A stretch of 64,000 nucleotides of DNA. Origin: Ulota crispa. Taxonomy: Eukaryota > Streptophyta > Bryopsida > Orthotrichales > Orthotrichaceae. A model generated the notes under the pieces. It ran no database searches. It saw only the letters and a list, made by a program, of their open reading frames with translations, and was not told the DNA's origin. The position numbers were made by a program, and so were the translations under genes. Below, piece after piece: positions 1-64,000 of this stretch. Within the stretch, counting starts at the first letter, position 1, and each line of letters opens with the position of its first letter. The stretch lies in NCBI GenBank assembly GCA_963920765.1, contig OY987247.1, positions 19,440,471 through 19,504,470 of the forward strand. The letters are read 5' to 3'.

Positions 1-85
1 AAAATTACACTTACAATTGTACAAGCAAAATGTACGTCATCTCCAACAAGGGGGGGCAATTGGCCAGATTTGTTCCACAAATGGC

Positions 86-236
86 AATTTTTAACTTTTT
101 TAAAAACTTAAAATTTAAAAAAAAAATGCCACCCAGGTGGAGCCCTGTGGAGCTGTGTGGGGTTTAGTCGGAGGGAGGGAGAGAAAATGAGGGGCAAGGA
201 GGCCTTTTATAGTTTTTTCTTTTTTCTTTTTTTGAG
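86..236. repeat. Left arm of a 1.5 kb inverted repeat
   Basis: This segment contains TGCCACCCAGGTGGAGCC, GGGTTTAG, GAGAAAATGAGGGG and GGCCTTTTATAG in that order, and it matches the reverse complement of about 1570-1700. The arms are roughly 80 percent alike by eye and enclose about 1.3 kb without a recognisable gene. This could be a long-terminal-inverted-repeat DNA transposon of the Mutator type or a simple inverted duplication; no target-site duplication was identified. Confidence 0.55.
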
Positions 237-1430
237 ATTTATCATTCCTATTTCTTAGATGATCTATTATGGATAATTTAGGCTGCTAATACATACTATC
301 TTACTAGTATGGCAACTTTTATTGTACCTGTGAAGTTTTTAAAATAAATTCTAGCCTTATGAACAAATAAGGTTACCAAATTTACTTTGAGTATACTAGA
401 GGATCTCACTTAGTCATAAGTAGATTAAATAAAACCAATAGGTTATGCTTGCTTAAAAAGCTACCTAAAAAGTACAGATTAAGCTCAGTGTATCCTACTA
501 AGCTAAACATGTATTCCAATATATATGGAATAAGCCAAGATTGGTTTTTGGGGATTTTTTAACCCATACGGTCTGAACACAAGATCAAGTGTCAAGTTGT
601 TTTTTTTTTTTAAAAGCAAAATCTATTTGCTTGCATCTCAATGGAGAAAATGAGGGGCCCAATTTCAAATTAAGTCCAAGCACCCCTTAAGCACGGGATT
701 GTTGCTATTAACGCGGGATTAGTTAAACTCTATTAGGGCTTGATCAAGCTTGCTAACCCTCGCTGCTTTGTATTTTTTGAGTCTCTTTTGCTGAATACCA
801 TTGGATACTAATGCTCTCCTTTGAGTATACTCTGAGTCTTCTGAGCATGACCTAGTTCTAAGCATGCTCTAGTTTGGGCGTGCTCAGGCGTGACAGCTGT
901 TGACTGAGCGTAGGAACTACAGCTTTTTGCTAAAAATATGGCTTCATCTTTTGCCTACTATCAGGTTTTGATTTTTTGTCTTAAAAATATTCTTTGCAGC
1001 TAACTCTTTATGGACTTGAGAGAGTGGGACAAGTTGCTTGTTGGATAGGTTTTTTATGTGAATATGATAACAAGTGATAGCAAGGCTGAGGACACCTTGC
1101 ATACGTACAAAAACAAACTAACTGTCTATTTTTGTGAGTGGCTGCAGGTGAGGCCCTTGTCATCGTAAACAATCTTAAAGACTTGCAGTAAATTTCCTTC
1201 CCTATACTCTTATTTGTCTACAATAGAAAAAAGTTTTGCATAAGTTGATAGTTTCTAGTACTAACTTCTAAGAAACTTATACAAGTTATATAAGCCTTTT
1301 TATGCATGAATAGGTATCTTGATACAAAGAGATTACTAATTTCATTGCTATATTGAGTATTGCATGGTTTTGAGAGCAATTTGTTGCTAAAAGTTTATGG
1401 TGATACTAAAAATGCATTAGAAAGGAGTAG
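237..1430. other. Interior of inverted repeat, no gene seen
   Basis: AT-rich sequence between the two inverted-repeat arms. No reading frame with recognisable protein similarity and no RNA gene was seen. It has a poly-T run near 600 and short runs of GAGTATACTCTGAG-like text near 810-850. Confidence 0.4.
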
Positions 1431-1494
1431 ATCAAAATAGCGCTCTTGAAGAAGAGATGTACCAAAAATTGTTTTTTTTTTTTTTCTGAACTTT

Positions 1495-1548
1495 TGTGTT
1501 TTGCCACGTGTCTTGACCTGCCCATGCAAGGACACGTGGCAAAACACA
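1495..1548. promoter_or_regulatory. Perfect 18-bp hairpin with a CACGTG core in each arm
   Basis: TGTGTTTTGCCACGTGTC at 1495-1512 is exactly reverse-complementary to 1531-1548, with an 18-nt loop. Each arm carries the palindromic G-box/ABRE core CACGTG, a known bZIP and bHLH site in plants. About 30 bp downstream lies a TATAAAA sequence at 1579-1585. Spacing and order resemble a compact promoter inside the right arm of the inverted repeat. That it works as a promoter is inference. Confidence 0.45.
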
Positions 1549-1555
1549 GAGTTTC

Positions 1556-1700
1556 AAAAAAAAAAAAAAAAAAAAAACTATAAAAGGCCTTCCTAACCCC
1601 TCATTTTCTCTTCCCACCCTCCCTCTAAACCCTGCACAGCTTTGTGGGGCTCCCCTTGGATGGCATTTTTTTAAATTTTAAATTAAACAAAAAAATAAAA
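1556..1700. repeat. Right arm of the inverted repeat, with TATA-like box
   Basis: It starts with a poly-A run, then CTATAAAAGG at 1578-1587, then a C/T-rich stretch, and matches the reverse complement of the left arm at 86-236. The TATAAAA therefore has a mirror copy (CCTTTTATAG) in the left arm pointing outward from the unit, while this one also points outward. Followed to about 1800 by A/T homopolymer-rich filler. Confidence 0.5.
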
Positions 1701-1979
1701 ACAAAAATAAAATTAAAAATTAAAAAAATGTTTAAAAAAGTTTTTTTTTTTTTTTTTAAGTTTTAAAAAGTTTTAAAAGTTTTAAAAAGTTAAAAACCCC
1801 ACCCACGGAGCTTTGCAAGGTTAGCTTGGACATCTAAGTTGTAGTTGGTTGCATGGAGAGTGCACTTGGTCAAGTGCAAAAATAGTTAATTGTGTGTAAA
1901 TGTGCTAAAAACACTTAGCAATGAGTACATGGAGATGTAGGCAACATAAAAGAAGACTCTAGAACAATATTTGCACTTC

Positions 1980-2815
1980 TAGAATTTACAATAGCTGCCA
2001 TTTTTATATGACTAGTGGTAGTCATTTCAACACTTGTTTATGACTCTATATAGTCAAGTTGATAAATTATATGGCTTTAATTTTAGAACTACAATTACAT
2101 TTGCCAAGACATGTTAAAAAATTATATGAATAATAGTAGTCATTGAATACTCATATTTGACTACATGTAGTTAATGGTTTAAAATAAGTGTGCTTGGAAA
2201 AGTGCATGATTCTTGTCGGAGTTGACTAAGCACTATCACATGTGATAGTTGTTGATGAATGAGTGCAAGCATATTTTATCCTACATAATTCATTATCTAA
2301 TTTAGTCATAATCTATCTATATATGACTATAAGAAAACATATTGTCTAAAATTATGACTATAAATAGTCACTGCTAATCATTATTAAGTTAAATCTAAGA
2401 TTATATACAAATTTGACTAGAATGAATTATACAATATTCAAAAAATTACTTACCATAGTCATGGTAATTATGATTTTTTTCCAAATATAGGACTAAATAC
2501 TTTCAAAATATTTTGTCTTGTACCACTGAACATGACTACATATGGTCATAACTACATGACAATAGATAGTCATATTAGTCATAAAAATATGACTATGCAT
2601 AGTCACAAGATTGAGAACTCCAAGCCAAGTTCCAATTGAGGTTCCAAACACCATTAGGAAAATCCTATTTGAAATAATTGGCCAGTCATTTGACTGCCAA
2701 TAAAATGTCCAATATGACTTGTTTGAGATGACTAGCCACTAGTCTAGTCAACTTTTGGTTTTTTGCCCACATGTAGTCATAAATGGTAGTCAAAAAGGCC
2801 CTTTTCCTTGTAGTG
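1980..2815. mobile_element. CACTA-type element terminus with subterminal repeats
   Basis: The segment ends at 2815 in CCTTTTCCTTGTAGTG, the reverse complement of CACTACAAGGAAAAGG, which is a typical CACTA (En/Spm) terminal inverted repeat. The 800 bp before it are dense in short direct and inverted copies of ATGACTA/TAGTCAT, as expected for subterminal transposase-binding repeats. The opposite terminus was not found, so only one end is supported; the element may be truncated or its other end may be degraded. Confidence 0.6.
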
Positions 2816-3635
2816 ACTCTAAATGCAGGAGTCTACCATATTAAGCTAACATCCAACCTCTAAACCTATATTTCTTGAGTACATGAGTAGAACATAATTC
2901 TAGAGAATTGCAAGCATGAATGTGCTAGCATCACAATAGTTGTTACTAAAATATATTCAATGGAAGAGAGTCTTTGTAACTATTCTCACAATGCTAATGT
3001 ACTAGCATAATTATGTTTCACAATCCTATAGGAGTTGTCAAAATTTATTTGATTATTCATATAAGTACATATGAAGATTATCAAAGACAATACAATTCCA
3101 AAAATTTCTACTTGAAACCATCTAATTTATTCTCAATTATTAAATAAAACTTTGGAATTCAAAATCGCAATATGTAAGAGGTTGATGTTGAAAACATGTT
3201 CAATGACATTTTTGTTTTATAGCTTGCACAATAATGTAGTGATTTCTAGATGTTACGTGCTAGCTTTCTTGTTTTTGTATAGGCCCATCCATAAAAAATG
3301 GCAGGAGCTTCATTGAACATGTACAAAAATAAGATTTAATTCTTGAAACATAATTGAGAGTAGCAAGAGAACAAAATTTCAATACATCTTGATGCCCTTG
3401 TAACAAATTTCATAGAGGCAAACAATATAGTGTAGAATCCATTTGACAATATTTATGCCTCAACAAGAAAGATCTTTTTCTAATGCATTCTATGGTAGGA
3501 GGAGACACTTAAAGAGGATATCTTGAACAAGGGATTTAGATGAATGCATCTAGTGATAGAGTGTCAAAGATTAATATTTATGATGATTATAACTTGCAAA
3601 ATGAATTTGACAAGCACATGGATCAATTCCACTAC
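2816..3635. other. AT-rich interval, no gene seen
   Basis: No coding similarity was recognised between the CACTA terminus and the first miniature element. It may be decayed upstream sequence of the tnp2 relic that follows. Confidence 0.35.
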
Positions 3636-3781
3636 CACTAGTAGAAAAACAGGTTCTAAATGACTAGGTGACAACAACTAAACCACAACTGCACCAACTA
3701 TACAACAACTACAAAATGACTTATGCAGTTGTGGTTTAGTTGTTGTCCCTAAGTTATTTAGGACCTGTTTTTCTACTAGTG
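3636..3781. mobile_element. 146-bp CACTA-type miniature element (MITE)
   Basis: It begins CACTAGTAGAAAAACAGGT and ends with its exact reverse complement, ACCTGTTTTTCTACTAGTG. The interior also repeats GTTGTGGTTTAGTTGTTGT in inverted form, so almost the whole unit folds back. The flanking triplets are TAC and AAC, an imperfect 3-bp duplication. It lies within or next to a decayed tnp2 sequence, so it is a later insertion. Both ends are of the CACTA class. Confidence 0.75.
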
Positions 3782-3789
3782 AACGTCCA

Positions 3790-5470
3790 GCAGTAGCTTC
3801 TTGACAATCTTGACACAAGTAACCACCTCTGCAAGGACGTATTGCCAATTGGCAAACATGCCTTGAAAGAGGAATTTTTATTGAATAAAACAAAGGCAAT
3901 GAAGATGTCATTTAAAAAGGCTATATGACATGTTTACAAAGGTGTAAATGTCCTTGTTATTTTGGCAACCATTGTCTTGATTAACATGGCATTCATACAC
4001 GGCATTAGCAATGCGTATGTGGACAAACTCATGAATTATTTATCCACATTATTGCTACCAGCTGCAAATCAGCCGCCAAAAATTCATTATGAGGCAAAAA
4101 TTGATCAAAAAATTAGGTCTAAATTCCAACATAATACATGCATGTTCTAGTAGATGTGCGTTGTTCCATGAGAGCATAGCCAAATTGATGTATTGTCCCA
4201 ATACGAATTGTGGTAAATTCCAATATGTACATGACTCAAAAAGTTATTCTTGCAAAAGCTCACTACAAGGAAAATTGTCCAAAATGACAAGAGCATGTTC
4301 AAATCAACACGGCCAAATCTACAAAAATTGTCCAATTTGACAATCTTTATCATTTTGGACACATTTAGTCAATTTGGACTTGTCAATTAGGACACAATTT
4401 CTTGTAGTAATCAGTACATTATTTTCCTCCCATCCCAAGGTGGCTTGAGCATGTATTATTCACCAGCAATTATAGAGATCCTCCAATGTCATTTAAAGCA
4501 TCCAAACAAAAATGATGAATTCATAAAGTCAATGGTTGATAGTCTAATGTGGAAGCATGCATAAGTCAAAGTAGACCTAAACTTGCTATAGAGGTGAGAA
4601 TCTAAGGTTTGGAATGTCTACAGACAAGGTGAATCCATTTGCTCATAATAATACAAGTCATTCTATATAAACAAAAACTTTGTTGAAGTCAATTTAAACT
4701 ATGTGATGTTTTTTTGCTTTTCATGTAGAAATTTGCATAGCTTAATGCAACTTTTGTGTTAAAAGCAAGAAAACATCATTTGGATTATGTTGACTACAAC
4801 AATGTTCTTTTCTAGTATATGTGGCCTATTTTAATGCTATATACAAATTGCCTCCATATTTTGTTAATAAATATTTCTTCATCAATTGAGTATTCTAGTC
4901 TTAGAGAAACTGCCTCCCATAAACAAAAACATAGATGTCTTCATATGTCCATTAATTGATGAGTTACAAGAGCTATAGGTGGGAGTGACAGCCCAAGAAT
5001 TTTCAAAGCCTCCAAGATTACAACAATTCATCCTAAGGAGTATATTGTTGTGGACAGTACTACAAGAAGAAAAATTTGTTGAAGTCTACATAACTAAATG
5101 ATATTTTCTTGCTTCTAACGCAAAAATTTGCATTATTCTTCTAGTGTAACAAACTATCTTGCATACAAATTGATATTTGGATTGTGTACACATGGATACA
5201 AAACATTCATTGTATGAGGGTTTGTAAATGAAGCTAGATGTGCTATATTGAGTAACAAATTAGACTCTTATGAAAAAGCAAAAGATAGGAAGCTTGTTTA
5301 TGGTAGTAGCAATAAGTGGACCAAAGGTTCACATCCATATCACAAAGACCTACAATTTGATGGGATGGTGGAGGAAATATCATTTTGACGAGGATGAATG
5401 TTAAACAAGAAAAAACATGTGGCAAAGAGGTTAATGCATGGTTGAGTGGCTCAAAATTGTGTCACACTAT
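3790..5470 (+). pseudogene. Decayed CACTA tnp2 transposase relic
   Basis: Translated pieces follow the order of plant tnp2 transposases. Around 3960-4090 the peptide has LLLPAANQPPKIHYEAK, matching the tnp2 segment before the zinc-ribbon-like region. Around 4150-4240 there is RCALFHESIAKLMYCP followed by a Cys, as in the CxxC region. Near 4430 there is FPPIPRW-like text, and near 5260-5370 GSHPYHKDLQFDG matches the usual HP-R-FDG motif. Frame changes and stops are frequent and a 149-bp miniature element interrupts it at 4261-4409. Function is lost. Its relation to the CACTA terminus at 2815 is unknown; they may belong to different insertions. Confidence 0.6.
4261..4409. mobile_element. 149-bp CACTA-type miniature element inside tnp2 relic
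   Basis: It starts CACTACAAGGAAAATTGTCC and ends GGACACAATTTCTTGTAGTA, imperfect inverted repeats of the CACTA class. Inside are several copies of TTGTCCAAAATGACA and its complement. The last base differs from the canonical TAGTG and no clean 3-bp duplication is visible, so this copy is older or slightly mis-bounded. The left part is distinct from the MITE at 3636, so two subfamilies are present. Confidence 0.6.
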
Positions 5471-6119
5471 CAAAAACTGCTTACACCCACTTTTCAAATG
5501 CCTAAAACATACATTGGAAATTTTCAAAAAAGAAATAAAGTTCATTGTAGAGAATTAAACTTCATTGTGACTAAATTGATGTTGTTAAGTTTTATATAAG
5601 CATTTTATGGAAGTGTGGAGGACTTTTGAAAAAACATGAGTGTGACAATTTTGTTGTCAACAAATATTTCTTTGATTTTTTTAAGATAGTTTAGTTATCA
5701 CTAAGAGAATACACTAGAATGTGATTCTAATGGGTGTTTGGGTAAAATTTTAAGAAATCATAATCTTGTTTTGTAAATGTGTATTGAATGTTTGCAAAGG
5801 ATTTTTTAATGCCTTTTTTTAACCTTAGATTTTACAAAGTCCTTTTCTTCTTTGTCTTTTTTTTACCAATTTTTTTTCAAATTGATTACTTTTCTAAATT
5901 TTAGAATTGCTTTTAACAATAAAGACATCTTGAATAACTTTCATTGATTTAAGTTTAAGCCTAAAAGCAGCACAGCCTGCAGTGGATAACCTCAACAAAG
6001 AACAAATTTAGAAACATTAAACCGTCAACTTAGGCAATGAGCCTATTAAAGCCCTAAAGAGGCTACTCAATTGCAAGGACACTTTATGCAATTACAAGTT
6101 GACACTTGAATTAAAATCC
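5471..6119. other. No recognisable feature
   Basis: AT-rich sequence between the tnp2 relic and the first TTAA-flanked terminus. No gene, RNA or structured repeat was recognised. Confidence 0.35.
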
Positions 6120-6330
6120 TTAACCCCTAAAAGACCATTGTCCATTTGGGGGACAAATGAGATTTCAAGCAAGTACCTATGGTCTCAAATTTTGTCCTGA
6201 TTTTTAAAAAAAAATTTTGAAGATAGGAAAACACATTAGCTTTTGGGAAATATAAATTTTATTCCAATCAATGCTAAGGAGAAAAAGTTATGCCCAAATA
6301 AGCAAAAATTTGGAGGGTCTAGGCAGCAAA
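6120..6330. mobile_element. One terminus of a TTAA-flanked element
   Basis: TTAA at 6120-6123 is followed by CCCCTAAAAGACCATTGTCC and then GGGGGACAAATGAGATTTC and AAGTACCTATGG. These are the same terminal motifs, in the same order, as the ends of the elements at 7182, 22830 and 26885. Similarity fades after about 6210. No partner terminus is seen before 7182, so this is either a half element or the outer end of a composite reaching 7890. Confidence 0.55.
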
Positions 6331-6417
6331 AAAAAGTTTACAAAAACTTGATTTCTTTTAATAGTTTTTTTTCTTGTAGATTATACCTTCATTTACATCT
6401 GAAGCTTTGATTCATTC

Positions 6418-6712
6418 CATTCTGAAGCATATCCAATTTTTGCACAACAGGCATATGAAGATCCTCGGGAAGCTACTGGTCGTATTGTATGTGCTAATTG
6501 TCATCTGGCTAAAAAATCTGTTGATATTGAAGTTCCTCAATCTATATTGCCAGATACTGTATTTGAAGCTGTTGTTAAAATTCCTTATGATATGCAAATA
6601 AAACAAGTCCTTGCTAATGGTAAAAAAGGAGCATTAAATGTAGGAGCTGTACTTATTTTACCAAAAGGATTTGAATTAGCACCTTCGGATCGTATTCCTC
6701 CAGAAATGAAAA
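6418..6712 (+). pseudogene. petA: Nuclear insertion of plastid petA (cytochrome f) fragment
   Basis: The reading frame encodes about 95 residues of cytochrome f, the c-type haem protein of the chloroplast cytochrome b6f complex. It starts at the mature N-terminus ([14 protein letters not shown]) and includes the haem-binding CANCH motif, then [20 protein letters not shown] and ends at SDRIPPEMK. The full protein is about 320 residues, so this is the N-terminal third of the mature domain with neither transit sequence nor C-terminal membrane anchor. The frame is free of stops. Codons are A/T-ending as in plastid genes. Similarity starts and stops abruptly, and the flanks are not petA or plastid neighbours, so this is a plastid-to-nucleus transfer (NUPT) and not a working gene. 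Confidence 0.9.
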
Positions 6713-7177
6713 CCCACACTGAGAAAACGCATGAAAATACGGAACGATCCATCACAAATAACGTATCTAGACTCAGAGATCAAAGCCGGGCAAGGAATTA
6801 AAGTTTGTTGGTGTGTTAACGCAGAGCAACTAAAGAACTGGGTTTGAAGAAAGGATGGCATGGAAATGACCAATTAGTGTGACTACAAGCAATTTATCAT
6901 TGCCCCATATACCCATGTGGAAACTCGATACCTCAATGATGGAATGGATAGTAGTGGAAATATTAGTAGCTTTTAGTTTGGACTAGTTATGAGAGAGTTA
7001 TGGACAATCTTGTTTTTTGGGCACCTCAAGCATCCTCTTGAAAAAAGCACTTACAAACTTCATCTTTGAATGCAAATTTAACATTTTTGCAAAGGAAACT
7101 ATTGAAGAGGTTGAAGATTGCCTGCTAGAACAATCTCACCATTGGGATTATTGTGTTTCAATTCAATTGCAAGGTTA
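6713..7177. other. No recognisable feature
   Basis: Unassigned sequence between the petA fragment and the TTAA element at 7182. No gene, RNA or repeat was recognised. Confidence 0.3.
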
Positions 7178-7181
7178 TTAA

Positions 7182-7890
7182 CCCCGAAAGGACCAAAGGC
7201 CCTTTTGGTGGACAAATGGGATTTCGGGTAGGTACCTATGGCTAAATTACTTTGCGTGATTTATTGAAACTTTTATTAAAGGTGAGGAATTCAAAGATCT
7301 ACATGGAAATGTAATTTGTTCTTCATTTTGACATTTATTGAAGAAGCTAAAAATAAATTTATGGAAAACAAGGGACCCCGGGTAGCCCAAAAATTTCTTT
7401 AAAAATTGCGTTTTTTTTCAAATAAAAATCTGAAAAAAGTTCTTTAGACTTCTATAAACGTGGGGAGCTTTAAATTATTCAATTTTGATAGTTGAGATGA
7501 AAGTTATGAGAAGTTTTAGTTTGCTGGTAGATGTGGTTTAGAGCTAAACCACACCTGCAAACTAAAACTTTTCATAACTTTCATCTCAGCTATCAAAATC
7601 AAATGATTCAAAGCTCTCCACATTTGTATAAGTCTAAAGAACCTATTTCAGATTTTTATTTGAGAAAAACACAATTTCTAAAGAAGCTTTTGGACTACCC
7701 AGGGTCCCTTGTTTTCCATAAATTTATTTTTAGCTTCTTCAATAAATGTCAGAATGAAGAACAAATTACATTCCCATGTAGATCTTTGAATTCCTCACTT
7801 TCAATAAAAGTTTCAGAAAATCACGCAAAGTAGTTAGGTACATGCTCAAAATCCCATTTGTCCCTCAAACGGACAATGGTCCTTTAGGGG
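7182..7890. mobile_element. 709-bp near-perfect palindromic element flanked by TTAA
   Basis: TTAA at 7178-7181 and again at 7891-7894 flank the unit exactly. It starts CCCCGAAAGGACCAAAGGCC and ends GGACAATGGTCCTTTAGGGG. The whole length folds on itself: arms of about 350 bp meet near 7540 with almost no spacer (GTGGTTTAG next to CTAAACCAC). The TTAA duplication and CCC...GGG ends are hallmarks of piggyBac-superfamily non-autonomous elements, though piggyBac itself has short terminal repeats, so the full-length palindrome is unusual. The apparent 100-codon reading frame inside it is a by-product of the palindrome and has no recognisable similarity. Confidence 0.8.
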
Positions 7891-7894
7891 TTAA

Positions 7895-9163
7895 CAATGT
7901 AAGTTTTTGTTCAATCTCAAGCCTTCTTCTATTTAATGTTTTTTTAAGAATGAAAATTAAGTATTTTTTATTTTGATTTTTTGCCAAAGATTCTCAACTC
8001 AATTCCCTTCCTTGAAGAAATAAACCTCAAAACTCCATGGTGCAAAAAATTTTAGTTAAAAAAGTTTAAAGTCAAATAATCTAATCGTGCAAGGTGCAAA
8101 AAAGCTTGTCTTTTTCACTTTAAACACAAATATCTTGCAAGTTGTGAGGTTAAAGTTTTAAAGTTTTGAATGATACATTCTTATACAAGTCTAGTACAAG
8201 ATCCTACAGTCAAATATGCAAAAAGACCAATTTTCAGATTTTTTTACTCTTTGCCATAGAAGTGGCAATTTTGAGTATCTTTTGACAAAATAAAAGCCAT
8301 GGTCCTTTAATCAACATAAAAGACTTTGAGGACAAGGACTTTTGCCAAAATTGAGCAATTCAACCATGCATTAACTCAAAGAACATCTTATGTAGCCAAT
8401 AAAAGAAGGCAAGGTGCAAAAAATGACTGAGTTTGTTCCCATGGAGTCAACAAAAGATTGTACTTCATGAATAGCCTTGTTAGACAATGAGTTTATTTAT
8501 ATATTTATTTTGTGTTGCACATCAATGCCTTGTGTGTTCCACATTATCAAATATGTACATGTTGACATTTGGAGTTTGTTAAATTTTGAACATGAGTGGA
8601 ATTTGTGCTTAGTGAGTCTTCATGTGCTAGATGCTAAAGTGTAAATGAACATGCAAAACCATCAGCAAAAGCCAAAGTGTGACATTAGAAGTTCTTCTCA
8701 CACATATTCTTTACAATAGATTACACAAATTATGCCTTGGTGGACACAATGTATATGCTAATAAATTAGACATGAATGTGCAATGAAACAAAGGAAATTT
8801 TGATTAGAGTCACTGATGGAGTAGAAAAGAGTACAAATATTTTATAATCTTGATTAAATTGTGGAATACCCTAGTAGAAATATGAAAGATTCTTATTACA
8901 ATAAGAACTATTTAGTTGAAGTGCTAATGAATAAATGAATAAAGGGAAATTTTAAAAATAGTTTGAACAATTGGTTGTATATTGAAAATAGGCCTCAAAA
9001 TTAAAAAATACAAAAAAGCAAGCCTCATTAGGATCCGTGAAAATATTTGAGTTTTTTTTGTTGATTTCCTTTAATTCCCAAACGGTTTATCATGGAACCT
9101 TTTTTGTTATCTCCTCTATTTTATATTATAAATATATGAACTTTTGATTTTCAACTAGTCTTT
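7895..9163. other. No gene; part is a dispersed repeat
   Basis: No coding similarity was seen. The last 180 bp (about 8985-9163) are a reverse-complement relative of 34485-34670, sharing text such as TTCCCAAACGGTTTATCATGG with diverged positions. That dispersed repeat is interrupted here by the palindrome at 9166. Confidence 0.4.
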
Positions 9164-9165
9164 TA

Positions 9166-9879
9166 GCCAATGTTTACAAATTGCAAACATTTTTTTCTCC
9201 TTTTAATCAACTAGCTTTGAGTTGGCTGCCAATTCTTCTTGAACCTTAAGCCTCATCACATATAAAAAGTAGGCCTTACAACTAAGGTGGCCAAAATTTT
9301 GTGCTTGATAATTTATGGGAACTGATGTGGGCACACTTGAGATTTGATATATGAACACTAGGGAAGGGGTAAATTTCAAATATTCATCATCAAAAGGTTG
9401 GATTTGAAAAATTTGAATCTAGATTTGGATTAAGAGACCTTGATGTAGTCTAGTACTATAAAGGTAGTTACAATTAAACAACTTCTAGTGGAAAAGCTTA
9501 ACTAGGGGGTAATTATAACTTTATCCTTGTTTGTAAGAAAAGCTAAGCTTTTCTTGTGGATTTTTTTTAATTGTAATTTCTTTTGTAGTACTAGACTATA
9601 TCAAGGTCTCTAAATCCAAGTCTGATTTCAAATTTTCCAAAATTTAACTTTTTAATGATAAATATTTGAAATTTACCCCTTCCTTAGTGTTCATGTATCA
9701 AACCTTGAGTGTGCCCACATCAATTTCCATAAATTAACATGCACAATATTTTGGCCACCTTAGTTGCAAGGCCTACTTTTTATATATGATGAGGCCTAAG
9801 GTTCAAGAAGAATTGGCAGCCAGTTCAAAACTAGTTGATTGAAATGAAAAAAAATTGTTTATAGTTTGTAAACAATGGC
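9166..9879. mobile_element. 714-bp palindromic element at a TA target
   Basis: It begins GCCAATGTTTACAAA and ends TTTGTAAACAATGGC; each end abuts TA (9164-9165 and 9880-9881). Arms of about 330 bp are inverted copies, with shared blocks such as GAAGAATTGGCAGCC, AAGTAGGCCT and GTGTGCCCACAT in both orientations. The two flanks, when joined, match a continuous stretch at about 34470-34490 on the opposite strand, so this is an insertion and that locus approximates its empty site. A TA target suggests a Tc1/mariner-like family. No coding capacity. Confidence 0.75.
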
Positions 9880-9881
9880 TA

Positions 9882-10000
9882 ACACAGGTAAAAAATAGAG
9901 TCCTGTATGACTACTACAAATGACTAAAACATGAGTCATTCATTGTTGAAAGACTATATCATGACTAGTCTCATTTGGTTGCGATTTAGTCATTCTATAG
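9882..10000. repeat. Dispersed repeat, right flank of the palindrome
   Basis: AGGTAAAAAATAGAGTCCTG and the following ATGACTAAAACATGAGTCAT-like text correspond, in reverse complement, to about 34380-34475. Together with 8985-9163 it forms one ancestral repeat split by the element at 9166-9879. Confidence 0.5.
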
Positions 10001-10840
10001 TTGTTTAATTGTCTTTGTCATTTGGTTATTTAGGACATTATAGTATCTCATCCCTTACGCCCTGCGGTCTTTGTCTTTATCAAGGAGAAAGAATTATTCT
10101 CCATTTTCTTGAACCTAGCTGTCCCTTCTTTCCTACGGGCATTTAAATTTTCCCAATTCCCAAAGATGCCATCACGTTTCCATGGACAAAATCAAACCAT
10201 CATGTGCAACGTGTCTTGATCTCAATATGTGCTTTATAAAATCCACATTTGTTATGAATGTCAATCCAAATTCAACAACAGATAAGTGACAACACAATTT
10301 TCATTTAGTCATGTATCAATAACGGATAAGTGACCACATAGTTTTCATTAGTCATGTATTAGTTGTTTGTTAGTTTTGAATCAAGGTGCCACGGTGCTCC
10401 AACAAGCACATACATTCATTTTGTAGTGTTCAGTTTGTCGTTTTCTAGTTTTATTACACTATTTGGATTTAGGAAATAGTAAGTTATGCTAAACTAACAT
10501 AGTTGTTTGCACATTCCACTTAGTCATATTTTAGTTGTTCTTAAATTGATTACTATTTGGTTTTGGGCGTTTAGGGTTTGGGGTAAATGCTTGTTGTATA
10601 AAAATAGTGCGGTTTACTTGTAATAGTAGCAAGTAGTTCTATATTAGTCACTTCATAGTTGTCATTTTTAGTTCCAATGTTTGCGGCTTAATTGTTATAA
10701 AGCAGTCTCAACCCAATCACTCTAGAGTGGAGTTGAAGCAAACTTGAAGTGACAACACAGTTGTCATACAATCACAAGAGGTTTAGGGTTTATAATGCAG
10801 TAACTCTTCAAATAGAATACAATCACCAACCATTCACACA
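10001..10840. other. No recognisable gene
   Basis: Sequence with scattered TAGTCAT and TTTAGTTG motifs, resembling degraded CACTA subterminal sequence, but no terminus could be assigned. No coding similarity. Confidence 0.3.
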
Positions 10841-10849
10841 AGCAAACAA

Positions 10850-10945
10850 AATTTAGTCACAAATTAGAGTCACAAACTAGAGTCACAAACTAGCCACAAA
10901 CTAGTCACAAATTAGAGTCATAAACTAATCACAAACTAGTCACAA
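10850..10945. repeat. Short tandem repeat of TAGTCACAAACTAG type
   Basis: About seven degenerate 13-16 bp units of the form AGTCACAAACTAG/AGAGTCACAAATT lie in a row. Units like this are common as subterminal repeats of CACTA elements, but no element ends are visible next to it. Confidence 0.6.
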
Positions 10946-11359
10946 ATGTAGACACCATTTAGACATAACAGCATTACAATGTAGTCTAATCACACAATCA
11001 AACTGAGGTTACATTACAATCACAATACAGTCATTATACATTATCCATAAAATCCCATTACAGTCACAAAATAATTACAATTTAGTTGCAATGTAGTTAA
11101 GGAGCAGTCGCCATGCATTCATGATCCGGCCAATTCACGATTGCTATTTAGTCAAGATTCACTGCAAACTCTATGTAAAATCTAGTTATAAGGTTCAAGG
11201 TTTTCAAAACCTCAAAGTATATCCACTGCTTATTTAGCACTCACAAATTGTCCCACATACTATTTTCTAAACCCAATCAACATCATTTGCACATGCCTGC
11301 AATTTCAGCAATTTCATATAAACAATGAAAACACAACCTTAAAATGAGTTACAATATTG

Positions 11360-11489
11360 TAACGCACAAAGCCAACAAACCTTGACAAGTGCGCAAAGCA
11401 AACAAACGTGCAAAGAATATAGAGCCTACAAAACCAGAGAAGTGCACGGAGCAACAAACCTTGACAAGTGCACGGAGCCAACTAGGAAG
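11360..11489. repeat. Degenerate tandem repeat, left of the LTR-type element
   Basis: Units containing CAAACCTTGACAAGTGCACGGAGC, quoted here in part as GACAAGTGCACGGAGCC, repeat with variation. The same family resumes at 14607 after the 3.1 kb insertion, with AGAAGACCGGAGAGCC units, so the array was a single one before the insertion. Confidence 0.6.
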
Positions 11490-14400
11490 TGTGAGTTTCG
11501 GATTTAGCACTAAGAACCCTGAATTACTTTTTTGTTTTACTTTGCTTTAATATCACATTAATATAAGTGGAATAGCCATTTATGTTGATTTAGATTAGAT
11601 AGACCAAATGGTTAGTAGTACGCCATTTACCCTATTCCATTTGGTAAGTCAGCAGGAGTGATTTAGGGAGATTTAGTAGGTTTTAGTCAATTTGAGTGAC
11701 ACACCTACTAGGAGCTTGGGATCCACTCCAAAAGTCTCCACTAGCCTAATTAGAGAGGGTTAGTTTAGGTTTGGCTACTAGGGACTTAGGATCCCCTCCA
11801 AAAGTCCCCACTAACCTAATTAGAGAGGGTTAGCATAGGAGTAGATTAGCCATGCCATGGCCGAGGGCCACATCACCTAGTCCAAGCTACATTATTGATT
11901 TGGTGCATCTATACCCAAGGTTCCCAAGACCTTCTGCGTTTCAGAGAGTGTGATTCCAAGCAGTTAACTTTGCTAGGCTACTAGTCAACCTCGATGAAAG
12001 GGGGTTGAAAAATGGCAGTAAAATGCCACCAAAATTCATGGAGGATTTTCTCAAGGATTTATGAAGATCCCCCAAGTTTCAAGTCATTTCAATAGCGGCA
12101 AAGCCTTGAACAACAACATCCATCATGTTTCAAGAAAACACGCAACATCCAAATTCAAGATATCATCCATTTGGAGCCCAATTGACAAAAGCAAGGAAAG
12201 TTTCTTGACTCCCCCGGCAATGTTGAAAGACCTCGGGAAGTCAATTTCTCAATTGGGGATGAATTTCCAATTCTGGATTTTTCATCCATCCACCTCTAAC
12301 CCTTCATTCAAGTTTTTTGATGCCTTGTAGCTTGGAATTGGAAGTGTGAACAATCAAAATCAGCTATTTTGGGTCCAAGGAATCCAATGCCACCATTTGT
12401 TTGTTGTTTGGAGCTACGCTCCAAAAGTTATGGAAAATTCATCCAGATTTCATCCATTTTGAATTTTTCTTAAATTTTAGGTAGATTTCAAGGGATCTAT
12501 GGATCTCCTAGATAGAGGGCCGAGGTGTCCTCCCCCAAATGTATAAAAGGAGGCCCACCTCCTCTCCAAACACTCCTTGGTCACTTATCACCTCTCTTAT
12601 TACTCCCTTGTTTTAAAACACTTTCATCATCACTTGCTTGTCAACGGTCACTTTTGTCCTTCTTTGGTGGTCCCCTTTTGTGGGACTCTTCCCTCTTACC
12701 TTGTATATTAGAGTTCTTTGTGAGGATAGAGAGTGTTGGTCTCTCAATTAGTAGGGGGAGGCCCGTAGTGAGTTCCTAGAGTGTTTGGTTTTACTAACAC
12801 CTAAGAAGTTGGATTACAGTTGGCGATGCCGCTTTTCCATACTTCTGAGAAGTCCTAGTACTCCCTTAGTTCCCATTTAGAGTGTCAACTTACCATTACC
12901 TTACCAGAACTCTGTCCCTATCGCATCATCACATCGTAAGCCCTCCTAGCAGTTCTTGAGGAATCCTGATAGCTTAGCCTTATCGAGCCAGCTCTCTTGA
13001 TTCCCTTAGCAGCTCTCTGAAAAGGCACCGGGCTGAGAAATTCTCTCAACTTGAGGCCTCGCCTCACCCCCAAAGTCTCTCAGCCAGTGACAATTATAGC
13101 ATACTCAGCCCGGCTGCTGCCGCTCTCTCTCTTGAGATTACAGTCGGCACTCCTGTATCTCTCTTGAGTCTACCTAGTTGCTGCTCTCTCTTGAGATCAC
13201 ACTCGACCCCTTGTCTCTCTCTCAAGTCTACCCAGCTGCTGCCCTCTCTCAAGATTACGCTCGTCCCTCCTTGTTCCTTTTGAGTCTACCTAGCTGCTAC
13301 CTTCTCTTAAGATTACACTTGTCCCTCCTTTGTCTCCCTTGAGTTTTACTAGTTGCTGCTCTCTTGAGATTACCCAACTGCATGCTGCCCCTCTTGAGAT
13401 CACATTCTCTCTTGAGTTTACCCAACCGCTGCCTCTTTTGAATTCACAAGCTGCCACTCTCTCTTGAGATTGCATTTGGCCCCTGTCTCTCTTTTGAGTC
13501 TATCCAACTGCTGCTCTCTCTTGAGATCACACTTGGCCCCTGTCTCTCTCTCAAGTTTTACCAACTGCAGCTCTCTTGAGTTTACCCAACCGCTGCCTCT
13601 CTTGCGATCACACTCTCTCTTGAGTTTACCAAGCCGCTGCCTCTCTCATGATCACCCTCTCTCTCAAGTTCACTAGCTGCAGGTCTTGGCCAATAGTTCA
13701 TCCAACAGTTTCATCCACAATATTTCATCCACGGCTCTCATCCCGCGGTTTCATCCATGGCAATTTTCATCCACGGCTCTCCCTTCGAAGCTTTAGGGCC
13801 TGCAGCTCTAGTCAGCCTTGGATTTGGCCCTAGAGGCTAATATTTGGGAAAATTAGGATAAAATAAGAAAGAAGGGGTTAGAGCATTAAGAGCCCAATCA
13901 TTTGTTTGTCCTTTAAAGGAAATATCTTACATTGCCATGTGCTAGAATTGCATTTGTGTTGTTTGTGCTAAACTTTATCATAACAAAAATCCTAGGAGGT
14001 CTTTCCTTGCATCATAGACCCCACTTAGCGGTGTATACCCGTCATACTTAGTCCACTAACAAGACAAAGGTCACTTGGCATCATATTAGACATTATTTGG
14101 GTTACCACAAGGGAGTATAAGGATCTTCAAACTCCCTTCTAGGCATACTCTCGATGTTGTGATTATTTGTCACGATTACAATGAGAGAACCTGTTCACGA
14201 GCGAGTTTTATCTCCGCCAATCCAACAGTGCGTTGCGATTATTTGTCCCTAGAATTGAGTATTATACATTGATCTAGGACCACCATATCACAAAATGATG
14301 GAAGCCACTCACAACCAAGACATAGAATATGTGAATCCCCATGACAAGGTTTGATTACTTACGTAACCATTTTAGTTAACCACAGAATCCAACGTGTGAA

Positions 14401-14601
14401 ATACTAAAGCAGACTGTCCTCTTCTTTACTCATCATTGTATATTGTAGGCTTGTTAGTAAAGATCCATTGCTTGGAAGGCATCTTTAGTTGGAAATCTAC
14501 AACCAAATCCACCCTCTTGCTGTTCTGGCTCATTTCCCAATTTTGTTAGAACCCGGTCGTGCTTGCGCTTACTTCTCAAGGGGGAGGTTTGAGCATTCAC
14601 A
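11490..14601. mobile_element. 3.1 kb LTR-retrotransposon-derived element (fossil)
   Basis: The unit begins TGTGAG, ends TTCACA and is flanked on both sides by the 5-bp duplication GGAAG (11485-11489 and 14602-14606), the classic signature of LTR-class integration. A TATA-like box (TATAAAAGG) lies at about 12542. A TTGGCGATGCCGC stretch near 12816 resembles a primer-binding region, and AAGGGGGAGG near 14578 resembles a polypurine tract. A C/T-rich tandem repeat fills 13100-13690. No capsid, protease, polymerase or integrase coding region is seen, and no obvious second LTR. It is therefore either a very long solo LTR or a non-autonomous, internally deleted derivative. Perfect target duplications suggest a fairly recent insertion. 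The family is uncertain, Gypsy-like if the primer-site reading is right. Confidence 0.6.
13100..13690. repeat. C/T-rich minisatellite of about 55 bp inside the LTR-type element
   Basis: Phrases such as CTCTCTTGAGATCACACT, CTGTCTCTCTCTTGAGTCTACC and CAACTGCTGC recur about ten times in variable spacing. Reading frames predicted across it on both strands are low-complexity by-products and have no recognisable similarity. Confidence 0.7.
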
Positions 14602-14606
14602 GGAAG

Positions 14607-14790
14607 CCAACAAATTTTGACAAGTGCGCAAAGCAAACAAACGTAAGAAAAGTGAGGAGCAAACAAACCTAAGAAGACCGGAGAGCCAACAAACCTAAGA
14701 AGACCGGAGAGCCAACAAACCTTAACAAGTGCACAAAGTCAACAAACTCTCTAAAGAGTACAGAGCCAACAAATCAAGTCTACAAAACTA
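14607..14790. repeat. Degenerate tandem repeat, right of the LTR-type element
   Basis: Continues the array at 11360: AGAAGACCGGAGAGCCAACA occurs twice in perfect tandem, with further variants before and after. The interrupted array is direct evidence that 11490-14601 is an insertion. Confidence 0.65.
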
Positions 14791-15143
14791 AACCCCAAAC
14801 TTAAAGGTGGCGGCCGCATCTTCACCTTACAAACTACCAACCCTAATCTCAATGAAGGGTCCAAACTGACTCTAAAATTATAACTTAATTTTTGGAGTGA
14901 CTACTATTAAAACTTAGATAATATTTATTTTGGCAAATTTAACATCAACAATGTGTTCAAAACATAAATTTGCATAAAAATGAACTATTTACATGCTAAA
15001 ATTATTGTAAAATATTAGAAACAAATTTTTTTGTAAATTTTAATTTTTAAACTTCTAACATTTGAATGTATTAATTTTTTTTGATTTTTTAATTTTTAAT
15101 TTTTTTTTACTTCTATCTTTAAAAAACAATCAAAATTGTGATT
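14791..15143. other. AT-rich interval, no feature
   Basis: Apart from a short GC-richer stretch (GGTGGCGGCCGCATC) near 14803, this is A/T-rich sequence with no recognisable gene or repeat. Confidence 0.3.
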
Positions 15144-15216
15144 ATATGTATATATACATATATAAACATATAGATATATATGTATATATATGTATAAATG
15201 TATATATATATATACA
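15144..15216. repeat. TA-rich microsatellite
   Basis: Imperfect TATATG/TATATA simple repeat. It abuts the hairpin end of the Helitron-like block at 15217 and may mark slippage at that terminus. Confidence 0.8.
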
Positions 15217-15653
15217 AGTGGGTAAATCCACTTACCAAGGTAAATGAATAGTGGTGAGATTTTAAGTGGAGACTCAACGTATATATCTTTTCATATCAAT
15301 CTATACTTCTTCTAATTAAAAATTATCCAATGGGGTTAAGTAATTAAATATGTCTTTTCATGTCAATCTATACCTCTTCTAGTTTTAAATTTCAGATTTA
15401 GATTTACAAAATATTCATAGGGGTTCATTTTCAATTGACTTTTTGTCTCCCTTCCTACCCCTTTGTGTTCAATTTAAAATATAAAGTAAGAGTTATTTAA
15501 TAAGGTTCATTGAGAATGTCCTTTCACCTTCCAAATATTAGGTAAAACATTGGTCACAATAAACTAAACGTTTTTTCTTTGTTTGTTAATGTTGAGGTTG
15601 GCCGGTCAAATTACCTAATGGACGAGTTATGGCCATTTTTTTATAATGCTAGA
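15217..15653 (-). mobile_element. Small non-autonomous Helitron-like block (copy A)
   Basis: Read on the minus strand it starts TCTAGCATTATAAAAAAATG and ends with a hairpin region (GGTAAAT...ATTTACC type). It is about 80-90 percent like 26049-26478 in opposite orientation and like the interrupted copy at 26524-27882. Unlike the 26049 copy, the CTAG end is not visible here, where a TA microsatellite begins. Shared internal text includes GACCGGCCAACCTCAAC and ACCTTCCAAATATTAGG. Confidence 0.55.
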
Positions 15654-16600
15654 CGAGTCTTGATTCCATTTTGCTATTGCAAAATTGTCCTAACACTTGT
15701 CTATCATAGTGGTGTGGGATTCAAGTTGGGGGATTTTGAAAAACCAAAAAGAGGAAAATTTATTAAAGAATGAGGTTGCTTCATTTAGCATAGCAGAAGT
15801 AAATTCAATGTTTCCATTTAATATAGCAGAGGTAAATGCGACGTTTCCATTTAGCATATGTAGATGAGTTGGCAACCCCATTTAGCATTTTTTTGTAGAA
15901 ATTCAACTTGAAACTTTTAGTAAAATTAAAATATCCAATGAGGTACTTTTAAGTTTAACTAACTAAAATTGAAATAAAAATAATTAATAACATCTCCATT
16001 ATTAGAGAGGGAGAGGGAGAAAATTGAACATAGAGGAGGGGGGAGGGGATTCTCTCCATTTAGCATAGCTAAATTGATTTGAAGAATATTGAGTTTCAAT
16101 TCCAAAATGAGTAAAGTCTCCAATGTGGTTCAATCCATATCTAAAATTCAAATCAATTTGTCTCATCATCTCTCCCTCCTCTTTCCTTTGAAGTTGAATT
16201 TCAATTCCAAATTGAAAAAGGTCCAATGGGTTTCCACAAAGGATGCCCTTCCACATCCAATACCCATGCCATTGTCCTTTCACTTTGCCCCTTGGCCCTC
16301 AGCCAATCACTAATTATCAAACCAACAAACACACAAACACACAAACACAAAATACACTATGGAGAATGGGCATTTTTTTATAAGGATAGACGAGTCTTGA
16401 TCTCGTTTTGCTATCGCAAAATGGTCTCATGACTCGTCTATTGTGGTGGTGTGGAATTCAAGTTGGGGGATTCAAGTAGGAACTTTATGAAATGGTCTCA
16501 TATTGGACAATTTTGTTTAAAATAGCTGCACCATGTGAAGGTAGCAATCCATGCAGCCATATTTGCTTTTTGCAAGGGATTTCAAACTTTGAGTATCGTC
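15654..16600. repeat. Dispersed Helitron-associated block (Y block, copy A)
   Basis: Follows directly on copy A of the Helitron-like block and is repeated, in the same arrangement, at 27883-28626 and partly at 25200-26048. Diagnostic text includes CCCCATTTAGCATT, TTTCAATTCCAAATTG, CCATTGTCCTTTCAC and TAATTATCAAACC. No coding similarity. It contains the hairpin at 16387-16440. Confidence 0.55.
16387..16440. repeat. 54-bp hairpin TAGACGAGTC...GACTCGTCTA
   Basis: Outer arms TAGACGAGTC and GACTCGTCTA are exact complements; an inner stem GTTTTGC/GCAAAA surrounds a TATC loop. Related but less perfect hairpins follow the GACGAGTCTTG or GATGAGTCTTG text at 15651 and 27880, while at 26512 only the first arm is retained. 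It recurs at the junction between Helitron-like blocks, consistent with a terminal structure of that family. Confidence 0.6.
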
Positions 16601-18619
16601 ATTATAGATGATTCTACCTAGGTCTTCCAATAAATCTCATGGTCAAGCTGTGCTCCAAATATGCACTGCAACAACTCCTTGTACATGACAATGGTTGTTG
16701 TTTCACCATTTTGACAATGCAGTGCCACATTCCCAACACCGGTAACTCAAGACAATGCAACATACAACTGACCATGCATGAATACGGGCTCTGGCAAATA
16801 AATGCCCACCGTTCCCATAGTCCTGCCTTGCGATTTGTTGATTATCATTGCAAATGCGAGTTGTATTGGAAATTGCCGCCTCAAAAGTGTAAACGGCCAG
16901 CAATGACCAATGGACAACGTGGTAATTCTTGGGATGTTCCATATGGTGCTTGCATGCTTACCACCAACGATTTCTGCCACAATCAAATGGCGTGCACAAC
17001 TTTGAATAATGAATTGGGTCCCATTGCATAAGCGGGAACTTGCATCTAAGTTTTGCAATAATATAACAAGTACTCCAATCTTCAATGCCGGTTGATGTGG
17101 AGGCATCCTAGCCAAGGTGATCACGTTAAGAAACTCACTTCCAATCCCCATGGCTCAATTATCTCCCGCTGCAATTGTATCTGCTGACAAAAAAAACATG
17201 CTCTTCTCCAAGCATCATCGCAGCAATCTTTGTGTTAATTTTGTTCAAGACCGTGTTTTTTTGTTGTTAAGATGGCCCAACCATTCATACATCCAAGATC
17301 TACATATTGCATAAGAAGATTTGCAAACACAATGTCAATAAGGTTTCAAAGGCTTGTGCAACGTGTAATCCCAGAGTATAGAGCAGTCTCTACTTTAGCA
17401 AATGGTGCAATGCCCACATGTGGTAGAGGGGGCTGATTCGCTTCATGAACTGTAGCTTCAATACCATCTCCAATACAAAGAATGTATTCTGCATTTGGTC
17501 AAGAATCTAGGTCTACACGCAATTGCATATATCTGTTAGTGTTAGAATATGCACATGCCTCCAAAGCATCGACCGCTTAAGGGCTGCACCAACGATTGTC
17601 GGTCGTGATCCTTGAGCCACAATAGGTGCACACTACCAAAAGTCGCCACCAAATACAATCACTTTTCCACCAAAAAGAGAGTTGGGCCGCTATAGTAAGT
17701 CTTGCAAAGTTCAATCCATTGCTTTGGCGCAATGTTTGTGCTGGGCTAGGGCCTCATCCCAATCAATAAGTTTGGCTGCACAAAGTACGTCGGCAATGTC
17801 AGATCTTGTTGAGATGCCATAGACGGAATCCCTATCAATGTCTATAGGGATCTTGAATATTGAATGTGCCGTTCGCCCACCATCCAACAAAAGAGCTGCA
17901 ATTCCAGAAGAAGCAACAACAATAGCCACGTCACCTCCTCTCCAAACAAAAGCCAGTAAGACGCTGTACACAAATGTCTTGCCAGAGCCCCCTTGTCCAT
18001 CGAGGAAAAAGACTTTGCCTTTGTCAAGGCATACAATGTCAAGAATCGATGTGATGGCCCTTTCTTGATCAATGTTTAGGAGAGGTAGGCTTCTCTCCAC
18101 CAAGGTCTGCAGCACAATCCTGTTGTAATTAAACTCCTCTGCTAGGTTTGCATTGACGCGCTCGACTCCCAAAGGTGCAACCGCCAAGGGCATTTGCGAA
18201 AAGTCTTGCAAGCTTTTATTTGCCAACACTAGTCTTGCATCCATAAGCAAAAGGGAATCATTATACGCCTCTTTGACAGTCTTGCCCTCATTTCTTCTCC
18301 GATAGCGTGTGTCATGGGATATTTCATCTTGATACCTCTCCCACAATACTTCCGGATGCAAAGGGAAGCAAAACAATAATAGAATGACAAATAAATTTAG
18401 CAATCTCTTTGCGTTTTGATCAACGCACGCCTCACGCATGCATGCATCCCACTTCAAGTTGTCTTGCAACAAACCCAATGCAGCGCAAGCAGATTGAAAG
18501 GTTGGATACACATTGCCATCTACTATCCATGGATTTTCAAATGACGCTGCTCCTGGTACGATGGTTAATATCAACCGTAGGTAGAATCGCTCACTCGCTG
18601 TTGCGTGAACAAAATACAC
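16600..18619 (-). pseudogene. Helitron PIF1-type helicase part
   Basis: This continues the Rep frame: YFVHATASERFYLR is the usual junction, GQGGSGKT at 17975-17998 is the Walker A (P-loop), and LIDWDEA is the Walker B. After a stop at 17711 the same frame reads TLQDLL and FGGKVIVFGGDF. The C-terminal helicase motifs NKSQGRT and VGIYLPEPVFMHGQLYVALS lie at 17151-16747. The family unwinds DNA during rolling-circle transposition. The region between about 17640 and 17151 is poorly preserved. Several in-frame stops sit where the family consensus has arginine, fitting CGA-to-TGA decay. Confidence 0.85.
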
Positions 18620-20220
18620 CCAATTGACAGCTTCTTTGCCGCTCTGAAGTGCAAACCAAGCTTTTTCCCTGCATTTCCATATGTGTTAGCGTGGGAAATC
18701 AATGTAAAGTACATGTCGTGAATCTTCATTTTTTGCATTATATGTAAAATACCTTGTCAATGTTGTTCTCTAGGTCGCAGCGCGTTCTGCAATTGCTGCC
18801 AAGTCTTCTTGAGCATTGAATAATACGTTATGTTGTCCTAGAAATTGAACTCCCAATTGTATAACAGGAGGCCACTCCATATGTTTCTTAAACAACAACA
18901 ACAAATCTACAGCTTTTGCAGCACTCAAATATTGTGCATCGATATATTGCTTGATCTTGTTTGTTGGTCTATTGACCTCCACTGCTGTGCGGTCTTGTCC
19001 TTTGTAGATGTACTTGAACAGATACTTCACACTCCAAATCCTTGTAGAAACCTCCACATTTATGTGGGCATTGAACTTCTTGGTCAAATAGAGGTTGTGA
19101 GGTATCACCCACCAATTGTCATATACAAATCCACCTGGGGGTTTTTGGAACGTACAACCGTTGTTGCAGTGTTGATACACAACGTATCCATCTTCTCCTT
19201 GTGTTGTCTCTTTGGAAAATGAGCACGGATAACGTTTTTTGCAACGACCATCCACCATGCAACGGGCATTTAGATACTCCACACCACAAGGTCCATGTAG
19301 AAGGCACTTGGTAACCTTTGCATAGAGTTTTACATTATCCTTCAAAGGCAGCTCAGCTGAAACCAAACATTCAATGTTGTCCATTGTTGTCACCTTTTGT
19401 GCATGAGGAAAAACCAACAGCAAATGAATGTGCGGCAAGCCTTGTTTTTGATATTCTCTTGTCCAAATGTTGCCCACAACTTGTGCAAACCATCCCATCT
19501 CTACCAATCCTCTCAAAAAAGTCTTGGTCTTCATCCAAAATACTCAAGCGACCAATTATGGGCGATCCGCAGGCGTCTGACCTTGTTGAAGTTTGGAAAT
19601 AACTTCTAGCCAATTGGGATTGCACATAAATGTTAAGAACACGTTGGGTGTGCCCATTGTATGAACAATGGCCATAGCATCTTGATATGTCTGCATCATA
19701 AACTGAGGGGATATAGGAAAATTGGTAGGCAAAATAACTCTACAACCAGCTTGAGTTAAATCAACCCCATTGTCTTGCTGCAACATGTCTACCAATCTTT
19801 GGTACAATTCAGCCCAAAGTAGTGCTTGATTGTGGCTCAAATAGTTGAGCGTATTCTGCTCCATTTTGGCAGCAACGTCAAAAATTTTCTTATTTAAATA
19901 GTCGCCCTCCAAACTGTAATGTAGACAGCTCTCTGGTAAAATGCAATCTCTGTGCATAAAATGCACTCATTATGACTATATGTTGAGCTTGTCCCTTGTT
20001 GTTCTGTAGATGGATATTCTCAGACCATCCATTTTCTCCTGCCAAGAATAACAATGGATATTGCAAAGGATCATACGATGGTGCTAACTCATTCATTTGT
20101 AACAAACTGCCTTCATGTCGTTGTTGTACATTGATATCTCAATTTCCAACCTCTCTTGGTTCTCCGAAGATGATCATAGCAACTTTGTCGGCACTTAGTG
20201 CATTGTATCAATGTGGATCT
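18620..20220 (-). pseudogene. Helitron Rep nuclease part (Helitron-like N domain, HUH motif)
   Basis: About 20105-19890 encodes SYDPLQYPLLFLAGENGW, the conserved entry to the Helitron-like N domain. About 19966-19556 carries GCRVILPTNFPISPQFMMQ and NVFLTFMCNPNW. From 19534 the frame continues with EYQKQGLPHIHLLLVFP, where HIH at 19424-19432 is the metal-binding HUH motif. About 18990 encodes VKYLFKYIYKG, the YxxKY tyrosine motif used to cut and rejoin DNA strands. Stops interrupt the frame near 19557, 19545, 18771 and 18699, and the frame changes near 19950, so the copy is inactive. Catalytic residues themselves are intact. Confidence 0.85.
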
Positions 20221-20697
20221 CCTTAATCATACTGTTTGCGAGCAGCTGTGATAACGATTTGAACTACCTCAGCAAGATTTGCAGCCAGGCGGTTTGCTGT
20301 ATGCATAAAGACGTTGACATATGGATTTATATGTCCAAGGATGGCTCTAATGGTGGTCAAGGTCCCAGGATTGAGGTTTGGATTTTGCAGTTCACGATTT
20401 TGACCCTCATGTGCTGTGCCGTAAACATATGCCTAAAGAAAACGTGGTACTTGTCTTTCTTCTAGTACCATCCCACCAATCATGTGGTAGAATCCTCCAT
20501 GCACTCTGTAAGTGTGCACTCCTCGTCTAAGTTCAAAACCCACACTTTAAACTTGCGTAGATATAAATGCAAATGTAGCATTATACGATCGAATCTTCTT
20601 GCGCAAATCAACATCTCTAGGGTTGTGCAGCAATGCTAAATACTCTCAAGGGGTGCAAATTGGCGGTAGCACAACCTTACTATTTGCACAGCACTTG

Positions 20698-21311
20698 CTA
20701 TACTTTGGTATTCAGATTGAGCCACCCGTCCTCTCTTAGAATCAATGGTGCACCCCACAAAAATAGAACTCTTGGTTCATGCCTTCTAGAACCTCCATGT
20801 CTATTGGTGGATCTGCCATAGGAAAACAAATGTCTTGCAATCCAGGTGGGCGAGCAGCTTGAAGATGATCCTTTTGAGCTTGTTCTTGATGATGTTCCCT
20901 TTGTCGCTCGGCATTTGCTGCTTATCGCGCCTCTTGCACATCCTCCGCTTCCATTTCTCATGGGATCCTCTGTCGTGCGACTTCCATTGCTTGTCGCGCT
21001 TCTTGAGCATCCTTCGCCTCCATCTCTTGTGCTATCCTCTGTCGCTCGACATTTGTTGCTTGTCACGCTTGTTGAGCTTCCTCTACTTCCATCTCTCATG
21101 ATACCCTATGTCGTGCGGCCTCTGCCAATTGTCTTGCTTCTCGCACACCATCAGCTTGTAAAGCCCAATGGCGTTCTTGCGTCTCAGCTTGCGCAGCTCG
21201 ACGTGCAGCGGTTTGCATGATTCTTCTACACTTTGTAGCAGCTATTCTCCTTTCCTCCTCATTATTGTAGATGTATTGTCTTCCGCGGCCTCCTCCCACA
21301 TGTAGATACAA
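20698..21311 (-). pseudogene. Helitron protein N-terminal charged repeat region
   Basis: The start region encodes Arg/Ala/Glu-rich sequence (EEERRIAATKCRRI, then AARRAAQAETQERHWALQ). It is followed by about four 23-residue repeats of the type RQRIAQEMEAKDAQEARQA, produced by a 69-bp tandem DNA repeat at about 20900-21120. The repeats would form a charged alpha-helical coiled coil. Such extensions precede the Rep domain in many plant Helitrons. The frame is broken in places. The long alternative frames in this stretch (Ser/Gly-rich and Leu-rich) are shadows of the same repeat. Confidence 0.5.
20900..21120. repeat. 69-bp tandem repeat coding for a 23-residue unit
   Basis: The phrase TCCTCTGTCG(T/C)(T/G)CGAC recurs with 69-bp spacing about three to four times. 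The length is a multiple of three, so copy-number change keeps the Helitron frame. Confidence 0.65.
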
Positions 21312-21534
21312 GGTGTAGGTTTGACCAAAGTGGAGTCAACTCTCAAGAAATCTAGTCATTCACTAACACCTGCATAAACAAGTAAACATCTTACATGTGT
21401 TTTTTGATATTTCTGTGTATTTCCATATTATTCTACTTTAACATTTTTTGTTTTTAAGTTTGTACTCTACAAACATCTTGAGCAACTATGAAGTTTTTAT
21501 TTTAGATTTGCAATAGTTAAGTTCATGTGCTTTC

Positions 21535-22230
21535 TTAACCCTTAAAGGACCACTGTCCCTTTAGGAAATAAGATATTTCAAAAGGACCATTGTCCCTTTG
21601 GGGGACAATTGAGATTTTGGGCATGTACCTATGGCTAAACTACTTTGTGTGATTTTATGAAACTTTGTGCGATTTTTTGAAACTATTATAAAAGATGGGG
21701 AATTCATAAATGTACTTGCGCATCTAGTTTTTTCTTCATTCCCACATTTATTAAAGAAGTTTTGCAAGAATTTATAAAACCTAGTTTTTTTAAAAATTGC
21801 TTTTCTAAAAATAAAACTTTGAAATTGATTCTTTAGATTAATATGCCTGCAGGTATGAGATTCCCAAACCTCCGTTCCTTTAAACCCTTGTAGAATTTGG
21901 TGCTTTGCTTATTTTTTGTTTCCAAGTTGTAGAAGACTACAAACATCTTGCTCAATTATAAAATACTTTTTTTTAACATTTGCTACTTTGTGGGGGCATG
22001 TACCTATGGCTAAACTACTTTGTGTGATTTTTTGAAAGTTTTATAGTACGCGCGCATTTAGTTTTTTCTAAATTTATGAAACCCAAAAACTTTTTTTAAA
22101 ATTGAATTTTTCAAAATAAAACTTTGAAATTGATTCTTTAGATTGATATGCGGGTAGGTATGGGATTCCCAAACCTCTGTTCCTTTAAACCCTTGTAAAA
22201 TTTGGTGCTTTGCTTTTTGTTGATCTTTGT
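21535..22230. repeat. Partial TTAA-element copies, partly duplicated
   Basis: TTAA at 21535-21538 is followed by CCCTTAAAGGACCACTGTCC, the same terminus as the full elements, then CATGTACCTATGGCTAAAC. A second, related stretch starts near 21990 (CATGTACCTATGGCTAAACT) and both run into a shared segment with TTTAGATT(A/G)ATATGC and TTCCTTTAAACCCTTGTA. This is a direct duplication of about 200 bp within a half-element. Confidence 0.55.
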
Positions 22231-22549
22231 GTATTTTTTTTCTTAATCTTTTATTTCCAAGTTGTAAGAGACTAAGATTCCTTGGTATTTGCCATTTGGA
22301 TCAAACAAACTCAAATTATTAAACTTTACATAAATCCTCCAATATTTCATGGCCTTATGAACTTTGTATATTTGTTTTTTAATCTTTTTATTTCCAAGTT
22401 GTAGAAGACTAAGATTCCTTGGTTTTTACCATTTGGAGTGTATATGCAAATTTCATGGCCTTCTGGACTTTTGCAAAAAATATAAAATTTGTTGTTTTTT
22501 TTTTTTTAAAGGTGCAGATTCCGAACTCTTTCTATTTAACAATCAATTT

Positions 22550-22715
22550 TGCTTCTTCCTAAAGAGATTATTTCTTTATAACAATTGATTCCACTTATAC
22601 TATTTTTAATAGGTAGCTACTCAAATCTTTCTATCAAATAATCAATTCCACTTCAAATCAAATGCTACTTTCTAAAAAGGTTCTTTCTATTTGACCATCA
22701 ATTCTACTTTTATTT
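22550..22715. repeat. Degenerate tandem repeat (GCTACTTTCTAAA...TTCTTTCTATTT)
   Basis: Units of roughly 70-80 bp containing TTCTTTCTAT, CAATCAATTCCACTTC and ATCAAATGCTAC. The same family forms a longer array at 24690-25030. Confidence 0.6.
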
Positions 22716-24130
22716 TTTTGAATTATGGATTATTTGATCTTAAACATTGGTTCCTTACATGTACTTTTTTAGTATTTGGATTTTACTTTTTTACTTTTTT
22801 GAACAAAATTTGTGATTATTTGATCTTCACTCCTAAAGGACCATTGTCCGTTTGGAGGACAAATGGGATTTTGGGCATGTACCTATTGCTAAACTACTTT
22901 CCGTGATTTTCTAAAACTTTTATTGAAAGTGAGGAATTCAAAGATCTACATGGAAATGTAATTTTTTCTTCATTTTGACAGTTATTGAAGAAGCTAAAAA
23001 TGAATTTATGGAAAACATGGGACTTTGGGCAGCCCAAAAACTTCTTCAAAAATTGCATTTTTTTCAAATAAAAATCTGAAATAGGTTCTTTAGACTTATA
23101 CAGACATGGGGAGCTTTGAATCATTCAATTTTGATGGATGAGATAAAAGTTATGAGAAGTTTTAGTTTGCGGGTAGTTGTATTTTCAAGAGAAACTACAC
23201 CTACCCGTAAACTAAAACTTCTCATAACTTTCATCTCATCTATCCGAATTGAATGATTCAAAGCTCTGCATGTCTATATAAGTTTGAAGAACCTATTTCA
23301 GATTTTTATTTGAAAAAAATGCAATTTTTGAAGAAGTTTTTGGGCTGCATGGAGTTCCTTGTTTTCTATAAATTCATTTTTAGCTTCTTCAATAAATTTT
23401 GGAATGAAGAAAAAATTACATTCCCACATAGATTTTTGAATTCCTCACCTTCAATAAAAGTTTCAAAAAATCACACAAAATAGTTTAGCCATTGGTACAT
23501 GCCCAAAATCCCATTTGTCCCCCAAAAGGGCCCTTGGTCCTTTGGAGGTTTAATATTGGTTCCTTGCATGTGCTTTTTTAGTTTTTAGATTTTTCTTTCT
23601 TACTCCTTTGAACAATTATTCGGTAATTTTATAATGATTGACATATTCTTTGTATTTGTATCTTTGAACAAACTTTTATCTTCCAATTTTTTAATTTTTT
23701 TTTCATAGATTTTGTCCATTTCTCTTTCAGATTTTTTTTTTTTTAAAATTATTGGTTATTTGATCCTGAATATTGGTTCATTAGATGTGCTTTTTAGTAT
23801 TTAGATTTTTCTTTTTTACTTTTTTGAAGAAATGTTTAGTAATTATAGATATAGATTTTACATATCCTTTGATTTTGTATCTTTGAAGTTTGAACAAATT
23901 TTTAGATTTTGTATCTTTAAAGAATTTTTTTATCTTCCAATTCTCTTTTTCTTAGACTTTGTCCATTTCTCTTTCAGATTTTTTTTTTTTTAAATTATTG
24001 ATTGTTTGATCTTAAATATTGTTTCCTTTTTTGATTTTTACTTTAAAAAAAAAAAATTGAACAAATGTTCAGCAATTATATAATATTTGAAATATCCTTT
24101 TCATTTTGTATCTTTGTTTTAATTTTTTTT
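22716..24130. repeat. Tandem array of about 220-240 bp units
   Basis: Each unit has TTTGATC(TTAA or CTGA), ATATTGGTTC, a T-rich stretch with TTTAGATTTTTC, then TTTGTATCTTTG and CCATTTCTCTTTCAG. Unit starts are visible near 22730, 23553, 23760 and 24005. One junction is split by the palindromic element 22830-23549, so about four units remain. Confidence 0.65.
22830..23549. mobile_element. 720-bp palindromic TTAA-type element inside the tandem array
   Basis: Begins CTCCTAAAGGACCATTGTCC and ends GGCCCTTGGTCCTTTGGAGG plus one T, with arms of about 350 bp meeting near 23190 (GTAGTTGTATTT/GAAACTACACC region). The right flank is TTAA (23550-23553) and the left flank TTCA (22826-22829), a one-base change. 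Neighbouring tandem units show the uninterrupted sequence GATCTTAAACATTGG or GATCTTAAATATTG, which locates the insertion at a TTAA. It is 80-90 percent alike to 7182-7890. Confidence 0.8.
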
Positions 24131-24689
24131 CAGTTAAGTATTAGTGTCTTTATTAAATTTTTGATTTGTTTTTCAGATTTTATTGGTTTCTTATGTTTGC
24201 TTTTTTAGTTTTTGAAATTTAGTTTTTTTACATTTTAGTTCACAAATTTTCAGGGGATTTTTCAATTTTTCATTAAAAAAAATTGTTTTTCTTATCTAAA
24301 ATTTAGTGTTCATTGGTTATTATACATAAGAAATCTTATATATCATAACATTGAAATTTTAAATACTCACATTTAAAAAGAATCTTCCATGCTCTAACCT
24401 TTAAATAATTTAGAATCAAAAATAATCTTCCTCCATTCTCCAACATTCCAAAATCTTCCTTACATGAGATCCTACATAAAACATAATGCACATTGTAGGA
24501 ATCAAAAAATTTAGTATTCAGTAATTAAAATAAGAGATTTTACATAAAAAGTAACCCAAACTTTTAGAATCACGTATACTTATAATATTTAATGTATTTT
24601 AGGTTTAAATTTTATTATCTACCTTAAATAGAACTATAGGAGTTTGCAACTTAGTCTTCATCTATTTTTAGATCTTTGTGTATTTCTTT
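24131..24689. other. AT-rich interval, no feature
   Basis: Very A/T-rich with no recognised gene or structured repeat. Confidence 0.3.
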
Positions 24690-25030
24690 TCTTCTTTTTT
24701 AATAGGTAGACAATCAAATGCTATTTTTTAAAAAGATTCTTTCTATATAGCAATCAATTCTACTTCTATATTTTTTTAAAGATAGACAATCATATGAAAT
24801 GCTACTTTCTAAAGAGGTTCTTTATATCTAAAATCAATTCCACTTCAAATCAAATGCTACTTTCTAAAGAGATTCTTTCTACATAACAATCAAATCCACT
24901 TCTATTTTTTTCTTAAAGTAGACAATCAAATCAAATTCTACTTTCTAAAGAGGTTCTTTCTATTTAACAAGCAAATTCCACTTCTAATTTTTTTTAATAG
25001 GTAGATAATCAAATGCTACTTTCTAATTGC
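24690..25030. repeat. Longer array of the CTACTTTCTAAAGAGGTTC tandem repeat
   Basis: Four to five units of about 70-80 bp with TCAAATGCTACTTTCTAAAG, TTCTTTCTA and CAATCAA(T/A)TCCACTTC. Related to 22550-22715. Confidence 0.65.
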
Positions 25031-26048
25031 AATATAGTTTTTAGAAAAAGTTTACAATGTAGTTTTAGAATTGAGTATTTTAGGTTAAAGAAGATGGTTA
25101 ACATTCAAAAACTAATTTTTGATATCCAACTCACTTATAGTTATTTTAATTTTAAAATTTATTTGACCACTCATTTATAGTTATTTTAGGAATAGTTGAA
25201 TTTAAATATAAACTTTCTAATTATTTGAACATATTTAGCATAGTAGAGGTAAATGTGGTGTGTCCATTTTTTTGAACATTTAATTTGAAATTCTAGGAGA
25301 AAATTAATTTTTGCATAGCAAAGGTAAATGCAATGTTTCCATTTAGCATTGGTAACCCCATTTAGCATTTTTGTAGAAATTCAATTTGAAATTTTTAGTA
25401 GAAATTTTGTTTAAAAAAGTTTTGGTATTAAATAAATCTAAATAGCTAAATTTAAATAATTCTAATATAAGTTTTCTAATAAATTGAGCAAATTATGATG
25501 ATCATTTGAATTTAAGTTAGTAAAAAGATATATTTGTCATTCATAAAAAGAGCACAAAGAAGTTCATTTTTTAATGAATAAATTAGAAATATCCAATGAG
25601 GCACTTTTAAATTTAAACTTAAAAAAGATAGGAATAGAATAATGCAACTTACTCCTTCAAGAATATTGAATCTCAATTTGAAAATCAAAATTAATAAAAT
25701 CTCCAAAGTGGTTCAATCCATTTCTTAAATTCAAATCAATTTGCCTCTTCATCTCTCCCTCCCCATCCCTTTGTAATTGTATTTCAAATCAAATTGAAAA
25801 AAGATCCAATGGATATTCACAAAGGCCAATGTGGTCATATCCATTCCATAAATTCAAATCAATTTGCCTCTTCATCTCCCTCCCCACCCTTTGTAACCCC
25901 TTGGTAGTTGGAAAAAATATCCAATGGGTTTTACCAAAAGATGTCCCATCACACCCAACACCCATGCCATTGTCCTTTCACCTTGTCCCTTGGCCCTTGG
26001 CCAATCATTAATTATCAAATTGATGGACACACAAACACACACACAAAA
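25031..26048. repeat. Y-block-related sequence with a short internal duplication
   Basis: From about 25200 the sequence follows the Y block (AGGTAAATG, CCCCATTTAGCATT, CTTCATCTCTCCCTCC, CCATTGTCCTTTCACC). A stretch around 25690-25800 is repeated at 25805-25900 (AATGTGGT...CAAATCAATTTGCCTCTTC), a tandem duplication of about 110 bp. It ends where the Helitron-like block at 26049 starts. Confidence 0.5.
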
Positions 26049-26478
26049 TCTAACATTATAGAAAAAATGGCCATAAAACTTGTAATTTGACCGGCCAACC
26101 TCAACACTAACAAACAAACAAAAAGTTTGGTCTATTGTGACTGGTGTTTTACCTAATATTTGGAAGGTGAAAGGACATTCTCAACAAACCTTATTAAATA
26201 ACTCTTACTTTATATTTTAAATTGAACACAAAGGGATAGGAAGGGAGACAAAAAGAAAATTGAAATGAACCCCTATGAATACTTTTTAAATTAAAATCTC
26301 AAATTTAAAACTAAAAGAGGTATAGATCGACATGAAATGACATGTTTCATTAATGAGCCCCATTGGATAATTTTTGATTAGAAGAGGTATAGATTGACAT
26401 GAAAAAACATATACGTTGAGTCTCCACTTAAAATCTCACCACTATTCATTTACCATGGTAAATGGGTTTACCAACTAG
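26049..26478 (+). mobile_element. 430-bp non-autonomous Helitron (copy C)
   Basis: It starts TCTAACATTATAG after an A and ends GGTAAATGGGTTTACCAACTAG before a T (quoted in part: GGTTTACCAACTAG). Helitrons insert between A and T, start with TC and end in CTRR after a short hairpin, and all of these are met. The hairpin GGTAAA/TTTACC is immediately before the end, closer than the usual 10-12 bp. There is no coding capacity. Copies A and B in opposite orientation confirm that this is a defined repeat. Confidence 0.65.
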
Positions 26479-26523
26479 TACACTAAGAAAAGTGGGCATT
26501 CTTTTATATAGATAGACGAGTCT

Positions 26524-27882
26524 TGTAAACCCGTTTACCCAGGTAAATGAATAGTGGTGAGATTTTAAGTGGGGACTCAACGTATATATCTTTTCATATC
26601 AATCTATACTTCTTCTAATCAAAAATTATCCAATGGGGTTCATTAATTATATATGTCTTTTCATGTCAATCTATACCTCTTCCAGTTTTAAGTTTCAAAT
26701 TTAAATTTACAAAATATTCATAGGGGTTCATTTCAATTGCCTTTTTGTCCTACCCCTTTATGTTCAATTTAAAATAAAAAGTAAGAGCTATTTCATAAAG
26801 TTCATTGAGAATGTCCTTTCACCTTCCAAACATTAGGTAAAACACCAATCACAATAGATCAAAATTTTTTTCTTTGTTTGTTAATCCCTAAGGGACCAAG
26901 CCATTTTTCTATGAAAAACATAGAAAACTGCCACTTTTGGGAAGCAAGTACAATGGTAAGAAAAAAAGGTTTTTACAAGAATTCAACCATAAGATCTTAT
27001 AGTAGACTACAAGAGGTACATGTGGTAAAAAATCAGCTCAATCTACACAAAAATGAGTGAGATATTTACATTTGAATTGCAAAAATAAAGTTTTTTTTGC
27101 TACTTCCTGGAAATTTCAAAAGGCTTTCACCACTCTTAGATCAAAAAAATTACTCTACACAAAGTTGAGGTTTATTTTTCTCATGTAGGAAACCAAGTTA
27201 GGTATGTGTCAAAGAATTTTCAAATCAATTGGAACTATACAACACATGGGAAAAAATAGTAAGTAAAAAGAAGTAGAGAATGAGTCAAAACACTAAATTG
27301 TTGAGAATTTATTTATTAAAATGAAAAATGCAAATCCTAACGGCTATAATGTTGTGATAAACAATCTGCATCCTTTGGTTTTGTTTTTTTTTCCAAAATA
27401 ATGAAAAGTAAGTAAAATAAAGGACTTTGGAAAAGTGAAAGTTTATTTTAGAGTCAAGAATCTAAAACTACCCGCAAATAAAAACTCCTCATAACTTTCA
27501 TCTCATCTATCAAAATTGAATGATTTAAAGCTCCACACATCTATATAAGTCTAAAGAACCTATTTCAGATTTATATTTGAAAAAAATGGAATTTTTAAAG
27601 AAGTTTTTGGTTGCCCAAGCAGCAGTATTTTCTAGATTTTCATGCATAACTTCTTCAATAAATGTCAGAATGAAGAAAAAATTACATTCCCACGTACATC
27701 TATGAACTCCTCACCTTCAATAAAAGTTTGAAAAAATCACACAAAGTAGTTTAGCTGTAGGTACATGTCCAAAATCACAAATGTTACCCAAATTGACAAT
27801 GGTCCTTTAGGGGTTATTGTTGAGGTTGGCCGGTCAAATTACCCAATGAACAAGTTGTGGCCATTTTTTTTATAATGCTAGA
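26524..27882 (-). mobile_element. Helitron-like block (copy B), interrupted by a TTAA element
   Basis: Homologous to copy A. On the minus strand it starts TCTAGCATTATAAAAAA at 27882 and ends in the GTAAACCCGTTTAC hairpin near 26526. A 929-bp insertion at 26885-27813 splits it. Without the insertion it would be about 430 bp, as copies A and C are. Confidence 0.6.
26885..27813. mobile_element. 929-bp TTAA-type element nested in a Helitron block
   Basis: The flanks are TTAA (26881-26884) and TTAT (27814-27817). Copy A of the host repeat reads TTTGTTTGTTAATGTTGAGG without interruption, so the target was TTAA and one copy has since mutated. Ends are TCCCTAAGGGACCA and TGGTCCTTTAGGGG, an inverted repeat of about 14 bp. 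The right 350 bp is the same sequence as one arm of the palindromic copies; the left 550 bp is different, unique sequence. This looks like a non-palindromic relative, possibly closer to the parental layout. No transposase coding sequence was recognised. Confidence 0.75.
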
Positions 27883-28626
27883 TGAGTCTTGATTCCTTTT
27901 TGCTACTGCAAAATGGTCTCAAGACTTGTCTATCATGGTGGTGTGGAATTCAAGTTGGGGGATTTTGAAAAAAAAAGGAAAAAATCTTACTAAAGAAGGA
28001 GGTAGACCCATTTAGCATAGCAGAGGGAAATGTGATGTTTCCATTTAGCATAAGTACATGAGTTTGCAACCCCATTTAGCATTCATTTGGAGAAATTCAA
28101 CTTGAAATTTTTAGTAGAAATTTTTATTTGAAAAAAAAGATTGGTATTAAATCAATTTAAATAACGGAAGTTAAATAATTCTAATATACATTTTCTAATG
28201 ATTTTAGCAAATTACAATGTTTGTTCAAAGTTAATTTAGTAAAAAGAAATAGCTGCCATTCATAAAAGAGTACAAAGAAATTTCATATTTTCTAAAATTA
28301 TATTAAAAAATGTCCAATGGGGCACAATTAAATTTAGACAATTACAAACATGCCCTTTCATTTACCTCCTTATTGTTTCAATTTCAATTTTAAATCTATT
28401 ATTTGTCTCTTCATCTTTCCCTCCCTACCTCTTTGTAGTCGAATTTCAATTCCAAATTGGAAAAAGGTCCAATGGGTTTCCACAGTGCCCTTCCACACCT
28501 AACACCCTTGTCATTGTCCTTTCACTTTGCCCCTTGGCCCTTGGCCAAGCACTAATTATCAAACCGACAAGCACACAAACAAACACAAAATACACTATGG
28601 AGAGTGGGCTTTCTTTTACAAGGATA
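27883..28626. repeat. Y block, copy B
   Basis: Same order as 15654-16475: GAGTCTTGATTCC hairpin, CATTTAGCATAGCAGAGG, CCCCATTTAGCATT, TTTCAATTCCAAATTGG, CCATTTCCACA-like and CATTGTCCTTTCACTTTGCC, ending near the GATAGATATCTAT text. Confidence 0.55.
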
Positions 28627-28734
28627 GATATCTATAAAAGAATCCCATGGATTCATTTTGGATGAAAAATAAAGAGTTTGAGTGCCATTATGAGTTGCAT
28701 TCCATGCATGTTATAAATGGAATAAAATAAAATT

Positions 28735-28862
28735 TGGGGGCGTGGATATAGAAGGCATGGGGATAGAGGGAGTGGAGATAGGGGGAGTGGGGATAGGAAG
28801 CATGGGGATAGAGGGGCATATGGATAGGGGGCACGGGAATCAACCTGTTGGTACAACGGGTG
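28735..28862. repeat. G/A-rich minisatellite next to an assembly gap
   Basis: Repeats of about 15 bp (GGGGATAGAGGG with AGTG, GCAT or CATAT spacers) run up to the Ns. The predicted Gly/Ile/Met-rich reading frame here is a repeat by-product. Confidence 0.75.
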
Positions 28863-29062
28863 NNNNNNNNNNNNNNNNNNNNNNNNNNNNNNNNNNNNNN
28901 NNNNNNNNNNNNNNNNNNNNNNNNNNNNNNNNNNNNNNNNNNNNNNNNNNNNNNNNNNNNNNNNNNNNNNNNNNNNNNNNNNNNNNNNNNNNNNNNNNNN
29001 NNNNNNNNNNNNNNNNNNNNNNNNNNNNNNNNNNNNNNNNNNNNNNNNNNNNNNNNNNNNNN
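28863..29062. other. Assembly gap (200 Ns)
   Basis: Exactly 200 N characters, a round size that suggests an estimated or placeholder gap. The minisatellite on its left edge is a likely cause. Confidence 0.98.
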
Positions 29063-29299
29063 CAGGATTTCTACTTTATCATTTATTTTTTATACAGCTA
29101 AAAAAACATGTGACCTATGAAGTGTAAAATTTGAAAATTTTAGCTTTTTAGAAGTGGTTTTAGCCACTTGAGCCAAAATTGATATTATATTTGGAATCAC
29201 TGGAGAGTACCTATGATTCTCTAGAGATTGGTTTTGTTTTTTTTTTTTTCATTTTTACGTTTATTTAGTGTGTACTTTTAATGCCATATTGAAGGAATA

Positions 29300-29740
29300 G
29301 ATGCACAATACAGAAATAACTTTTTTGTGTGTGGGCAACTGGGCATAAGCAAAGGGCGGCTATATATGGGACTATTTGGAAGAGGGCCTATGTACAAGTG
29401 CACAAATAGTGGGTATATTTTTTACAATGTGGATTACAATACGTGTACAAGGAAGTATAGAGGTAGAATGGCCATCCATGAGGACATGAGGACTAGTTAT
29501 CAAAAGATATTATGAGGATATTGAGTTATAAATCCTAGTACAAGAACATCGAGGTAAAAATCTAGGTCCAACTTGCAATTACAAGATGGACAACATGAGG
29601 GGGCTAAGTACATAACTTAAGGCTTGCATTTTTGTTGATAGTCTTTTTGAATAAAAAAGTCGAAGGTGCTTTTCCACGTTTAGCCATACCTGGAATGTTT
29701 GCCTGGTTTGTAACTCACTTTCCAATGTGGTATCATAGCT
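29300..29740 (+). mobile_element. Probable LTR-retrotransposon end with primer-binding-site-like motif (fossil)
   Basis: TGGTATCATAGC at 29728-29739 differs by one base from the initiator-tRNA primer-binding site TGGTATCAGAGC used by many plant Copia elements. The 400 bp before it have LTR-like features, including TATATATGG near 29361 and AATAAAAAAG near 29651. No partner LTR or coding domain was recognised in the following 1.5 kb, so only a broken remnant is present. The left boundary is approximate. Confidence 0.35.
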
Positions 29741-30078
29741 TTTATTGAAATAAATTAAAAAATATCCTTTTCTTAAGTGTTATTATTATTATTATTTTTC
29801 TATTATGTGCTAGTTAAATGGACCTCTTTCTAACCTTCTCAAACATTACACTAAAATTGCTAACTTGACCCACTTAGAACGCAAATGCCCACTCACAAGT
29901 GTCCACCAATCCAAGATTATATGAGGTAATTTCATTAAAAGAACTACTAAAGGACGGTGAGAAAGTTGAACTCATATGTGGTGACAAGCATTTGGTCTTT
30001 GTTAGACTTGAATAAAGATGCATAATTGTAATCATAAAACTACTACAAATGGATACGATCTTTAAGAGTTGATTTATT
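29741..30078. other. No recognisable feature
   Basis: AT-rich sequence with an ATT microsatellite-like stretch near 29780. No coding similarity recognised. Confidence 0.3.
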
Positions 30079-30983
30079 AAGGGAAAATTTGATGAGTATC
30101 TTTAAAATTTGCAATATTTTTACAAATGTCTTTGGTATTTCTGAAATTGCAGGACAACGTTATTTGGTGTGCATAAAATGGTGAGCTGTGAGCGGAGATT
30201 CAAGATTCTTTGAGTAGGAATGGAGTTTCAACTCAAAATCAATGGAATAATTAAAAACACAACAATTTTTTCAAGAGATAGTAGTTTAAAATGCACAATA
30301 ATAGTGTCTTATATACACATTTATAGGTAAATTTTATTATTTTGACAAAAAATCCTTGCTCATGGCTCAAAGCTCATGGATCCCCGCTCATGAAATAGCA
30401 TTCCCCTGAAATTGCACCAATACTCTTGACGTGCTTTATTAATTGCAAAAACACCCTTCTCCATAGTTATCAAAGGTGAATGTCACTTTTGGGCAAGGCC
30501 AATCACACAACATAAGGTAGGAACACCCATTCTTGTGACAGTCCACTTAACCATCACCTTTGAAATCTTAAAAAATTTGTGGAAGTAAATAGATGTAATG
30601 ACAAGAATGTACAACGTGTGAACATGAAACCCTAGTGTTTGTTATGGGTGCAATGATAGTTTGCTCTCTAAAAACTCACAACTTATATATTCTCACAATA
30701 TCCAAATAATACATTCAAAAGTGCAAACTTATTATTATTTTGTTGCTAATAGGATCTTATAATTTGCTAAATGTTTATTAATAATCATCATGTTCAAAAA
30801 CCTTAAACTCATGCTTATGGGTGTTCCCACCTTAGATCCTACCCAAAAGTGGATGATATGTAATTTTGATAACTGTGAAGAAATGTATTTATGCAATTAT
30901 GAAAGTATGTCAAGAATATTTGTGCAATTTTTGAAAACACAAATCTAGCAATTCTCAAGGATATCTAACAAAACTCCCCTTTT
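30079..30983. mobile_element. Fold-back element with inverted arms
   Basis: The left arm (AAGGGAAAATTTGATGAGTATC, partly GCACCAATACTCTTGACG, then CACTTTTGGGCAAGG and GGAACACCCAT) is matched in reverse complement on the right by ATGGGTGTTCCCACC, CTACCCAAAAGTGGATG, GTCAAGAATATTTGTGC and ATATCTAACAAAACTCCCC. Arms are about 210 bp after removing the insertion at 30152-30405 from the left one. No coding sequence and no clear target duplication. The arms are diverged, so it is old. Confidence 0.6.
30152..30405. mobile_element. 254-bp insertion with 11-bp target duplication
   Basis: CTGAAATTGCA occurs exactly at 30141-30151 and 30406-30416. The right arm of the surrounding fold-back lacks this segment, so it is an insertion. 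A duplication of 9-11 bp is characteristic of Mutator-like elements. The ends (GGACAACGTTATTT and the complement of AAATAGCATTCCC) share weak inverted similarity, with TGAGC repeated inside both ends. Confidence 0.65.
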
Positions 30984-32040
30984 TCATTACATAACATTTA
31001 GTAGCTTGAAGAGAGGATGCCTTTCCTTGTCTTTAGGTATCATCCACAAACTTCATCTTGACACACACACAAAAAAAAGTTTTGTTTTTTTTTGTTTTTT
31101 TTAAAATTTTTTTTGACATGGCTGGCCCTCACATCGATGTATGTGCACTAAATTGAGCCTCTCTTTCATAAACTCTCTGACAAATTTAGCCAAGTGTCCC
31201 CATAGCTAAAGATGGGTGTGGAATATTCCACACCATTTCATTTGGAGGGAGGGCAGCGCCTGGTAGCGCTATTGAATGTTATGTTAACTACACCAAATAG
31301 TGCATTTAGGTTGCCTTAACGATTAGGTTGCCTTACCTTGGCAAAGTTACCTCATGACTCATCTTGGACCACTTGAAGACACATGCAACTCTCTCTATGC
31401 TATAGTATTTCTTGGTTTAGTTGACTAAAGTCCCAACTTCCTTATTTCCTAACTGGCTACTTGTTGCACCCAATCTATGCTTGCTTCCTCCGTTGTCTAT
31501 CACAATAACTAATGACAAAAATTATTGTGATCTTGGTAACTATTTAAATAGTGTGAAATGTTGAGAAATTAGTGTGGGGCAACCTCAATGCACTATTTGG
31601 TGAACACCATATGATCATATAAAATAAGTGCTACACTCTTCTCAAGGCCTACATCCAAGAGACTAGGAGAGAAAGAAAACACGAGTGAGCAAACCTGGCT
31701 CTTTCCAAAGAGACGAGTGTTACGGAAGGGCGGTGATGTGGTGAAATCATTGGTGGTCCGGCCTCAGTTCCGAGGGTCAATGATTCTCCTTTCCACATGC
31801 CCCTGATCATGAACCCCAGCATGCCAGCAGGCACGCTCATGCTCCATTGCTGATGCACTCAATAAAATGCGAGTTACGGATTCCGTGTAGTTTGTTTATG
31901 ATTCTGTAAAGAAACACAGAAAAAATCTTGGTCTGTTGCTTGCATGGAATAATGGGAACCAAAGATGGAGAGATCAAGCTAAGTAAGTTACTACTCCACG
32001 GGTAAGTTAACAAGTGAGAGCACTGTAGTAGTGAAGAAGA
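30984..32040. other. No recognisable gene; upstream of the MCA gene
   Basis: Mixed-composition sequence with a poly-T/A stretch at 31070-31115. GC content rises from about 31640. No gene was recognised. It may hold distal promoter sequence for the MCA gene. Confidence 0.3.
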
Positions 32041-32042
32041 AT

Positions 32043-32558
32043 CTACCTCGCCAAACCGAAGAATGTAGGAAGAGGTCTCGCTTTCACTGTACTCCGGATT
32101 TTGGTCTCATAATCTACCTCCTGAACTGATTCAACAACGATTTCTTTCTCTTTTCTCTTTCTCTTCGATTTGCGTGAGGTGGGGGCACTGTGGATTTTCA
32201 CTTTGTTGTAGGAATTCCTGGTCAGAGTGAAGAGGACCCACGGAACGGGATGTGTTGAATTCGTTTGGCTCGTCGTGGATCTGACTAGCTTTTCTGCCAT
32301 AACCTGCCCATCATACCACGCCATCGCTGTTACTGGAGAGCTGCTGCAGCTAACCTTTTTCCCTGTGGTTATTTGCTCGTGACGCCTTGCAAGTAGCTGG
32401 CTGGCTATGGCGTCTTCACGACTCCCTCCTTCGTCGTCGTCTTCGTGCCACTCACACAGGGCCCGTGCGGGAGGATTTTTTACTGCTACGTCTTTCTCTG
32501 TTTGCAAGATGTGACTTTGGTCTGGTCTGGCATGGGTTGGGGTTGGGATCCTTTGCAC
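32043..32558 (-). CDS. Uncertain 171-codon reading frame divergent from MCA
   Basis: An uninterrupted minus-strand frame with a basic stretch (SRKSKRKRKEKE) and an acidic patch (EWHEDDDEGG). I do not recognise the protein. The region is GC-rich and other frames on both strands are also open for 100 codons, so the frame may be chance within the 5-prime flank or untranslated leader of the MCA gene. If real, the two genes would share a bidirectional promoter of about 650 bp. Confidence 0.15.
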   Translation of the reverse strand: MQRIPTPTHARPDQSHILQTEKDVAVKNPPARALCEWHEDDDEGGSREDAIASQLLARRHEQITTGKKVSCSSSPVTAMAWYDGQVMAEKLVRSTTSQTNSTHPVPWVLFTLTRNSYNKVKIHSAPTSRKSKRKRKEKEIVVESVQEVDYETKIRSTVKARPLPTFFGLAR

Positions 32559-33211
32559 GCATCAATGGCAGCTGGAATGATGCGTCGGTCGATTTGACTG
32601 AAAGTGGTGGCGCTGCTGCTGACCACCGATTGGAGTTTGGCTTGGAAACTGGCTTCTCTTTTACGGTTCTCACGAGGAGTAGGTGGTGGTGGGGGTGAGG
32701 CGTTAGGAGAGTGACAGCATCCTCGTTGCAAACGATACGAAACGAAACGAAACGCCCCAGCCAAGATTCGTAACCTGCCATAAGCAACAAACAGCAGCAG
32801 CAGTCTTTGTTACTCGATAGTCATCCCGTTTTCATGTTTCTTGGATTATTGCTGTCTAGAGAATGTTGCTGGGAGAATTCGTTGCCCCGTCGATCTCGTC
32901 CTCGTCGACATTGTCGGGAGAGCCGTGGCGTAATTTTGCATGGCTCCAGATCTGCTCTCAGAGTACCCTTCTAGATAATCAGGTTGTGTAAGTTGTACCG
33001 GAGCCTGATGATTTGGGCTAATTAAAGCAGCAGGTAGCCGAGGTATTTTGTGCATGTCTTCGGCTTTGGCTTCGTTTTCTTCGCTCTCGTAGTAGCGCTG
33101 CTGCTGCCGCTGCTCGTGGAACTGCTTGAGCGAGGGAGCGTGAGTATGGCGTTGCTGTAAGTTAGTCGGAGAGGAGGTCGGGCGGGGGGTTAGGAATTCA
33201 GAGATTTGGAG
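32559..33211 (+). promoter_or_regulatory. GC-rich 5-prime flank and probable leader of the MCA gene
   Basis: The composition shifts sharply from AT-rich transposon sequence to GC-rich sequence that continues into the coding exon. It contains a GAAAC repeat (GATACGAAACGAAACGAAAC) near 32732 and CTGCTGCTGCCGCTGCTC-like text near 33100. No canonical TATA box at a convincing distance was seen. The last bases before the start codon are TTGGAG, then ATGGCGG, a good plant start context. Confidence 0.45.
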
Positions 33212-33631
33212 ATGGCGGCCTTGTTCAACTGGATGCCATGGCTGGCAATGGGCGACGTGGCGAACGTGGGCCAGTTGGCGGGCATCAACGCCGTGCAGCT
33301 CATCGCCATGATCGTGAAAGCGGCCAACAACGCGCGCATGCACAAGAAGAACTGCCGCCAGTTCGCGCAGCACTTGAAGCTGATCAGCAACCTGCTGGAC
33401 CAGCTGAACCTGACGGACCTCAAGGAGCGCCCGGAGTGCCACGAGCCCCTGGAGCATCTCGAGCACGCGCTGCGCAAGGCCGTGGTGCTGGTGGAGAGCT
33501 GTCGGGACAAGAGCTACTTGTATCTCGTGGCCATGGGCTGGATGTACGTGACCAAGTTCCGCGACTACCAGGACGAAATCGACAAGTACCTCAGGCTCAT
33601 CCCCCTCATCTCCCTCGTCGAGAATTCCCGG
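33212..33631 (+). CDS. MCA-type calcium-permeable channel, first coding exon (partial gene)
   Basis: The exon encodes 140 residues beginning MAALFNWMPW and matching the conserved N-terminal (MCAfunc) domain of plant MID1-complementing activity proteins, which are plasma-membrane Ca2+ influx channels linked to mechanical stimuli. Diagnostic matches are QLAGINAVQLIAMIVKAA (transmembrane segment, residues about 20-38), HKKNCRQFAQHLKLI, the LE-LE-ALR region, SCRDKSYLYLVAMGW and the final LIPLISLVENSR. The start at 33212 is the first ATG and has GGAGATGG context. The exon ends CGG then GTAAAC, a plausible phase-0 donor near the family position. The coiled-coil, EF-hand-like and PLAC8 parts are not in this exon. 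Asparagine 26 stands where Arabidopsis MCA1 and MCA2 have Asp21. Codons strongly favour G/C at position three. Confidence 0.88.
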
Positions 33632-34379
33632 GTAAACCCATAAACCCTAAATCCTAAATCCTAGAACATTCCTTACTCTTCACCCATGATCCATGAACTA
33701 ATATCAAATTCTAATCAAGAAATTAATGCAATATAAAGAACAATATTAACTCAGCAAAAGAGGCAAAACTATGTAGAAGTCATTTATTAGTCTTCAATTA
33801 GTTGCACATAAAAATCATATGAAAGTTATTTATTAGTCATGGATTGATTGCACGGTAGTAGGTATAGAACGGGTACCTAGCAATGTCCAATCCCTAAACC
33901 GCTTATTCTCCTAACGACTTAAATAGTCTACCTAGCCTATACCAATTTTATCATAAAAGTCATATTCTAGTAATAGATTAGCAGTTCCATAGAATGTGCT
34001 AATCAATTAAAGCATGACTCCTATAGTGGAGTGCATTCACATAGTCTCAAGAAAACAAGAAAGAGCAAAAAAAACATTGCTACCAGGCACTCCCAAAATT
34101 TTGAGAGAAAATCGTGAAAGAGGTGTTTCTGCATGAAAATGATGTGGAATGATAGCTGTAACACTTTAGTAGTTCATTAGTAACACCTTAGTAGTACTAC
34201 AAACTCATGTTTTGGGCATACAATGAAACCACAACCCCAGCTAAAAGATGTCAAATACAACAACAACCTCATCTGCTTCTGGATGTGAATGTACTTACGA
34301 ATTTAGGAGAATATGATTCTGTGGAGAATTTCAGATGAACCATTCAAAAGAATGACTAAAAAGAACAACTATCTCAATG
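33632..34379 (+). other. Start of putative MCA intron 1
   Basis: From the GT at 33632 composition falls back to AT-rich at once. The stretch opens with CCCATAAACCCTAAATCCTAAATCC, quoted in part as AAACCCTAAATCCTAAATCC. No exon similar to the next MCA segment (ERLE..IEKDQ type) was found here or in the rest of the window. Confidence 0.4.
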
Positions 34380-34680
34380 TCAGCCATCTTTTAGTCACAT
34401 CATGGTCATTTTACAATCATTTAAGATACCCAGTCATAAAACATGGGGTTGTATAGGACGCTGTTTTTTACCTCTATAAAAAACTAGTTGAAAATCAAAA
34501 TTTCAAATATTTATAATATGAAATAGAGAAGATAACCAAAAAAATCCATGATAAATTGTTTGGGAATTGAAGGAAACCGACCAAAAACTTGAAAATTTTC
34601 CTAGACCCCAATGAGGGTTGTTTTCAATATTTTTTAGTTGTGAGGCTTGTTTTAAAAATATGGCCACTTGTCTAGCATGA
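34380..34680. repeat. Dispersed repeat, uninterrupted counterpart of 8985-9163 plus 9882-10000
   Basis: On the reverse strand it reads continuously through the site where the 9166-9879 palindrome is inserted in the other copy: TTTTCAACTAGTTTTTTATA then GAGGTAAAAAACAG. It ends near GAGGCTTGTTTTAAAAATATG. Divergence between copies is considerable. Confidence 0.55.
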
Positions 34681-35039
34681 TTTTAATATTTTTGCAAGAA
34701 TAAAATGTAGAGCAGATGAAGACCTACAAGAGATCAAATGGTTAGAAGAGCATATTGCCTTCTTTAATTTCATAAGAAGGCAAATGCTCAGTAAAATGAA
34801 TTTACTAATTTATATTAGAAATTATGTAAGCTAAACACTTATGTTGTTTCAAGTTCTTTGGTTTCTTTGCAGGTGTTGAAAGATTAATATTATGCTCCAA
34901 GTGAGGCGGCAGTGGGTGTTGGCCTTTGTGTATGATTATAAATATTTTGAGGTTTATATTCTATTCATTCAACACGCTATGGTGTATTTTTGTAGTATGA
35001 TTCCAAAAATTAAAGATTTTGCACTAGCTTGATTCCACG

Positions 35040-36450
35040 CACTACAAAAAAAATCTTTGTGAGAATTTAATAAAGATGATTATGCAAATGAAGGATTCCA
35101 TTGGAAACAAACAAGAAAAAGAGTCCATGAGAATTTGTAATGATTTAGGGGTGGAGAGTAGTGAAAGTGGCCAGACAGATTTCTCTTTGCTTGAAGCTCC
35201 TTATATTTGAATGCAAAGGAGAAGACACTTTTTATGGAAATAATTAAGGCATTAAAAACCCCCTCTAATTATGTAGGAGCAATTAATAATTTCATTGATG
35301 AGGGAAAGCTTAGATATTTGAAGTCAAGACTATCATGTCTTGTTCATTAAATAAGGTCAAGGTATTATAAACATTAATGTTTCATGTTGTAATAGACATA
35401 GAGTTCTATTAATTTTTTTTACTTAGAATTCAATGAAAGAACTCCTAAATCCAACTGTAAAGAGTGTTGTCCCAATACTTACTACTTAGTCACATTTTTA
35501 GGTTGTACTAAATTGTAAATGTTTGGATAAACTAGCTACTTAATTCATGTGATGGTTGTGAATTAAAGTGTTGTTTTATGACCGTGTGCAAGTATGGCCA
35601 TTGGTATTGCACAATGTTCTTAGTGAATATATTTAGCAAGTTCTAGGTAAAAGTGAGTTTAGTGTTCCAAAGGCTTTGCAAAATGAAGAGAAAAATTAGT
35701 GAGAAGAATACAAATCTAACCAATGCAACAAATGCACTATGTTTGTTTGAAAAAGCATTTCCACCTACGTTTATGGATATCATGTCTCATTTAAAAATTC
35801 ATCTAGCGGAGGAATTATAAGTTTGTAGACTAGTCCATAGTTGCTAGGTGTACCCAATAGAGCAATTTATAAAAAATCTCAAAGATTACGTTAGAACCTA
35901 TGCATGACCAAAAGCAAGCACGGCTAAAAGATATTTAATTTCAGATATGTTAGGATATTAGAAGGAATATTTGCTAATGTATTGAAAGAACAAATTGCCA
36001 AATTTGGGATGATAAGGAAGAACATTGAAAAAACAATACAAAAAAATGGTTGGCCATGTTCAATGTCAAAGGAGCAATTGGAATGAGTACACAATTTTGT
36101 GTTGTCCAACTCAATGGATTTAGAACCTTAGAGATGATGAGTGCAATATATTGTGTCAGTGGTTGTCAATATCTAACAATAATGTGCAAGAACAAGACTT
36201 CATGTTACTATTTTTGTTATCATGTTTATTAATGTTCTTCACCATGCAATTAGAAGTGGATATCTAGTAAAAGAAATAGTATAGGCACATTTCTTAACAA
36301 ACAATGCATGTGTATTTAGGAAAGACTCTAGAATAAGCATTACCTTTAGAGATGTCATTTTTGTTTGGATGAAGTACAACTATAATGAAGATGTTTAGGC
36401 AATGTTCTTTAAATGGTGCTATCACCCTAATATATCCATGTGCTTTATGT
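35040..36450 (+). pseudogene. Second decayed CACTA tnp2 relic
   Basis: Fragments follow tnp2 order. About 35060-35200 corresponds to the ENI...KDS...GV region ending SLLEAPYI. About 35250-35345 has GAINNFIDEGKLRYLKS with a SLDI-SQDYHVLF shadow in another frame, the usual KSHDCHVLLQ region. About 35740-35930 reads LFEKAFPPTFMDIMSHLKIH, then YPIEQFIKNLKDYVRTYA, the conserved segment that follows in plant CACTA transposases. Stops and frame changes are numerous. It lacks the N-terminal third and recognisable element ends. Confidence 0.6.
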
Positions 36451-36899
36451 TATGAAACAAGAGATGCACTACAACATACAAAAACAAGGTAAATGAACAA
36501 TAGAATTGTTGTTGAAAAGGACTCATAAACAACTGCAGTGCCCAATTGCATTTTCTATGTGTTGGCAACATTTCAAACTACAACAACTATATATCAAATA
36601 TCAATTGTATGCTAGTCAAGTGCAATTGTTTTGCATTTTTTGTTATTGAGTCATATTGGACATGACTGCAATTCTTCCTCAAGACCCTCATCCACAAAAA
36701 CTTAATTTTGTTTTGGAATCAAAATTTCTAATGCTTTTCTTTTTCCTTTAATTCTTAAATTTTTTTCCTCATATCTTAAGATAACATTCAATGTACATCT
36801 GACACATGCGTTGCATACTGCCATATGTCCAAAATATGGTTGTTGGATTTTTTTTCTTAATAATTTGTATTACACTACTCTATAATATGACATTACTAC

Positions 36900-37160
36900 T
36901 TTACAATTGTATAGTAGTTGTAAGGTAGTAGGGAGGTAGTTGTAATGTAGTAATAGTACATTTAATACGTAGTTGTAATGAATTGTTTTGTGGTTGTAGT
37001 CTAGTTGTAGTGTAACTGTAATGCAATTGTAATATGATTGTTATGTAGTTGTGATGTATTTGTTATGTAGTAGTATTCTAATTGTAGTGTAGCAATAGTG
37101 CAATGGTAGTGTAGTTGTAGTATAGTAGTACCGTAGTGGTAGCTAAATTGTTGTATGTAA
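36900..37160. repeat. Degenerate GTAGTTGTAATGTA repeats
   Basis: A block of 11-14 bp units such as TAGTTGTAGTGTA and TAGTTGTGATGTA. It has the opposite orientation and related sequence to the block at 37380-37560, a pattern seen in subterminal regions of CACTA elements. Confidence 0.55.
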
Positions 37161-37379
37161 TTGTTTATATTAATTTTGTAAATATTGGTTTTTGATGTTT
37201 TCTAGTTATTTTTAAATTGTTTATAATCATTGTTTGTTATAGAAAAGATACATGAAGCAATAACAATCATGCTCACAACTACCATACAGATATAAACAGG
37301 AACTGAATCCAAAGCAATTGACAATGAAGTTTTAAACTAATGCCACTCTAGTAATACACAACATGTTTTAGTTGCTATT

Positions 37380-37560
37380 TAGTTGTAATCCAATTGTCCC
37401 ACATGAAAAAACCAACAATATAGTTGTAACACAGTTGTAACACAGTTGTAACACAGTTGTAACACAATTGTAATACAATTGTAATACAATTGTAAGGAAA
37501 TGTAATATCATTGCAAAATAGTTATGCTACAATTGTAGCAGATTATGCAACTAATTGTAA
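37380..37560. repeat. Tandem TTGTAACACAG repeat
   Basis: Seven near-perfect 11-bp units (TTGTAACACAG, drifting to TTGTAATACAA) with looser units on either side. A CACTA-type start (CACTAGTAGAAAATGTAATT) lies just beyond it at 37627. Confidence 0.7.
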
Positions 37561-38129
37561 TACATTTGCCACCAATTTTGACAAGGTCACAAATTATTTG
37601 CAAAAATCAAAATACAATACATTAAACACTAGTAGAAAATGTAATTAAATTTTAACAGATTTTTAGCTACAATTTGTTGCTTACTTCTATTATTTTGGAC
37701 ATATTAGTCTGGACAGTTTTGAACTAAAGATTGTTGGTTCTTTGTTTGTTATCTGTAAACCGATATTTGTTTTTTGTGGTTTATATGTCATTATTTAGTG
37801 CATAAATTTCTTTTACTAAGAAGAACCTACACTAGTAGAATTTTCAGCACAAAATCAACAGAATTTCAACCAAAAACTGTTGATTTTTTTTGTGAATTTG
37901 GTCAAGTTGATTTGGGTACTTTTCTGTTGATTTTCTGTTGATTACTTACAATTTTCTGTAAATTTGTTGTTGATTTCTACTACGTATTTTATGTTGTTCA
38001 ATTCTATTTCTTTTCATTTTTAAATTTTTTTTTCATAGAATTTGTTGTTATTTTACAAAAATGTGAACTTTTTAGGGGGATGGGCAACTGCCCGAACTTT
38101 TTGGGCAGCTGCCCAAACTTCCGAGCAGC

Positions 38130-38220
38130 TGCCGACAGCAGGGTTTGAACCCTCCACCTCTCCTCTCACACTCCACAACCTTAGCACATTCTCAAAACCA
38201 CTAGAGAATGTGCAAATGCA
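38130..38220 (-). other. tRNA-like (possible SINE-derived) sequence
   Basis: GCAGGGTTTGAACCCTCCACC on the plus strand is the complement of a T-arm/B-box-like stretch (GGGTTCAAACCC), followed by a region where the anticodon and D arms would lie. It does not fold into a full tRNA and has no clear A box. It may be the remnant of a tRNA-derived SINE captured by the CACTA element. Confidence 0.25.
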
Positions 38221-38726
38221 CATGCATACATTAGTATCTTGATTCTATTTGTACATTAAATGTTCATGTCTTTAGTAATCCAGTAGATTTTGGAGGCTAT
38301 TTCCGCCCATTAAAGGACTTTTTTTCAAAAAACTTAGAACTAAGAAAAGTTGGTAAATGTGTTTTTCTTTCACTTCCAACAATTTTTTTTGGATTTCCAT
38401 CTTTTTATCAAAAGTTATGAGCTAAAATCAGAGAAGGTGTTTAGAAATTTTAAATAAATTGTTTATTTCCATCCTTTTGATTTTGTTTATAATTTTTTTT
38501 TGGAATTCACAAATCTCATAAGGATTGTTGCAGGCAAAGGTTGGATTCATTAATAAATATTATTTAGTGTTAGTTTTTTTGTAAAAAGAACCTTATTTTG
38601 TTAAAATAGCCTCCATAGTTTGATAGCTTCAAATAACATGAAGTCGTGAAAAGTTACGAAATTAAAACCTTGCAATTATAAAATCAAAATTCTATTGACT
38701 TTTGAATAGTTTTGGATAATTTGTAA

Positions 38727-39138
38727 GGGCATTAATATGTGAACCACACCCTTTGAACTACTGTACCACACCCTTGAGGTAAATTTTAGATTTCTACCAT
38801 CAAAAATTTGAGTTTGAGAATTTTGAATTCAAAATTGGATTTAGAGACCATGGTATTTTCTAGGACCATAAAAAAAGTTGCAATTCAACAACACCCAATG
38901 AAAAAGCTTATCTTTTTTTACAAACAAAAGTAAAATTAACAATTTTCTCCCTAACTAAACTTTTTCATTGGGGGTTGTTGAATTGCAACTTTTTTTATGG
39001 TTCTAGACAATACCATGGTTTCTAAGTCCAAATCTGAATTCAAAATTTTCAAATTCAGCTTAATGATGGTAGAAATCTAAAATTTACCTCATGGTGTGGT
39101 ATAGTAATTAGAAGGGTGTGGTACACATATCAATTCCC
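38727..39138. mobile_element. 412-bp palindromic element nested in the CACTA element
   Basis: Left arm GGGCATTAATATGTGAACCACACCC and right arm ending GGGTGTGGTACACATATCAATTCCC are inverted copies (quoted in part: TATGTGAACCACACCC and GGGTGTGGTACACATA). Inner blocks GAGGTAAATTTTAGATTTC and AAAAGTTGCAATTCAACAAC also recur inverted. The central part (TTAGAGACC, AGGACCATAA, GAAAAAGCTTA) resembles the central part of the 9166-9879 palindrome, so the two belong to one wider family. Confidence 0.7.
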
Positions 39139-39999
39139 ATCTTTTAAAGCTTATAAAAATATTTTATAAAATTGTTTTTTTTAATTCATTTGGTTAGTAA
39201 TAGAAGGAAAATTACTAAAAATACCCTTTAAGTCTTTCAAAATATCAAGTTTACGCCAAAAATATGTGAAACATAAAAAGTAGTCCTTATTTTTTGTAGG
39301 AATATCAATTATACTCCTTTTATTTTGGAAAATTAATAAAAAAACTCTTCTATTTTGAAATGTTAAATATATCCTTGTGTTATTTGAAATATAAAAATCA
39401 CCTTTGGTTTCTTGTAAGAATTTGCATTAAACTATACACTTGGTTATCATGTAACACAAAGATATTTTTGGTACTTTTAATCCTTAAGGGACATTTATGA
39501 TTTCTTCAAAGAATTGAGAAGCATCATTTACATTTGTTTGTAAAGAAATTTTGATATTTAAAACAACAAAATGTTGTACTTTTTGTATAAAATTTTGTTG
39601 AATTAGTGAAGTTGTGTCCAAAAGTATGTAGATCAACAAAAAATTGTTGAGTTTTTTGTTATTACGGTCATGTTTTTACTTGACTTTAAAGGCTGCTAAG
39701 TTTAAATCTTACCAAATTGTGAAAAGTAAAGAAAATAAAACCAGTCAATGTACACTCAAACTTCTAAAAGATTCTTTTTTTTTGAAAACTTCTTTTATTT
39801 TTTAAAACTTCAAAAAAATTTAATGAGGTTCAAAAAGATTTTAGAAAGATTTCAAAAACAAACCTAAACTATTGTGATAGTTTTTTTGAAAGTATTTTGA
39901 TGACTTACAAAAAGATTCCTAAAGGACTCTAATTCAATCTAAGAGATTCTATTTCTATAAGTATTTTGAAGTACTTTAACAAATTTCAGAAAGATTTTA

Positions 40000-41085
40000 A
40001 AAAGATTCTCAAAGATCCCAAAAAGGTTCTTGAAAATTCTTAGAGATTTTCAAAGATTTTTTGAATTTCAAAAAAGATTCTCAAAAGATTTCCAAAGATT
40101 CTCAAAGATTCTCAATTGTTCTCAAACATTCTCAAAGATTCCAAAAAAACTTGAAAAGATTTATCAAAGATTCCAAAAGATTCTCAAAGATTCCAAAAAG
40201 ATTCTCAAAGATTCTTGAAGATTCTCAAAGATTCTTGAAGATTCTCAAAGATTCTCAATTGTTCTCAAACATTCTCAAAGATTCTAAAAAAACTTGAAAA
40301 GATTCCCAAAGATTCCAAAAAATTCTCAAAGATTCCTAAAAGATTTTTAAAGATTCTCAAAGATTCTCAAAGATTTTCTAAGATTCCAAAAAAACTTGAA
40401 AAGATTCCCAAAGATTTCCAAAGATTCTCAAAGATTCCAAAAGATTCTCAAAGATTTCAAAAAGATTCTCAAAGATTCTCAAAGATTCTCAAAGATTCTC
40501 AATTGTTCTCAAACATTCTCAAAGATTCCAAAAAAAACTTGAAAAGATTCCAAAAGATTCTCAAAGATTTCCTAAAAGATTCTCAAAGATTCTCAAAGAT
40601 TCTCAAAGATTCTCAATTGTTCTCAAACATTCTCAAAGATTCCAAAAAAACTTGAAAAGATTTATCAAAGATTCCAAAAGATTCTCAAAGATTCCAAAAA
40701 GATTCTCAAAGATTCTCGAAGATTTTCAAAGATTCTCAATTGTTCTCAAACATTATCAAAGATTCTAAAAAAACTTGAAAAGATTCCCAAAGATTCCAAA
40801 AAATTCTCAAAGATTTCTAAAAGATTTTTAAAGATTCTCAAAGATTCTCAAAGATTTTCTAAGATTCCAAAAAAACTTGAAAAGATTCCAAAAGATTTCC
40901 AAAGATTCATGAAGATTCCTAAAAGATTCTCAAAGATTCTAAAATCTCGAAAAGATTCTTCAATATTCTTAAAAATCATGAAAAGATTCCCAATGATTCC
41001 CAAAAGATTCTTGAAGATTCTTAAAGATTCACAAAATATTCTCAAAAGATCTTCAAAAGATTCTAAAATTTCTGTTGATTTAGAT
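40000..41085. repeat. 1 kb array of 10-12 bp AAAGATTCTC repeats
   Basis: The basic unit is TCAAAGATTC or CCAAAAAGATT, repeated about 90-100 times with one- or two-base variation. A longer phrase (CAATTGTTCTCAAACATTC plus CAAAAAAACTTGAAAAG) recurs at about 40111, 40256, 40499, 40614 and 40737, giving a higher-order structure of roughly 115-245 bp. The A-tracts sit close to one helical turn apart. Lys/Asp/Ser/Phe-rich reading frames across the array on either strand are by-products. Confidence 0.85.
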
Positions 41086-41224
41086 AATGGTATCCAAATC
41101 AACAGAACGTATTTAGTTTTTTACAAAATTCTGTTAAATTAGTCAATTAGTGTGGGCAAGTGCCCAAATCAACAAGAAATTGTTGGTTTTCTGTTGTTTT
41201 GGAAGGAGTTTTCTACTAGTGCTA

Positions 41225-44200
41225 TTACTAATGTGTTAAATAACGGTTCCTTCTCTGTTGTGAAGGATCACTATACCTCAGTGAAATTTGTATTTTGTTT
41301 CTACTTTACAGACATACTTTTTCCATTGCTCACATCCCTTCAGAACAAACTGTTGCCGTTTGTTTATTCCTTATTATTTTTCAATGCATAGGACTGGTTC
41401 ACGTGTTTTTAATGAGTCATTTCAATGTTTATAACACTTTCCTCAATCCCAGGATTCTTAGTTGTCCTAAATTATTTCCAGAGTAAATCATTTTTATTTG
41501 TTCTTAAAACCTAGTTTTCCTCTACGTCCCATACATTGCACAAAATGTCTGGTATAAAAGATGTTGGCCATTTCCAAATAACTCCTCAAAATCATTTGTA
41601 TTACAAGGATATAGAAATAGAACACAATCTCCTCATCTCCTCAGCTTTGCAAACAAAACCGTCTACTCTAATGTAGTTTGGTCATAGCACTACTTGCATA
41701 ACTAACTACCTACAACACAGCTTCTTCATTTTTTGAAAGCACTCCTTTGACCAAAACACCAAGCTCCCTGCACTTCTATCATTTGTTTCTCTCGATTGGC
41801 AATAAGGAATGGCAATCTCTTGAATGATGCAATCACTGCACTGACATGCCTGTGCAAAACTCCTTCCTCCCATTCAAACTGCCTCTTCTCACACCTCTTT
41901 CAATAACCCTGTTCATCAACAAAATGCTCCAACATAAACAAGGCGCTCGTATGTTGACAAAAAAAAAAAGTAGAAACAGAATTGGGCTTAGGAAAACATT
42001 GCTATCAAACTACAACAACCCCACATCATATTGCACGTACATTACACACCTTTAATTAATAGACATGTTTGGAGTGCAGCTTCAGTACTCTTACAAATTT
42101 TCTTTTCAAGGTATAAACTCTACATTGCCTACAGCATGTGGTATCACCAAGTACTTGTCCACTAAGCCCATATAAACTTTTAAAAAATGAGAACAATACA
42201 TCAAACATGTGCATTTTCCTCCAATAGTAGAGTAGATAATGCCGACCTTTTTTTGCACTCTGCACTTTGTCTTGTTTTGCCCGCTGCATGCACAACATTT
42301 GAAGTTGTTTAGTAGCCAAGTTCATTGGGACACCCTAACTCTTCCGTAGTCAAGCTGAGTTGCAGAATTTTTTTTTAATGCCCACAGCAAGTTGCTGAAA
42401 CTCAACAACTCACATGAGTTTTGATTATGAGAGCAAATGGTTTTTGTTGGAAGTTTAGTCCCGTTGAGTCAAAACTCCTAATTTAGCACAAACAGCATCT
42501 CATTCAGCTCTTCCTAGGAAATTTAATCATATATTCTTTGACAAAAATAATACTGCAAAGCTCAATCTTAGTAGTACCTTCTATGCATACTCATTAATTT
42601 CACAACACTTCCGTCCACAACGTGCAACAAATGAGAAAAACATACGCCATTCTTAGTAGCTTATTATAGTGCCATTTGTGGAACTTTAACCATTTCGGAC
42701 AAACAATTCAAGCACATGTGCATTTCTAGGTATACAAGAGTTGATATTATCACAAACTTAATCATCATGCCATTAAACCTTCCATACTATGTTTATTCGG
42801 GTGTATTCAGATACTTGTTACCCATTATACTAAAGTAAGCAAGACTTATGGTGCAGTATCAAGTATATGACCTAATTCACATTCCTCCTAAAATAAAGCA
42901 CTCAACACATCAGTTTCTAGATTCATGCAATTTCTACTGACCTTCTGAAGGCCTTCACGGCTACGTTGTTGAACTTTGCTTGTTCAACATCAACCACATG
43001 AAACACCTTGGTATTGATTGATGTCCTCATTTCAACATGGAACCATAACAACTCCATGACACCCACATGTTCACTTCCTGCAATCTTGGCTTTCCCGTGT
43101 TGCTTCCTTTTGTATAAAGCTTTATAGAGATTGCATCAAGTAACAACTACAATGGGCCACCATACAAAACTCAGTAGTTTGATCACAACGTATATCAAAA
43201 ATTGAAGTACTAATACAATTACAACCTCACATGCACTTCTTTGTATTGAACTTTGTTTTCACCTTCATGTTGTTATGACGACCACCTTGTCCTGCCATTG
43301 TGGAGTTTTTTAGGACCACAACGGAACCATGCCTATTCTTATAGTCATGCTCACAGGCTTGTAGAGGCCAACTTCACCAATATGTGCATATACGCACATT
43401 TAAACGCACATTGAGTTTAGGCGTGTACTATCAATTGAAGTATCCCTTCATGTCAAACCTAGGAACTCACGCATCCTACTCCATTGCAACTGAGAAGTAC
43501 TAGTTTGAATTCTACTCAAAGGACACTAAAACTCACCATGTCTGCACCAAAAAATATCAACTTCCACAATTGATGAACATATTGCATGCACCATTGCCAT
43601 ATCTATTTCAGTCATAGTACTTGAAGGGGACAACTCGTTCCGCGTAGCCATGACAATCAGTCACGTAGTCAGATCTCTCTATAAGTGTTGGCTACCTTGC
43701 TTCATATTCCTCATGCTACTTAGCAAAACACACAAATTTCATTTACTGGCTCCATAACATTCATTCATTTTGCGTCCATATACACTAAAGTGCTAATACA
43801 ATATTCAAAACTACTATCGGTATTATAATTTTCCATCGACTCCATTGCTGTATTTCACATCTAGTATTGAAATTATGATTTTCCCAATTTCAATATCCAA
43901 AGCCTACTATAGCCTTCATGCTCACCACGTTTGCTGCCAAACAAGCCCTTCAATACCTTTCTTACAGTGACGACTGGACTTTTCAATTCTTTGCACACAC
44001 TATCACTCTTCACTATATTGCAGGAACCGTTCTCCATCCATTACAACATAGGACCCTATGTTGTACATTGCAACACATACACATGATTATCCTTGACTAC
44101 AACCAATCAGGTCTTAACAAACTGAAGACCTTCTGGTCATTCATTTCTAATTACTAACCACCCACTTTGCAATGGTGACTCCAAAACAGCAAGTCACGGC

Positions 44201-47200
44201 ATTACATACCTTCATTGCCTACTTTACACCTCCGGATTTCAAGCGTACATCATACTCATGGTTTATGCACCTTAGTGACTTACGACTAGTATGCTCTCAT
44301 GGTAATTCCTATGGTTCAAAGCAAATGTCAGATTTTTCCATCAGACTCCTCCTATCACTAACAACATGTCTTCACATAAGTACAAAAATAGATCAACTAA
44401 ATTGAAAGAATATTGTGTCAAGCGCAACATTGAGTATGTGTCAAGCGCAACATTGAGTACCCATAAATTACATTAAGGCAAAGAATTTTTTGCTGACTTC
44501 ATAATATCATGTCCCTAGGCCCTCGCCAAACAATTTAAACTTTGCAACGATAATAGACATACTCCAAGCCTGTGCTTCACACTTGCAACTTACACCCCTT
44601 GTACATATACTGCTCTAGACATGTAAAAGCAACTCATTTCCATAATACAAAAACATGTAGTCATACATTTTTCATAAACGTACTTCATTGCAAAAGAATT
44701 AATTCACATATTCCTTGAACCACTGTGATGAAGCTGCAAAACAAATACATGAAGACTTCAACATTGGAAATTCACAAATACTGCCATCATGTTCTTACTT
44801 CCAGTATTCATGACTACCAAGCACTTAACGTTTGAATTAATGTCCTCTGGTTTCACCTCTCAAACATCATACATTCCTCCTTCTCTTTCATGGTATTCAT
44901 TCCATTGACCGCATATTAATTGAAGTGCAGCCCTTATAGCCAATTCCTCCACCATCAACTTTCAAGGGTTTCAAATGTATTAACAATGATGGTCTACAGG
45001 GTATTCACGTAGACAGACTGTACGCATACTAATATTTCAACACATACGCAATACATTCACAACTCTCTTTTCAAGTGGCATGTACAAAATGAAATGATTG
45101 CATACATTAGAACTAACTTACTTTGCAACTACCTATACATTCCAACATTGTTTGAGCAAAGATTCCATACTTCAGTATGCCTCCAGCTTCATAGAGAACG
45201 CATGAGCATGCATTTTGCATTATATACTTCCCTCTAATAAACCTTACACATTCCCCACCTATATTACATCCCATCACAACTCGAGACATAGATTACAAAC
45301 AAAATAGATCAAACTGGCTACTGCAAACAGCAACCTCATATAAACAATTCTCTCAATTTTGAAATCATTACAGTGAAGTGAGGAATATGAGCACATACCT
45401 TTGAAACAGCTATACATATTCAATCCTACTAGCCACGCACATAAGCTACAAGAACAGCCATAATATGCATGCCGACCATCTCAATCCTCAATGTTATCCA
45501 CTTGCACACTCCCTCTTTTGGTCCTCCATGTACTGTACCACTATTTTTAGTGCACACATAACACATTCAAGAACCAATGCACATGTCTTTGTTGATATTA
45601 AAATGTCAGATGTCAGATGATATACCATACTCTTCTTGTGGTTTGTAATGATATCAACCTCAAATGATGTGATCAACCACTTTTAAAGAAGTCATTATAC
45701 TCCTAATTTACCATAGCAATTGTCATACATTAATAAAAAAGATGGCAGAAGTACCTGCTGGCAGAGCTAACTAAAAATGATGTTTGTAACTCATTATTTT
45801 CAGCAACAATAGAATCTGTTTGATAGGAAATCCATATGAAGATTACCCACTTCATCAATCTAGATAGCTGTCTTCCTATATAACATTGCAATACTTTTTT
45901 GAAATTGGCCTTTCTGGTGAAAAAGTTGGACATAACAACCGTGGCCACATTAGTTCAAAATTTCATCAAAGTCAAACTGTAGAATACTCAACATACACAT
46001 ACACATGCAAATTGCCTTGTAACTACTACGTAAGGAAAAAAATTAAAGGTACTTGTACAATACAAAGTAAACATGTACATCACATATTCATAAGCAAAGG
46101 TGACATGAACATCACTACAAGACAATAAACAAACATAGCTTCAACTTCAAAAAAGAGAATTTGTTTATCTGATTTTGAACCCGCTTTAACACAAAATCGC
46201 TAACAAATTGGATAGAGGATACTTTTGTCTGCCAAAGTCCATTGTAAGCGCCGTTACTTACATTATTAATACACACATGATGGATGGTGTGACCATTGCA
46301 TGCTTAAGACCACTACACCAAGCTTCATGTATTTGACTAAGTCTCTGCCACTAATTCTGTTATTTTTTTCTTGCTTTCAACTTGACAACACGTTCTAGCA
46401 TAACATATAATGTCAAATGAAAGAACCAATTGTCCTATCTTTCTTTATACGTCCATGTTCAATTCAAGTGCAAGCATTTGTCAACAAACTTTGTTCCAAA
46501 CTCAGCACCTTCAAGAACTAGTTAAATGCTACTTAAAGCCCTTCAATCTGCAACATGTACTGCTACTACATAGTACCATGCCCTCTTTCACTTATAAATT
46601 CTTTGTATATATCAAGTAAACTGTTGCTGCTTCTATTGATCTTAACATTATCATACACACATTGACTCATTCAATTAGAAAAATAAGGCATTTTGGGGAT
46701 TTCTTGTACATCCTCTTTAGAACATGGATTTAAATAATATTAATTGGACAAGCTAAACTGCATACTTCCCACACTGTTGTCATTGTACAATAGGATACAT
46801 ACCTAGTTACATGAAATCTTTGTCAAACTAGACTTCCGACAAATTTTACATCCACTTCAAATTGAAAATCCATAATTTGCAAGCCAGTCAAAGAGGTAGT
46901 GAAATAACTTATCACATTCCACTGATGTGACATAATATAACATTGTGTCAGATGACATCAATTGCCTCTGATTCACTTTAAAAGAGATAGAAGATACATA
47001 CACATTAGAACTACAACTCAGGTACAAGAACAATGACTCCATGTATAGCTCTGGTGGATGAAGCATCCACATGTCCAAGACAAGCACTACCGTCAACAAA
47101 ACCAAAGACGTTCCTATAAAACAATATGGGTGCCATATCTTATTCTAACTATACAACATCACAAACTTGACAAACGCTATGAACTAAAACAGCATGTCAA

Positions 47201-47600
47201 ACCAGCCATACAAATTCATTTAACTCTTCAACACATATACCTGCATACACGCTATCTTCATTATTTCTAAGCTAGACCGGACGCCCAAAATGGTACTATT
47301 ATTGCCTGTTACCCTCCCTTTCTTGCCAAACAAACTCCAAAGAACCCCGTATCATCTCCCCATGACCACAATTATCATCGTCTTGCATTCATATCCAAAC
47401 ATTTCAACGTCCATCAGATAGTGCAGTTCACTTTACCATGTCATGTACACTTCATATGTAAAAATGCAGATACTTGACTTATACAAACTCACTTTCACAA
47501 GATTGCAACAAGAGAAAATTACACAAACCAGTGAAACATTGACTTAGGTCCCTGCTTTTCACATCCTCTTCCGGATGTAGGAAGGAGAACATGGACATTG
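41225..47600. other. 6.4 kb without a recognisable gene
   Basis: AT-rich, moderately complex sequence. Many short frames but none with recognisable similarity or codon bias. A 24-bp direct duplication (GTGTCAAGCGCAACATTGAGTA, in part) lies at 44410-44460. CACTACAAG occurs at 46113 but without a partner end. It may be unannotated sequence of the CACTA-related unit to its right or intron sequence of the MCA gene. Confidence 0.35.
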
Positions 47601-47654
47601 CAACTGCACACTGCCACTAGATGCCAACCCCTTCCTATTATTGGATTGCAACCT

Positions 47655-47993
47655 CTAAATCTCTATTTTCAATTTTAGAATATACTCCTCCTTCTCATTG
47701 TCATCATCTTCGTTGACATCAACCCTTGCCTGCGTATCATTTCTCCTGTTTGTCATCATGGGCCTCCTTTCTTCATCAATGTCTCTTCCACTTGCATTCC
47801 TATTTGCCTGCAAATAACATTCAAATTGCCAGATTTGTCCATTACCAATATATTGTATTCTCCTCCTCCACCTATAGATGACCTTCATTTTTGCTACCAT
47901 CTCCCCTTTCTTCATTTGTTTTTCATAGTGCGGTTTCTTATAATCACAAAGGACTAGACTGTCCGTCATGGTTATATTGGTTGCATTACACAA
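47655..47993 (-). CDS. Possible 3-prime exon of the Transposase_24-type gene
   Basis: A 112-codon minus-strand frame ending in an acidic stretch (VDVNEDDDNEKEEYILKLKIEI) that could form a short helix. I do not recognise it on its own. Its place downstream of the Transposase_24 region on the same strand and its charged end fit a terminal exon, but no splice link was proven. Confidence 0.25.
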   Translation of the reverse strand: MCNATNITMTDSLVLCDYKKPHYEKQMKKGEMVAKMKVIYRWRRRIQYIGNGQIWQFECYLQANRNASGRDIDEERRPMMTNRRNDTQARVDVNEDDDNEKEEYILKLKIEI

Positions 47994-48899
47994 AATGAAT
48001 CTTTGTATACATGCTCTACTATGAAAACAGATTATGTACTGCTGACAATATGCAAATTTCTTACTCTAAGTAACACTTCATTTCACATGAATGTGCACTA
48101 TGGCGGTTTCTTATTTCTTGGAAATTAATCCCCCTGTTTCTTATACATAGAATCCATGAGCTTAAAACTCATAGAATTAAAAGAAGGAATAATAGAAAAT
48201 GAAAGGCAAATTCTAATATCAACTTGTATTCTTTAGTAGAAGGCCTCAATTAAATTATTGTAATCCTCCTAGATCATGCAAACATTTTGAAATTACCGGA
48301 GCATTCTAAATGTTCTCAAACTATTACCACATCCACTGCAATGCAATTGTTAAGTTTTGATAATGGTCCATTGGAAATTTAGGAGAACCATCCAATCAGT
48401 ACTATCTGACTTGAACAAAATTTTCTCTTATTCCATAAATCTCCATGTTTATTAGACCCTTTCTATCCTAACAACAATTGCTATGATGCCTTCATGGCAG
48501 CAAATTAATTCCCAAAATAGCCACCTAGCATCACATTGAAAGTCAAAATGTAACAATAGGGCTGTACTATTGCTCTTTTTGTTTTGACATGCTATCCGTT
48601 GCCATGGTTACTCTATTATTATAGATATAGGCCATGCCCTACCTTACAACTATAATAACATCACCTTGTCTACACACGTTTTGTACAATTGTTCTAATGC
48701 AACATTTTCTTATAGAGACCAATCCAACAGCCATCACGGAACAAACATTGCAGCACAATTAAAATGTTGGCCTCAATAGTCGGTCACGATGTGCATTGGG
48801 TTATAGGTAGAAATTGTAATACACAATCACTTATAATTCCACAAGAGAAAATTGCTGCTAAATATACGTAGTACTACTATGATGCATTAATAACTACTT

Positions 48900-50100
48900 T
48901 CACAATTTGATGACTTTGAGAACAATATTACATGGAAGAAGCTTGGACGGTATGTACAATGGACTCACATGACTTTCATAATTGATAATTCCCCTGCTGC
49001 TTCCATGCTTGCATTTTTGAGTATAAGTTGTATCAATTGATACTGCATGAGCATCGGATATTTTTCCATTATACTTGGGCCTTGTGTCCTCATTGGAGAA
49101 GAGATTTTCTCTACTGCAGTGACTCTTCAAAGGACTTGTAAGCAATTTTTTGTTTTTCCCTCCAAAACCTTTGTCCCTTTGCATTTCAGCAGCAATTTCA
49201 TTAGGATCTGGTGACCTCCCAAACACCAAATGCAATCTCTCTTTGACACTGTTCATTCCAGTGGGTCCTGCTCTGCTTAAGATTTTTCAACAAGAGTTGG
49301 CATGTTGTCCTTGCTCCAACTTTTCCTCTATTTCCTTACTGTTAGCTAACTTCACCAAACGACTCCAAACATCAGCATCAATGTGCACAAGCTTCTCTCC
49401 ATCCACTTTGTTGTGCTTGATTAATGTTGCCTTTTTCTTTGTTACAGCCTTTCCCATCAACCCTCTCAAGTAATCATCACTCACTATTTTGATGTAGTCA
49501 AAAGTGTCATCAAGGCAATCTTGGAATGTTTTTACATCTTCATAAGTTTGTTTCTTGATGTGTGTGCATGAAGGGTTAAAACCTGCTGCCAACTAATTGA
49601 CTTCAGTCAACCATGTCTTCTAAACTCGCCCATATGGGATTTTGTTGCTATCCACCGCTACTGTGAAGGGCTTCATTTGAATACTCTCTTGATATGCTAC
49701 TTCCTCTTTGCAGGCACATTTTGAGTGTTGTCTATCTCTCCTTTCACTGCTTGCAGACATGAGTTCCTTCCCATCTTCTTTCAAATACCTACTGCCCCTT
49801 CTTTCATATGAATTGGTCTAATGTAGACTTCTAGACTTCCTTGGAGGTGAACGTGACAATCTTGGACTCTTGCTCCTCGTGCAACCCTTCCAACCATGTG
49901 GTGAACAAGATCTTGCATGGCGTCTTCTAGGTGACAATATTGCACAAGCGCGCCCCGGTGGCAACGAAGACATATGCCGCCTCAAGGATTCATCTGGCTT
50001 GCACTTCACAGTTTTCTCAGGATATTCTTTATTTCAACTTGGATGGCGTGTTTTATCCATGGTTGATAAACCTTTGTACGGCATGTTGTCTGCAAGAACG
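48900..50100 (-). pseudogene. Transposase_24 (Ptta/En/Spm-type) domain exon
   Basis: One minus-strand frame spans this interval with about four stop codons. From its 5-prime end it encodes an Arg/Ser-rich stretch (KSPRLSRSPPRKSRSLH), then MKPFTVAVDSNKIPYGRV, then FDYIKIVSDDYLRGLMGKAV, then HIDADVWSRLVKLANS and a Cys, and finally FGRSPDPNEIAAEMQRDKGF. This order (basic region, WxxLVxLANS, then GR-PDP-E...RDKG) is that of plant Transposase_24 proteins, the DNA-binding partner encoded by CACTA-type elements. The R/S-rich section resembles an RS domain. Confidence 0.7.
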
Positions 50101-50448
50101 TAAATGTACTTGTAAGAATATATTTTAATCAAATTTTTGACATCAGTGATTGTGAATGAATATTTTTTTGGTTATCATCAATGGCGTCTCTACTAATATA
50201 ATAATTGTAGGCCTGAAAATCAAGTTTAGTTTAATTAGTAATTCCATTAATGGCACATAGAGGCATCAAGTGGCAAGGCATTTGACAACATCTATCGTTA
50301 ATACTACTCCAAAATAATGTTCAAAGTATCACATGAAATGCTTAAAAATAATTTTGAATTCCTAACTTCTTTCACATTGTCACTCTAGAGTTCATAATAT
50401 ATTTCAATGCTGATTTTTATACTAAGCATTACATCAAACTTACCCCGG

Positions 50449-50731
50449 TTTGAAGTTCAATTCACTCCTTACAAATGACATTTCCCTCATTAATGCATAT
50501 GAACAACTTGAATTGAGCTCACAATCATCATAGTAGACCTCATCATAATGTTTGTTAGCTGTACGACGTATTTTTGTGCTCCATTTTGGTTGACGTTCAC
50601 TCCAACTTCTTGGGCTCCTACATCGCTATCAAGTTTGGCTATGAAGATTGTCCTCTAGACTTTTGAGAACAATATTTCTCTAAGGACTCTTCAAATCAGA
50701 GCTGTAATGTCTTGTCGCCTGCAACATTTGA
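50449..50731 (-). pseudogene. Putative internal exon of the Transposase_24-type gene
   Basis: An acceptor-like TTGCAG precedes the exon and CCGG then GTAAGT follows it, a perfect plant donor. Between them a frame encodes RHYSSDLKS, RCRSPRSWSERQPKWSTKIR and DEVYYDDCELNSS with about three stops. The basic and Ser/Arg-rich content continues that of the next exon. Splicing is inferred from the sites, not shown. Confidence 0.4.
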
Positions 50732-51050
50732 GGAAAGGAAGGTGACTGCATCGGTTCAAGCCTGCTTCCATCATAATCCTACACTTCACAAGATTTATTC
50801 ACTCATTCACTATTGTACATAGACATATGAATCTACTCCACTCTCCCATGCCATGATAGCATACAATTCAAAATTTCAACAATTCCGCCTTTACTTACAA
50901 GCATTGACTTCTCAATTGTTAAAATAGATTACACAGTTCTTGTATAAATAAGTACAATTCCCTTCAATACATGGGATTACTCATACCTCATGATGCAGAA
51001 ATACTAACCTATCGGAGATGGAATGATGTGGTTTTTAAATGTCATACAAA

Positions 51051-51331
51051 TAAACACTTACAATCTTGGATTTGTCCCTTGATGATGCCAAGTCTTGATT
51101 GCGTTCCCAAGAGGATGGTATCCCATGTGTATCATTAAAATGCACATAGTTGTCAAGGATGTCAACTTCCCTTTGGAAGTTTACATTTCTTCTCACCAAA
51201 TTTGACACAGGCATGGTGTCAGTTCCATATTTGGTAACTGGCTTTTTTCCAAAACAATGGGCATGCACTTGTTCATTACGTTCATCAAGCAAATCATGAT
51301 GTGCTAGTACTTCCTTTTCCACCCCATCTGC
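51051..51331 (-). CDS. Putative internal exon of the Transposase_24-type gene
   Basis: The frame encodes DGVEKEVLAHHDLLDERNEQ, then SNLVRRNVNFQREVDILDNY and HGIPSSWERNQDLASSRDKS without a stop. It is followed by AAGATT and GTAAGT, a perfect donor, and preceded by GTGCAAG, a possible acceptor. I do not recognise a domain in it. Same strand and position fit the upstream part of the transposase-related gene. Confidence 0.4.
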
Positions 51332-51948
51332 ACTCCTTGCACATGACAAATATACTCAAGTAAATTTTGACAATGCAATATAAATAACCATGCAAGACTA
51401 ATGTGGCCTCGAAACTGTAGGGATTAAATACACAGTGCACACATGTTCACCTAATATAGAAGAAAATGAATTCAATTTCTCTGCAGCACAAAGTGCCATA
51501 CCCAACACAACCTTGAAGTGTGCTGTTGAAGCCTAACACCTGTATGTCTTATTGGACATCACATTCACGTCACACATTTTTGTTCTTTGTTTACTCAAGG
51601 TAAGTTTTGTCAATTTCAAAGCTTGCAGACAACCATTTCTTAGTGCTTAATATTAGTTTTTAGTCATGTACTCTGTGCTCAAAGATAACCATAATCCCTA
51701 CCTAAAGCATTATTGACCAATTCAGACGTTATTGCAATTTCTGTCAAAATTTTAGGTTTACATTTCACTCAAACTATTGTTCATGTCACCATACATTTGT
51801 GGTGTTTTACTTGTTGTTAATGGCAATCTTGAGGGTTGCTTTTAGTGGTAGGAACTGTAGCAGCATGTGCTCCTCGGATGTACTTAGTTGTACTTTGTCC
51901 AGCATCATCCACGGCAACGTCACTGGACCCAACTTCAATTACGGGGGT

Positions 51949-52302
51949 CTAAACTACTGATCTAACTAGCCATCCACAAGCTATGGCATCCTGTTTGCTC
52001 TTCTTCCAAAGGTCATCCACATCAATTATCTCTTTCTTCCTACAACCCAATATAGCAATTGCAATTGATGCTTGCACAGATTTTTTCTTTGGGTTGTTTG
52101 CGTTTGGAAGTGGTAGCTTTGAGTTAGGTTTTGGGCGTCCTCTTCCTCTTTTTGGAGGTTCTTGGGTAGCATTCACTAGAATGGAGGTTACCAAACCTGG
52201 GGAAGTCATGGAAGCTTTGTTTCTTGTAGATTTGTCTATTGACAACTTTCTAGGTAAGCTCCACGGCTGCGGTGCGTCTCCTTGTCTCAAGCAAGTACCC
52301 AT
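51949..52302 (-). CDS. Putative first exon with AT-hook, Transposase_24-type gene
   Basis: ATG at 52302 starts MGTCLRQGDAPQPWSLPRKL and the frame stays open for about 117 codons. It contains KRGRGRPKPNSK, an AT-hook that binds the minor groove of AT-rich DNA, and then KKKSVQASIA and DVDDLWKKSKQDAIACGW. Upstream on the same strand, TGCATGTAG could be an acceptor, so a 5-prime untranslated exon may exist. AT-hooks are common in proteins that bind subterminal transposon repeats. Confidence 0.45.
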   Translation of the reverse strand: MGTCLRQGDAPQPWSLPRKLSIDKSTRNKASMTSPGLVTSILVNATQEPPKRGRGRPKPNSKLPLPNANNPKKKSVQASIAIAILGCRKKEIIDVDDLWKKSKQDAIACGWLVRSVV

Positions 52303-52399
52303 GTCTTCAAAAACTACATGCAAAAATAAAGCAACATAATGATGGTCACTTGCAATGAGTAATATATTCATGACCCTATTCACTTAAAATTCAATGGAC

Positions 52400-54950
52400 A
52401 TATACCTTTGAAAAAGATACTACAATAACTACATTACATGTTTCATTATCTTTATTACTTGCACCTTTCAATATTTTCATGTTCATGCACGTGGGATTAA
52501 GTAACAAAAGAAGGAGGGCCAAATTATTAAAAATTTCACATAGTTCTGTTGGGGAACAATTTGTGAATTACAAGTGGGTATCTTGAAAAGCGTAAGGGCA
52601 TATGCAGAGGTACCCTTTCATCTATTCCAATTAAGAGGACATAATATGACCATGACCTTTACTACAAACTACTTCACTTTATATTTGGCAGTATTGCCTT
52701 TCACAATAGGAACAAAAGATCACTACATCTTCTTCATTTCACCTATTAGTATGAAATCTAAAAATTGATTGAATAATAAACCATTGTGGTTGTCAGTCTA
52801 ACCTTCAAATATCTTGTTGCCACTTATTGCTGTGCAAGATTGCTAAGAAACAATGCTGCCACATATGTACTACAGAATATGTTAGTTAAAAACGCTAATC
52901 ATAAACTAATTTTGTGTGTGCCGTAAGTCAAGCACATATTTTACCATCAATTATTAAGCTTGTGCAATCAACATGCACTAACAAGAAAGTCTCTGTCCTA
53001 CCAGGTATTATTGAATGACACTCAAACATACATGCATGCACTAAATATTGCCTCCATGCAGCAAGGCTTATGCTATATACTGTACCACTACAAGGTGTTA
53101 GTTTCATGAAGCCATACCATGTACATATTGTGCAACAATATTTGTACACAGTGAGTTTGCAAATTTAGAAGCTATTTTCCATTTGTGCTTGATTATTTTT
53201 TACAGGTATGTTGTGCATTACCATTATGGAAAAACCTTGAAAAACAAATCTCACTAAAAATATTAACAATACTGACCTTGTACTTCTTCTATGTCAAAGA
53301 ACAGGGGCTCATGGACAGCAACAAAGCTTTCATCAATGTAAGAGCAGCCATATGAATTAAACAACACACCATAATGTACTTAAAATTATCCAAAGAACTT
53401 TGTACAATAGAGAGATTTTTGATTTGCCTGGCAATTTCAACTTAAATAGCACGCGCCGCTAGGTACTTCAAGCTGTACTGCTCCATTGTTTGTGGAGTAT
53501 CATTCATAACATACACTCCTCATTTCTAGTGATTTAAAGAGAAGGGTTTGGTGATTTCATAGAAATTTGGGAAATGAATGTCCACCACTACCTGCTATAG
53601 TGCCTTTGACTCCTACTACACAAGTAAGAAAACAATAATAGCAATTCCACATTGACCCTAGTCTCTCGATAACAATGAAAACCAAAACATTTCTACAAGA
53701 TTGTAGAAACTCCAATGAAAATGACAAGTACTTTTGGTGACTAAGTAAAAAGCTTCACCTACAACTTTTGTTTTGTTTCAAAACTATTGTGGTAATAGAT
53801 TCTTGGAATTTTGTATTAGAGTTAGAAAGAACCAATTCATTGACCTTTCCCTAGAGTAGAAACTTTTGTGGGTTCAACAATGTCATGGGATTTGTGAAAC
53901 AAACCTTGCAATTCTGCTGCCTAGAATTGCAACATTGAAACAATGTCATGAGGAAGTGAGAGTTGGTGGAGAAGTTGCTAGAAATGCGTTCTGTAAGAAT
54001 GCAAGTCCTCATACACAACCTCTAGAGGCCTTGAAACTAATACATGAGAATTGGATGAATACCATCCATCCGCAAGTTTAGGGTTTCCTAAAGGCATAGT
54101 AACCAAGTAGCAGATATTAAATCCTGTCTCTGCAAATTTGCAAAATTTAAGCCAACGGCGCATTCTGGAAGTATGGAGCATACATAGCTAGATGCATGAG
54201 ACATAATTTCATTCCTTAGACTAATAGATTGTAGGCCACGCGTTAATACTATTGAAAGCAAAGAGTTCATGGGCTTCACGTGAAGGGACCACCTTGGACT
54301 ATCTCAAAATTTGCAGACCTATTTTGAGTAATATATGTGGCCAAGTTGGAGAAGCTTTAGTGCTTTTTGTGAGTTTTTCCATCGCACGCATCACAAAACA
54401 AGATAAAGTAGGCTTTCTGTGAGTATTTTGTGGCACCTCAATGGAGATGATCAAATACTAGGAGTGTGTCAAGTGCGATAGACTGACTAGAGGGTAACTT
54501 GTTTCTCATAAGTTGTGCACCAAAATTACGTGAAAGGATAATTTTTGTGTTGCTTCGCCACCAATCATTATTTGTATATTTACTAATTGTCAAACGGGAA
54601 GAAACATGTTATTTTTACCAAGGCTTATAATACTTTTCTGCTTGATTCGGTGTGCACAACGGCATCTTTGATGTCTCTATTTTTTGACGTTGCACGTAGG
54701 AGACTTTTTTCTAGTAGAGGCATAGAAACCCGATGTTGTAAGACAAGGCTTCCAATGGAAAAACCCTAACTCTCCAAGTCTTATGTCCCAAGTAATCCTC
54801 TACAACGTCCATTGAAACCACAATGCCAAAGATGTTAGTTGCTTGGAATGGCGCAACTGTGTACTTACTTATTCTTTGTCAATACTTGATTCATAATTGG
54901 TGTGTACTTACATATTGAATGGAATTTAGTTTAGAAGTTGTTATCATTGC
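52400..54950. other. No recognisable gene between divergent transposase genes
   Basis: Short frames only. If both transposase genes belong to one element, promoter sequence for both could lie in 52.4-56.4 kb. No matching terminal inverted repeats were found. Confidence 0.3.
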
Positions 54951-54956
54951 ACCTAG

Positions 54957-55869
54957 TCAATGACCACTATGGTAGAGAAGGTGTCTAAAAATTCTCATTT
55001 GATTTTTTTGTAGATCAAAGTTGACGAGTGAAGAGAGTTTCATGTAATAGTGCACATTCTTTCTTCTCAATGCACACAAGACTAGTAACCCCTTGGAATC
55101 AAATACACTTTTGGCAAGTAGTAAAGGTGAGTTTTGTTTAGTATTTTTGCAAGGGTTTCTAGTAGGAGGAAACCCTTGTTTTGTTTGAAAGTGCAAGAGA
55201 AAAACAAAAAACATGTCATGAACAATTGCAACTCCAACAAATCTGATGAACTTTTCCAACACACCGTAATAATGAATGTAAAAAATTTGTTATGAAAGTG
55301 TTCAAATTTCTTTATACTTGCTGCTTGATCATTGTCAAAATTTCGGGCATTGATTGCCATTCCACCTTGTAGTAATGGTTTTCAAATGTTCTGAACCATT
55401 GTTCTGTTTGTAAAAGGTTGACAAAACGGAAATGTACATTAGAAAGAATTGCAACTCTTGCATATGTAATGAGCTTTTGTATTGCACCTTCATAATGGAA
55501 ACTACAATTTTTGAACAAATGATATTGAAATCAATATATTCCTTTGTTTGTTCATCTCCAAAATCTTGGGCTAACAACCATCTGACCCTATAGAAACTTG
55601 CAGGCTTATTTGTGAGAGTATGCACTTCCGCTCTAAAGTATCCATTTCCAATGTGGTAGCACACATGCCGGGGTTGATTCATATGTGAACATTGTAAGTG
55701 CATGCAACACTTTCTCCTTAGTACTATTTTCTCTGTTTATTCTTTCATTGAATTTTTGTCCCCATACTAAGCGAGTTTCTCTATAATTTGAAAATTGCTG
55801 AGAACACATAGGAAAATACAAATGTAGTCTTTCGTATATTATTGCTTTGCATATTATTATACTCTCCAT
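54957..55869 (-). other. Unidentified protein-like segment with a duplicated module
   Basis: Overlapping minus-strand frames look protein-like but are not recognised. One stretch encodes GNGYFRAEVHTLTNKPASFY and RWLLAQDFGDEQTKEYIDF. Next comes FHYEGAIQKLITYARVAILS followed by HFRF and LLQTEQWF. About 240 bp further along a second copy reads HYYGVLEKFIRFVGVAIVHD, then FFVF and HFQTKQGF. The two modules share the pattern HY-G-(I/L)-K-I-VAI-F-F-QT-Q-F, so an exon-like unit appears to have duplicated and diverged. It may be a piece of a transposase C-terminus or a captured host gene. Frames are interrupted. Confidence 0.35.
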
Positions 55870-56389
55870 TATGCTGAGAAGACTTGAATCTAGTTACAAA
55901 TAGAAGTAGTAACATGTGAATGGTAATTATGTTCCTCTAATGCTACAACTACTAATTCTATGGTCTCATACAGTGCTAGCAATGGCAATATACATAAGGT
56001 GAGTGGGAAATTGATCAATAATCAATTGAGGACTTTGAATGTCATTAGAGTATGCTATTAGTGGACTTATGTGTCTAAATTGAACTCCCATCATTTGGAA
56101 TTGTATATTTTTGCAACAATGCGTAATGTATGTCGTGGTATGTGGCAATAAAAATTAAAGGCAAAATGTTGTTACTGCTTTCTTATATTGTCAATGTTAT
56201 GTGTACTTGCAGGCTTTTGTTGGAATTTGTTCTATTATACTTGGATTCATAGAGAAATACAAGTGCACCTGAGCTCATTCACGCACTTTTGTTTTGCCAA
56301 CTGAAACTGAAAAACCTGTTGTCATGCATGGTAGTTATTCTGCCACCTATCACATAGAGTGGTCAATAGCAAACCAATTTGGATTATTG
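55870..56389. other. No recognisable feature
   Basis: AT-rich sequence immediately upstream of the tnp2 gene. It may contain its promoter; no TATA box was assigned. Confidence 0.3.
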
Positions 56390-59300
56390 CAATACCCTTG
56401 TGGTTGCAGATAATGCAAGGGCGCAACTTTCCAAAAATGCAACATTGTGGCAAGGCACAGCGTCAAACATGGGCGTGATTGTTATTTATCTTATTCTGTC
56501 ATTGTAAGTTTCTTCTTCACTATGAGCACTTCTCCATTATCAGTACATTACACCTATTATACTTATTTCATTAATGATGAAATCATAGAAATCAATCTAT
56601 GCGGTCTAGACTCTTATATACATTCACACCCAATGGTTATAGATTTCATTTGCCCTTTAATACAGAAATATTTTAAAGTGCAAGTTCATTACAATATTGT
56701 ATTATGAAGTGGTTATAAATGTATTTAGAACTTGTTTTAATGAGAGACATTATGCATTACTAATGCCACTTCCATTGCCTTCTATCAAACTGAGAATGGG
56801 GAGAGTGTTTGTGGTCCCATACGACTCGGCCATGCACAAGGAGAACCTTATTGTGGACGTCATGGGGAAAGTGATAACAATGAATTTACATGGCCTCCTC
56901 GGACCTTTGTGGATCTCAATAGCATGGCCACAGACGCATTCCGCAGAGTGGACAACATTTAGGAACAAATGTTGAACCAGGAAAACCATGGTGGGTTTCA
57001 ATTCAATCATGTTGAACAAGATGAAAATGGGAATGAAGTGAACTTGCAATATTTGGTACAAGAATTTGCGCAACCAGTGCTTGAAGGTAGTAGTAAAAAC
57101 TATTTGCAGTGCACCATTGTTCTATTCTTTCTATGCAGTCTTTACTCTGTACTGCAGACGTTCGTGGATGCGTTGCCCACCTAGATTGCAAGGGACCTGC
57201 TTCCTAGTTCTAATTGTTTCCCTAGAACATTGTATGAGGTTAAGAGTATGCTCATGAAGCTAGGTTTATAGCATCGCTAAGTGCATTGTTGCTCTCATAT
57301 GCACATTCTATATGAGGGGGAGAACAAACACCTCATCAAATGTCCTAGTTGCAAAGACAGTTGCTACATTCTAGGATCAAACGCGGTTCCTAAAAAAGTA
57401 GTCAAGTTCTTTGATTTCATCAAGCATATGAAGCATGTGTATAAATGCCCAGAGATATCAAAACACATGACTTGGTACAACAATCATAAGTCCACTAACG
57501 GGGTGATGCGATCTATTGCCAATAGTTTGTAGTGGAAGAGTGTTGATGAGTTGTACCCGGATTTTGCTGAAGCGACAACAAACCTCAAATTTGGACTAGT
57601 TGGAGATGGAGTGATTCCATATAAAAACAATGCCATTAAGCACTCTACGTGGGTGTTTTTGATTATTATTTTTAATCTTCTGCCGTGGCTGTTAACAAAG
57701 AAGTTCTTCATCTCGTTGGTTTGCTCATTCTTGGCCCAAAGGCGGCAACAATAGAGAACATTGACGTCTTCTTGCAACCAGTAGTTTGTGACTTGCAAAG
57801 GTTGTAGACAAGGGTACTAGCGTTTGACTTGTCAAAACCAGAGGGGAATAAAAGGTTCATTTTAAGAACAATGCTAATATTCATGATTAATGATCTACCA
57901 ATGTATGGACTTCTATCAGGACAGCAGGTTCATGGCTACAAAAAATGCCCCCTATGTGGTCCAGAAACATGCGTAGAGCATGCTACATCTTTAAATAAAA
58001 TGATTTATCTTAGTGGGAGGAGGTATTTGGATGGGAATCACCGCTTTTGGAAAGCCAAAGGCGCATTCAACAATTTCTAGGAGTGGCACATGGCTCCTCA
58101 AAGACCAACTGGATAAGAAATACTTCAATGGGGGACTACAAGGGAAGCATTCTTGAATGGTGGTGGAGTGGGGAATTCAAGTGAAGACCCAATGAAGCTT
58201 CATGGAGTGAAGTGCATTACTCTATTCAATGAACTACCGTACTAGACGGTAGTATTTTCTAAACCTTTTAACTCTTAAGGGAAAATATACGTTTGACTTA
58301 CTTTAGTCTAGTCACTAATTAGAATTGCAATAGTGATGTGGGAAGGGGTCTAGGAGTGAACAACAAAAAATTGTTATATCTATAGACTGTATTAGCTTAC
58401 GATTTTTAATTGGTTGATTTTTTTCATTCATAGGTACTAGTAATCTTTTCAAATTATTTTCAGCGAGGATTGGTTTTGAGCTGGTAACACAAGAATTAAT
58501 TTATATAAATGTGGGTACATATTTGTATTTTACATGAAAATTTGTATTTTACATGAAAATTTGAAGTTCAAAAATATGTCTTCAACTTCCTTGTTGTACT
58601 CATGTGAGAATTCACACTGGCTTAATTATGCTGCCTTCATTTAATTTCCAATAATGAATCAGCATTCATGCTGTAAGTTCTATTTGAGTAAGAACCCTAT
58701 TACTATACAAAAATCATAAATTTTTGTCGGTTAACTTAGAAAACAGGTATGTATGTATATGTACGTATTTGTGCAAATTGGTACAAGTGTATTTGGTATA
58801 AGGAACAATTACATGATTGTAAAGCAAGAACCAAAACAATAGCATGCTCTCAAATCACTAGCTGGTAATTAGTACCGTAAACTGAAATCATAATTACGGG
58901 GTTTTTTCATGATGTGTGTACATTCAATTGATAGAATTTGATTTTTTCTTTGTTGTATTACATTGCAATCCATGTATCTTTCACTCTGTTCAAACAAAGT
59001 TTCTTATGTTGTCAATGAATTTTAACAATATTTGTTTAGTTTCATGTGATGGCAGAGCTTGTGCTAGTGCGTTGTGGTTTAGATCCCATGCATTGTGAGA
59101 AGAACATTTGCAAAAACATTTTGAAGACAGTTTTTGGTGAAAAAGACTCCCTTGCAATAAGGGCAGATATGCAAGCAAGGAATATTAGGCCAAATTTGCA
59201 TTTATAGAGAATTTTTGGTAACTGTGACAAATATTACATGTTAGATGCTCCATATATGTTTTCCACACAAGACAAGGGTAAAGTATTGTCTATTTTGAAA

Positions 59301-61099
59301 GCATTACGCACTCCAAGAATTATGCAAGCGCTCTACGCACAAAAATCAACATGGGCAAATTAAGTGGCCTCAAATCACATAATCTCCATGTGCTCCCCCA
59401 ACAAATTTTGCCTTTGTGTTTTCAAAATGTTGCAAACAAATCTCTAGCTTGTGCGGTTATTTGTCTGAGTAGTTTTTAGGAAAATTTGTTCCAAAACGGA
59501 TCTTTTTGAGAGTAAGGATCAGCTACGGGCAGAGTGTGCAAAGACTATGTGTCTATTAGAGGAGATGCCTCCCTCATTTTTTGATATTATGTCTCACTTG
59601 CCTAAGTACCTTGTGGAAGAGCTATTTTTGCTAGACCCCATCCACACTAGGTGGATATACCCATATGAGAGGTATTTCAAAACCTTGAAGAGATATGTAA
59701 AAAATTTGGCTAAACCTGAAGGTAGCATTGCTCAAGGTTATCATATTGGGGAGGCTTTAGGGTTCATAATAGAGTACATGTCTAAATATAACATTACTTC
59801 TAAGAAAGTGTGGGATGACAAGGAGGACTCGACAATGGCGGACAAAATTTTGGAGAAGGGGAAACCAAGGCATTTATCTCAAGAGTTAAAGAATGCAATG
59901 CACAAATTTATTTTAGAGAATTCAAGCCATTTGGAGGAGTACCGTAGGTCAGATGTTCTTTAATCTCATGTATGTAGTTATCACACCATAATCATGGGAT
60001 GGTGATGACATTCAGTGTATGATGTACTTGTAAATGGTTAGAGAAAGAGTTGTTGTAACATGGAGTAATTATCATATTAGTGAGAACATTGCTCAAAATT
60101 CATACTATTAACAGCAATGAATCTTGTTTTGTGGAATCTATTACTACTTATTCTTGATTTGAAGTCTTTTCAAACTTGCGATAACTAACTTTGGAATATT
60201 TTTGAATTGTTGTGTAGGACATACGAAACGGTTTGGCAAGAAAGGGTTAAAGCCAGAGCTGAATTTTGAAGTCGAAACCCGCGTAGAACTGGCAGAAGAT
60301 GGGTGCCCTACCCTACCAACTTGGAGGAAACACCTACATTCTCCAAATGGTTGAAAAGACATGTAGAAAACGCTGAGAGGACTGGCTTCCAAATTTTTGA
60401 CAAAGTTGCAGACTCCTCTACAGGATTGTCTTCAATTGCAAGAAAATTTAGAAATATGTTTGCTTACGGATTTCACTATAGATTGAAAAGTGCAAAGGAG
60501 GGTTTTACAAAGACCCATGATTCCATAGTAGTTGCAGTATTTAATAGACCCTGTCAAACTATTGCCGGAGATGCAAACCCCATGGAGGCATCGTTAGAGT
60601 ACATTGGTCAGATACTAGAAATAGTGTAATTGAACTATAGACAGCATTGCACTGTATTGCTTGTATGTGATTGGGTGAAGGCAAATTATAGGGGCTCAAA
60701 TGCAACAATCAAGAAAGATGAGTGGAGATTTACCATGGCAAACTTCAACTCCCTTGTGCCATTTGGTTATGAATCATTTGCTTTCCATATGCACTGCCAG
60801 CAAGTTTTTTTTCTGACGTGGAAATGGAGGAAAGTTGGAGAATAGTGTTACAAAACAAGGTGAGAGGCCGTAGATTGGAGACGTCAAATGACAAAGACAG
60901 GGAGCTCAAGATGTTTAGAATGGAAGATAATTGTGATTTTGAAGGTCTGTGGGCACCAGAGGAAAACCCTGATTGTGAAGCCCTTCCCAATTGTAGCAGC
61001 AAGAACATTTTGTTCATCGGAGATCTTGGAGATATGATTGATGATGAAGACCCAATATTTGCTCGAGACGTTGGAGAATGTATCGATAAAGAGGAGTGA
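56390..61099 (+). pseudogene. Nearly full-length CACTA tnp2 transposase gene, broken
   Basis: Domains run in tnp2 order. PCGCR-CKG...VARHSVKHGRDC at 56400-56480 is the N-terminal Cys-rich motif. ENKHLIKCPSCKDSCY (57316) is followed by CPEISKHMTWYNNHKSTNGV and ELYPDFAEATTNLKFGLVGD (57550). Next are KPEGNKRFILRTMLIFMIND (57836), YGLLSGQQVHGYKKCPLCGP and YLSGRRYLDGNHRF. GLDPMHCEKNICKNILKTVF (59070) follows an interval at 58240-59040 that is probably an intron. PPSFFDIMSHLPKYLVEELF (59566) and YPYERYFKTLKRYVKNLAKP mark the DUF4218 part. YGFHYRLKSAKEGF (60468) and KKDEWRFTMANFNSLVPFGY (60714) mark the DUF4216 part, with the end near 61099. At least six stops or frame changes interrupt it. Confidence 0.85.
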
Positions 61100-63920
61100 G
61101 TACAACAGCTTGAAATTATGGTGAGTGTCGCATTTTATCCTTATTGTTTATAGTGGAAGTCATGTTTTGGTTGTGCTTCTATGGAGCTTCGAGTATGTTA
61201 TTCCTAGCAATTACTGTTGATATTTTTATCCATCATTGAAATGGTGTTTGAAAGAGACAATGTTAAAATTGTGTTTGCGACATTGGAATTATATGTTGTG
61301 TCAGCAGTGATGGCCTCGATATTAATGAGCAATAGTAATGCAAGTACTATGTACTGCCTGCATAACCATCCAATCTTTGGTAATGTGTTGTTAGGAAAAA
61401 CAATTAAGTACAATTTTGCAAACCTTGGTTGTGAGGCACAAATTGTCAAGTTGGCTGTTATATAATTTTTGTGTTTGAAGTTCTTCGTCAGTAATGTTAC
61501 AATAAATCCTATAAGTGATGATGTGTATGAATGCTAGCAATTTTGCGATTTTGTATATTCATGAAAGTGATGTTTTTGCATTTTGCATTTGCAGTGCAGA
61601 GCACAAGTGTCATGGTAAGAGTAATTGCTTTGTGAAGGCACGCATTGGTTTGGATAATTTGATGAATTATAATGTCTGTGATGTTTGGATAGGGCAATTG
61701 GGATAGTGAAATATAAGAGAATTAATCATACGGAACTGAGACATATGTCATGCCAGAATCAAGTGTTATGTTGGTCTTTGGAGAATTCTGTTTAGGAATT
61801 TTAATTTTCTTCCAATTTGGCTCTTGAAATTTTTGTATGGATGCTCAGCATGTGTAACTAACTGCTTTTACACAAAAATAGAGATTTGTATATTGATTTT
61901 GAATCACACGTTTATAAACAAAAATATCAACATCTCACAAAATAATCAAAATTTAGATTTTTGTGAGTACGGGTTCACTGTGGGACATGCGCAATAGGTG
62001 TGTGTGGTAAACAGTGATCGAGTTTCAAGGAATATACATTAAGAAAATGATAAGTGAGGCCAAGGACATGGAAGAGAAGATGGTGAATGTTTGGAAGGTG
62101 CAGTTTTTGGTGGCAACAAGTTCTCAATCTGCAATTGCAGAGGGAGGAGGAAGAGATGGTTGGGAGTTATTCATATAAAAATTTCAATTTCAATACGTAT
62201 AGGTTTTATTTACATCAGCATAGCTTTGTATTGCGGTTCTCCAAGGCTGTGAAAATGTAGTGTTTCATTTAGTGGTACAGTTGTGGTAGTAGGGGGAATA
62301 AATATGAAGTGGGTTATTTCATTTGGAATTTTACCCTTTTCTCAAGTAAACAATGTTTTACTCAAAATGAAACTATATCTCTGAAGAAGTGTAGAACAAT
62401 GTACCTTTGAAGAAGTGTAGAACAATATAACATTGTGTGAAATGGTGTGACAATTAGTGAAATGGAGTGAGAATTTGTGAAATGGTGTGAGAATGTTTGA
62501 AATGGTGTGAGAATGTTTGAAATGGTGCATCTATATTGAAAGGGCAAAGAGTATTTTCTATAGCTTTTGAATTATTACATCATGTCCCATATTTTGTTGA
62601 CAGGCATGCGTAGAGAAGTGTCTATAGAGTGCAATTTGAGCCACTTCTCATGCGACGGCAAGTGCAATCAATGTCTTATTATTGGAGGAAGAAATGTATT
62701 ATAACAGTTTATGACTTGCTTGCGTGTAGAGGGAATGTTTGTTGAAGGTATGAGACGTGCAATTGAAGGGGCAGATGGCTTATTCTGATGATTACGGTAC
62801 AAAAATTGGTGGGTTCTTGATGGAGTCATGGAGGTTTTGACAATAAGATTATAGTGATTGTGGAAAAAAATTATTGATTAGTGCACTCTGAAGTTCTTTT
62901 CCAATTGAAGGTTATGGTTGATTAAAAGTGAGTGGCAAGAGTATTCATCCGTACCTTACGGCAATGATGAAAAATTCTTAGAGAATACTAGAGAACCCAA
63001 AATGCAATGACCACAATATTATGTTTGTAATGCAAGAAGCAATAAACCTAGAATCCATTTTGGAAATTTGGTTTCAGAGATAAAACATATGCGTATGAAC
63101 CAGGTATATGTCATGCTATAATAACCTACATAAGTGCTTCTTTATTCCTCTGATTATATTGTATTATGATTGAAAATTTTATACTTTGTTGAGCATGGAA
63201 TAGGACATATAAATCCCACAGTGTTAACAGGAATGGAGTATTAATCTTGTTTGTTGTTGCAGATAATGAAATCCAATGTGGTTGGTTAGCATTCAGAGGG
63301 AGGTACTTTGTTTTTAGAAATGGGTAGTCATTGGTAAGAGCTGTGGAAGAACACAAACGCACTAGGATTCTTCAACCTCCTTTGCACTGTAAAGGTGCAA
63401 TGAGTAAGTCTAGAATTGTACTTGTACTAAAGTTCTGGAGAACGTGTTGCCATGAACTTATCCTTGCATGTGAAAACTTGAATCCAGCAGGAGTATGTGT
63501 AGGATTTGAGCCGATGTAATGAGGATGCTGAATACTCTGGATAGAGATATTACTTTGTATCACTCATGCTAGGAGCTTGCATTTCTTATGCAGTATTTTC
63601 TTGATTTTGGAGCAGTCAATTAATGCAAGTGGTTTTGGGCGTTAGTCACCCTCAAGAAGTCCTAAAGTTGAGCTTCTAAGTTTGTGTACAACGTAAGTAG
63701 CCTCTGAATCATATGTTGTTGGCAGGGATTGACATTGAAGAGAAGAAGAGTAGTGTGGACAAAGTAGGCCCAACTATATTCAGTAATTGTTATCTAAGAG
63801 TACGGGGTCGTTCTCAAGGAATGCTTGTGAAGGCGACTAATCAATGAATCAACACGTAGGAGCACGGTAGCATGCCTAAGGAATAAAGAAAGCATGCGTA
63901 GACGTGAAGGAATGTGTTGG
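61100..63920. other. No recognisable gene downstream of tnp2
   Basis: AT-rich sequence. A short tandem repeat lies at 62355-62530. No terminal inverted repeat of the CACTA class that would close the tnp2 element was identified. Confidence 0.35.
62355..62530. repeat. Short tandem repeats (GAAATGGTGTGAGAATG type)
   Basis: GTTTGAAATGGTGTGAGAAT is repeated at about 19-20 bp spacing four to five times with variants, preceded by two copies of GAAGAAGTGTAGAACAAT. Confidence 0.75.
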
Positions 63921-63924
63921 GTGA

Positions 63925-64000
63925 ACTACTACAAAAGGAATGTTGCAACAACATGCCTAAAAGTTTGTTGCAAACCTTGGAGGGAAAAGCAAGATGTTTT
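63925..64000 (+). mobile_element. Possible CACTA-like left terminus running off the window
   Basis: ACTACTACAAAAGGAATGTTG is close to the CACTACAA-type terminus and is followed at once by GTTGCAACAAC and TTGTTGCAAACC, inverted subterminal motifs. The first base is not the canonical C of CACTA, and the other end lies beyond the window. Confidence 0.3.

Follow-up and report, generated by a model that had tools for sequence, protein, structure and literature searches.

The window, by which we mean the whole 64,000-nucleotide stretch of DNA analysed here, contains a 929-bp element that splits a repeat found intact elsewhere in the same window (15578-15597). Two palindromic relatives of the element also lie in the window, and the coordinates of all these features are given in Table 1. 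Further observations concern the surroundings. Helitron-like pieces were found on the minus strand at 17711-19534, one frame being a PIF1 helicase and another matching Helitron_like_N marginally, and an MCAfunc domain protein is encoded in the window. One contig of the same assembly carries an intact rbcL frame, and the frame adjoining it is presumably accD. These genes mark the host as a plant, taken here to be a land plant.

Table 1. Positions in the window of the inserted element, its parts, its empty site and its palindromic relatives
Feature	Positions	Strand	Remarks
Non-autonomous element (MITE), 929 bp	26885..27813	+	6.5% from 38-copy consensus
Left target-site duplication TTAA	26881..26884	.	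Flanks, joined-flank alignment, copy comparison
Right target-site duplication TTAT	27814..27817	.	One base off TTAA; TTAA in most other copies
Left terminal inverted repeat TCCCTAAGGGACCA	26885..26898	+	Consensus CCCCTAAAGGACCA
Right terminal inverted repeat TGGTCCTTTAGGGG	27800..27813	-	
Left arm	26881..27245	-	Homologous to 3' arm of three piggyBac transposase loci; window copy 71-74%, consensus 75-78%
Middle stretch	27246..27462	+	Counterpart absent in the parents and palindromes compared, except a C9 match extending to 27328
Right arm	27463..27816	+	Common to palindromic relatives; outer ~172 bp match putative 5' terminus of C9 parent
Empty site, single TTAA of uninterrupted host repeat	15586..15589	+	
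Palindromic relative	7182..7890	.	Both halves match right arm; TTAA at 7178-7181 and 7891-7894
Second palindromic relative	22830..23548	.	Both halves match right arm; flanks now TTCA and TTTA

The element is a derived insertion

The empty-site string of the host repeat at 15578-15597 has a chance expectation of 0.06, and a copy with one mismatch lies at 26099-26118 on the minus strand. The initial annotation had placed the uninterrupted copy at 15573-15600; the copy exists, but its coordinates are the narrower ones given here. When the two flanks of the element were joined, they aligned to 15203-15820 with 88% identity over 621 columns, with gaps elsewhere and none at the junction. In a genome-wide search with the intact host repeat, the insertion point was uninterrupted in all 40 main matches (the best 40 of 204 candidates, the query included). 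Since the joined flanks align without a gap at the junction and the host repeat runs through this point, the insertion is the derived state. The 929-bp insertion, its intact counterpart within the window, the TTAA and TTAT flanks and both ends are thus as that annotation had described them.

Copies of the element and their target site

Searching the genome of origin with the window element returned 41 matches. At least 40 of these, the element itself among them, are near full length, and the other near-full-length copies were 86-90% identical to it. We took 39 further copies with their flanks, giving 40 loci with the window, and located both ends in 38; L012 and L042, which had no located left end, were left out of the flank count. 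TTAA was present on both sides in 26 of the 38 copies, on one side in 9 and on neither in 3, which bears out the expectation that genome copies would carry TTAA at both ends. Each of the columns -4 to -1 and +1 to +4 agreed with TTAA in 33 or more of the 38 copies, symmetrically on both sides, and columns -5 and +5 were mixed. These four conserved bases, TTAA, argue against a duplication of TTA or TA.

Empty sites were also found elsewhere, as had been predicted. For a second insertion (L036), the joined flanks gave 40 main matches among those listed, and all 40 crossed a single TTAA at 94-99% identity. The joined flanks of four other insertions gave, among the matches listed, two partial matches at 83-85% for L026 and none for the remaining three, because all 40 scored candidates fell on L036.

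The consensus of the 38 copies is 922 bp long and has a perfect 14-bp terminal inverted repeat, CCCCTAAAGGACCA, that is, short terminal inverted repeats starting with a run of C. The 18-mer TTAACCCCTAAAGGACCA, which is TTAA followed by CCCCTAAAGGACCA, occurred 7,555 times in the genome (3,781 forward and 3,774 reverse); its reversed control did not occur. The median divergence of the copies from their consensus was 6.1% (4.4-8.4%), and the commonest changes were C>T (446) and G>A (425). Judged by these sequences, the family does not look freshly active.

The ends also occur in pairs. At 111 places, two ends (at most 2 mismatches) stood back to back around one TTAA, for example at C2:31844403-31844434, and the control gave 0. 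Insertion of piggyBac elements into one another's TTAA would be expected to produce such pairs, among which CCCCTAAATGCCCA-type ends recur.

The palindromic relatives share the right ~350 bp of the window element. Each consists of two inverted copies of the right arm, which is 85-89% identical to the consensus. Compared with the transposase loci, the palindromes gave no match except to the C9 5' end described below.

piggyBac transposases in the genome

The piggyBac transposase domain PF13843 gave 120 matches above the cut-off in the genome (best E 1.3e-73), a few of which are two pieces of one gene. The same domain was absent from 14 control genomes, which include bacteria and archaea, with no plant known among them. 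Most of the 120 matches contain in-frame stops, and ten are free of them. Four frames from three loci (L068, L069 and L070) matched PF13843 and no other Pfam family. The L070 transposase aligned with the piggyBat and piggyBac chains (E 3.6e-18 and 6.6e-16, respectively), and the aspartates were aligned; we take these to be the catalytic D268, D346 and D447. Pairwise DNA comparison of the 20 best loci gave a match longer than 150 bp in only 4 of 190 pairs, in one case outside the gene, indicating that there are many families. A hand count of in-frame stops in the 20 best copies (L048-L067) gave 38 TAG, 25 TGA and 11 TAA, and the excess of TAG and TGA fits C-to-T decay of methylated plant DNA.

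We then looked for the ends of these transposase-bearing elements. In the 20 best loci with 1.5-kb flanks, neither the ends of the window element (at most 3 mismatches in 18) nor a TTAA-flanked 14-bp inverted pair was found, because the ends lie further out. GGG-TTAA occurred 1.3-3 kb 3' of the transposase genes in 13 of the first 20 loci (15 sites) and in 7 of the next 8 (10 sites). In the opposite orientation, used as a control, it was found in 4 of 20 and 3 of 8 loci, and the 64-kb window holds 4 sites of each orientation. End pairing was compared in the 12 loci with both sides available. The ends of L051 paired exactly, those of L048, L052, L053 and L066 paired well by eye, those of L055 and L067 loosely and those of L049 with 3 mismatches. 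L050, L062, L064 and L065 had no end pair in range; the 5' end of L065, which is the C9 locus, appeared after extension. Elements with placeable ends measured roughly 5-8.5 kb. One of them, at L095/L051/L075 (C5:10869739), has two identical 14-bp ends, CCCCTAAATGCCTA, with TTAA on both sides.

Several candidates were set aside. The L070 candidate element (5.66 kb, 295-5950), with ends CCCATTAAGGATCA and CCCTTTAAGGACCG and flanks TTAA/TCAA, is a distant relative and not the parent. Beside other transposases, in L071, L110 and L111, arm-like matches ran in the wrong orientation and were excluded, and those in L092, L105 and L108 were taken as separate or neighbouring MITE copies. The match in L074 (beside L050) was in the right orientation but weak (68% over 268 bp) and was left out.

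Three transposase loci share a 3' terminal arm with the element

The initial annotation had suggested that longer relatives with these ends would carry a DDD-type piggyBac transposase, and such relatives were found at three loci: C6 (L115), C9 (L065, L089, L101 and L116) and C5 (L064, L088 and L100). Their transposases matched PF13843 with E values of 1.5e-61 to 5.7e-63. With the motif patterns used here, C5 and C6 showed all three D-D-D motifs, and C9 showed the first one only. By its PF13843 match and the motifs of C5 and C6, the partner transposase belongs to the DDE_Tnp_1_7 type and has the three catalytic aspartates. All three domains contain in-frame stops, and an intact transposase was not found in this lineage.

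The three loci have a 3' arm in common (C6-C9, 78% over 741 bp; C6-C5, 73% over 656 bp; C9-C5, 72% over 531 bp), which reaches the same terminal TTAA in each. Its last ~360 bp match positions 1 to 351-363 of the family consensus at 75-78% (E 1e-56 to 5e-70). As this arm lies 3' of the gene at all three loci, a MITE that happened to land nearby is an unlikely explanation. At three further places, C8:2246063, C4:11552984 and C5:24209085, a homologous transposase match is followed ~0.3-1.1 kb downstream by the inner part of the arm. The C6 locus ends in CGGTCCTTTAGGGG followed by TTAA, one mismatch from the consensus end. This bears on a further proposal of the initial annotation, namely that the left 550 bp of the element are unlike the palindromes and may be closer to the parent. 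The left part does match the 3' arm of the parents, but it extends over ~363 bp and not 550.

In its 5' part, the C6 parent seems to be broken by the terminus of another piggyBac element (GAGCGCTCAAGGG followed by TTAA; L115 near 4707, C6rc 1795). Another transposase match lies just upstream of it, at C6:12304000-12305067.

A probable opposite terminus was seen at one locus. Upstream of the C9 transposase, TTAA is followed by CCCCTAAAGGACCG and then by ~172 bp at 83% identity to the right arm. Counting both termini, the C9 locus spans 8,522 bp (C9:12440864-12449385), bounded by TTAA at each end. For C5 and C6, the sequence examined did not reach a 5' terminus; the 3' arm is shared with three loci, and a probable 5' arm was seen at one. 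Between the C9 5' terminus and the transposase domain lie 5.6 kb that include at least one other repeat, so this terminus could be a separate fragment. A search with the C9 5' region did not confirm this end, because it was dominated by another high-copy repeat of ~380 bp, to which 39 of the 40 matches listed belong, besides the match to the region itself. From this single locus, it is likely that the terminus belongs to the transposase element and links it to the right arm, and the right arm of the window element is probably the 5' arm of the parent.

Origin of the element

The piggyBac assignment made in the initial annotation is supported by the TTAA in the copies and by the PF13843 loci with a matching 3' arm. 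The duplication of TTAA, the empty sites, the 3' arm and end common to the element and the transposase loci, and the catalytic motifs in two of these loci all agree with it. The element is almost certainly a non-autonomous piggyBac-superfamily MITE in a plant nuclear genome, derived by internal deletion from a larger piggyBac transposon. It would have kept both termini and arms of that transposon and lost the gene for the transposase. The enzyme would then be supplied from another place in the genome; it would bind to the arms, cleave at the 14-bp CCCC...GGGG ends and insert the element into TTAA, duplicating the TTAA. Mobilisation would thus occur in trans, and excision may be seamless. We infer that the simplest history starts from one kind of parent, internal deletion giving the window family and arm doubling giving the palindromes. 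Against the reading as a piggyBac MITE stand the in-frame stops in all three transposases of the matching lineage, the distance of the C9 5' terminus from its gene, the middle stretch, which is without a clear counterpart in the parents, and the copies with TTAA on one side (9 of 38) or without any (3 of 38).

We considered three alternatives. The element could be a chimera, with a left arm from the C5/C6/C9 lineage and a right arm from another piggyBac family with the same 14-bp end, brought together by recombination or by abutting insertions. The palindromes match the right arm only, the parents compared do not match the palindromes save at the C9 5' end, and the 111 back-to-back pairs would provide abutting ends. 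However, both arms occur at the C9 locus, ordered and oriented as expected and flanked by TTAA at either end, and we regard a chimera as unlikely. A MITE of another TTAA-using superfamily is very improbable. Kolobok and Sola3 also use TTAA, and the duplication by itself does not separate these superfamilies, but the left arm is common to three independent loci with a PF13843 transposase, and the DDD motifs are in the piggyBac order. The chance is smaller still, practically negligible, that this is a PIF/Harbinger (TTA/TAA) or Tc1/mariner (TA) MITE whose fourth base is part of the element: the right flank TTAT of the window copy fits TTA or TA, but T at -4 (35 of 38) and A at +4 (33 of 38) show roughly the conservation of the inner bases (34 to 38), next to mixed columns at -5 and +5, and the empty sites carry TTAA once.

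Beyond the internal-deletion derivative itself, we consider it probable that piggyBac is a major and long-lived superfamily in this genome. It would comprise many divergent transposase families, thousands of MITE-type ends and elements nested in each other's TTAA, with two routes from parent to MITE, one by internal deletion keeping both arms and one through one-arm palindromes.

Comparison with known systems

C-run terminal inverted repeats are the rule in the piggyBac superfamily, and the group is known mainly from animals. In the text available to us, PiggyBac is one of seven superfamilies of angiosperm MITEs in one review (PMC10004981), and a second mentions it, in connection with plants, as a superfamily of DNA elements (PMC10794571). 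Excerpts of further papers describe piggyBac as occasional in plant genomes, with red algae as the example and plant studies remaining limited (PMC12732532), or name plants among its hosts (PMC10140906, PMC8086355). The view that piggyBac is not well documented in plants is thus fair, but the superfamily is already on the angiosperm MITE list in the excerpted review (PMC10004981). We found no described angiosperm piggyBac MITE family with transposase-bearing partners in our searches of an open-access library, and we do not claim that none is in print. piggyBac MITEs in plants are already known as a kind; this family is unusually well resolved, with its parents visible.

Herein, one plant genome combines many piggyBac families with a high-copy MITE family tied to transposase-bearing relatives. 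It offers a test bed for the persistence of piggyBac in plants and for the origin of a MITE from its parent, and TTAA-flanked repeats of plants may deserve re-annotation.

Within the genome, the palindromic MITEs have the same right arm as the window element and 14-bp ends with 0 to 2 changes; they differ from it in having one arm doubled in inverted orientation and no left arm. The angiosperm PiggyBac MITEs, in the excerpted review (PMC10004981), are likewise short, gene-less and assigned to piggyBac, a likeness by description alone, with no family named. With the piggyBac superfamily as represented by T. ni piggyBac (6x67) and Myotis piggyBat (9c0f), the element shares the TTAA duplication and the C-run termini, and its partners carry a DDE_Tnp_1_7 transposase of the D-D-D type. 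In contrast to these two systems, the host is a plant, and the transposase-bearing elements with placeable ends are roughly 5-8.5 kb long and mostly contain stops.
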